42,962 nucleotides of DNA, taken from the NCBI GenBank assembly GCA_024225395.1, contig JAAEMR010000128.1, positions 1 through 42,962 of the forward strand, written 5' to 3'. The stretch is from Gammaproteobacteria bacterium (GTDB lineage Bacteria > Pseudomonadota > Gammaproteobacteria > GCA-001735895). A program made the translations under genes and the position numbers. Each line of letters starts with the position of its first letter. Within the stretch, counting starts at the first letter, position 1. The notes beneath the pieces are model-generated. The model did not search any database. It saw nothing but the letters and a program-made list of their open reading frames with translations, and was not told where the DNA came from. Positions 1 through 42,962 of this stretch are shown in pieces.

Positions 1-164
1 ATGACACTGGAAAATCTGGTTAGGATTAATCAACTAAAAAAGAAGCAGCTGATAAAAGAGAGTTTCAAGGATTGCTTAAATCTGCAGTCGACCGGCTCAA
101 TGATGCTGAGAATAAAACGCTGTTATATTTAAATTGGTTTGATCTGGCTGTCGATCAATTTTGA
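1..164 (+). pseudogene. Decayed HEPN-like gene (frameshifted, truncated)
   Basis: An ATG at base 1 opens a frame beginning MTLENLVRINQL. This resembles the start of small HEPN-domain proteins that pair with MNT-type nucleotidyltransferases. The frame then loses similarity at an A6 run (36-41), and the family-like sequence continues in another frame from base 33 (FQGLLKSAVDRLNDAENKT, then a stop at 162-164). Read across the shift, about 54 residues remain of a family that is normally about 130 or more residues, so both a frameshift and a C-terminal truncation are implied. No nucleotidyltransferase partner follows. The family assignment is from remembered family starts, not from a search. A sequencing error at the A-run could explain the shift but not the short length. 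Confidence 0.5.
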
Positions 165-284
165 GAAAAAGAGATTAATAAGGAAATAAATTGGGCCCAA
201 AGTTACAAGAACTGATTTTGTATATATGAATAAAATGAATCCCTATTTCTAACAGAGTAGTGGGCTGGAACTCTGTGGAGAGTC

Positions 285-893
285 ATGAAAATTTCTGAAT
301 GTTATTACCAGAAGAATGCTAAAGAGTTCTTTCAGGATACAATTCAAGTAGACATGTCTTCCCTACGGGAGCGTTTTCTTACCCATGTGCCTCTTAGGGG
401 ATGTATTCTTGATGCAGGCTGTGGTTCTGGACGAGATGCTAAAGCTTTTATAGAAGCCTCTTTTCAGGTCACTGCGTTTGATGCCGCGCCAGCTTTGGCC
501 AAGTTAGCCCAAGTATATTTTGGCCAGGTTGTTGATGTATTGACTTTTAATCAAATAACTTATGAAAAAGAATTTGATGCTGTTTGGGCTTGTGCGAGCC
601 TATTACACGTTCCTAACAAGAGTTTACCTAAAGTATTTTTAAAGTTATTTCGAGCGCTAAAGTCAGGAGGGGTAATGTATGTTTCATTTAAGTATGGTAG
701 TGGAGAGGTGGAACATAATGGGCGACGATTCACTAATATGAATGAAGGTGACTTTTCACGGTTGTTAGAAGGTATAGGTGTATTTAAACTCATGGATACC
801 TGGGTTAGCAATGATCGTCGTCCTGATCGAGATGACGAAAAATGGTTTAATGCATTGCTAATTTCTACGGGGGATGTATGCCGCAGTGCTTGA
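285..893 (+). CDS. Class I SAM-dependent methyltransferase (TehB-like)
   Basis: A 202-residue protein with a Rossmann-type methyltransferase core. Glycine-rich motif I, LDAGCGSGRD, lies at residues 42-51 and an acidic strand-2 end (TAFDAAP) follows. The strand-4 region WACASLLHV has no Asn-Pro-Pro-Tyr type motif, so an adenine or cytosine-N4 DNA methyltransferase is unlikely. The post-core KSGGVMYVSFKYG is typical of small-molecule or protein methyltransferases. The substrate is unknown. The start is preceded by GGAG. The gene overlaps the following PLD-helicase gene by 16 bases, so the two are probably translated together. I infer a shared role, possibly in defence, from this coupling; it is not shown by the sequence alone. 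Confidence 0.85.
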   Translation: MKISECYYQKNAKEFFQDTIQVDMSSLRERFLTHVPLRGCILDAGCGSGRDAKAFIEASFQVTAFDAAPALAKLAQVYFGQVVDVLTFNQITYEKEFDAVWACASLLHVPNKSLPKVFLKLFRALKSGGVMYVSFKYGSGEVEHNGRRFTNMNEGDFSRLLEGIGVFKLMDTWVSNDRRPDRDDEKWFNALLISTGDVCRSA

Positions 894-3800
894 GTACCGG
901 GGGAGAGTCTGCCCCCTTTCTCACGAAGGTTTTGTCGTCGATTCATCAGGCCGATGAAATAGAGTTGGCGGTATCATTTATTAAAAGCAGTGGGTTGGAG
1001 CTGATTTTTTCTGCACTAAGTGATGCAGTAACAATTCGTGGTACGCGATTAACTGTGTTGACTAGTGATTATCTGGATGTCACTGATCCTCAAGCACTAC
1101 GTAAGCTAATGTTATTGGCTGAACGTGGTGCTGACATTCGTCTGTTTCAAGCAGGTTATTCACGGAGCTTCCATCTTAAAGCCTATATCTTTTTCCGAAA
1201 TCGTGATGGTGAGATTCTCGACGGTACGGCATTTATAGGTTCAAGTAATATCAGCAATGCTGCATTAACGGATGGGATTGAATGGAATTATGGCGTAGGG
1301 TTTTCAGAGAACAAGGAGGGGCAGCAAGTCAGGCATTTCAATGAGATTCGTGAGGAATATAAGTTATTGCTTAATCAGGCACAGGTGATTTCACTAGAAT
1401 ATGATTGGATAGATGCCTATGAGAAGCGCCGTAAGGTAACTCGTTTTCCCGTTGCACCGGGAAGCGACGATCCCGAAATTTCTGCCCCAGATCCCAATGA
1501 AGTGCAAATTGAGGCTTTACAAGCTTTAGTAGATACACGTGAAGCGGGTTATCAACGTGGTTTGGTAGTGATGGCAACTGGTTTGGGTAAAACCTATCTT
1601 GCTGCCTTTGATACAAAACAGACTTGTGCAAAACGTATTTTGTTTGTGGCGCACAGGGAAGAAATACTATTGCAAGCTGAAGCAACTTTTCAGCGCATCC
1701 ATCCTCAAGCAAAAGTAGGCCAATACACCGGTACGCGTAAGGAGACTCAAGTGGACATGATTTTTGCCTCTGTACAGACCTTGGGGCAATCACATCATCT
1801 CGAAAAATTTCCACCGGATCACTTTGATTACTTGATCGTTGATGAATTTCACCATGCCGCAGCACCGACTTACCGACAAATACTGGCTCATTTTCGTCCG
1901 CAATTTCTTCTCGGGCTTACTGCAACACCCGAGCGTACTGACCAGTCTGATATTCTGAGTCTTTGTGATGATAACTTGGTTTATACCTGCAATTTATTTG
2001 ATGGTGTTGACGAAGAATTGTTATGTCCATTTTCTTACTATGGTATTTATGATGAGACAGTTAATTACGAAGCTATCCCTTGGCGTAACAGCCGTTTTGA
2101 TCCTTCTTCGTTGTCCAATAAATTAGCGACGCTGGCCCGTGCCAAACATGCTTTAAATCAATGGCGTGAAAAAGCACAGCAAAAAACGCTCGCATTCTGT
2201 GTATCGAAAAAACATGCTGACTTTATGGCAGATCGATTTAAGCGTGAAGGTATTCGGGCAGTGGCGGTTTATGGTGGCTCTGGGACTGATAGAAGCGATG
2301 CACTAGAACGATTGAAACAGGGAGAGCTGCAAGTGATTTTTTCTGTGGACTTATTCAATGAGGGTGTTGATCTACCTGCCATCGATACTGTAATGATGTT
2401 GCGTCCCACCGAGTCGAAAGTACTTTTTTTACAGCAACTGGGTCGTGGTTTACGGATGCATCAACAAAAGGAACGACTGGTGGTGCTGGATTTTATTGGC
2501 AACCATAAAGGTTTTCTTAACAAACCCCAGGCGTTGTTTGGTGTGGCTGGAAACTATCGTGCACTGGTGGCATTTTCCAAGCGGGTTAAAAATAAGGATT
2601 TAGAGTTACCGGCTGGTTGTTATGTAAACTACGATCTTGAGATCATTGACTTTCTGTCTGGATTGGCTGGTGATGGACCTTCACGCGAATACCAGGCCCT
2701 CAAAGATTCATTGGGTCGCCGCCCCACACTGACTGAGTTTTATCACAGTGGTGCCAGCTTACAAAAACTTCGCCAGCAACATGATAACTGGTGGGGGCTG
2801 GTACGAGATGAAGAGGATCTTAGTGAAATTGAATTGGCTTGCCTAGATTTCCATGAGGATTTTTTTCGGGAGGTGGAAGTCACTACCATGACAAAATCTT
2901 TCAAGGCGGTGTTATTGGAGTCTCTTCTAGCAAATGATGGATTTCGTAAACCACCAAAATTGGAGGTATTAGCCGATCAGGCTCTTGAAGCTTTTCGCCG
3001 CCGCCGTCATTTCATTTCAGACGTGCGTAAAGATCTTCAGAATTTGGATACCGTCGACAAAAATAAATGGATTAGTTATTGGAAAGGAAATCCAGTCAAT
3101 GCATGGACGGGGGGTAACAAGAAAAAAAATGTAAGCCAATGGTTTGAGCTTACTAGCGGATACTTTAAACCGACATTTATCCTGCAGGACAATATCGCTG
3201 ATATTTTTCATACAATGCTACAGGAGTTGGTCGATTACCGTTTTGCCGCTTATGAACCACGTTTACAAAAAGAAAGAAGTGATAACAGCAAAGTACTGCC
3301 ATTTTCTAGTTCAGGAGAGGATGGCAAAACCGAGCTGCCTTATTTCCCTGATTTGCGTATAGCCTGTGGATATTTTCGTGAGGGCAGGGCTGATGTTGAT
3401 GAATATCGAAAAGTTGGTGCAGGACACGGAAATCTTGATCCGGCGCGACATTTTATTGCACGAGCTATAGGTGACTCAATGAATGGTGGCCGTCAACCAG
3501 TCCATGATGGTGATTATTTGCTTTTAGAGTATCTGGATTCAAATCACGCAGGTTCAATTACGGGATCAAAGCTAGTGATTGAACGCCAGGGTGATGGCGG
3601 CGATGATCAATATGTATTACGGCTTGTCACAAAAACACCGGAAGGCAAGTATATATTAAAAGCGACTAATTCAGATTATCCAGATTATGAAGCGGAAGAT
3701 GATATGCGCACATTGGCACGTTTGCGCGATATTCTAGACCCACTTGAAGTGGCGCAAGGACAAGAGTTTATGAGAGAAGATATTCCTGAATTATTCGATG

Positions 3801-4156
3801 AAGAGTTTAACCCCGGGAACTGGCATAGCGGCCATGTTGTTCTTAAAGGCAAGCAAACGCATATTCTATTAGTCACTTTGAATAAACAGGGTAAAGCCAG
3901 TGAGCATCGTTATCATGATTATTTTATTGATGAGAGTCACTTTCACTGGCAAAGTCAAAATAGTACGACCCCGCAAAGTAAACGCGGTAAAGAATTGATT
4001 GAGCATGAAAATCGAGGTGTTACAGTTCACTTATTTGTGCGTGAAAATAAGTTGGCTGCCGGTAAAGCAGCGCCTTTCACGTACTATGGTCCCACAAGGT
4101 ATCAGAAGCATAAGGGTAGTGCGCCGATGAGTGTGATATGGGAACTTGGGGAGTAA
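878..4156 (+). CDS. PLD-nuclease / SF2 helicase / DUF3427 protein with UmuD-like module
   Basis: A 1092-residue multidomain protein. Residues about 20-135 form a phospholipase-D-type nuclease domain, with HLK at 99-101, GSSN at 121-124 and a later Glu in GIEWNY; the Asp of a full HxKx4D is replaced, as in other helicase-linked PLD domains. A superfamily 2 helicase follows: Walker A MATGLGKT (232-239), DEFH box (322-325), and motif VI QQLGRGLR (519-526). The C-terminal third is DUF3427-like. Inside it, residues about 825-935 resemble UmuD/LexA: a Cys-Gly pair (830-831), GDSM with Ser867, then HDGDYLLLE, but Arg915 where the catalytic Lys is expected. It probably cleaves or unwinds DNA, perhaps in phage defence. 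ATG 878 is chosen because it follows a G-rich stretch and overlaps the upstream gene. Confidence 0.88.
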   Translation: MPQCLSTGGESAPFLTKVLSSIHQADEIELAVSFIKSSGLELIFSALSDAVTIRGTRLTVLTSDYLDVTDPQALRKLMLLAERGADIRLFQAGYSRSFHLKAYIFFRNRDGEILDGTAFIGSSNISNAALTDGIEWNYGVGFSENKEGQQVRHFNEIREEYKLLLNQAQVISLEYDWIDAYEKRRKVTRFPVAPGSDDPEISAPDPNEVQIEALQALVDTREAGYQRGLVVMATGLGKTYLAAFDTKQTCAKRILFVAHREEILLQAEATFQRIHPQAKVGQYTGTRKETQVDMIFASVQTLGQSHHLEKFPPDHFDYLIVDEFHHAAAPTYRQILAHFRPQFLLGLTATPERTDQSDILSLCDDNLVYTCNLFDGVDEELLCPFSYYGIYDETVNYEAIPWRNSRFDPSSLSNKLATLARAKHALNQWREKAQQKTLAFCVSKKHADFMADRFKREGIRAVAVYGGSGTDRSDALERLKQGELQVIFSVDLFNEGVDLPAIDTVMMLRPTESKVLFLQQLGRGLRMHQQKERLVVLDFIGNHKGFLNKPQALFGVAGNYRALVAFSKRVKNKDLELPAGCYVNYDLEIIDFLSGLAGDGPSREYQALKDSLGRRPTLTEFYHSGASLQKLRQQHDNWWGLVRDEEDLSEIELACLDFHEDFFREVEVTTMTKSFKAVLLESLLANDGFRKPPKLEVLADQALEAFRRRRHFISDVRKDLQNLDTVDKNKWISYWKGNPVNAWTGGNKKKNVSQWFELTSGYFKPTFILQDNIADIFHTMLQELVDYRFAAYEPRLQKERSDNSKVLPFSSSGEDGKTELPYFPDLRIACGYFREGRADVDEYRKVGAGHGNLDPARHFIARAIGDSMNGGRQPVHDGDYLLLEYLDSNHAGSITGSKLVIERQGDGGDDQYVLRLVTKTPEGKYILKATNSDYPDYEAEDDMRTLARLRDILDPLEVAQGQEFMREDIPELFDEEFNPGNWHSGHVVLKGKQTHILLVTLNKQGKASEHRYHDYFIDESHFHWQSQNSTTPQSKRGKELIEHENRGVTVHLFVRENKLAAGKAAPFTYYGPTRYQKHKGSAPMSVIWELGE

Positions 4157-4268
4157 TTTATATGATTTTAAAAAATAATCTAGAGAATTATAATGACCTT
4201 TTTATAGTGGCTTATACAAACAGATAAAGCTGCGCGTCCAGTCAAAAGTTATGCAGGTATAAAACTCT

Positions 4269-5114
4269 ATGAAAAAAGACTTATATTCAAAATACATTTA
4301 CTCAATAAATACTGAAGGTAGTAATAAAGCATCGTCATATATAAAAGCAATAGATTGGCTCTGTAAGATGCTTGAGGTTGAGCCACTTTCTTTTGACGAT
4401 TGTAAAAATATCTGGACCATTAGTTCAGTCGACCGTTTGCAGCAATTGTATGAGCGAGTATTAATTGAAAAACGTAAGGGTAAATCAAGTGTTTGGGTTA
4501 TTGACGGTATACCCAAAAGTTATTTACGAGATGGATTTTGTTCTGCAGCATTAAGAAGTTATCAGGAGCTTTTGATTGAGAATAATTATGAGCAGACAAT
4601 GGTTGGTATTTTTGACAATCATGAAGGAGAGGAGTCAGAGTTATCTAGTAAGTTTGATAAAGAACTTATTTGTCCAGAGTTTTTAATTGAGGGCATGGAT
4701 GAAAAGCAAGGGCTTGATGTAGTTCGATCTCTAAAAGTCCGAGTTAATCAAAATATTTTCAGGAAAATAATTTTGCGAGTTTATAATCAAACATGCTGTA
4801 TTACTGGTTTAAATATTCCAGAGATAAATCGAGCTAGCCATATTATTCCATGGGCTAATGATGAAACTAAAAGATTGGAACCTCAAAATGGACTTTGTTT
4901 GTCGGCAACCTATGATGCTGCATTTGACAAAAACCTCATCAGTCTGGATGATGATTATCGACTATTAATCTCTAAAAATATCAAAGAATATGGTACAAAT
5001 GAGGTAGTGAATAACTATTTTATTTGTAAAGAGGGTGTGAATATACTTTTGCCTGATAGTTATAGACCCAATAAAAATTATCTAGCTTTACATCGTAACA
5101 AGGGTGAGTTTTAG
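4269..5114 (+). CDS. HNH endonuclease (HNH_2 type)
   Basis: A 281-residue protein. The N-terminal half (about 1-110) is a domain found with HNH nucleases in restriction-like proteins, containing DDCKNIW and an LDG/IDGIPKSYL-type segment. The C-terminal half carries an HNH_2 nuclease: CCITGL, then the catalytic-type ASHIIPWA, then PQNGLCLSATYDAAFD. It lies 112 bases downstream of the PLD-helicase gene on the same strand and may be its effector nuclease partner, or an independent restriction-like enzyme. The upstream gap shows no strong Shine-Dalgarno, and the ATG at 4269 is the first in frame. Base composition is more AT-rich than the helicase gene. DNA is the probable substrate by family; specificity is unknown. 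Confidence 0.82.
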   Translation: MKKDLYSKYIYSINTEGSNKASSYIKAIDWLCKMLEVEPLSFDDCKNIWTISSVDRLQQLYERVLIEKRKGKSSVWVIDGIPKSYLRDGFCSAALRSYQELLIENNYEQTMVGIFDNHEGEESELSSKFDKELICPEFLIEGMDEKQGLDVVRSLKVRVNQNIFRKIILRVYNQTCCITGLNIPEINRASHIIPWANDETKRLEPQNGLCLSATYDAAFDKNLISLDDDYRLLISKNIKEYGTNEVVNNYFICKEGVNILLPDSYRPNKNYLALHRNKGEF

Positions 5115-5130
5115 CGATATCTTCTCCTGT

Positions 5131-5289
5131 TAAAATTTTTATTAAAAATCAGCTTCAGAACTGGCCAGACAATTGGGTACAGAAAGACAAAACCTGAAAT
5201 CGTATGAAAATAAAAAATCAACAGACCTTAATAATCGGATTATTAGTTTGCTGATGGAATACATTGAGGGGACAGACAAGCAGGGTTGA
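5131..5289 (+). pseudogene. HTH gene remnant, copy 1 (direct repeat with 6748-6891)
   Basis: A start-less open stretch from 5149 encodes 46 residues beginning SASELARQLGTERQNLKSYE, a helix-turn-helix-like segment similar to XRE-type antitoxins, and ends at TGA 5287-5289. Bases 5161-5267 match 6781-6887 with about 12 differences (about 89 % identity) and no gaps. The differences are mostly at third codon positions, so this was once coding sequence. The upstream part is out of frame with the match in copy 2, so this copy is broken. No start codon or ribosome binding site precedes it. Confidence 0.65.
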
Positions 5290-5371
5290 GTTTTTCAACT
5301 ATTTGAAACTGCTTCTTAACTAACATGGCAATCCTTGACGAAATCCATTTTTTAACCAATACTTGTCCTAA

Positions 5372-5388
5372 GTCCCGGGATACGGGAC
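5372..5388. promoter_or_regulatory. Palindromic operator candidate before AbiE-like pair
   Basis: GTCCCG-GGATA-CGGGAC is a perfect 6-base inverted repeat around a 5-base centre, ending 18 bases before the ATG at 5407. A wider pair, CTTGTCC (5362-5368) and GGACAAG (5385-5391), is also inverted. The position fits an operator or a 5' leader hairpin. AbiEi-type antitoxins are known to bind inverted repeats at their own promoters, so autoregulation by the 208-residue winged-helix protein is a reasonable inference. Confidence 0.5.
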
Positions 5389-5406
5389 AAGAATGGGTGT
5401 CAGGAT

Positions 5407-6033
5407 ATGAAAGGTCAGGATATAGGTTTACTGTTAAAGCTGGTTTGCCTGCAAAAGAGAGAACAGGGGCTTTCTCCTGTTTATATGCCCGGTAGTTGGG
5501 AGGACTGGGGTGTGGATGGGCATGATGATCAGGTACAGGTTGAGGATGTTCCCGGTTATTATCATCAATATACAGTACGAGCTTTAGCTCAGTTGACTGG
5601 TATCAGTAAGTCTCAGGTTAATTTGGCGTTGCAAAGGAATTTCGATTCGGGTCTGGCAAATCGTGATCGAAAAATTGATGTTCCTCGCGCAAACATTAGA
5701 GCATTATCTGAATTTATAGTTTATGGCTTACGTTATGTGTTTCCGGTAAAGCCTGGTACTGTAACTCGAGGCATATCAACCTCTTTAGCAGCGCCAGTGC
5801 TAGAAGGTAAGCTTTCTAGTGCAGGCGAATTGCCGCCTGTATGGTCCGATGCTAAAGGAAATACCAGAGGACAGGTGATAGAGCCGTTATTTAAGTCGGT
5901 ACCCTATGCGGTCAGGCTGGATGCGGAACTGTATGCCTTGCTGGCATTAGTTGATGCGATAAGAATAGGGCAGTCTCGTGAGCGCAATTTGGCGATTAAA
6001 CTGTTGAGTGAGCATTTGGAGGTCCTTCAATGA
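5407..6033 (+). CDS. Winged-helix protein, putative AbiEi-like antitoxin/regulator
   Basis: A 208-residue protein with a helix-turn-helix at about residues 55-80 (YTVRALAQLTGISKSQVNLA) and a winged-helix-like continuation rich in basic residues. The C-terminal half is not recognised. It overlaps the following nucleotidyltransferase gene by 4 bases (ATGA), the usual arrangement of a regulator/toxin pair. By analogy with AbiE systems it would be the DNA-binding antitoxin and autorepressor. A palindrome lies directly upstream. It is not a clear match to the classical AbiEi domains, so the pair may belong to a related, less-studied family. The start has AGGA close upstream (TCAGGATATG). Confidence 0.65.
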   Translation: MKGQDIGLLLKLVCLQKREQGLSPVYMPGSWEDWGVDGHDDQVQVEDVPGYYHQYTVRALAQLTGISKSQVNLALQRNFDSGLANRDRKIDVPRANIRALSEFIVYGLRYVFPVKPGTVTRGISTSLAAPVLEGKLSSAGELPPVWSDAKGNTRGQVIEPLFKSVPYAVRLDAELYALLALVDAIRIGQSRERNLAIKLLSEHLEVLQ

Positions 6034-6725
6034 AGAATGCCGATATACATAAGGATATGTTGATTCGAGTTGCCGAAGGGCTTGGTGGGGAACTGCTTCC
6101 AAAATTTGTTTTTGTTGGAGGGTGTACGACGGCATTGTTGGTAACGGATGAATTTACCCGTGAGCAAATCAGGCATACTGATGATGTTGATCTGATCGTG
6201 CACCTGGCTGGCTACGCCAGTTATACACAGTTAATAAGTAAATTGCGATCGAAAGGCTTTATGGAGAGACCGGATAATGATTCTCCAATTTGTGCCATGT
6301 GGCTGGATGATTTGCGTGTTGACATTATGCCTGATGATGAGTCAATACTCGGCTTTTCGAACCGTTGGTACAGGGGTGCTGTAAAGACTGTAGAATATTT
6401 CTGTTTGAGTGATCAGGTTCAAATCAAATTAATAAAACCTGTTTATTTTGTAGCGACCAAGTTAGAGGCTTATTTGGGTAGAGGTAATAATGACCCGTTA
6501 TCAAGTCATGATATTGAGGATTTACTGAATGTTTTTGACGGTCGGCCAGAGCTTTTATCCGAATTGAAACAGGCTCCCTTAGAGTTGAAAGATTTTATAT
6601 CCACTCAAATATCTTCATTATTAAAAAGCAATGATTTTGAATATGCCGTAAAAAGTTGTTCTGTGGGCGATGCATTGAGGGAGCAGTTAATTTTTGACAG
6701 ACTGGAAGGTGCTTGTGAGTTATAA
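6030..6725 (+). CDS. Nucleotidyltransferase, AbiEii/MNT-like putative toxin
   Basis: A 231-residue protein of the DNA polymerase beta-like nucleotidyltransferase superfamily. The Gly-Gly signature is FVGGCTTALL (GG at 30-31), the metal-binding pair is in HTDDVDLIV (Asp52 and Asp54), and a third acidic residue is in LRVDIMP (Asp98). All three catalytic positions are intact. Family members transfer nucleotides to tRNA or protein targets and act as toxins in abortive infection or toxin-antitoxin systems; the target here is unknown. It is translationally coupled by ATGA to the winged-helix gene. The pair sits between two direct HTH remnants, which suggests it arrived as a cassette. Confidence 0.78.
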   Translation: MKNADIHKDMLIRVAEGLGGELLPKFVFVGGCTTALLVTDEFTREQIRHTDDVDLIVHLAGYASYTQLISKLRSKGFMERPDNDSPICAMWLDDLRVDIMPDDESILGFSNRWYRGAVKTVEYFCLSDQVQIKLIKPVYFVATKLEAYLGRGNNDPLSSHDIEDLLNVFDGRPELLSELKQAPLELKDFISTQISSLLKSNDFEYAVKSCSVGDALREQLIFDRLEGACEL

Positions 6726-6747
6726 ATATTTGATAAGGAAGTAACTG

Positions 6748-6891
6748 AAAATTTTTACCGGCTCAAAATCAGCAGCAGAACTTGCTAGAAAGCTGGGAAC
6801 AGAAAGACAAAACCTGAAATCCTATGAAAATAAAAAATCAACAGACCTGAATAACCGGATTATCAGTTTGATGGTGGAATACATTGAATAA
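6748..6891 (+). pseudogene. HTH gene remnant, copy 2 (direct repeat with 5131-5289)
   Basis: An open stretch of 47 codons ending at TAA 6889-6891, with no start codon (a TAA lies in frame at 6742-6744). It encodes KIFTGSKSAAELARKLG, then a TERQNLKSYENKKS helix-turn-helix-like part, then an NRIISLMVEYIE end. It is the less damaged of two copies 1620 bases apart. It looks like the 3' end of an HTH-type gene left after deletion of its 5' part. The remaining 158 bases to the DUF502 gene show no gene. Confidence 0.6.
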
Positions 6892-7049
6892 TTCTGAGAG
6901 GAAATAAGATGGCTTGACCTATTTGGAGATGGAGAGTATTGGAAATATTGTTCTTCCCTGTTCAGTACTCTTTTTAGGCCAAAGAATGGAACCCATTGCA
7001 ACAAGCTGACCGTTCTGAGTTACATATAAAAATCTAAGAGATTTAAACG

Positions 7050-7658
7050 ATGAAAAATTTTATTAAAACATCTTTATTGGGTGGCCTGGTGGTTATGTTG
7101 CCAATTGCCATTTTGGGTTTTTTCTTTAAGTGGCTGTTCAGGACAGTGACTGACCTGATCCAGCCGCTGACTGACTATGCGTCCAGCATCTATCCTGTAC
7201 CGGAAATTGTAGCTGACATACTGGTCATGGTGATTATCCTGCTCAGCTGTTTTTTTATTGGAGCTGTTGTAAGCACTAAACTGGGGAATTTGTTGCATCA
7301 GACGTTTGATCACGTCCTGCAAAAAATGGCACCCGGTTATCGTATGGTTAAGGAGGTGGTGGTACAGGTTTTTGGTTCGTCAGAAAACTCGCCTTTTTCT
7401 AACGGACAGGTCGCAAGGGTAAAAATATTTGGTGTTGATTGTCCAACAGAAGTTACCGCGTTAGTGGTTGACCGGTCTGATGATGATACCTACAGCGTGT
7501 TTATGCCTACAGGACCGAACCCTACATCAGGTAATATTTATCACGTGAAAAAAGCACAGGTCACTTTATATCCGGATATCAAACTGGATTCTGCCATGCG
7601 TACGGTGATTGCCTGTGGTGCTGGTTCTGCAGAATTGTTTAAAAATGCTGTAAACTGA
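7050..7658 (+). CDS. DUF502 family membrane protein
   Basis: A 202-residue inner-membrane protein. Two hydrophobic segments, at about 8-28 and 55-78, are followed by a soluble domain of about 120 residues. The conserved DUF502 blocks are visible: GLVVMLPIAILG near the start, PGYRMVKEVV in the middle, and VFMPTGPNPTSGNIYHV near the end. The biochemical function of the family is not established. The ATG follows CTAAGAG, a plausible ribosome binding site. It marks the return from the accessory island to ordinary chromosomal genes, and it faces the rhomboid gene tail to tail. Confidence 0.88.
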   Translation: MKNFIKTSLLGGLVVMLPIAILGFFFKWLFRTVTDLIQPLTDYASSIYPVPEIVADILVMVIILLSCFFIGAVVSTKLGNLLHQTFDHVLQKMAPGYRMVKEVVVQVFGSSENSPFSNGQVARVKIFGVDCPTEVTALVVDRSDDDTYSVFMPTGPNPTSGNIYHVKKAQVTLYPDIKLDSAMRTVIACGAGSAELFKNAVN

Positions 7659-7678
7659 CAGTGCCTTATTAATTGAAA

Positions 7679-7719
7679 GAATCTGTATTCGGTAGATTCA
7701 CCCTAAGTCCGACAGATTC
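7679..7719. repeat. Inverted repeat between convergent genes
   Basis: GAATCTGT (7679-7686) is the exact inverse of ACAGATTC (7712-7719). A shorter alternative partner AGATTC lies at 7694-7699, so two hairpins compete. The element sits between convergent DUF502 and rhomboid genes. It lacks a U-run, so a role as a bidirectional terminator is only possible, not shown. Confidence 0.35.
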
Positions 7720-7723
7720 CAGG

Positions 7724-8386
7724 TCATGGTTCATCATCAAATATCGATACTTCATCCTCCTCATCATCTTCCCAGCTATATTTTTTCTCAGGTGAATAGG
7801 GGTCATAGTTTCTGAGCAGTATAGCCAGAACTATGCCGATCACGGCACCAAAGAAGTGGCTTTCAAAGGATATGTCCGGTTTACTCGGGAAGATGCCCCA
7901 GATCATGCCGCCGTATAGAAAGAATACGATCATGGACAGGACACTCGCCCGTCTGTCCCAGCGAATGACACCAATGGTAAAAACGAAGAACATAAAACCA
8001 AATGTCAGGCCGCTGATACCGATATGATAAGACTGTCTTGCAAAAAGCCAGACACCCAGCCCGGTACCGATGTATACGGCAGGTATTACAAGTTTTGCTG
8101 ATTTGGGGTAACCGTATAACAGGGCTGTGCCCAATATGAGAAGAGGTGCCGTGTTGGCTAGCAGGTGTGAGAATGAGCTATGAATTAATGGTGCCCAGAG
8201 AATAGCGGCCAGTCCGCTCATCTGGCCTGGATAAATACCATATTTGAAGAGCTCGATGCCCGTTAATGACTCGATGATTTTAATCAGCCACAGGGCTAGC
8301 GTGAACGATGCCACAATAGTAAAAGACCGGTTCAGCAGAAGGAAGTCTTTATTTGGATTGCTTAAAACTCGAGGTATTGAGTGCAT
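7724..8386 (-). CDS. Rhomboid-family intramembrane serine protease
   Basis: A 220-residue polytopic membrane protein with about six hydrophobic segments. The rhomboid catalytic features are present: SHLLAN (His74, Asn78) in transmembrane segment 2, the GxSG-type motif GISG with nucleophile Ser125, and His177 in FESHFFGA. It would cleave transmembrane segments of other proteins in the inner membrane; the substrate is unknown. The C-terminus is a strongly acidic cytoplasmic tail (EDDEEDEVSIFDDEP). The Ser/His dyad is complete, so the enzyme is probably active. It is divergent from the methyltransferase gene at 8571, with a 184-base gap between them. Confidence 0.9.
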   Translation of the reverse strand: MHSIPRVLSNPNKDFLLLNRSFTIVASFTLALWLIKIIESLTGIELFKYGIYPGQMSGLAAILWAPLIHSSFSHLLANTAPLLILGTALLYGYPKSAKLVIPAVYIGTGLGVWLFARQSYHIGISGLTFGFMFFVFTIGVIRWDRRASVLSMIVFFLYGGMIWGIFPSKPDISFESHFFGAVIGIVLAILLRNYDPYSPEKKYSWEDDEEDEVSIFDDEP

Positions 8387-8570
8387 GGCATCAGTTGTAG
8401 ATGATTTGAGTGTTTTTGTCTTTCAGGCCAGAGTAACTGCATTCTATGTATCTGGTGACAGATTAAAGTTATTCAATAGTTTGTAAGGCTGATAGTATTC
8501 CATCTAAGAGCATGACGGAATGACGGTTTGGAAGTCCGTTGAACGTTAGTTATTGATGTGAGGTTATTCA

Positions 8571-9275
8571 ATGAAAATAGCAGCAGAACATGTAGAGGTT
8601 AACTGTCTCGAAGCCGATATCTATGATCGCCTGTTATCACTCGATAGCAGCCATATTCTGGAGTTGGGTTGTGGTAGTGCGGATATAACTCGTAATATTG
8701 CCACTTCTGGAATTGATCGAAAAATTACAGCCCTGGAAGTTGATGAAATTGCGCATCAAAAAAATCTGCAGATTAGCGATCTGCCGAATGTGACTTTTGG
8801 CCTTTCCGGTGCGCAGGATATTCCGTTGGATGATGAATCGGTCGATGTGGTGTTTATGTTCAAATCTTTGCATCATGTTCCACTCGATTTAATGGAAGTA
8901 TCGATGCGGGAAATTAATCGCGTGTTAAAGCCCGGTGGTCTGGCGTATATTTCTGAACCTGTTTTTGCCGGAGAGTTTAACGAAATATTACGCTTGTTTC
9001 ATGATGAGCAGGTAGTTCGTGAAGCAGCCTTCAATACAGTCAAAAAAGTAGTGGATGATGGTTTGTTCAGTCTGGTCGATGAAGTCTTTTTTAATACGCC
9101 GTTACATTATGAAAATTTTGTTGCATTTGAAAATGATTCGATAAAAGTTAGCTATGGTGATTACCAGCTGGATGCTGATTTGTATAACCTGGTTAAGCAG
9201 CGTTTTGAGCAGCACATGGGAGATGAAGGGGCACATTTTTTACATCCCATACGCGTCGATTTATTGCAGAAGTAA
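8571..9275 (+). CDS. Class I SAM-dependent methyltransferase (Methyltransf_11-like)
   Basis: A 234-residue protein with motif I ILELGCGSADIT near residue 30, an acidic strand-2 end (LEVDE), an IPLDDESVDVVFMFKSLHHV strand-4 region, and INRVLKPGGLAYISEP. This is the usual Methyltransf_11 pattern. The substrate cannot be read from the sequence. The C-terminal 80 residues, beyond the core, contain several acidic and aromatic residues and no recognised domain. The start has GTGAGG 9 bases upstream. It stands alone, not in an obvious operon. Confidence 0.85.
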   Translation: MKIAAEHVEVNCLEADIYDRLLSLDSSHILELGCGSADITRNIATSGIDRKITALEVDEIAHQKNLQISDLPNVTFGLSGAQDIPLDDESVDVVFMFKSLHHVPLDLMEVSMREINRVLKPGGLAYISEPVFAGEFNEILRLFHDEQVVREAAFNTVKKVVDDGLFSLVDEVFFNTPLHYENFVAFENDSIKVSYGDYQLDADLYNLVKQRFEQHMGDEGAHFLHPIRVDLLQK

Positions 9276-9416
9276 TTCCTGCTTAAATTCCGTCTAACAA
9301 TGTAACGGAGAAGTGGTGCAGGGACGAACTGTTAACGAAACAGGTGACGCAGTGGCGGAGTTCTATGATAAGTAGTATTGATGGATTTTTAAGTAAGCAG
9401 GGTTGATAGTGAAAGC

Positions 9417-9620
9417 ATGAGTAAATTATTAAGCGAATGGCAGCCCTCAGAATCAGCTATGGATCTGATCAGGTTAAATGGCATTAACGATGAACAGATA
9501 GAAAAATCTCTTGCTTATTTAAAGAGCCAGAGTGGATTGGTAGATATTGATGATGTTGATGGCTATGATAACTGGAATGCTCTTTTCATTATGTTTTGCA
9601 TCAAAGCCGGTAACCAGTAA
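9417..9620 (+). CDS. Small DnaT-like domain protein
   Basis: A 67-residue protein containing W(Q)PS near the start, LIRLNGI, a central helix, and a NWNALFIMFC segment. This order resembles the C-terminal single-stranded-DNA-binding domain of DnaT-type primosomal proteins (a PS motif, a GI pair, then W-x-x-F). If so, it is a stand-alone DnaT domain. The similarity is short and seen only by eye. It lies between a methyltransferase and a convergent RidA gene, and its ribosome binding site is weak. Confidence 0.5.
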   Translation: MSKLLSEWQPSESAMDLIRLNGINDEQIEKSLAYLKSQSGLVDIDDVDGYDNWNALFIMFCIKAGNQ

Positions 9621-9674
9621 ATAAAAAATTCAATCGTATTTTTCGAAGTAATTGAATGATATATCGATGAATAG

Positions 9675-10031
9675 TTATTGTTTAACTGCAGCAATAACAG
9701 AAATCTCAACCAGTAATTCCGGGCGGGCCAGGCTGGCTTCAACACAGGCGCGCGCAGGGGAATGACCATCGATAACCCATGCATCCCAAATTTTATTCAT
9801 CTCAGAAAAGTCTTTCATGCTTTTAATGTAAATAGTGGCAGATAAAATATGCTCCCGGTCGCTGCCGGACTGTAATAGTAAGTCATCCACTTTTTGCAGC
9901 ATAGTTTGAGTTTGTTCTTTGATATCGGTATCAGCATCTTTGGCAACCTGCCCACACAAATAAATAGTATCATTATGAATCACTATTTTGCTCATGCGGC
10001 GGCGTTCTGTTCCTAAACGGGTAATATTCAT
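9675..10031 (-). CDS. RidA family protein
   Basis: A 118-residue member of the RidA/YjgF/UK114 family. Typical segments are visible: a [14 protein letters not shown] strand, [12 protein letters not shown], and the C-terminal [21 protein letters not shown]-type block holding the conserved Arg and Glu that line the trimer active-site clefts. Canonical RidA hydrolyses reactive enamine/imine intermediates released by PLP enzymes. This N-terminus ([14 protein letters not shown]) matches a subgroup distinct from the housekeeping RidA, so the exact substrate is uncertain. It is convergent with the upstream small gene and divergent from the exonuclease gene. Confidence 0.88.
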
Positions 10032-10174
10032 ACAGGTTTCTCTTTTGAAATAACGGACAAATTATTTTGTGATTTATGACTGCTGTTTTAACTATTATAA
10101 AATTTATTCCAGTTAAGATAAAATATTTTTTATAAGCTCCTTATAACTGAATATTGCTGGAAATAGTTTAAAAA

Positions 10175-10843
10175 ATGGTAAGCGAAAAAAATGCTAATAC
10201 GGTCATTGTGCTGGATTTTGAAACCACTGGCCTGTCGCCTGCTTATGGTGACAGGACTATTGAAATAGGTGCTGTTAAATTAGTGGGTGGAGAACTGGTT
10301 GAACGATTTCAGCAGTTGATGTATCCGGGAAGGCGAGTCGATTCTTTTATCGAGAGTTATACCGGCATTACCAATAGCATGCTTAAAGATGCCCCTCCCT
10401 GTGAAGAGGTGATGCTAGACTTTGCTGAATTTATAGAGGGCTTTAACCTGGTGGCTCATAATGCGTCATTCGATGCCAGGTTTCTTGACTCAGAACTTGA
10501 TCGTATCAACTGTAATGATCATGGGCCGTTTGCCTGTTCCATGCTGGCTGCAAGAAGGATTTATCCGGATGCGCCGAATCACAAACTGGGAACGCTGGTC
10601 AGGTATAAAGCTTTGCCCAATGATGGAACCTTTCACAGGGCGCTCGCAGATGCTGAAATGACTGCACATTTATGGCTTGCCATGATGGACGATATAAAGG
10701 AAAACCATTCATTTGAAGTGATACGATTTAATTTAATGCAACAATTATCTCGTACCTCGAAAGCGGCTGTTTCCAGTTTTCTTGCAAAACATTCGGCTAA
10801 ACAGGTTGTTAAAGCCAGTGGTATCAGTGATAGTTCCTTCTAA
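10175..10843 (+). CDS. DEDDh 3'-5' exonuclease (DnaQ/PolC-epsilon-like)
   Basis: A 222-residue single-domain exonuclease. ExoI is LDFETTGL (Asp14, Glu16), ExoII is HNASFDARF (Asp100), and ExoIII is HRALADAEMT (His154, Asp159). All five DEDDh residues are intact. The family removes nucleotides 3' to 5' from DNA or RNA. No polymerase-contact or clamp-binding motif was recognised, so it is probably a stand-alone exonuclease and not the main proofreading subunit. It is convergent with the HhH protein gene. Confidence 0.88.
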   Translation: MVSEKNANTVIVLDFETTGLSPAYGDRTIEIGAVKLVGGELVERFQQLMYPGRRVDSFIESYTGITNSMLKDAPPCEEVMLDFAEFIEGFNLVAHNASFDARFLDSELDRINCNDHGPFACSMLAARRIYPDAPNHKLGTLVRYKALPNDGTFHRALADAEMTAHLWLAMMDDIKENHSFEVIRFNLMQQLSRTSKAAVSSFLAKHSAKQVVKASGISDSSF

Positions 10844-10904
10844 AACACGCACGAATGACGTGACAGCTGTGGTGAATTAATTGCGCCTTTTGAGCACCTG
10901 AAAA

Positions 10905-10917
10905 CGATAGAGTATCG
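10905..10917. terminator. Possible short bidirectional terminator
   Basis: CGATA-GAG-TATCG is a small hairpin preceded by AAAA and followed by GGTTTAAT, between two convergent genes. The stem is only 5 bp and the U-run is interrupted by GG, so this is a weak candidate. Confidence 0.25.
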
Positions 10918-10954
10918 GGTTTAATCAAAGGCTGTCTGAGGGTGCCACCAGGTT

Positions 10955-11821
10955 TCATTGATGATGAGCAGTTAACTTATAGAATTCATAACACTCGGCT
11001 TCTCTGCCTCTGACGATGCGTTTTCCTGTCAATACGCCGTGTGTCTCAGTCACAACAGTATGCTGGCCTTGCTGGTGATGATCATCATGAAAATAGATGA
11101 CTACCCAGTCGTGGTTGAGATTGAGTTTATGCGCACGTTCTGTGTTTGAGTACATAACCGTGAAATGCCAGCGGTTACGAGTGCTGTGTAAAATGGGTAA
11201 CCAGGCTTTGTGTTCAGGGTTGAAGCGTTTCGGAGTGATGACAGGCAGTTTCTTTGATTTGGCCCTGTCTCGATATTCGGTATCCACTTTTAATAGTAAA
11301 TCTATGTCGGGAGAATGGTCTGAATGTTGTGTGTTTGATAATTGATGGCGGTTATCACCGAAGTGCGTTAATAACCAGTCTTTGATGGCTTCCTTACGTT
11401 TTTCTCCCAGACCTTCGACTTTATCCAGCTGGCCGTTGCGAGCTGCATTTTCCAGTGATTCAAAGGTGTCGACGTGGAGTGTGTGATAAATACGTTCTGC
11501 AAGGGTTCTGCCGACTGTGGGTATGGATCGAAATAATCCAACGGGGTCGGATGCGCCCTGCAAATGTTCCAGTCGAGTCATTTTTCCAAGTGCAACGTAT
11601 TCGTAAATTGAGCGAGATATACCGACGCCAATGGCCGGTAGTTCGACTAATCCTTGTATGCCTTTTTGCTGTATCAGGCTGTCAACATCTTCAGTCAGAT
11701 TTTCCATAGTAGTGGCTGCATGGCGATATGCCCGGGAACGAAACGGGTTAGCATGTTGCACTTCAAGCAGAGATGCAATTTCAAGTAACTTTTCGGCAAT
11801 TTCTTTATTAAGCGGGCTCAT
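10955..11821 (-). CDS. Polymerase-X N-terminal-like HhH protein without polymerase domain
   Basis: A 288-residue protein. Residues 1-85 match the 8-kDa-type N-terminal domain of family X DNA polymerases (NKEIAEKLLEIASLLE, NPFRSRAYRHAA, ELPAIGVGISRSIYEY). A second helix-hairpin-helix follows (SIPTVGRTLAERIY, then VEGLGEKRKEAIKDWL). In bacterial PolX a palm domain with GSxxR and DxD motifs would come next. Here it is replaced by about 110 residues (KKLPVITPKRFNPEHKAWLP onward, with HFTVMYSNTERAHKL) in a family-specific C-terminal domain. It should bind DNA and possibly act on abasic or gapped sites, but cannot polymerise. The ATG start is well placed. Confidence 0.78.
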   Translation of the reverse strand: MSPLNKEIAEKLLEIASLLEVQHANPFRSRAYRHAATTMENLTEDVDSLIQQKGIQGLVELPAIGVGISRSIYEYVALGKMTRLEHLQGASDPVGLFRSIPTVGRTLAERIYHTLHVDTFESLENAARNGQLDKVEGLGEKRKEAIKDWLLTHFGDNRHQLSNTQHSDHSPDIDLLLKVDTEYRDRAKSKKLPVITPKRFNPEHKAWLPILHSTRNRWHFTVMYSNTERAHKLNLNHDWVVIYFHDDHHQQGQHTVVTETHGVLTGKRIVRGREAECYEFYKLTAHHQ

Positions 11822-11923
11822 GATTTCGCATAAATTAAAGTTTATCGTTCTCTACTCCGGTTGCAGAAAATCGTTAAATGCTGAAAAAATCTTATGGTGC
11901 TTTGATCTAACATGATAACTGAT

Positions 11924-14371
11924 TTAACTGGCTATTTTTATGCCATTCCTCCAGGCTAAAAAATACAACATGACAGCGCATAACATAACCCCGTTAAAAC
12001 CAATTTCTATGGCCAGTAAAACGGCGAGTACTGCGCTCAGCACCGAGGCGCAACCGTTGATGCCCCATGCCCAGGGTATCAGATGTGGAGTGTTATGCTG
12101 CATGGCGGCAAGGCCCAGTGAGAAAGGCATGCCCATGGCGAATGCAAGCGGTGCCGATAGTATAAAAGCCGAGAGTATCCTTACCGTTTCAGGCAACACC
12201 ATTATCGAGTTGCTGATGAGTGGTAATAATACAATGTAAATCACCGTGATCAGCCCGATCAGTAAAATTGAACGATGTAATAAAACGGTTATGGCAGCTG
12301 CTGTTTCTGTCCTCAAACGGTACTGAACATAAAGGCTGCCTAACCCTGAAAAGACCAGGAAGGCACACAGTGTGACAGCGACTGCATACAATGGCTGACT
12401 GAGTATCAGGGTAAATTTCTGGATAAAGGCGATTTCTATAAACAGGAAACCCAGTCCGATAGTGAGAAAATAAATAATAATATTGCCGCGCCTGTCAGCT
12501 GATTTATTTTGCTGTTTTCGAATAAAAAACAACGGCAATAATATCAGTACAAATGCGGCGACAGTGGCCTGTGCCAGAGTGACCAGTAAGGTTGGGTAAC
12601 CTACGCCAATCATGGATATGCCAGTCTGTCCGGGCAAGGATAAAAATTCCTGCAGGCTTGACCATTTGAAATAATTATTAAAGTAAGGCCGATTGTCGGT
12701 GGCAGGTTGTATGTTGTATTGATACTGCCGAATGAAACGGGTATCTGAATTATCTAAAACAGATTTTGCAGTGAGATAATAAACCGGTATTTGTAATAGC
12801 TGGAAGCGATTGACTTCGTTCTCACTGATATCCGGTAGCCAGGCCAGGTCAAAGTTTCGGGAATCACTGAACTCACGTACCCGGTTGATTTCATCTGTCG
12901 TTAAGTGATCCTTTTTGAGTAGCAGAGTTGCCGTATTCCAGCTACGAATCCAGGCGATATTATTTTCAGGTTTATCGATGCCTGATTGCCTCATGGCTTC
13001 CACTGCAGTAACAAAAAGCTTCAGGTTTCCACGAGCAGGTGTACTGGTCCACAGAGTTAAACTGAGTAGCCCATCGGGGGCTAGTAATTGTAGATAGGAC
13101 TGCAGGGCTTCGATTGTAAACTCGTATGAAGTTGACAGGGCATGTACACCTGCCGAGCCACCGGATGAAGCACCGGATGGCCCCATGATGATGAGATCAT
13201 AGTTATTTTCTGCTGCGGCAAATCCTCGTGGCGATATAGCGTGAATCGTCACCTTGTCTTTCAGGCTTTGCCAGTCAAAGTATTCAGCATACACATCCGT
13301 TATTAGCCGGCTGAGTTGTTTATCGGGTTCGACAGCATCGATTGTTGAAATTTTCCGTGAATGAGCCTGCAGTATCTGTGCACCGCTGGCTGAGCCAGAA
13401 ATCAGCACGTTTTGTGTGGAAGGGTGAACATGATAAGGCAGGGCTGAGCTCATGTAATCATGGTATTCCAGTGAGCTGTTATCGGTCACGTGATCAATGG
13501 TGGTCATTTCATCACCATCCCTGAATACGGCGAGTTGTTCTGGAGGGCCGACAGGGCTTTGTAAACTCAGGCCGGGGGCATTACGAAATGGAATAAATGG
13601 ACTCTGCACAACATCTGTCTGGGAAATGGGGGACGAGTGCGTATGAGACAGTGAGACATCTTTCATCAACAGGGTTTGTGACAGTCCCTTGTATTCAGAC
13701 AAGTGCAGATCAAGCCATGCCTGTGGCATCATAAAAACACCGGAAATACTTAACAAAAGTATCGACACGGTTACCCGCCGTTGTGTTTTGTTGAAATTAG
13801 ACAATGCAAAAAAGCCTGCGCTTAACCCACTGATTGCTAACACACGTAACAGGGTATCGGGTGTCAGGATTTGCAGCAGTGCCATGATAAAAACTGCACC
13901 GAGTCCTGCTCCAATGAGATCAATGCCATACACCAGTGGGATTTGCTGATTAAAGCGCATCATGGTGAGTGCGATGGCATTGGCGACAAACAAAAAGGGT
14001 AATGTCAGTAATAAATAACTCAATAACAACCGCTGCCACTGGGAACTGTCCCACAGTATTTCCAGCGCATTAAAAGGTAGCTGTTGAATGGTTATGAAAC
14101 AGGCAATGGAGGAAAGCCCGAATAACACAATGTTGATGATGAAAACGGATTTATAGTGTTGCAATAGCCGGTTTCGAAATAAGGTAATAAAACTTCCGCT
14201 GACACCATAACCCAGTAACGCAATACTGATCACCATAAATGAAAAATGATGCCAGTGAATAATAGAAAACAGTCTTATCAATAAAACTTCATAGGCCAGT
14301 GCAGCACTGGACAGAATGAAAATAGACAGCAGTGGTGGTGTTGATGTTTTCTCATCAATCATTGCATGCAT
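11924..14371 (-). CDS. Membrane spermidine-synthase-like protein (fused MFS/SpeE type)
   Basis: An 815-residue protein. The N-terminal about 230 residues contain roughly seven hydrophobic helices, the middle (about 290-560) is a soluble aminopropyltransferase/methyltransferase-like fold, and the C-terminal about 240 residues contain seven or so more helices. The Rossmann core shows NVLISGSASGAQI and TIDAVEPDKQL. The expected VDSSDP-like loop of true spermidine synthases is replaced by MGPSGASSGGS. A polyamine-synthase activity is therefore doubtful; the family is poorly characterised. The gene follows the pcm gene in the same direction, separated by a strong inverted repeat. The start could be the first ATG or an ATG three codons later. 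Confidence 0.75.
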   Translation of the reverse strand: MHAMIDEKTSTPPLLSIFILSSAALAYEVLLIRLFSIIHWHHFSFMVISIALLGYGVSGSFITLFRNRLLQHYKSVFIINIVLFGLSSIACFITIQQLPFNALEILWDSSQWQRLLLSYLLLTLPFLFVANAIALTMMRFNQQIPLVYGIDLIGAGLGAVFIMALLQILTPDTLLRVLAISGLSAGFFALSNFNKTQRRVTVSILLLSISGVFMMPQAWLDLHLSEYKGLSQTLLMKDVSLSHTHSSPISQTDVVQSPFIPFRNAPGLSLQSPVGPPEQLAVFRDGDEMTTIDHVTDNSSLEYHDYMSSALPYHVHPSTQNVLISGSASGAQILQAHSRKISTIDAVEPDKQLSRLITDVYAEYFDWQSLKDKVTIHAISPRGFAAAENNYDLIIMGPSGASSGGSAGVHALSTSYEFTIEALQSYLQLLAPDGLLSLTLWTSTPARGNLKLFVTAVEAMRQSGIDKPENNIAWIRSWNTATLLLKKDHLTTDEINRVREFSDSRNFDLAWLPDISENEVNRFQLLQIPVYYLTAKSVLDNSDTRFIRQYQYNIQPATDNRPYFNNYFKWSSLQEFLSLPGQTGISMIGVGYPTLLVTLAQATVAAFVLILLPLFFIRKQQNKSADRRGNIIIYFLTIGLGFLFIEIAFIQKFTLILSQPLYAVAVTLCAFLVFSGLGSLYVQYRLRTETAAAITVLLHRSILLIGLITVIYIVLLPLISNSIMVLPETVRILSAFILSAPLAFAMGMPFSLGLAAMQHNTPHLIPWAWGINGCASVLSAVLAVLLAIEIGFNGVMLCAVMLYFLAWRNGIKIAS

Positions 14372-14382
14372 TACATATCAGT

Positions 14383-14444
14383 CCGCATCTCTCACAGGAT
14401 GACAGGTCCTGTGCGATCATCTTGCCACCCTGTGAGAAATGCGG
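14383..14444. repeat. Long inverted repeat with competing inner hairpin
   Basis: The 16-base arm 14383-14398 (CCGCATCTCTCACAGG) pairs with 14429-14444 with one mismatch. Inside it, CACAGGA (14393-14399) can pair instead with TCCTGTG (14407-14413). On the minus-strand transcript this lies directly after the pcm stop codon and just before the start of the spermidine-synthase-like gene. It could be a terminator without a U-run, an RNA-stability stem, or a two-state attenuator. Confidence 0.6.
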
Positions 14445-14445
14445 G

Positions 14446-15180
14446 CTAGTGACCGCCTGTAAAAGGTACAAAAATAACCGGTAGCACCTGCCGGGTTGTG
14501 ACTTTTCCCTGCAGGTCTTTTTCGACCATGGTCAGATACTGTGTCTGGAATCTGGTTCCGACGGGGATTACCATGCGTCCGCCTTTCTTCAGCTGTTGAA
14601 CCAGAGGTGGTGGAATATGGCTGATGGCAGCTGTCACGATGATACTGTCATAGGGGGCATGTTCCGGCCACCCGTTATAACCATCGGCGATGTGTGTTTT
14701 GATATTGTCATAACCGAGACGGCTTAATAATTTTGTGGTGGCATTGCCCAGTTGTTCAATAATTTCGATGCTGTAAACCCTGGCCACCAGTTGAGAAAGT
14801 ATAGCCGCCTGGTAACCGGAACCAGTGCCAATTTCGAGTACACTCTGGTCAGCCCGGGGATGCAATAAATCTGTCATCAGTCCAACGATATAGGGCTGCG
14901 AGATGGTTTGGCCAAAGCCGATAGGCAAAGGCCTGTTTTCATAGGCTCTGGAAAGCAGTTCTGTAGGAACAAACTCATGCCGGGGAACCTTTTCCATGGC
15001 CTGCATGACTGCTGCATTAAATGATTTTTTGTTGATGAATCTTTCAGTCCTACGCACATCATCCTGTATGTCAGAGATCATATTCATACGCTGTACCCTG
15101 TAGTTGTCAGCACCGGGTATTCCACTGTGCATACAAACCAGCAGAGCAAATATCCCAACGATTAGGTGTTTTGCTGACAT
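14446..15180 (-). CDS. pcm: Protein-L-isoaspartate O-methyltransferase, probably exported
   Basis: A 244-residue protein. The catalytic domain shows the PCMT signatures: VPRHEFVP, then the PLPIGFGQTISQPYIV block, then LEIGTGSGYQAAIL (SAM motif I), and GRMVIPVGTRFQTQYL. It methylates isoaspartyl residues to start their repair. The N-terminus, MSAKHLIVGIFALLVCMHSG, looks like a signal peptide or membrane anchor, unlike the cytoplasmic E. coli enzyme. Such N-terminal hydrophobic forms are, as I recall, seen in other environmental gammaproteobacteria. How SAM would reach an exported enzyme is unclear. It lies downstream of oxyR in the same direction. Confidence 0.88.
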   Translation of the reverse strand: MSAKHLIVGIFALLVCMHSGIPGADNYRVQRMNMISDIQDDVRRTERFINKKSFNAAVMQAMEKVPRHEFVPTELLSRAYENRPLPIGFGQTISQPYIVGLMTDLLHPRADQSVLEIGTGSGYQAAILSQLVARVYSIEIIEQLGNATTKLLSRLGYDNIKTHIADGYNGWPEHAPYDSIIVTAAISHIPPPLVQQLKKGGRMVIPVGTRFQTQYLTMVEKDLQGKVTTRQVLPVIFVPFTGGH

Positions 15181-15281
15181 ACAATAAGAATGATCTCAGC
15201 GGGCTATAAATTCAATATTTTTTTTGGACTCTAATTTGATCTGTTACAGGAATAGCTTCATCTTTTAGGGGTGAGGGGGGC

Positions 15282-16202
15282 TTATTTGATACTTAGAGTA
15301 CCGGGCAGACAGCATTGTTGAATATTATTGATGAGTAACTGTATTGCTTCTTTACGCGGGTAATGTTTGCGCCAGGCCAGTGCTACTGTTCTGCTGGGTT
15401 GGGGTTTGGTAAAAGTTTTGATTTTTATCAGTTCAGAATTGTGCTGACTGTTCAGCATACTGGTGCAGGGTAATACGGTAATGCCGGTACCGGCAGCTAC
15501 CATGTGGCGAATAGTTTCCAGTGAGCTTCCTTCCAGTGTTCGAGTCAGTTCATTGTTATCTACCATGCATTTTGGACAGGCTTGTAAAACCTGGTCACGG
15601 AAGCAGTGCCCTGCACCCAGCAACATTAAATCCTGTCCCACCAGTTCATTAACTTTTACCGATGTTTTGCTCACCCATTCATGCCGGGAGTGCACGGCCA
15701 CGACGAAAGGTTCTTCGTACAATGGAAAGGTTTCAATACCGGGTTCATCAAATGGATATGAAATAACGATAGCGTCAAGTTCACCCTGTTTTAGTGACTG
15801 AGATAAATTTGCGGTAAAGTTTTCTTCGATGATTAACGTAAGGTTGGGTGCTTTTTTTCGAAGATCCGGTATCAGGTCGGGCAACAGGTAGGGACCTATA
15901 GTGTAAATAGCACCGAGTTTAAAAGTTCCTGATAAAGGTTCTTTTCCCTGTTGAGATATTTCATTGATTACCCGGGTTTCCTGCAGCACTTTCTGGGCCT
16001 GCTGGATAATTTTCTGGCCAATATCGGTAATGTGGATTTCATTCTTCGAGCTGCGTTCAAACAACTTTACACCAAGTTCCTGTTCCAGTTTTTTGATCGC
16101 AATACTCAGGGTTGGCTGGCTGACAAAACAGGCCTGGGCAGCCTGTCCAAAATGTTTTTTCTGGGCAACTGCAACGATGTATCGAAGTTCAGTAAGAGTC
16201 AT
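15282..16202 (-). CDS. oxyR: OxyR, peroxide-sensing LysR-type regulator
   Basis: A 306-residue LysR-type transcription factor. The winged helix-turn-helix is at 1-60 (MTLTELRYIVAVAQ, HFGQAA, VSQPTLSIAIKKLE). The effector domain contains GHCFRDQVLQACP with Cys200 and Cys209, matching the redox pair Cys199/Cys208 of E. coli OxyR. It should activate peroxide-defence genes after disulfide formation. I place the start at the ATG at 16202, which gives the family-typical MTLTELRY, although the frame opens 13 codons earlier. It is divergent from the TerB-like gene. No obvious OxyR target gene (catalase, alkyl hydroperoxide reductase) is next to it. Confidence 0.92.
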   Translation of the reverse strand: MTLTELRYIVAVAQKKHFGQAAQACFVSQPTLSIAIKKLEQELGVKLFERSSKNEIHITDIGQKIIQQAQKVLQETRVINEISQQGKEPLSGTFKLGAIYTIGPYLLPDLIPDLRKKAPNLTLIIEENFTANLSQSLKQGELDAIVISYPFDEPGIETFPLYEEPFVVAVHSRHEWVSKTSVKVNELVGQDLMLLGAGHCFRDQVLQACPKCMVDNNELTRTLEGSSLETIRHMVAAGTGITVLPCTSMLNSQHNSELIKIKTFTKPQPSRTVALAWRKHYPRKEAIQLLINNIQQCCLPGTLSIK

Positions 16203-16317
16203 AATGAAATGGTAGATAATTGATGTTGCTAGTTTGAGCACTTAATCAGGCAAAAGCAATTAAAAAAAATTTTTCAATCAATTTATTCTATTGGTTGAAT
16301 TGGGTTAGAATATCTCC

Positions 16318-16767
16318 ATGAAAACACTGATAAAGAAATTTTTTAAGCCTGCTTTTGAGCGCTTTAATGATATTCAGCCTTCCATGGCGATAGATTTGGC
16401 GACGGCCATTTTGATGGTGGAAGTCAGTAAAGCTGATTTTTCTCAAGATGAAGCTGAGATACAGAGTATTAAAGTGCTGTTGCTGGAGCACCTGTCTTTG
16501 TGCGAAGAAGAAGTTGATACCTTGCTGAGCAGTGCTCATGAAGAGGCCGACAGGCTGGTGTCATTGCAGCATATTACGCGACTGATGAATGAACAGCTCG
16601 ATCAGAGAGCCAAAACAAAAGTGATTGAATTAATGTGGATGGTAGCTTTTGCAGATGGAGAAAAACATCATTATGAAGAGCACCTGCTTAGAAAGGTTTC
16701 GGAATTGTTGTATGTGCCGCATGAGGATTTTATAAAAGCCCGGCACAGGGCTGAAGCCACTGTTTGA
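16318..16767 (+). CDS. TerB-like protein
   Basis: A 149-residue all-helical protein resembling the TerB (tellurite resistance) superfamily. The typical acidic repeats are seen as VSKADFSQDEAEIQ and VAFADGEKHHYEEHLL. TerB-fold proteins bind metal ions through such acidic helices and are linked to membrane stress complexes. The function here is unproven. There is no Shine-Dalgarno before the ATG, and a TAGAAT -10-like element lies 7 bases upstream (16306-16311), so the mRNA may be leaderless. Other ter genes are not nearby. Confidence 0.8.
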   Translation: MKTLIKKFFKPAFERFNDIQPSMAIDLATAILMVEVSKADFSQDEAEIQSIKVLLLEHLSLCEEEVDTLLSSAHEEADRLVSLQHITRLMNEQLDQRAKTKVIELMWMVAFADGEKHHYEEHLLRKVSELLYVPHEDFIKARHRAEATV

Positions 16768-16804
16768 CGGCTGGTTTATCCAGGAAGTTTGGGGAAAAGC
16801 TTTT

Positions 16805-16928
16805 CACCACGAAGTGCACGAAGAAATATGTAAAAGTACACCGTTAACTATCAGAGATTAAATTTTTAACTGGTCTATTGCACCGGAAATTCATTTAAAA
16901 ACCTGGTGTTCTTCGTGCCTTCGTGGTG
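16805..16928. repeat. Inverted repeat of CACCACGAAG-type, 124 bp
   Basis: The arm 16805-16825 (CACCACGAAGTGCACGAAG followed by AA) is the inverse of 16909-16928, except for one inserted base. The roughly 80-base interior is AT-rich and shows no gene. It fills the gap between the convergent terB-like and DUF4426 genes. Similar ACCACGAAGGCACGAAG sequences are, as I recall, dispersed repeats in many environmental bacteria. It may be a MITE-like element or a bidirectional terminator. Confidence 0.6.
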
Positions 16929-16936
16929 CAAGATTT

Positions 16937-17371
16937 TTAATTAGCAAAAAATTGCTGACGTAATTTGATATTTCCAGTCTGCTCGTCTGCTGTAGTCACT
17001 TTGATAGAGAAATCCAGGGTTTCACGATTTGCGACTGAAAAAACGCTGATGTAATAAATTGCATTTTGGTCCACTATTTTGCGTAATTCAATATCGCGTA
17101 ATTGTCCGGTCAGGTTCGTTGCGCTGACGTCAATAGTCGCTTCAACGCCATGAAATCCAGCGCCTTTTTTTAATACTGAAATATTGAGTAAACCTTTGTT
17201 TTTGCTTCGTGTAATGCCGTAGGCACGTGCAACGGCAGGAGGCAGAGATTCGGTTGAAATAGCGTTATAGTGAACGATGTAGTTTCCTACGGTTTGAGAG
17301 CTTTCTGCGAAAGCAATTGATTGAAAGTTGAGGAATAAGCTTATGATTGTTAATTGTATTATTTTTTTCAT
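16937..17371 (-). CDS. DUF4426 family exported protein
   Basis: A 144-residue protein with a clear signal peptide (hydrophobic core at about 6-18, then a FAES cleavage region near residues 21-24). The mature part starts with the DUF4426-type VGNYIVHYNAI, followed by LPPAVARAYGITRSKNKGL and ISVLKKG. It is probably periplasmic; no enzymatic function is known. In Pseudomonas this gene family sits next to metW/metX in the same neighbourhood. Here those two genes are missing, and yggU comes next. Confidence 0.85.
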   Translation of the reverse strand: MKKIIQLTIISLFLNFQSIAFAESSQTVGNYIVHYNAISTESLPPAVARAYGITRSKNKGLLNISVLKKGAGFHGVEATIDVSATNLTGQLRDIELRKIVDQNAIYYISVFSVANRETLDFSIKVTTADEQTGNIKLRQQFFAN

Positions 17372-17475
17372 GTTTTCTCCGTTGGTAAAGAATGAGGAAT
17401 CAAATTAAAATTATAATAAGTACTGTATTGATCCTTAGGTATTAGTATAGAACTATTTTTTATAAAAAGATCCTA

Positions 17476-17775
17476 TTATTGTTTTACTAATTTGATAATT
17501 TCTGCAGGAATTTTATATATATTTTGTATGACTATAGTCTTTTTCCGGCTACTTAACCCCCTTTTGATTGTTACCTGCGATTTGCTGACATCGCAGGTAA
17601 TAGACAGGTAATCTATTAAAGCTTTATTGGCCTTGCCCTCTACGGGAGCTGCTTTAAGTTGAATTTTAAGGCAGTTGTCATACAGCCCTGAGAGTTTGTT
17701 GTATTTTGCACCGGGTTGTACGTGGCAGAATAAAGTGAGTTGATTATCCGATAATACCCAGGGCTGCCGGTTCAT
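17476..17775 (-). CDS. yggU: DUF167 / YggU family protein
   Basis: A 99-residue protein of the YggU/DUF167 family. Visible landmarks are LTLFCHVQPGAKYN near the start, the KIQLKAAPVEGKANKALIDYL block, and VTIKRGLSSRKKTI. The family is small, soluble and of unknown function. The start codon overlaps the yggT stop by 4 bases, so the two genes are coupled, as is common for yggT-yggU in gammaproteobacteria. Confidence 0.9.
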   Translation of the reverse strand: MNRQPWVLSDNQLTLFCHVQPGAKYNKLSGLYDNCLKIQLKAAPVEGKANKALIDYLSITCDVSKSQVTIKRGLSSRKKTIVIQNIYKIPAEIIKLVKQ

Positions 17776-18380
17776 AGTTTGGTAGCGATAAATACGATGG
17801 GGGGGATCAATAGCATTTTAAGTACCATCAGGCCTAGCGTGGCAAACAGGGGAGATAAATCAAGCCCGCCCATAGGAGGAATAAATTTTTGAATAGGTCT
17901 CATGACCGGTTGACTGAGACTGTGGATTAAACCGATAACAGGGTTGTATCCACCACTGTTGACCCAGCTTAAAATGACCGAGATGATCACTGCGAAAAGA
18001 AATATATTGATGAACATTGAGAGTATTTCGGCCACTGCAATGATGATTAAACTGATTACGCCTACGGATCCGATAGGTGCCATAACATTGGCCAGTTCTA
18101 TGACCCCGGCTCCCATCGAGCGAATGATGATGTATTTTATTAATATAATAATCAGTGCCAGTGTGAGGGCTGCTATATCCTGCCCACCAAAACCGGGTAT
18201 AAACCTGCGCAGTGGTTTTAATGGTGGAGTGGTTGCGCGAACAACAAATTGTGAAACGGGATTGTAGAAATCGGCCCTTAACCATTGCAGCATAAAACGC
18301 AATAAAACCAGCATGATATACAGGTCGAAAAGGGTGTTAATGATTAATAACAGTGGAGATGTAACGTAGGAAGATCCCAT
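17772..18380 (-). CDS. yggT: YggT family membrane protein
   Basis: A 202-residue integral membrane protein with two YggT repeats. Each contains a hydrophobic helix pair and a P-V/I-QFVVRATTPPLKPLRRFIP-like motif (second copy: HSLSQPVMRPIQKFIPP). The family is linked to osmotic stress and cell division/ion homeostasis, but its mechanism is uncertain. It lies 53 bases downstream of proC in the same direction, as is typical of the proC-yggT-yggU cluster. Confidence 0.92.
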   Translation of the reverse strand: MGSSYVTSPLLLIINTLFDLYIMLVLLRFMLQWLRADFYNPVSQFVVRATTPPLKPLRRFIPGFGGQDIAALTLALIIILIKYIIIRSMGAGVIELANVMAPIGSVGVISLIIIAVAEILSMFINIFLFAVIISVILSWVNSGGYNPVIGLIHSLSQPVMRPIQKFIPPMGGLDLSPLFATLGLMVLKMLLIPPIVFIATKL

Positions 18381-18433
18381 TTTTAATTCTCTATATGTAA
18401 AGAAATTGTCAGTAGTCTGTCAGGTTTCTGGTA

Positions 18434-19276
18434 TTAGTTTAAATCGCCGGCTAATTCATCAGCCAGTTCTACGGAGCGCTCAGCTGCGGCCCGGGTTGCT
18501 TTGAAAACTAGTTGTTGTAAACCATTTTGCTGGAAACTGGCTATAGCCTGTTGTGTGGTACCACCTTTTGATGTCACCTGTTGACGTAAGGTAGTGACAT
18601 CCTTATCAATTGCCATAGTTGCTGCACCCAGTGCCGTCTGACGTGCTAACTTAGCCGCGGTATCGCTGTCCAGCCCTAAATCAATAGCCGCATTTTGTAA
18701 GCTTTCGATAAACAGGAAAAAATAAGCGGGACCGCTGCCTGAAATGGCAGTGACGGCATCGAGCTGAGACTCGTCTTCAACCCACACCGTGATGCCTGCA
18801 CTTTGCAGAATTTGTTCAGCATGTTGTTTTTGAGCCTGGCTGACGGCTGTATTGGCATATAAACCTGATGCACCCAGGTTCACCAGAGCCGGCGTGTTTG
18901 GCATGCATCTTACAACAGCCTGTCCACCACCCAGCCAGCGATTGATATCGGTTTCCCGTATACCAGCGGCAATGCTGATGAACAGTGGTTTATGTGGTGA
19001 GTTGTCTAATAACCGGGCGATAGATTTGCAAACCTGTTGCATAACCTGAGGTTTAATCGAAAGAATGATGCTATCAGCCTCAGTGATGGCTGTGGCAACG
19101 TCTATTTCTGTTCGTATCGAAAACCTGTCCTGTAATTGCTGTAATTTTTCAGTATCCAGATCATGGGCAATTATTTTCTGGCCGGGGTACTGATTGGAAA
19201 CCAGTCCGCCAATCAAACTGCTGGCCATGTTGCCAGCACCAATAAAACAGAGTGTAACCGGTGAGTGATTTGTCAT
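18434..19276 (-). CDS. proC: Pyrroline-5-carboxylate reductase
   Basis: A 280-residue enzyme that reduces pyrroline-5-carboxylate to proline with NAD(P)H, the last step of proline synthesis. The dinucleotide motif is CFIGAGNMASSLIGGL at about 10-25. The C-terminal P5CR dimerisation signature is present as AISGSGPAYFFLFIESL and TSKGGTTQQAIASF. Its length is typical (about 270-280). It lies 21 bases downstream of yggS and upstream of yggT in the same direction, forming a yggS-proC-yggT-yggU operon. Confidence 0.96.
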   Translation of the reverse strand: MTNHSPVTLCFIGAGNMASSLIGGLVSNQYPGQKIIAHDLDTEKLQQLQDRFSIRTEIDVATAITEADSIILSIKPQVMQQVCKSIARLLDNSPHKPLFISIAAGIRETDINRWLGGGQAVVRCMPNTPALVNLGASGLYANTAVSQAQKQHAEQILQSAGITVWVEDESQLDAVTAISGSGPAYFFLFIESLQNAAIDLGLDSDTAAKLARQTALGAATMAIDKDVTTLRQQVTSKGGTTQQAIASFQQNGLQQLVFKATRAAAERSVELADELAGDLN

Positions 19277-19297
19277 TTTTAAATTTTAAGTGTGGGT

Positions 19298-20002
19298 TTA
19301 GTGGCTTTTGGAGCCTGTCGGGGTCCTGGCCCCAAAAATTGCCGTGCCTATTCTAACCAGTGTGGAGCCTTCTGCAATGGCTGCCTGCATATCTCCGCTC
19401 ATTCCCATCGACAGGGTATCGCAGTCCGGGTATTGCTGTTGCAGTTGAGTGAATGCTTCGCGCATCTGCACAAAGGGCTTGCGTTGTTGTTCAGCATCTT
19501 TATGAATGGCCGGTATAGCCATTAGGCCGCGTAATTTTAACCTGTGCAGGGACTCTATCTGTTGTGCCAGGGGTAAAATTTCATCTGCAAGAATTCCTGA
19601 TTTTGAGGGTTCATTGTCAATGTTTACCTGTAACAGGATATTTAGCGGGGCTTTGTTTTCGGGATGGGTTTCATTTAGGCGGCGGGCTATTTTTAACCTG
19701 TCCACGCTATGAACCCAGTCAAAAAGTTGACTGATTTTCCGTGTTTTATTGGATTGTATCGGGCCAATGTAATGCCAGATAATTTGTTTATCTGACAATG
19801 CTATGATTTTGTGCTCTGCTTCCTGCAGATAATTTTCACCAAAATCTCTTTGTCCACTCTGGTAGGCGGCTACTATGTCGGCGACCGGTTTGGTTTTGCT
19901 GACGGCGAGTAAGGTGATCTTTGTCGGATCGCGTTCACAGTCGATTGCAGTGTGGGTAATATTGTTTCGAACAGATGCAAGATTTTTTTCGATGTTATTC
20001 AT
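19298..20002 (-). CDS. yggS: YggS/PLPBP pyridoxal-phosphate homeostasis protein
   Basis: A 234-residue single-domain, alanine-racemase-fold protein. The PLP lysine is Lys36 in LLAVSKTKP. Further landmarks are RDFGENYLQEA, WHYIGPIQSNKTRKI, LLQVNIDNEPSKSGI and the phosphate-binding LSMGMSGDMQAAI with VRIGTAIFG. It carries PLP and controls cellular PLP pools and amino-acid balance, but has no known catalysis. It is the first gene of the leftward operon and is divergent from pilT across a 107-base gap. Confidence 0.95.
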   Translation of the reverse strand: MNNIEKNLASVRNNITHTAIDCERDPTKITLLAVSKTKPVADIVAAYQSGQRDFGENYLQEAEHKIIALSDKQIIWHYIGPIQSNKTRKISQLFDWVHSVDRLKIARRLNETHPENKAPLNILLQVNIDNEPSKSGILADEILPLAQQIESLHRLKLRGLMAIPAIHKDAEQQRKPFVQMREAFTQLQQQYPDCDTLSMGMSGDMQAAIAEGSTLVRIGTAIFGARTPTGSKSH

Positions 20003-20044
20003 AGCTTTTGCTATAGTTATTCTTAAAAAGAAGCATGATTCAAC

Positions 20045-20050
20045 TATAAT
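20045..20050 (+). promoter_or_regulatory. Candidate -10 element upstream of pilT
   Basis: TATAAT lies 60 bases before the pilT start in the yggS/pilT divergent gap. No good -35 hexamer is seen at the right spacing. The call rests on one perfect hexamer in an AT-rich region and is weak. Confidence 0.3.
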
Positions 20051-20109
20051 TAAATATTGAATACTACACTAAATTCGATAATAACTAATAATCAGAAACC
20101 GGAATCAAC

Positions 20110-21144
20110 ATGGATATAGCTCAACTTCTTGCCTTTGGCGTTAAACAGGGCGCTTCAGATTTACACCTTTCAGCTGGACTTCCTCCTATGATCAGGGTGG
20201 ATGGTGACATTCGCAGAATTAATGTGCCGGAAATGGATCATAAGCAGGTTCATGACATGCTTTACGATATCATGAGTGATAAACAACGAAAGGATTTTGA
20301 AGAATTTCTGGAAACGGATTTTTCTTTTGAAATTCCCGGTTTAGCCCGTTTTCGTGTTAATGCATTCAATCATAATCGTGGTGCCGGTGGCGTTTTTCGT
20401 ACCATCCCGTCCAAAATTCTATCGCTTGAAGATTTAGGTGCTCCAGCCATCTTTAAGGATATCTCCGAATATCCGCGAGGCATTGTTTTAGTCACCGGTC
20501 CGACCGGTTCGGGTAAATCAACCACTTTGGCGGGCATGGTGGATTATAAAAATGACACTGAATACGGTCATATCTTAACCGTAGAAGACCCGATTGAATT
20601 TGTGCATCAAAGTAAAAAGTGTCTGGTTAACCAGCGAGAGGTTCACAGGGATACACTGGGTTTTAACGAAGCTTTACGTTCTGCATTGCGTGAAGACCCC
20701 GATGTTATACTGGTTGGTGAAATGCGTGATCTGGAAACCATACGACTGGCTTTATCTGCGGCCGAAACCGGTCACCTGGTATTTGGTACCCTGCATACCA
20801 GTTCAGCAGCCAAAACCATTGACCGTATTGTGGATGTGTTTCCTGCGGCAGAAAAATCGATGGTTCGGTCCATGCTGTCAGAATCACTGAAGGCTGTCAT
20901 CTCGCAAACATTATTAAAAAAAATTGGGGGAGGGCGTATTGCAGCACATGAAATCATGATCGGTACCCCTGCCATTCGAAACCTGATTAGAGAAGATAAA
21001 ATTGCTCAGATGTATTCAGCCATTCAGACGGGGCAAAGTCTCGGTATGCAAACACTGGATCAAAATTTGAAACAAATTCTGGGTCAGGGTTTAATATCGA
21101 AAGAAGAAGCCATGAAGAAAGCAGCAAACCCTGATACCTTATAA
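20110..21144 (+). CDS. pilT: PilT, type IV pilus retraction ATPase
   Basis: A 344-residue hexameric ATPase that powers pilus retraction for twitching motility. Seen: ASDLHLSAGLPPMIRVDG (N-terminal PAS-like domain), Walker A GPTGSGKST (130-138), an Asp box in HILTVEDPIEFVH, Walker B PDVILVGEMRDLETI, a His box in ETGHLVFGTLHT, and AIRNLIRE, the PilT-specific motif needed for retraction. The length matches P. aeruginosa PilT (344). It starts a pilT-pilU-pilU2 set, as expected beside yggS and proC. Confidence 0.97.
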   Translation: MDIAQLLAFGVKQGASDLHLSAGLPPMIRVDGDIRRINVPEMDHKQVHDMLYDIMSDKQRKDFEEFLETDFSFEIPGLARFRVNAFNHNRGAGGVFRTIPSKILSLEDLGAPAIFKDISEYPRGIVLVTGPTGSGKSTTLAGMVDYKNDTEYGHILTVEDPIEFVHQSKKCLVNQREVHRDTLGFNEALRSALREDPDVILVGEMRDLETIRLALSAAETGHLVFGTLHTSSAAKTIDRIVDVFPAAEKSMVRSMLSESLKAVISQTLLKKIGGGRIAAHEIMIGTPAIRNLIREDKIAQMYSAIQTGQSLGMQTLDQNLKQILGQGLISKEEAMKKAANPDTL

Positions 21145-21175
21145 TCAGGTTACTTAGTAAAAAGGCGGAGATAAT

Positions 21176-22348
21176 ATGGATAGAGATAAGGCGATAGGTT
21201 TCATGCATGACCTGTTACGCATGATGGTTAGTAAAGACGGGTCTGATCTGTTTATCACAACGGGGTCACCTCCGGCTATTAAGGTTGACGGAAAAATTAA
21301 TACGGTTTCAAAACAGGTTTTATCGCCAACTCATACCCAGATGCTGGCTCGTTCAATTATGAATGATAAACAGGTATCGGAGTTTGAAGAACATCAGGAA
21401 TGTAACTTTTCAATATCTTTACCCGGAGTGGCCCGTTTTCGTGTGAATGCATTTGTTCAACGCGGAAGTACTGGCCTGGTACTGCGTATCATCAACTCTG
21501 AAATCCCCAATTTTCAAGAGCTGAATTTGCCTGATGTTTTAAAAGATATCACCATGACGAAACGCGGGCTTGTCATTTTTGTGGGTGGTACCGGTTCTGG
21601 TAAGTCTACTTCCCTGGCTTCCATGGTGGATTATCGAAATCGTAATAGTTATGGGCATATAATCACCATCGAAGATCCGGTCGAATTCGTGCATGAACAC
21701 CGTAATTGCCTGGTTACTCAGCGAGAAGTGGGTGTTGATACCGACAGTTACGAAATCGCGCTAAAGAATACATTGCGCCAGGCTCCTGACGTGATTTTGA
21801 TCGGTGAAATTCGTGACCGGGAAGCGATGGATCATGCGATTGCTTTTGCAGAAACAGGTCACCTTTGTCTATCAACCTTGCACGCTAATAGTACTAACCA
21901 GGCTCTGGATCGTATTATCAACTTTTTTCCTGAAGAAAGGCGTCAGCAATTGTTGATGGATTTATCATTAAATTTAAAAGCATTGATTTCTCAGCGGCTT
22001 ATTCCTCGTATCGATGGTGTGGGTCGAGTTCCTGCGGTTGAAATAATGATTAATTCGCCATTGATGCAGGATTTGATTTTTAAAGGTGAGGTTCATGAAA
22101 TGAAGGCGCTGATTCGTAAGTCTAATGAACAGGGCATGATTACTTTTGATCAGGCATTGTATAATCTGTACGAAGAGAGAGACATTACGTTTGAAGATGC
22201 ATTACGAAATGCTGACTCGGTCAATGATTTACGTTTACGTATTAAACTGGAAAGTGATACGGCCAGAAAATCAGGCTTAGTGGAAGATCATCGAGATGAT
22301 TTTTCACTGGAAGATTCTGACAGTGATTCACCGAGTGGAATGATTTAG
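21176..22348 (+). CDS. pilU: PilU, accessory pilus retraction ATPase
   Basis: A 390-residue PilT-family ATPase. It aligns by eye along its length with P. aeruginosa PilU, including GSDLFITTGSPPAIKVDG, TKRGLVIFVGGTGSGKST (Walker A), VILIGEIRDREAMDHA (Walker B), TGHLCLSTLHANSTNQALD and the C-terminal YADSVNDLRL-type end (here ALRNADSVNDLRLRIKL). PilU works with PilT and depends on it for force generation in several species. The ATG is preceded by GGCGGAG, a good ribosome binding site. It lies 31 bases downstream of pilT. Confidence 0.95.
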   Translation: MDRDKAIGFMHDLLRMMVSKDGSDLFITTGSPPAIKVDGKINTVSKQVLSPTHTQMLARSIMNDKQVSEFEEHQECNFSISLPGVARFRVNAFVQRGSTGLVLRIINSEIPNFQELNLPDVLKDITMTKRGLVIFVGGTGSGKSTSLASMVDYRNRNSYGHIITIEDPVEFVHEHRNCLVTQREVGVDTDSYEIALKNTLRQAPDVILIGEIRDREAMDHAIAFAETGHLCLSTLHANSTNQALDRIINFFPEERRQQLLMDLSLNLKALISQRLIPRIDGVGRVPAVEIMINSPLMQDLIFKGEVHEMKALIRKSNEQGMITFDQALYNLYEERDITFEDALRNADSVNDLRLRIKLESDTARKSGLVEDHRDDFSLEDSDSDSPSGMI

Positions 22349-22406
22349 TGAGATTGGGGAGTGAAAAAGTTGCTCTGAGTATTCTGTGAAACACTAAGGT
22401 ATTGAT

Positions 22407-23561
22407 ATGGGTAATGAACCAGCTACAAAACTGTTAGAGCCGTATTTAAAATTAATGGCTGAAAAACAGGCGTCTGACCTGTTCTTTGTGACAGCTGCCC
22501 CACCGAATATGAAGCTCGAAGGAAAAACCCAGGCTATTGCAAAAAATCCATTTAAACCAGGCCAGGTTCAGAAACTGGCTTACAGTCTGCTAAGCGAAGA
22601 GCAGATCCTGGATTTTGAAATCAACAGAGAGTTGAATTTAGGTTTTACGCTTAAGGATGTGGGGCGCTTTCGCGTCAATATTTTCCTGCAACGCTCTGAA
22701 GTTTCGATGGTTATTCGATATATTAAATGGATTATCCCCAGTCTTGAAGAACTGGGTTTACCTCCGATTCTTAAAAAAATTGTCATGGAGAAAACCGGCC
22801 TGGTACTGGTGGTTGGTTCGACGGGTTCTGGCAAATCGACCACCCTGGCATCGATGTTAAATTATCGTAATGCAATGGAAGGCGGGCATATATTAACTGT
22901 CGAAGACCCTATTGAATTTGTGTTTACACACAAAAAAGCGATTATCTCTCAACGTGAAGTGGGTATAGATACACTGTCGTATGAAAATGCATTACGTGAA
23001 GCTCTGCGAGAAGCTCCGGAAGTGATCATGATTGGTGAATCCCGTGATCGGGAAACCATGCAGGCGGCTATCAACTTTGCAGATACAGGTCATCTGTGTG
23101 TAACCACCTTGCATGCGGTGAACTCTAATCAGGCGATGGACCGTATTATGAATATGTTTCCCACTGATATGCGTGAACAGTTATTGATGGATATGTCGCT
23201 AAACTTGAAAGCGGTCGTGTCACAACGACTGGTTCCTGGCATGGGCGGAAAGCTTGCATGCGTGGTTGAAGTGATGATGAATTCACCTTATATTTCTGAA
23301 TTGTTACGCGAAGGTAATTTTAATGAAATCAAGGAAATTATGGGTAAAGGTGAGACCTCTGGCATGCAGACATTTGATCAATGCCTGTATGACTTATATA
23401 AAGCCGATAAGATTACAATCAAAAACGCATTAACTTATGCGGATTCGAGCACTAACCTGGAATGGAAAATTAATTTTGGTGATGATAAGAAAGATAAACG
23501 TCATCATCTTAATGAACAGCCATTTCCCGATGAGTTGACATTGCCCTCTGAAGAAAAATAA
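22407..23561 (+). CDS. Second PilU-like retraction ATPase
   Basis: A 384-residue PilT/PilU-family ATPase, distinct from the preceding gene. Seen: ASDLFFVTAAPPNMKLEG, Walker A VGSTGSGKSTTLASM, Walker B EVIMIGESRDRETM (Ser where PilU has Ile or Val after the Glu), and TGHLCVTTLHAVNSNQAMD. Catalytic residues look intact, so it should hydrolyse ATP. The C-terminal tail is charged and differs from PilU. It lies 58 bases after pilU and is probably co-transcribed. P. aeruginosa has a single pilU here. A divergent duplication is the simplest reading; similar 'PilU2' proteins exist in other gammaproteobacteria. Confidence 0.9.
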   Translation: MGNEPATKLLEPYLKLMAEKQASDLFFVTAAPPNMKLEGKTQAIAKNPFKPGQVQKLAYSLLSEEQILDFEINRELNLGFTLKDVGRFRVNIFLQRSEVSMVIRYIKWIIPSLEELGLPPILKKIVMEKTGLVLVVGSTGSGKSTTLASMLNYRNAMEGGHILTVEDPIEFVFTHKKAIISQREVGIDTLSYENALREALREAPEVIMIGESRDRETMQAAINFADTGHLCVTTLHAVNSNQAMDRIMNMFPTDMREQLLMDMSLNLKAVVSQRLVPGMGGKLACVVEVMMNSPYISELLREGNFNEIKEIMGKGETSGMQTFDQCLYDLYKADKITIKNALTYADSSTNLEWKINFGDDKKDKRHHLNEQPFPDELTLPSEEK

Positions 23562-23632
23562 GCTTTACCGGATTTTTACTATATTGTAATTTGCAGCTAG
23601 TCGTTAAATCTAATTTTCTGAGTAATCACGCT

Positions 23633-24517
23633 ATGTCTAAAAACTGGGCTTACCTGATGTTGGCCGGTTCTGCATTATTCTGGTCCGGGAACTTTGTTAT
23701 TGGCCGGGCTTTTTCGACGGATATTCAACCCCTGACCATTTCTTATTTACGCTGGAGTACCGCTTTAGTGGTGATTTTACCTTTCACCCTGAAGTCACTG
23801 GTTTCTCAATGGTCTATCATCAGGGCTAATTTACCGCTGCTAATTTTCATGGGAGTATTAGGCGTTGCCTGCTTTAATACGTTTGCATATCTTGGTTTAA
23901 ATAAAACATCTGCTACTAATGCATTGTTGATTAACAGTTTTATTCCTATCCTGATTATTCTGCTGTCACGAATAAAACCGGGTATACCGATTACTGCTGC
24001 CAAATTTATTGGTATTTTAATTTCGACCTGCGGTGTGTTACTGCTGGTAAGCCGGGGTGAGATTAATAATTTACTGGCGTTTAAAATAAATCGAGGTGAC
24101 TTATGGGTGTTATTAGCAGCTTTTGTGTGGGCAACTTATTCAATTAGTTTACGCTGGAGACCCGCGGAGTTAACGGCACCTGCTTTCCTCAGTTTTACCA
24201 TGATCATTGGTGTAATTATCTTGAGTCCGCTATTCTGGTTTAATGTGTTGAATGAACCGCCTTTTGTGGCTAGTACGCCCAATCTGGCAGCTATTGTTTA
24301 TGTCGCCCTGTTTGCCTCCATCGGTGCATTTTTATTCTGGAACCAGGGTGTAAAAATAGTGGGTGCCGGAACAGCCGGGCAGTTTATTCACCTGATGCCG
24401 GTGTTCGGAACGATTATGGCTATAGTTTTTCTGGGTGAGCAATTGTTCTGGTTTCATATTGCAGGGGCTGTAGCGATAGGTTCTGGAATTTACCTGTCGT
24501 TAAGAAAGGCTGTTTAA
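23633..24517 (+). CDS. EamA/DMT-family transporter
   Basis: A 294-residue inner-membrane protein with about ten hydrophobic helices in two EamA repeats. The first repeat has LFWSGNFVIGRAFS and LRWSTALVVILPF; the second has LWVLLAAFVWATYSISLRW and the end motif LMPVFGTIMAIVFLGEQL. The drug/metabolite transporter family exports small molecules such as amino acids or metabolites; the substrate is not readable here. The ATG at 23633 (MSKNWAYLMLAGSA) is preferred to an in-frame ATG 14 codons earlier, because the extra residues are unlike the family start. Confidence 0.88.
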   Translation: MSKNWAYLMLAGSALFWSGNFVIGRAFSTDIQPLTISYLRWSTALVVILPFTLKSLVSQWSIIRANLPLLIFMGVLGVACFNTFAYLGLNKTSATNALLINSFIPILIILLSRIKPGIPITAAKFIGILISTCGVLLLVSRGEINNLLAFKINRGDLWVLLAAFVWATYSISLRWRPAELTAPAFLSFTMIIGVIILSPLFWFNVLNEPPFVASTPNLAAIVYVALFASIGAFLFWNQGVKIVGAGTAGQFIHLMPVFGTIMAIVFLGEQLFWFHIAGAVAIGSGIYLSLRKAV

Positions 24518-24837
24518 ATGATCATTAATTGCCATAGTTCTTCACCATGATGAACAGAAGAAAAAATTACCATTTTCAGATATGTTGAAATATCAGTAAT
24601 CTCTCTGGATTGGTTTACTGGAACCGGTTTTTGCCACTGGTAATGAAGATGTAAAAAGTGCCGGATAGCGTCATTTTACGGTAAAATATTTTTAAACATC
24701 CTTCAAAATGTGACTTTTTAAGATAATATGACTGAGCTTTACAAGTGTCTGACTTAACTTTGCTTGCTGGATGAATTAATGGCTTCACCTGGTCATATTT
24801 ACACAGAATCAACAGGTATATTACGAGGAATACTAAG
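24518..24837. other. 320-base intergenic region
   Basis: No gene was recognised. It holds a perfect AT-rich palindrome (24673-24687) and, at the right end, a ribosome binding site (CGAGGA, 24824-24829) for the aminotransferase gene. The rest is AT-rich with scattered short repeats and no clear terminator after the EamA gene. Confidence 0.6.
24673..24687. promoter_or_regulatory. Palindrome, possible operator for aminotransferase gene
   Basis: ATTTTAC-G-GTAAAAT is a perfect inverted repeat with 7-base arms and a single central base. It lies 151 bases before the aminotransferase start, and TAAAAT within it could serve as a -10. A role as a regulator-binding site is an inference from symmetry only. 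Confidence 0.3.
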
Positions 24838-26325
24838 ATGACCACACCCCAGACGACTGAATCCGCATACCAGCAATTTCTCAAAGAATACCCAGCATAC
24901 ACCCAGACTAGCATCATTGATGATCTGCGAAAAACAGAATACCAGCGTTTAGACCAGCAACAACAGTGTTATCTTGATTACACAGGCGGTGGTCTCTATG
25001 CAGAAAGCCAGTTAGATAAACATTTCGCCTTGCTTCGAAAAAATGTCTATGGCAATCCCCATTCTGCCAATCCCACCTCATTGGCTATGACCGAATTAGT
25101 TGAAGAAGCCCGTGCATATGTGATGCGCTATTTCAATGCTTCCACAGAAGAGTACATTGCTGTTTTTACACCTAATGCCAGTGGTGCGCTCAAACATGTC
25201 GGTGAATCTTACCCTTTTGCAACAGGCGGGCGTTATCTGCTCACCTATGACAATCATAACTCGGTGAATGGTATTCGTGAGTTTGCTAAAAGCAAAGGGG
25301 CCGAATGTACATATGCTCCCTTAACCGTTCCCGATTTACGTATGGATCAGGATAAACTAGAAGAACTGCTAGAAACAGCCGATCCCCAATATAACAATCT
25401 CTTTGCCTTTCCTGCTCAATCCAATTTTTCCGGTGTCAAGCATTCACTGGAACTGATTGAGCTGGCACATAGCAAGGGATGGGATGTGTTGCTCGATGCC
25501 GCTGCATTTGTGCCAGCCAATCGTCTTGATTTAAGTGTTGTTAAACCAGATTTTGTGGCTTTGTCCTTCTATAAGATGTTCGGCTACCCGACCGGAATTG
25601 GATTATTGCTGATTAACAAAAGGGTGCTCGATAAATTGCAACGTCCCTGGTTTGCAGGTGGCACGGTTAACTTTGCCAGTGTGCAGGGCAATGGATTTTA
25701 TTTAGCAAAAAATGAAGCTGCCTTTGAAGATGGCACGATTGATTACCTGGGGATTCCTGCGGTGAAAATTGGCTTACAGCATCTGGAACATATTGGTCTG
25801 GATGTTATTGCTGAACGTGTGCGTTGTCTTACAGGATGGCTACTTTCAAAGCTATATGAAATGAAACACAGTAACGGGCGTCCCATGATCAGGCTTTATG
25901 GGCCGACAAACACCGATAGGCGAGGTGGAACCATCACTCTTAACTTCTACGATCCTGATGAAACATTTCTCGATTATCGCCGTATTGAAGAACTCGCCAA
26001 TTACGAGAGTATATCCATTCGGACCGGTTGTTTTTGCAATCCTGGTGCGGGCGAACTTGCCGAAGGCTTAACTGCTGAAGATATGCGTACGGGTCTTGAA
26101 GAAGCTGCCGACATGACGCTTCCTCGTTTCATGCAACTCATTCAACACAAAGGTAGCAATAAAAGTGCAGGGGCGGTTCGAATCTCTGTGGGTATAGCTA
26201 CAAACTTTGCAGACATTGAAAAGTTCATCCAGTTTGTACGGACATTACGTGATAAAACAAGCCTCAATCTGGGCAAGGTCACATTTGATATTGAAAATTG
26301 TCGTGTCATTCGGGATGGATCTTAA
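24838..26325 (+). CDS. Class V aminotransferase / cysteine-desulfurase-like enzyme
   Basis: A 495-residue PLP enzyme of the class V family, resembling the N-terminal desulfurase part of molybdenum-cofactor sulfurase. Seen: CYLDYTGGGLYAESQ near residue 44, VYGNPHSANPTS, FTPNASGALKHVGE, the PLP-lysine region ALSFYKMFGYPTGIG, and a C-terminal RTGCFCNPGAGE loop with two cysteines placed like the sulfur-accepting Cys of sulfurases. No MOSC domain is attached. It likely mobilises sulfur or acts on an amino acid or related substrate; the substrate is unknown. It stands alone between EamA and the pyr operon, which it faces tail to tail. Confidence 0.85.
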   Translation: MTTPQTTESAYQQFLKEYPAYTQTSIIDDLRKTEYQRLDQQQQCYLDYTGGGLYAESQLDKHFALLRKNVYGNPHSANPTSLAMTELVEEARAYVMRYFNASTEEYIAVFTPNASGALKHVGESYPFATGGRYLLTYDNHNSVNGIREFAKSKGAECTYAPLTVPDLRMDQDKLEELLETADPQYNNLFAFPAQSNFSGVKHSLELIELAHSKGWDVLLDAAAFVPANRLDLSVVKPDFVALSFYKMFGYPTGIGLLLINKRVLDKLQRPWFAGGTVNFASVQGNGFYLAKNEAAFEDGTIDYLGIPAVKIGLQHLEHIGLDVIAERVRCLTGWLLSKLYEMKHSNGRPMIRLYGPTNTDRRGGTITLNFYDPDETFLDYRRIEELANYESISIRTGCFCNPGAGELAEGLTAEDMRTGLEEAADMTLPRFMQLIQHKGSNKSAGAVRISVGIATNFADIEKFIQFVRTLRDKTSLNLGKVTFDIENCRVIRDGS

Positions 26326-26445
26326 CGTGATGAGCTATTTTCTGATACTAACAGGAACGTCTGCTTAGTCCTGTGATTTACCTTGATGTTAGTCTCTACA
26401 GCCTGGTATTAAATACTTACTCGATGATGGATTACTTCAAATTAA

Positions 26446-27717
26446 TTACTCAATAATATTTCCAGCTACCATTGTGCTGGTTACCCGGGCTGAAAAATCC
26501 CATCCCTGAAAAGCTGTGTTTTTACCTGCAGACAGGAAATTTTTCGAGTCACATTGATAATGCCCCTGATTATCAACAATGATGATATCAGCCAGTTCGC
26601 CCGGTGCAATTTGTCCGCTGGGTAATGCAAAAATACTGGCGGGATTGTGGGTTAATTTATTGACGGCCTGTGATAGATCAAAAATACCTTCATCTACTAA
26701 CTTAAACAGTAAAGGAAGTAATGTGTCGAGTGCGCTGATTCCGGGTTCTGCTGATGGAAAAGGTTTTAATTTGGCATCGGCGTCATGTGGCTGATGATCT
26801 GAACAGATACAATCGATAGTGCCATCTGACAGGCCCTGGCGTAAAGCCGTTTTGTCTTGCTCACTGCGTAAGGGTGGAATGGTTAATTTATTCGAGTCAA
26901 AGTAATCGATGTCTCGATCAATTAAAAATAACTGGTGCATACTGACATCGGCAGTCACCGGTAAACCATCCTTTTTTGCCTGACGAATCATATCAACTGA
27001 ACGTGCGCAGGACAGTTGTCCAAAATGAGTGGTTGCCCCCGTTTGCGCCACCAGTTCGATATCTTTGGCCAGCGCTGCGGTTTCCGCTGCTTCGGGAATA
27101 GTGGGTAATCCGAGTCTTGTGGCAAGAGCACCTTCGTGGGCGCAACCGTTAGCGTAAAGTGCATGGTCAAAAGGCTGAATGACTACCAGGATATTTTGCC
27201 CGGCGGCATATTCCATGGCTCGTCGTTGTACCAGGTTGTTGGTAAAAGGTTTCAGAGCATTACTTAAGGCAACGCAACCAGCCCTCTTTAAGGTACCCAT
27301 GTTGCTCAGGTGTTCACCATTCAGTTTTTTGGTGATGGCACCGATGGTGTAAATATGGCAGCGGTTACCTGCTTTTTGATTACTGTGATGAATTTGCTCT
27401 ACGATGGCTGAATTATCGGTAATGGGTTTTGAATCGGGTGGAATACACAGGCTGGTTATGCCGTTGAGTGCGGCAGCTCTGGTTTCAGAAGCAATGCTGG
27501 CCTTGTTGGTAAAACCGGGTTCTCTGACCCTGCATTGAATGTCGATAAGACCGGGTAAAACCAGCTGGTTACTGGCATCGATAACTTTATCTGCAATGTA
27601 TCCATCCGGTTTATCACCTGTCGCGATGATGAGCTGATTGTCGATGAAAACATCGGTAACTTCATCAATCTGTGTTGCCGGATTGATCAGGCGGCCCTGT
27701 TGGATATGAATTTTCAT
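26446..27717 (-). CDS. pyrC': Non-catalytic dihydroorotase-like protein PyrC' (PyrX)
   Basis: A 423-residue amidohydrolase-fold protein directly downstream of pyrB (4-base overlap). In an active class I dihydroorotase the metal-binding motif is DxHxHxREPG; here it is [10 protein letters not shown], with both His replaced (Gln61, Arg63). The HCED-type site is also changed ([10 protein letters not shown]). The later CSDHQPHD motif is kept. Loss of ligands predicts no catalysis. In Pseudomonas the equivalent inactive protein is needed for assembly of aspartate transcarbamoylase, and the same role is likely here. A separate active dihydroorotase should exist elsewhere in the genome. Confidence 0.92.
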
Positions 27718-28679
27718 CTGGACTCCGGCTGTGATGCTATCATCGACATGACGGCCATGCGCACTGCGATACCATAAGTCACCTGTTGTAATATGACAGA
27801 CTGGTTGCCATCCATCACCGAAGATTCAATTTCTATGCCACGATTGGCGGGTCCAGGGTGCATGATAATGGCGTCGGGTTTGGCCAGTTTTACTCTGTCG
27901 GGTGTCAGCCCGAATTGACGGAAATATTCCTGCTCACTGGGTAGCAGCGCGCCGGTCATGCGTTCTTTTTGTAGCCTCAGCATGATCACTACGTCTACGT
28001 CTTTAAGACCTTCGTCGAGGTCATGGTAAACCTGAACCCCCAGGGTTTCTGTATATTCGGGTAATAAGGTTCGGGGTGCTATGACTCTGACCTGCCCGGT
28101 ATTTAAAACATTTAAAGCATGAATTTGTGATCGGGCAACACGCGAGTGCTTGATATCTCCGACGATGGCGACGGACAAATTTTCAAACGTTTGTTTATGC
28201 CTGCGTATGGTAAACATATCCAGCATCGCCTGAGTCGGGTGAGAGTGCTGCCCATCGCCTGCATTTAATACACTGACGCCGGGTTTTACGTGCTGGGCAA
28301 AAAAGTGAGCACTGCCACTGTCCTGATGACGAATGACAAACATGTCGATTTGCATGGCTTCAAGGTTATGCAGCGTATCGAGTAATGATTCACCTTTAAC
28401 CGCTGATGATGTTTTGATGTCGAGGCTGAGAATGTCTGCAGATAATCGCTGTGCGGCCAGTTCAAATGTAGCGCGTGTTCGGGTGCTGGCTTCGAAAAAA
28501 AGGTTGGCGACGGTTTTACCGCGTAAAATAGGCACCTTCTTGATGCTGCGATCGGTCACCGAGGTAAAAGATTCTGCAGTATCCAGAATGTCGGTGAGTA
28601 TTGCCTTGTTTAAACCTTCGATACTGAGGAAATGTTTCAATTTCCCATCTTTTGTCAGTTGAAGGTTATTTGATGTCAT
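27714..28679 (-). CDS. pyrB: Aspartate carbamoyltransferase catalytic subunit
   Basis: A 321-residue enzyme joining carbamoyl phosphate and aspartate to make carbamoyl aspartate, the committed step of pyrimidine synthesis. The carbamoyl-phosphate motif [15 protein letters not shown] is clear, followed by [14 protein letters not shown] and [12 protein letters not shown]. It overlaps pyrR by 4 bases upstream and pyrC' by 4 bases downstream, giving a tightly coupled pyrR-pyrB-pyrC' operon. There is no pyrI regulatory gene, consistent with the Pseudomonas-type class with PyrC'. Confidence 0.97.
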
Positions 28680-29182
28680 AGTTGTGATTTATTCTTCTGA
28701 ATACTGAGGGTTAGTGAGTCTGTTCCTTCAAGCTTTATCTGTTCATCATCGACCAAATCGATAGTTTGAGCGACATAGTCTGCCTGAATCGGGAGTTCCC
28801 TGCCTCCCCGGTCAACCAGAATGGCCAGTAGAATTTTTTCAGGACGTCCATAGTCGAAAAGTTCATTCATTGCCGCGCGGACAGTACGGCCGGAGTACAG
28901 AACATCATCTACCAGGATAATAGTTTTACCATCGATATTGGTGGGTAGACTGGAAGGTTTGACCGTTGGGTGCAGGCCGGTTTTGGTGAAGTCATCACGA
29001 TAAAAAGTGATGTTCAGTTTGCCCAGTTCGGTTTCAGGGTTGAGGTTTTCATACAGTGATTTAGCGATTAGATATCCACCGGTTTCAATGCCAACAATAA
29101 TGGGCTGATCAGCTGTGGAAAATAAAGGCGCCAGTGATTTGGTAAGCTGCTGAATCAGCTCGTTAACGGATAAATTGGTCAC
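28676..29182 (-). CDS. pyrR: PyrR bifunctional pyrimidine regulator / uracil phosphoribosyltransferase
   Basis: A 168-residue phosphoribosyltransferase-fold protein. The PRPP-binding motif is [19 protein letters not shown], with [12 protein letters not shown] near the start and a [19 protein letters not shown] block. In Gram-positive bacteria PyrR is an RNA-binding attenuator; in proteobacteria its regulatory mode is less clear. The start appears to be GTG at 29182, since no ATG fits. It is the first gene of the pyr operon. Confidence 0.93.
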
Positions 29183-29212
29183 TCGTTGATGCTTGGTTTT
29201 TAAATTAAACGT

Positions 29213-29221
29213 TTTATAGCA
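29213..29221 (-). promoter_or_regulatory. Candidate extended -10 promoter of pyrR-pyrB-pyrC'
   Basis: On the minus strand TGCTATAAA fits an extended -10 (TGnTATAAT-like), ending 31 bases before the GTG of pyrR. A possible -35, TTGATG, lies at 29239-29244 but with a 20-base spacing, longer than usual. The leader is short, which argues against a long PyrR attenuator here. Confidence 0.4.
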
Positions 29222-29306
29222 TAAGACAGCATATTTCTCATCAATTTTGAATTTAACTTATGCAATTATGGGCACGAGTTGATAGATGCTCAGGCCGTAT
29301 CTAATT

Positions 29307-30737
29307 TCATATCATGCTTTTTTCTTTACGACTAACCCGGATCAGGCGAATCAGGAGCCAGAAGGCGGCATGGGACAGACCGGCAATTAAACCGATCCAG
29401 AAACCTGCTGCCCCCATGGCAGGTAACAACCAGTCTGTAAAGGTCAGGATGTATCCGAGTGGAACACCGATGACCCAGAAAGATAACAACATGATAATCA
29501 TCGGGATTCTGGTGTCTTTAAAGCCTCGCAAAGCACTAATAATGTTGACCTGCAACACATCGGCTATCTGAAATATGGCTCCGAACCATAATAGTTTTAC
29601 CGCCGTGTCGAGAACCTCAGGTTCGCTGCTATAAAAACCGGTGATGAATTCTCTATTGTTCATCAACAGCAGGGCAAAACTCAGAGCTATGGTGAGTGCC
29701 ATGAAAATGGAACTGCGGGCAACCAGGCTAGCGCATTCGGGTTGACCTGCCCCGATTAAAAAGCTGATGCGTAAGGTGAGTGCCATGCCGAGGCTTAGCG
29801 GTACCATGAATAAAACGCTGACAATATTCAGTGCAATCTGGTGTCCAGCAATGATGGTTGAACCGAGTGGAGCAAGCAGCAAGGCTATGACTGAAAACAT
29901 AATGGCTTCTACAAAAATGGTAAAACCGATGGGAATGCCCAGGCGTAACAATTCCATCATGTGCACCTTTTGTAGTCGAATTCGATGTGACCATAAACGG
30001 AACTGTTTAAAAGCGCTAGCACGGTGCAGGTAAAGAAGTAATGCCATTAAACTAACCCAGTTTGAGATGGCGGTCGCCCATCCGCAGCCAATACCACCCA
30101 TGGCAGGCATACCCAGCTTTCCAAAAATGAAAATGTAATTGAGAGGGGTGTTGATAGAAACAGAAATTAATGTGAAAACCATGATGATACGTGTGTGACC
30201 AAGACCATCGGTTAAACCACGCAATGCAATAATGAGCAATATTGCAGGAATGCCCCAGGAAAAAGCAAACAGGTAACCGCTGGTGATCTGGGCCGGTCGA
30301 GTATCCAGTTGCAGTAGTATAAGTAGAGGATTAAGGTTGTTCAGAATCAGCATTGACGTTACTGCTGCAAACAATGCAAAAAAGATTCCATGCCAGGCTA
30401 TTGGCATTATTCGATGATACTGTTTTGCACCATTGAAACCGGATATTAGTGGCTGTTGAGCATTTAATACACCAAGTACAAACAGAAAAATCGGTATCCA
30501 TAAACTGGTACCAATAGCCACACCTGTCAGATCATCTGCGCTGGCTCTGCCGGCCATCAACGTGTCGATAACCCCGTTTGTTATTTGAGCCAGCTGTGCT
30601 ATCAGAATGGGGATGCCGAGTTGTGCAATGGTCTTCCACTCAGTCTGGTACCTTTTTAGCAGACTTCCTTTTTCAAGAGCGACAGGCTGATGGGTTTCAT
30701 CGATTACCTGAGGTGAAATTTTTTGTTCAGTTTCCAT
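29307..30737 (-). CDS. MATE family multidrug/sodium efflux transporter
   Basis: A 476-residue inner-membrane protein with about twelve hydrophobic helices in two MatE repeats. The early block LGIPILIAQLAQITNGVIDTLMAGR and the repeat-2 start LRLGIPIGFTIFVEAIMFSV match NorM-type transporters. It would export cationic drugs or metabolites using Na+ or H+ gradients. I place the start at ATG 30737; the frame extends two TTG codons upstream. It overlaps the DUF1330 stop by 11 bases, suggesting coupled translation. Confidence 0.93.
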   Translation of the reverse strand: METEQKISPQVIDETHQPVALEKGSLLKRYQTEWKTIAQLGIPILIAQLAQITNGVIDTLMAGRASADDLTGVAIGTSLWIPIFLFVLGVLNAQQPLISGFNGAKQYHRIMPIAWHGIFFALFAAVTSMLILNNLNPLLILLQLDTRPAQITSGYLFAFSWGIPAILLIIALRGLTDGLGHTRIIMVFTLISVSINTPLNYIFIFGKLGMPAMGGIGCGWATAISNWVSLMALLLYLHRASAFKQFRLWSHRIRLQKVHMMELLRLGIPIGFTIFVEAIMFSVIALLLAPLGSTIIAGHQIALNIVSVLFMVPLSLGMALTLRISFLIGAGQPECASLVARSSIFMALTIALSFALLLMNNREFITGFYSSEPEVLDTAVKLLWFGAIFQIADVLQVNIISALRGFKDTRIPMIIMLLSFWVIGVPLGYILTFTDWLLPAMGAAGFWIGLIAGLSHAAFWLLIRLIRVSRKEKSMI

Positions 30738-31017
30738 CAACAATAAACAGGGTGCACTGAGCGTTGTTTTGTCGGAGTGGTTTCACCGGGGCATACTCTT
30801 CTGAATCAACAAAAGCAAGAGCTGCCTGTCTATCTGGAAACTCGATAATGACTATCCGTGAGGGTGACCACAGGTCTGTTTCCAGTATATCCAGATGTCC
30901 ACCTCGTGCGCGGTAAACGCCACCGAATTTCTCGGCTATGGGTTTCGCCAGTTTTTTATATTGTTCATAGGTGGTTGCATTTTCTATTTGTGTATCGACG
31001 ATTAGGAAAGCGCTCAT
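30727..31017 (-). CDS. DUF1330 family protein
   Basis: A 96-residue small protein of the dimeric alpha/beta barrel DUF1330 family. Landmarks are AFLIVDTQIENATTYEQY, the GGVYRARGGHLDILE block, and IVIEFPDRQAALAFVDSEEY. No catalytic role is firmly known. It overlaps the MATE gene start by 11 bases and starts 37 bases downstream of the thioredoxin/TPR gene in the same direction. Confidence 0.9.
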   Translation of the reverse strand: MSAFLIVDTQIENATTYEQYKKLAKPIAEKFGGVYRARGGHLDILETDLWSPSRIVIIEFPDRQAALAFVDSEEYAPVKPLRQNNAQCTLFIVDGN

Positions 31018-31054
31018 ATTTTATCTCCTGAACAGGTAGTGAAGTGTAAAGTGG

Positions 31055-32593
31055 TTAAATAAATTCCTGATAAAACTTTTCACAACCAGATTTATAAATA
31101 TCTTTGATGGATTGAGAGCATCTTTTCAGTCCCTGTGTTTTTAAGGTTTCAACCCAGATAGTTTCGTTGTTTTTCTTTGCCCACTTATTGGTACTTTTTT
31201 TAACTGATAATAACACTCGATAATTTCGTCCGAAAAAGCTATCACTCATGTTGGTGTATTTACCCAGTAATGTCCCCACGTGTGATTTGATGGATTGCGT
31301 GTCATCCGGGTTTAGGTCTATTAAGTTACGCACATAACTTCCGTACCATTGTAATTTTGTGGCGGGTCCTTTTGCAGCTTTATAGGCTTTTTCGTACCAC
31401 TCCAGTGCTTTGACAGGGTTACCCTGTTGCTTTTCAAAATAACCCAGCGTAGACATTAAATAATGAGGGTTGCTGGTGATTTTTATTTCACTTTCCAGCA
31501 TTTCTTTAGCCTGCTTTTGCATTCCATATTTGAACAGTAAATAACTGGCATCACTGACCAGTGCTTCACGGGCTTTCGGGTCTTTAGTTTGTGGAAGTGT
31601 TTTTGAGGTGTAGTTTGTTAACTGGGTTTTATCGTCCTGTTCCAGCTTGATATCAAAATTTTCTTCTAAATCTATAGACGGGAAAAAGGTGGCATAGTAG
31701 CGATCAAAAGGAAGTGACTTTATATTTCGATATTCACGCATTTTATAAACATAAAGATTTATAAAGCTCTGGCGTTCACTGGTCTGATTTTTTTCAGGGT
31801 TTTCGGTCAGGTGTTTGACCAGGCTGTCACCTGAATAAGCCAGGCTCATCATCGTGGCCTTTAACAGCTCGGGAGTGGTGAGAATATCTTCAAGCCTGGA
31901 TTTATACTTTTCCCGATCGGATTTTGAAAGTTGTTGTTCCTCTGTTAATGATTCCAGTTTGATGCTCAGGGCTGCCATGAAAATGAGAGCTCTTGTTTTA
32001 TTCAGGCCGGTATTTTTGAGTTTATCTTCCAGCTGAAATAGTTGGGCTGAATATTCATCAGCTTTGTCACTCACGTCTTTGTCCTGTGACCAGGAGTAGG
32101 TGGCCAGTGATTGAATTTTCCGAGGGTCAATACTGTCAGATGAAATAGCTTGCGCTAGAACTTCAGATACCGGGTTCCAGACATTTTTGGTGTAGTTCAT
32201 GGTGCTCACCAGGTCCGCTATTGAATTACCGGGTGAAAGCCTTAGAACTTCTTTTCCTGCCGGGGATAAAATCATCAGGGTGGGGTAACCCATCACCTTT
32301 AAATTTGTGCCCCATTTTTGTGCTTCCTCGGTATCCCCATCCAGATAGACCGGGATGTAATGTTTAGTGGACTGAATAAATTGAGGGTCTTTAAATATTG
32401 TTGACTTAACCACATTACAGGGTGGACACCAGACGGCTCCCCAGTATACAAAAACAGGCAGGTTTTGAGTTTTAGCCTGTTGCAGTGCCGCTGGCATGCC
32501 CGATTTGTACCAGGCTATTTCAGTTTTAGCTGCTACCGTAGAAATAGAAACGAAAAACAGGACTAAAATTGATATGAACTGAGTTCGGTTCAT
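31055..32593 (-). CDS. Exported thioredoxin-fold protein with helical-repeat C-terminus
   Basis: A 512-residue protein. The signal peptide (ISILVLFFVSISTVAA) ends near residue 22. A thioredoxin-like domain follows with WGAVWCPPCN (Cys56 and Cys59) and a cis-Pro loop in VMGYPTLMIL. The remaining about 370 residues are helical, with a TPR-like stretch near residues 380-430 (KALEWYEKAYKAAKG). A CPPC motif suggests a periplasmic thiol reductase or disulfide-handling role, with the helical part perhaps binding a partner. It sits between ruvX and DUF1330, a position not present in the Pseudomonas layout I recall. Confidence 0.82.
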   Translation of the reverse strand: MNRTQFISILVLFFVSISTVAAKTEIAWYKSGMPAALQQAKTQNLPVFVYWGAVWCPPCNVVKSTIFKDPQFIQSTKHYIPVYLDGDTEEAQKWGTNLKVMGYPTLMILSPAGKEVLRLSPGNSIADLVSTMNYTKNVWNPVSEVLAQAISSDSIDPRKIQSLATYSWSQDKDVSDKADEYSAQLFQLEDKLKNTGLNKTRALIFMAALSIKLESLTEEQQLSKSDREKYKSRLEDILTTPELLKATMMSLAYSGDSLVKHLTENPEKNQTSERQSFINLYVYKMREYRNIKSLPFDRYYATFFPSIDLEENFDIKLEQDDKTQLTNYTSKTLPQTKDPKAREALVSDASYLLFKYGMQKQAKEMLESEIKITSNPHYLMSTLGYFEKQQGNPVKALEWYEKAYKAAKGPATKLQWYGSYVRNLIDLNPDDTQSIKSHVGTLLGKYTNMSDSFFGRNYRVLLSVKKSTNKWAKKNNETIWVETLKTQGLKRCSQSIKDIYKSGCEKFYQEFI

Positions 32594-32624
32594 GGGGTAT
32601 CCCCTCTTTAAGGTTTTAATTATT

Positions 32625-33044
32625 CTATTGCTGATTTAACCATGTTTCAGTGATCAGTACCGCTGCGATACAATCAATATCCTGCTTATCGATTTTTTTG
32701 TGTGCACTTTGTTCGATAATTTGCCAGGCTTCGCGAGTGGTTAATCGTTCATCAATTAATTCTGTTTTAATGTGAAAGCGGCCTTCCAGTTGTCTGCTGA
32801 AGCGTTTGGCCTTTTCCGTCATGGGGGATTCAATATCCCGCATGCTGGTCGGCAGGCCAATAATGAGTTTTTCAGGTAACCAGGTCTTGATCAACTTTTC
32901 GATAGTTTGCCAGTCGGGTTTATTGTTAATAACTCGAACCCCTTGAAGCGGGGATGCCGTGCTGGTCTGTGTTTGACCAATGGCAGTTCCTATCCAGCTG
33001 GTTCCAAAATCGAAACCAATGACTGATATATTTGATTCAGGCAT
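32625..33044 (-). CDS. ruvX: RuvX/YqgF, RNase H-like Holliday junction resolvase
   Basis: A 139-residue RNase H-fold nuclease. VIGFDFGTSWIGTAIG near the start carries the first catalytic Asp; IIGLPTSMRDIESPMTEKAKRF and ELIDERLTTREA are the remaining family motifs. YqgF proteins take part in pre-16S rRNA 5' end maturation and/or junction resolution. I place the start at ATG 33044, which gives MPESNISVIGFDFG; a longer frame upstream adds 48 residues unlike the family. It overlaps algH by 8 bases, matching the usual algH-yqgF pair. Confidence 0.93.
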   Translation of the reverse strand: MPESNISVIGFDFGTSWIGTAIGQTQTSTASPLQGVRVINNKPDWQTIEKLIKTWLPEKLIIGLPTSMRDIESPMTEKAKRFSRQLEGRFHIKTELIDERLTTREAWQIIEQSAHKKIDKQDIDCIAAVLITETWLNQQ

Positions 33045-33597
33045 TGCCAGTGGTTGGAGAGAGTTTATCCAGTTTAAATCCCAGCTGGTCGAAAGCCATT
33101 TGCCACTTGTGGTCGATATTTTCGTTGAAAGTAATATTTTCAGAAGACTGGGCGGTGAGCCAGGAATTGTGTTGTAACTCCTGTTCAAGTTGGCCGGCAG
33201 ACCAGCCGGAAAAACCCAGTAAGACTAAAAAATGTTCCGGGCCTTCATCATTAGCTATGGCTTCAATAATGTCTTTTGAACTGGTCAGGCAGGTACCCGG
33301 CCCAACCTGTATGGTTTTTTCCCATTTTGATAGAGGGGTGTGTAACACAAAACCCTGTTGCAGATTAACTGGACCACCAATGAAAACAGGTAACTCGCGA
33401 ATGCTTTGAGTGCTGCAGTTTATGTCAAGCTGATCAAGAACTTCACCAAGATTTTGATCTGCAAGATGATTGACCACCATGCCCATGCTGCCATCTTTAC
33501 TGTGGTCGCACATGTACACCATACTGGATGCGAACAGGGGATCTTTAATGCTGGGCGTTGCCAGCAGGTATTGATTGTTCAGGTTATTTTCAATCAT
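33037..33597 (-). CDS. algH: YqgE/AlgH family protein
   Basis: A 186-residue protein. The typical start QYLLATPSIKDPLFASSMVYMC, GSMGMVVNHLADQNLGEVL and VFIGGPVNLQQGFVLHTP are all present. The function is not settled; in P. aeruginosa AlgH affects regulation of alginate and virulence traits. It shares 4 bases with tonB upstream (ATGA) and 8 bases with ruvX downstream, so it is part of a tonB-algH-ruvX operon. Confidence 0.95.
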   Translation of the reverse strand: MIENNLNNQYLLATPSIKDPLFASSMVYMCDHSKDGSMGMVVNHLADQNLGEVLDQLDINCSTQSIRELPVFIGGPVNLQQGFVLHTPLSKWEKTIQVGPGTCLTSSKDIIEAIANDEGPEHFLVLLGFSGWSAGQLEQELQHNSWLTAQSSENITFNENIDHKWQMAFDQLGFKLDKLSPTTGNA

Positions 33598-34502
33598 CCG
33601 GGTGCTCCATTTAAGTTTCCATCGGTGGTGAGCTTATTAGACTTGAACTCCCAGGTGCGTACGATGACGATCTGGTCGGCTTTATCGCGCAGTTTAGCCG
33701 GAAAAGCTGCAAAGGGTCCTGCCAGGTTGACTATTCGCCTGGCTGCCTGATCGAGAATGCTGTAGCCGGATTCCCTCGAAACCTTAATGTTGAGGATTTT
33801 CCCGTTTGAATTTATGCGTACATTTAACCTCAGGCTACCATTGATTTTTTTGATTTCGGCTTCAGCGGGATAATTCAAATTACCGATATGTTCAATTTTA
33901 CTAACCCACTGGGCGAGATAACCCGCTTCTACGGCTTCTTTGGTACTGGCCGTTAAGGTGATTTCACGCGGACGTTTTGCATAAGCCTGGGTAATTTTCA
34001 GAATTTCAGCTTGTAGACTGGCTATATCCTGCCGCTGTTGCTGGACGGAGATGACATTGCTGTTTTTGTTTTTGGTACGATCTGATTTTTTCGTTTTAGC
34101 TATTTTTTGCGCAGACTCACGATTATTGATGTAATAGATTTCATTTGGTTTCATCTCGTTAGCGACTTTCTGAGATTGAATACGATCAGATAAACCTTGC
34201 TGATTTAGCGGGGTAGGCGCTGAAACCGGTGCGCCGGGGCGGGCTTTCTCTTCCTGGTTACCCCCGCCTGTTTGATTTGACTGGGCGAGGTAGTCTGCTT
34301 CATCAGGTTGCTCTGTGCTTTCGGTGTTGGCCAGAATAATATCCAGGCTTGGAATAGATTCAGACTGATTGGCGGCAGAGCTGGTGAAACCAACGCCCAG
34401 TATAAAAATAACGTGTAATGCCAGGGCCATGAACAGGGTGAAGCCCAGACGATCGTTAGCGCCAATTTTTGCAGGTCTGGGAAGTTGCCGGGTTTCTGTC
34501 AT
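33594..34502 (-). CDS. tonB: TonB-family energy transducer
   Basis: A 302-residue protein with a single N-terminal membrane helix (LGFTLFMALALHVIFILGVGF), a long polar linker with Gln-rich parts (QQQRQDIASLQAEIL), and a C-terminal TonB domain (NLNYPAEAEIKKINGSLRLNV, SGYSILDQAARRIV). It should connect the inner-membrane ExbBD motor to outer-membrane receptors. The linker lacks long Pro-Glu/Pro-Lys runs. I prefer ATG 34502 to an in-frame TTG 7 codons earlier. exbB/exbD are not in the window. The position between gshB and algH matches P. aeruginosa. Confidence 0.9.
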   Translation of the reverse strand: MTETRQLPRPAKIGANDRLGFTLFMALALHVIFILGVGFTSSAANQSESIPSLDIILANTESTEQPDEADYLAQSNQTGGGNQEEKARPGAPVSAPTPLNQQGLSDRIQSQKVANEMKPNEIYYINNRESAQKIAKTKKSDRTKNKNSNVISVQQQRQDIASLQAEILKITQAYAKRPREITLTASTKEAVEAGYLAQWVSKIEHIGNLNYPAEAEIKKINGSLRLNVRINSNGKILNIKVSRESGYSILDQAARRIVNLAGPFAAFPAKLRDKADQIVIVRTWEFKSNKLTTDGNLNGAPG

Positions 34503-34575
34503 GTTACTTATTTTAGCCAACAAGGCTTGTGTTCTGCCAGTGATTTATGCCTTTGAATTGAGCTGAATGATGAGT

Positions 34576-35685
34576 TCAATTGGGGTTTTCCCGTAACAGG
34601 TTAATTTTTAAGTGCTGTTTATTGCTCCATTCAATTTTATTCATCATTGACTCGCTAATATATATTTCCTGTTGATCAGAGATGGCGAGAAAATCTTCAA
34701 TTTCAAGTTTATTAGCCATTTTTTTCAGATCAGTGATTTTTGTGAGCATGAGCGTGGTAGCAGCAATATCGGCAATCACCGGGTCTTTATGCAGCAGGGT
34801 AATCGCGCTGATATTGAGTGATGGTTCGCCAGTCAAAGGGTTAATGATGTGATGCCGCTTTATATTGTTTTTATCCACATAAAACCGGCGATAATTTCCC
34901 GAGGTGAATATGCTGACAGATTCTGAAGTTGATATTTTTCCAATTACTTTCTCACTTTTATCATCAGCCGGGAAAGGGTTTTCTATCGCGATACGCCAGT
35001 CTTTACCCTGCTTTTGACCCCGGGCAAAGATATCTCCACCGGCATTGATAATGTAATTATTGATCTGATACTGCTGAATCAACTGGCTAATCTGTTTAAT
35101 GGCAAGACCTTTGGCGATAGCGCCGAAGTCCAGTTGTAAATTTGGGTTCAGTGTTATTGCATGATTATCTTTAATGATTAAATCATGCATGCCCGGAATA
35201 TCCTGTTTAATTTTTTCTATTAAGTTCAGGTTTGGAGAGGATTTCTGGTGAAAACCCCAGGCCTCAATCAGTTTGCCCATGGCGGGATTGAATAGCCCGT
35301 TGCTCAAGGCATAGTATTTCTTTGAGTCGTGTATCAATAATTGCAGTGTTTCGGGTAGCTTGATGCCCTGTTGTGGATGGACTGCCGATTGAGTGATGAG
35401 CGCCTGATTGAACTGATTTAATGTGCCGTCCTGCCAGCCATGCCATTCGACATGGCGTTTTTTCAGTAGTGTTTCTATTTCGTCGAATAGCTTTAGCGCT
35501 TTACGCTGGTCGTTTGTGACCAGAGTAATGTCGATGATAGTTCCAAACTGCAAAAAGCGTTGCTGGAATAGTTGTTGAGACTGACAACCACTCAGTAACA
35601 CCAGAGTCAGAAAGGCAAAGGCTATAGGGTGAAAATGTTTAATTACGATTTTCCAGCCTGCTCTGAATGCTTTCAAATAGGTCAT
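34576..35685 (-). CDS. apbE: ApbE-like FAD:protein FMN transferase (lipoprotein)
   Basis: A 369-residue protein with a lipoprotein signal: hydrophobic core at about 20-31 and lipobox LSGC with Cys34. The ApbE domain shows LDFGAIAKGLAIKQI, YIINAGGDIFARG, HHIINPLTGEPS and DPVIADIAATTLM. It transfers FMN from FAD onto Thr in target flavoproteins such as Nqr/Rnf or other electron-transfer subunits. It overlaps the end of gshB by 47 bases, and no shorter ATG start keeps the full signal peptide. The flavoprotein target is not in the window. The insertion between tonB and gshB is unlike Pseudomonas. Confidence 0.9.
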   Translation of the reverse strand: MTYLKAFRAGWKIVIKHFHPIAFAFLTLVLLSGCQSQQLFQQRFLQFGTIIDITLVTNDQRKALKLFDEIETLLKKRHVEWHGWQDGTLNQFNQALITQSAVHPQQGIKLPETLQLLIHDSKKYYALSNGLFNPAMGKLIEAWGFHQKSSPNLNLIEKIKQDIPGMHDLIIKDNHAITLNPNLQLDFGAIAKGLAIKQISQLIQQYQINNYIINAGGDIFARGQKQGKDWRIAIENPFPADDKSEKVIGKISTSESVSIFTSGNYRRFYVDKNNIKRHHIINPLTGEPSLNISAITLLHKDPVIADIAATTLMLTKITDLKKMANKLEIEDFLAISDQQEIYISESMMNKIEWSNKQHLKINLLRENPN

Positions 35686-36598
35686 AACTGATATTTAAGG
35701 AAAACTGACTGTCCAGTTCTCTAATGCAGGTAGGGCTGGTCACGTTTATTTCGGTTAAGTAATCACCAATGACGTCAATCCCGACAAATATCAGCCCTTT
35801 TTCACGTAGCACCGGTGCAATTTGTTCGCATATCCAGAAATCACGTTCTGACAGGGGCTGGCCTCTTGAGCTGGCACCGGCCGCCAGGTTTCCCCTGTTT
35901 TCGCCTTCAGCAGGAATACGTGCAAGCGAGTAGGGTACGGGCTTTCCATCTATTAGCAGGATGCGTTTGTCGCCTTCTAATATTTCCGGAATGAACTTTT
36001 GTACCATGGTCTGGCATTTGCCGTATTGAGTGACCGCTTCAATAATGGCATTGGTGTTGGGGTCACCCTGACGGATACGGAAAATAGATTTCCCTCCCAT
36101 TCCATCCAGTGGTTTGATAATGATGTCTTCATGCGTTTGCAGAAATTGATTTAATAATTCAGCTTTCCTGGAGACCCTGGTGGGCGTGCAGCATTGCGGA
36201 AATTCACGGGTGAATAGCTTTTCATTGCAGTCACGCAGGCTCTGAGGTCTGTTAACGACCAGGGTTCCCTGTTGTTCTGCCTGTTCCAGAAAATAGGTTG
36301 CATAAATGTATTCGAGGTCGAACGGGGGGTCCTTGCGCATCAGAATGACATCCAGGTCGGCGAGCTGGATAGTTTCAGTGTGTTGCAGTTGAAAGTAGTC
36401 AGTTGGCTGATCAATGAGAGTTAACTGCTGAGCAACAGCAAGGCTTATACCTGACTCCATGTAAAGGTCCGGTAACTGCATATAGTAAATTTGCCAGCCA
36501 CGTGACTGTGCCTCCAGTAACATTGCAAAGCTGCTGTCCTTGTAGGTTTTAATGCTTTCAATAGCATCCATGACGATGCCAAGTTTGTAAGTTTTCAT
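35639..36598 (-). CDS. gshB: Glutathione synthetase
   Basis: A 319-residue ATP-grasp enzyme adding glycine to gamma-glutamylcysteine. Landmarks are LGIVMDAIESIKTYKDSSF, the VILMRKDPPFDLEYIYATY block, IIKPLDGMGGKSIFRI (ATP-binding glycine loop), RILLIDGKPVPYSLARIP and FVGIDVIGDYLTEINVTSP. The length is typical. It starts a leftward cluster and is divergent from pilG across a 436-base gap, as in P. aeruginosa. Confidence 0.97.
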   Translation of the reverse strand: MKTYKLGIVMDAIESIKTYKDSSFAMLLEAQSRGWQIYYMQLPDLYMESGISLAVAQQLTLIDQPTDYFQLQHTETIQLADLDVILMRKDPPFDLEYIYATYFLEQAEQQGTLVVNRPQSLRDCNEKLFTREFPQCCTPTRVSRKAELLNQFLQTHEDIIIKPLDGMGGKSIFRIRQGDPNTNAIIEAVTQYGKCQTMVQKFIPEILEGDKRILLIDGKPVPYSLARIPAEGENRGNLAAGASSRGQPLSERDFWICEQIAPVLREKGLIFVGIDVIGDYLTEINVTSPTCIRELDSQFSLNISYDLFESIQSRLENRN

Positions 36599-37034
36599 GT
36601 TAATAAAGATACTTCAAATTGTATGGCTGCAGGCAGTATGGCCTGGTTCAGGCCGCAGAAAACAGTGACCCGTAGAAAGTTTATTATAAAAAATGGCACA
36701 TGGCGTAAAGTCTCCTATACTTAACTCAGAGTTATTGAGTTGCATGGGGTGATGAGTAGTTTTGTGCCCTGCCTTTTTCATTAAATGTGAGTTTACCGTA
36801 CGACAACTAGAGACAGTTAATTGAGTTTTTGGGATGATTTCATATGTTATTCAATTTCCGTCAATAGTTTACTGTTTTTAGTGGTCGATTAAAAATTTAT
36901 TAAATGATACGCCCAACTTAATAAATTACTTTACTTTTTTTTATTAAATGACTGGTTTAGAACAAAAAAATGTCTATAATTATTTTTAACAAGCTGACCA
37001 ATAAGATCAGTCTTTACTCAATCACGGGGGAAAT
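36599..37034. other. 436-base divergent intergenic region (gshB / pilG)
   Basis: No gene was recognised. The region is AT-rich, especially 36880-36990, and should carry both gshB and pil-chp promoters. A TATAAT element lies at 36975-36980, and a G-rich ribosome binding site (ACGGGGG) at 37024-37030 precedes the GTG start of pilG. Confidence 0.7.
36975..36980 (+). promoter_or_regulatory. Candidate -10 of the pil-chp operon
   Basis: A perfect TATAAT, preceded by TGTC, lies 54 bases before the pilG start. The -35 region is weak (CTGGTT at 17-base spacing). It is the best sigma70-type match in the gap. Confidence 0.4.
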
Positions 37035-37454
37035 GTGAGCGACGAATCCCAACAATCTGGTAGTCAACAAGCGCCATTACAACTTAATGTGAAAGTGATG
37101 GTGATAGACGACAGTAAGACTATTAGACGAAGTGCTGAAACTTTATTGAAAAAAGTCGGTTGTGAAGTAGTCACTGCTACCGATGGTTTTGAAGCGCTGG
37201 CTAAAATTACTGAACACCATCCGGATATTATCTTTGTAGATATCATGATGCCTCGACTGGATGGCTATCAAACTTGTGCATTAATAAAAAATAATCAAAC
37301 CTTTAAGTCTACTCCCGTCATCATGTTATCGAGTAAGGATAGTATTTTTGACCGGGCCAGGGGGCGCATTGTTGGCTCTGAAGAGTATTTGACCAAGCCT
37401 TTTTCCAAAGAAGACCTGATCGGTGCAATAAATGCACATGTGAGCAACACATGA
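37035..37454 (+). CDS. pilG: PilG, CheY-like response regulator of twitching
   Basis: A 139-residue single receiver domain. VMVIDDSKTIRRSAETLLKK starts the fold, with Asp pair at 25-26, and the phospho-acceptor is Asp69 in FVDIMMPRLDGYQTC; a Lys in YLTKPFSKEDL completes the site. Close similarity to P. aeruginosa PilG is visible along its length. PilG promotes pilus extension under control of ChpA. The start is GTG at 37035, since the neighbouring ATG at 37033 is out of frame. Confidence 0.96.
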   Translation: MSDESQQSGSQQAPLQLNVKVMVIDDSKTIRRSAETLLKKVGCEVVTATDGFEALAKITEHHPDIIFVDIMMPRLDGYQTCALIKNNQTFKSTPVIMLSSKDSIFDRARGRIVGSEEYLTKPFSKEDLIGAINAHVSNT

Positions 37455-37487
37455 TCTGCTCTATAACAACACTTTAAATTAACTATT

Positions 37488-37850
37488 ATGACTCATATTT
37501 TAATTGTTGATGATTCCCCGACTGAAGTTCACGTTTTTAAAACTATTCTGGAGAGAAACCAGATCGAAGTTTCAGTGGCCACCAACGGTGATGACGGCAT
37601 CGCCAAAGCTATTGAAATACTGCCGGACTGCATACTGATGGATGTTGTTATGCCGGGTAAAAATGGATTTCAGGCGACCAGAGACTTAAGTCGTAACGCA
37701 GCCACGGCCAACATACCGGTCATTATTATCACCACTAAAGATCAGGAAACAGACAAGATCTGGGGTATGCGGCAGGGTGCTAAAGATTATATCGTTAAAC
37801 CTGCAAATGAAGCCGAATTATTAGAGCGAATAAACAAGGTGCTTGGCTAG
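37488..37850 (+). CDS. pilH: PilH, CheY-like response regulator of twitching
   Basis: A 120-residue receiver domain, with ILIVDDSPTEVHVFK near the start, Asp52 in MDVVMPGKNGFQATR as phospho-acceptor, and KDYIVKPANEAELL holding the conserved Lys. Length and position match P. aeruginosa PilH (121 residues). PilH opposes PilG, favouring retraction or acting as a phosphate sink. It is 33 bases from pilG. Confidence 0.96.
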   Translation: MTHILIVDDSPTEVHVFKTILERNQIEVSVATNGDDGIAKAIEILPDCILMDVVMPGKNGFQATRDLSRNAATANIPVIIITTKDQETDKIWGMRQGAKDYIVKPANEAELLERINKVLG

Positions 37851-37854
37851 TGTT

Positions 37855-38388
37855 ATGAGTGCCAATTCGCCATTTGCAATACTTCAGGATTTTGAATCTC
37901 GTTGCAGAGCTAATGCAGCGGGTCTGCCTACAGGTGAAGTTGTTGAGGATGACTGGATTGGAATAGGTTTTGGTCTATGCGGCCAGCGACTGGTGGCTAA
38001 AATGTCAGATGTGACAGAGATTTTGCCTCCCCCGGATACCATAAGAGTGCCCGGAGTACTGTCATGGGTGACCGGGCTGGCTAATGTTCGTGGAACATTA
38101 TTACCCATTTTGGATATGGGTGCTTATTTGAATGGTGAATTTACCCAGCCTGGAAAGGAATGCCGGGTTTTAATTATAAATAAAAACAATGTGATAGCTG
38201 GACTGCTGGTGGAAGAGGTATTTGGTATGCGCCGATTCAAACCAGAATTAAAAGAAGAGTCCAGTATTTCGGGAGTGGATGAACTTAATCCATATTTAGA
38301 AGGGGGATTTAGTGATACACAGTTTAAATGGAATATTTTCGACGTTGAAAAACTGGTTAGCCATGAAAAGTTTCTCAGGGTAGTTTGA
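37855..38388 (+). CDS. pilI: PilI, CheW-like coupling protein
   Basis: A 177-residue CheW-domain protein. Landmarks are GIGFGLCGQRLVAKMSDVTEI, VPGVLSWVTGLANVRGTLLPI and LVEEVFGMRRFKPE. It should link the receptor PilJ to the kinase ChpA. I place the start at ATG 37855, 4 bases after the pilH stop, rather than at the in-frame TTG 37843. Confidence 0.95.
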   Translation: MSANSPFAILQDFESRCRANAAGLPTGEVVEDDWIGIGFGLCGQRLVAKMSDVTEILPPPDTIRVPGVLSWVTGLANVRGTLLPILDMGAYLNGEFTQPGKECRVLIINKNNVIAGLLVEEVFGMRRFKPELKEESSISGVDELNPYLEGGFSDTQFKWNIFDVEKLVSHEKFLRVV

Positions 38389-38424
38389 GTTTACTGATGA
38401 TCAGTTTTTATTACAGAGGGTGTT

Positions 38425-40572
38425 ATGCCGTTATTCAAAAAAATTAAAAATAGTTTTAGCCGTAACAAACCGAAAGCTGGTGGAGGCAGGATTGCGACTA
38501 AAGGGAATAAGTTTCTGCTGATAACATCTGCAGGAATAGTATTGTCAATATTGGTCATGATATCACTGTTCAGTTATGAGAATACACAGGCCCGGTATGG
38601 CCAGGCTTATGCTTCGATAGTTAATGAGCAGCAGGTCGTATCTCAGCAGATAGCGACTTATGCGCTGGAATCTTCAATTGGTAATTCTGCCGCTTTTGTA
38701 CAATTAAAACGCTATCAGGCTCGTTTTGTTAACACGTTGAATCACTTACGCGCTGGTGATCCCGAGCAGCAGTTACCCGCTATACCTGAAGAACTTCAGG
38801 GTGACCTTGAAAATGTTGATGCTGCCTGGCTGGATTATGATGAAAGCATTACCGTGATTCTGGAAGCAAGAGAGTCGATAGAAACGGTGAGTGAGTTTGT
38901 AATGCTGATCAATGAATCGATTCCGGAACTGATCGTGTTATCGGATGATGTGGTCAAAATTCTGGTTAAAACAAAAGCTGAACGGAAAGATATCGCGACA
39001 GCTTCCAGGCAGTTAGCATTAATACAGAGTGTGCAGAATAGCTTAAATCAGATTATGTCCGGTGGAGACGTGGTAATGTCCGCCGCTGATCAGTTTGGCA
39101 GGGAAACAGCGCTTATCGAAATTATGCTGATTGCCATGCTTGAGGGTAATCAGAGCCTGGGCATTAACCAGCTGTCGGGTGATGAGGTGGTGGGTAAACT
39201 ATTGCAGTTTGCAGATCTATTTTCAGTGGTTAAAAAGAATGTAAATCAGATCCTCGAAAGTTCACCTCAGCTGTTCGAGGTAAGAGACGCGGCAAGCCAG
39301 ATTCAGGAAATTAGCCCCACAATTCTATCGGCAGCCCGTGATTTTGAAAATAGTATTGCCCTATACGATGATCGTCTTCAGCTATTTACTCTGATGGCGT
39401 ATTTAGCCGGGCTTTTAGCTGTTGTGTTACTCAGTCTTCTCGGCATTAAACTGTTTAGAGATTCAGCCCTGCGATTGCAGGAATCACAAAATCAGAATGA
39501 TAAAAATCAGCGTGCTATTTTACGTTTGCTCGATGAAATGGCTAACCTTGCAGATGGTGATCTTACTTCTCACACCACGGTAACAGAAGATATTACCGGT
39601 GCTATTGCGGATTCGGTGAATTACTCGATTGATGCATTGCGTGACCTGGTTGGTACCATTAATGATACGGCCGTACAGGTAACATCTTCGGTAAAAAATA
39701 CCCAGTCAACCACCATGGATCTCGCTACATCAAGTGATAAACAGGCACGTGAAATAGCCTTGGCAAGTGCGGCAATCACCAATATCTCAGAAAGTATGAG
39801 TGACGTGTCCAGGAGTGCTTCTGAATCAGCTGATGTTGCCAGAAATTCTGTGAATATTGCCCATCGAGGCGGCGAGACGGTACGCAAAACGATTTCAGGT
39901 ATGGAATCGATTCGAGAGCAGATTCAGGAAACTTCAAAACGAATAAAAAGACTGGGTGAAAGCTCCCAGGAAATTGGTGATATCGTAAATCTAATCACAG
40001 AAATCTCAGATCAGACCAATATTCTGGCATTAAATGCTGCAATTCAGGCAGCGATGGCCGGAGAAGCAGGTAGAGGATTTGCGGTGGTTGCTGACGAAGT
40101 ACAGCGACTGGCTGAAAGAACGGGTGATGCGACCAGGCAAATTGAAGCACTTGTTAAAACCATTCAGGCAGACACAAACGAAGCGATTACTTCTATGGAG
40201 CAGAGTACTTCTAATGTGGTTGAAGGAGCGACTCTGGCAGAAAATGCGGGTAGTGCACTGGAGAAAATAGAAAAAGTTTCTACTAACCTTGCACAACGTA
40301 TTCTACAAATTTCTGACTCTACTAAAACACATGCTAAAGAAAGTGTTGGAATAACAGAAAGCATGAATGGCATACAGAAAATTACGATTCAGACATCTGA
40401 AGGTTCAACCGAGGCATCTGAGGCTATTGGTGACCTCTCTCGAATGGTTAAAGCGCTGCACTCATCAGTAGCCGGATTTAAATTGCCCAATGTTCAATTT
40501 TCTCAAAGTACCATCATGCAACCTGCTGATGATCTAGCTGAAATTGAAATTGTAACTTCCCAGAGTAAATAA
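38425..40572 (+). CDS. pilJ: PilJ, methyl-accepting chemotaxis-like receptor
   Basis: A 715-residue receptor of the pil-chp system. Transmembrane helices lie at about 30-50 and 320-342, enclosing a periplasmic domain of about 270 residues (PilJ type). A HAMP-like region follows ([17 protein letters not shown]), then a signalling coiled coil. The hairpin tip is at about 527-552 ([20 protein letters not shown]). The tip has Gln and Met-Ala variations typical of PilJ rather than of classical receptors. PilJ senses pilus or surface signals and controls ChpA. Confidence 0.95.
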
Positions 40573-40584
40573 TAAAGGTTATTC

Positions 40585-42962
<2,378 letters not shown>

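Follow-up and report, generated by a model that had tools for sequence, protein, structure and literature searches.

The modification-dependent restriction enzyme SauUSI is built from a PLD nuclease (residues 1-191), an ATPase (221-617), a coupler (618-805) and an SRA reader (806-953) (PMC7913695). An S24 domain is missing from it, and its description includes no methyltransferase. The LexA, UmuD and CI proteins of the Peptidase S24 family cleave themselves at a Cys-Gly or Ala-Gly site with a Ser-Lys pair. Restriction enzymes have to be held back whenever a cell suffers damage to its own DNA, and a built-in LexA/UmuD-type domain would directly link damage signalling to restriction at the protein level. 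In the window, the whole stretch of 42,962 nucleotides analysed here (Gammaproteobacteria bacterium, contig JAAEMR010000128.1), the following features were assigned in and around a gene with both kinds of domain.

285-893, + strand: class I SAM-dependent methyltransferase, 202 residues (Pfam Methyltransf_25/11), overlapping the start of the helicase gene
878-4156, + strand: SauUSI-like enzyme, 1092 residues, in the order PLDc_2, SF2 helicase, coupler, S24, SRA/DUF3427 (Pfam, PDB 7clg, PADLOC)
953-1282, + strand: PLD nuclease domain, residues 26-135 (Pfam PLDc_2; His99 and Lys101 conserved)
1493-2458, + strand: SF2 helicase/ATPase core, residues 206-527 (Pfam ResIII and Helicase_C)
3338-3736, + strand: Peptidase_S24 (LexA/UmuD/CI-type) domain, residues ~821-953 (Pfam, conservation, predicted fold)
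3365-3370, + strand: Cys830-Gly831, equivalent of the UmuD/CI scissile bond (invariant in 77 homologues from the best 80 of 253)
3476-3478, + strand: Ser867, equivalent of the nucleophile (invariant in 77 homologues from the best 80 of 253)
3620-3622, + strand: Arg915, at the position of the catalytic Lys (Arg in 77/77 homologues from the best 80 of 253)
3758-4114, + strand: SRA-type target-recognition domain, the C-terminal half of DUF3427, residues 961-1079 (Pfam; alignment with the SauUSI SRA)
4269-5114, + strand: HNH endonuclease, an optional neighbour (Pfam HNH_2, NCBIfam PT-DNA_restrict-like, PADLOC HNH)

By its sequence, the 1092-residue protein belongs with the SauUSI-like (type IV restriction) enzymes. 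SauUSI is the closest solved structure (PDB 7clg, E 2e-91, best stretch residues 11-559), and the PADLOC model mREase_IV matches with 395 bits. The PLD nuclease, SF2 ATPase, helical coupler and SRA reader follow in identical order in both enzymes, and the catalytic and motor residues His99, Lys101, Gly237, Lys238 and DEFH 322-325 are kept in the alignment, with the Pfam domains ResIII and Helicase_C at residues 206-353 and 430-527. Because the C-terminus aligns with residues 808-901 of the SauUSI SRA, which follows directly on the coupler, S24 falls precisely at the junction of coupler and reader; in an S24-less relative (locus L012) the coupler runs directly into the SRA. The modified-cytosine pocket appears to be partly conserved: the positions of SauUSI Asp858 and Trp868 are again occupied by Asp and Trp, whereas His stands opposite Tyr831, the residue that the SauUSI model places in contact with the methyl group.

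A sequence-only reading of this DNA had proposed a UmuD/LexA-like module inside a PLD-helicase-DUF3427 protein, and both Pfam and structure prediction uphold it. Peptidase_S24 (PF00717) matches residues 827-945 with E 1.5e-5, scoring 25.1 bits where the cut-off is 23.3, and the S24 excerpt searched alone reached E 6.4e-7. An AlphaFold model of the module, built on a 77-sequence alignment (pLDDT 70.8), is all-beta and has the S24 fold that this reading had proposed to look for. The module model resembles lambda CI bound to RecA (8gmu; VIA Z 12.4, 118 residues, 2.5 A), the LexA mutant 1jhe (VIA Z 12.4), the P. aeruginosa LexA-RecA complex (8s7g; VIA Z 12.3) and UmuD' (VIA Z 7.8), and Foldseek gave E 1e-5. 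The full-length model had a pTM of only 0.43, and its fold search was swamped by helicases. A chance likeness to UmuD/LexA is favoured by a single result, a phmmer search of the excerpt against the PDB that found no S24 entry, and is ruled out with near certainty by the Pfam score above cut-off, the Z of 12.4 and the 77 homologues. Thus, judged by Pfam, predicted fold and conservation, the S24 domain is real and the resemblance far beyond chance.

One scan of bacterial genomes returned 253 relatives, of which the best 80, mostly from Beta- and Gammaproteobacteria, were kept; 77 S24 regions were aligned, and further counts were made on 64 full-length rows. Cys830, Gly831, Ser867 and Arg915 are invariant in all 77 aligned regions (best 80 of 253), rows that are mutually related and 53-97% identical to the window protein. 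The two DNA patterns used for retrieval end before Cys-Gly and before Ser, and therefore the invariant columns are not biased by retrieval. More distant members outside the 77 (L004, L005, L006, L010 and L135-L138) likewise have C-G, S and R at each of these positions that their sequence covers. All residues named by the sequence-only reading lie where it had put them (in ORF 878-4156, Cys830 at 3365-3367, Gly831 at 3368-3370, Lys919 at 3632-3634, besides Ser867 and Arg915), with a Cys-to-Ser spacing of 37, and the comparison of homologues it had suggested found Cys-Gly and Ser867 invariant and Arg at the Lys position.

The domain shares with LexA, UmuD and CI the S24 fold, the equivalent of the Cys-Gly loop, the invariant Ser and a similar Cys-Ser spacing. 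Unlike these proteins, it is embedded in a restriction enzyme, is longer by roughly two to three residues following the Ser motif and carries Arg for the catalytic Lys in every member. Measured against the self-cleaving proteins, the Cys-Gly site and Ser are present and the catalytic Lys is absent (Arg in 77/77 from the best 80 of 253). In related genomes, 26/26 free-standing LexA/UmuD proteins show Ala-Gly, Ser and Lys, and the S24 domains in other helicase tails have Lys in 5/5, with Ala-Gly. The best-matching free-standing plasmid protein is a CI-like repressor with Cys-Gly, Ser and Lys; among free-standing S24 proteins in general, CI-type prophage repressors come closest, and the one whose sequence was read has Lys. 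The mean frequency of the top residue is 0.78 in S24, 0.80-0.81 in the RecA domains, 0.70 in PLD, 0.62 in the coupler and 0.76 in the SRA (best 80 of 253). In conservation S24 is roughly on a par with the motor, and it is therefore not decaying. On the nuclease-motor tree the S24-bearing enzymes cluster in 60% of bootstrap trees, compatible with one gain. The uniform exchange of Lys for Arg across Beta- and Gammaproteobacteria is a natural test of S24 function without the catalytic base, and the same genome supplies a Ser-Lys version for comparison.

This version is the C-terminal domain of a second S24-tailed SF2 helicase of 1048 residues (locus L134, G000:C132, 2211-5357, - strand), with the motifs IAAGGF, HGQSM and FTIKR, that is, an Ala-Gly site and an intact Ser-Lys pair. 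Its N-terminus is PD-(D/E)XK-like by eye, with no Pfam match, and a methyltransferase gene (5347-5964, - strand) overlaps and precedes the helicase gene. Like the window enzyme, it combines methyltransferase, nuclease, SF2 helicase and S24; unlike it, the nuclease is different, S24 is C-terminal with Ala-Gly and Ser-Lys, and there is no SRA. Because a PD-(D/E)XK-like SF2 helicase of genome G397 has an Arg-type S24 together with the methyltransferase type of the window, S24 and methyltransferase move between helicases. Four Schlafen-group-3 helicases also end in a Ser-Lys S24 domain.

L169, 240-2726, - strand: Schlafen-group-3 helicase with C-terminal Ser-Lys S24
L170, 4053-6440, + strand: Schlafen-group-3 helicase with C-terminal Ser-Lys S24
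L171, 4874-7123, - strand: Schlafen-group-3 helicase with C-terminal Ser-Lys S24
L172, 3930-6125, + strand: Schlafen-group-3 helicase with C-terminal Ser-Lys S24

These four are, like the window enzyme, NTPases carrying an S24 domain with Ser, placed C-terminally and with an Ala-Gly loop, but they belong to another helicase superfamily and have Ser-Lys. Their S24 domains are 39-44% identical to that of L134, and the L171 and L172 proteins have an N-terminal GIY-YIG-like nuclease below or near the Pfam cut-off. No PADLOC model spans any S24-bearing enzyme; only the nuclease or helicase parts match. A limited open-access literature search found no report of an S24-restriction helicase fusion. 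By sequence comparison, the window enzyme would add a new variant to the SauUSI-like enzymes and belong to a broader group of nuclease-helicases with S24 tails. It is conceivable, if somewhat doubtful, that S24 serves as a regulatory tail shared by several nuclease-helicase defence enzymes with no relation to one another, which would wire a RecA/SOS signal directly into restriction, post-translationally, through self-cleavage (Ser-Lys) or through a non-cleaving Ser-Arg sensor (SauUSI-like).

One S24-tailed helicase gene is split inside S24 between L138 (5503-8433, - strand) and L103 (G397:C1, 3105751-3146249); ~38 kb separates the halves, and genes identified by eye as Mu-type transposase A and B adjoin the break, which is apparently due to a Mu-like prophage insertion. 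In Aeromonas caviae (L011, 5989-10101) a methyltransferase-coupled helicase gene is broken by a transposase-like ORF at 7659-9110, and on a Pseudoalteromonas piscicida plasmid (L187, 4893-5264) a degenerate helicase fragment is joined to most of an Arg-type S24. Viral contigs gave pattern matches but no confirmed S24-helicase relative. In the phage collection DUF3427-only matches occur, and the S24 part is matched only by free-standing repressors (E 0.008-0.09, weak).

A methyltransferase is present at 65 of the 66 S24-bearing loci with enough context, 63 of the 285-893 type and two of another type, versus 0 of 11 S24-less SauUSI-like loci; at the one exception, L046, the contig ends too soon. 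About 48 homologues carry it as an N-terminal fusion to the helicase, and in L033 and L039 the other type is convergent and downstream of the S24 helicase. An S24 helicase of genome G522 (L136) is flanked by both types, 1703-2308 (+) upstream and 5216-5875 (-) convergent downstream. The Pfam and NCBIfam matches of the 285-893 product include no DNA-methyltransferase family, and its best PDB match is the uncharacterised RPA2492. From its sequence, it is not recognisably a DNA methyltransferase.

LexA boxes were sought upstream of the S24-enzyme operons and, allowing one mismatch, were found in 6 of 63 against 4.2 expected, which is no enrichment. This argues against an SOS link but bears on transcription only; on the same count LexA-box control of the operon was rejected. 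The window as a whole has 29 CTGT-N8-ACAG sites, allowing at most one mismatch, versus 12.7 expected from shuffles; they are spread throughout.

The reading that we prefer, to which we give an even chance, is that of a methyltransferase-coupled SauUSI-like restriction enzyme in which S24 joins the motor to the SRA reader as a regulatory switch. We infer this role from the sequence and by analogy, and DNA-damage-type signalling may in this way be built into a restriction enzyme. The Cys-Gly loop would sit docked in the cleft of Ser and Arg, the arrangement that LexA and CI adopt in their cleavable state. A partner, either RecA-ssDNA filaments by family analogy or a target of the methyltransferase, would then bind the docked S24 and change the communication between reader and motor, thereby permitting or blocking the action of the nuclease. 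In the Arg-type subfamily the domain probably cuts itself at 830/831 slowly or not at all; in the Ser-Lys tails of the other helicases self-cleavage would be expected to be real. Because about 13 S24-bearing members end right after S24, without an SRA, a role as the joint between motor and reader is not universal. Also against this reading, a pure binder would not need the strict Ser, which leaves room for a working Ser-Arg pair. The sequence-only reading had offered a DNA-damage-responsive or pseudo-protease switch; this is partly supported, the pseudo-protease half gaining strength from the invariant Arg that stands where Lys belongs.

The domain could alternatively be an active self-protease, with Arg915 as the base and RecA filaments or another trigger stimulating cleavage of Cys830-Gly831, so that nuclease and motor are separated from the S24 core and the SRA and restriction is switched off during DNA damage (alleviation) or the nuclease is freed. 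A parting of nuclease-motor from reader at 830/831 would, speculatively, suit restriction alleviation during DNA damage. The joint invariance of Cys-Gly, Ser and Arg (best 80 of 253) goes beyond the needs of a dead domain, the other helicase tails retain Ser-Lys with Ala-Gly, and the predicted model fits cleavable LexA and CI conformations. However, at neutral pH Arg serves very poorly as a general base, Lys is present in every free-standing S24 protein sampled, and LexA K156R is strongly impaired, so we regard such a protease as unlikely. An open-access literature search found no paper on LexA K156R.

S24 might also be a piece of a former repressor, domesticated solely to dimerise, to dock proteins or to act as a rigid spacer, with no link to DNA damage. 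This would agree with the loss of Lys, with the lack of LexA-box enrichment upstream and with S24 forming the C-terminus of the SRA-less members, like a plain docking tail; yet a dimerisation module would not need an invariant cleft Cys-Gly and Ser, and this explanation appears distinctly improbable. There is likewise a low probability that the methyltransferase is the true partner, modifying S24 or a cell component sensed by S24 in a toxin-antitoxin-like or self/non-self switch. The contrast of 65/66 with 0/11 loci speaks for it, as does the exchangeability of two different methyltransferase types (L135, L136), whereas no methyltransferase was found near the Schlafen-group-3 S24 helicases L169-L172.

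Other genes accompany the enzyme. In the neighbour scan, an HNH gene also lies directly downstream of the S24 helicase in L019. The overlapping window genes 5407-6033 and 6030-6725 (both + strand) match the PADLOC phage-defence candidates PDC-M21A and PDC-M21B, and in L006 a homologue of the 5407-6033 product adjoins the S24 helicase; the left end of the window thus has the look of a defence island.
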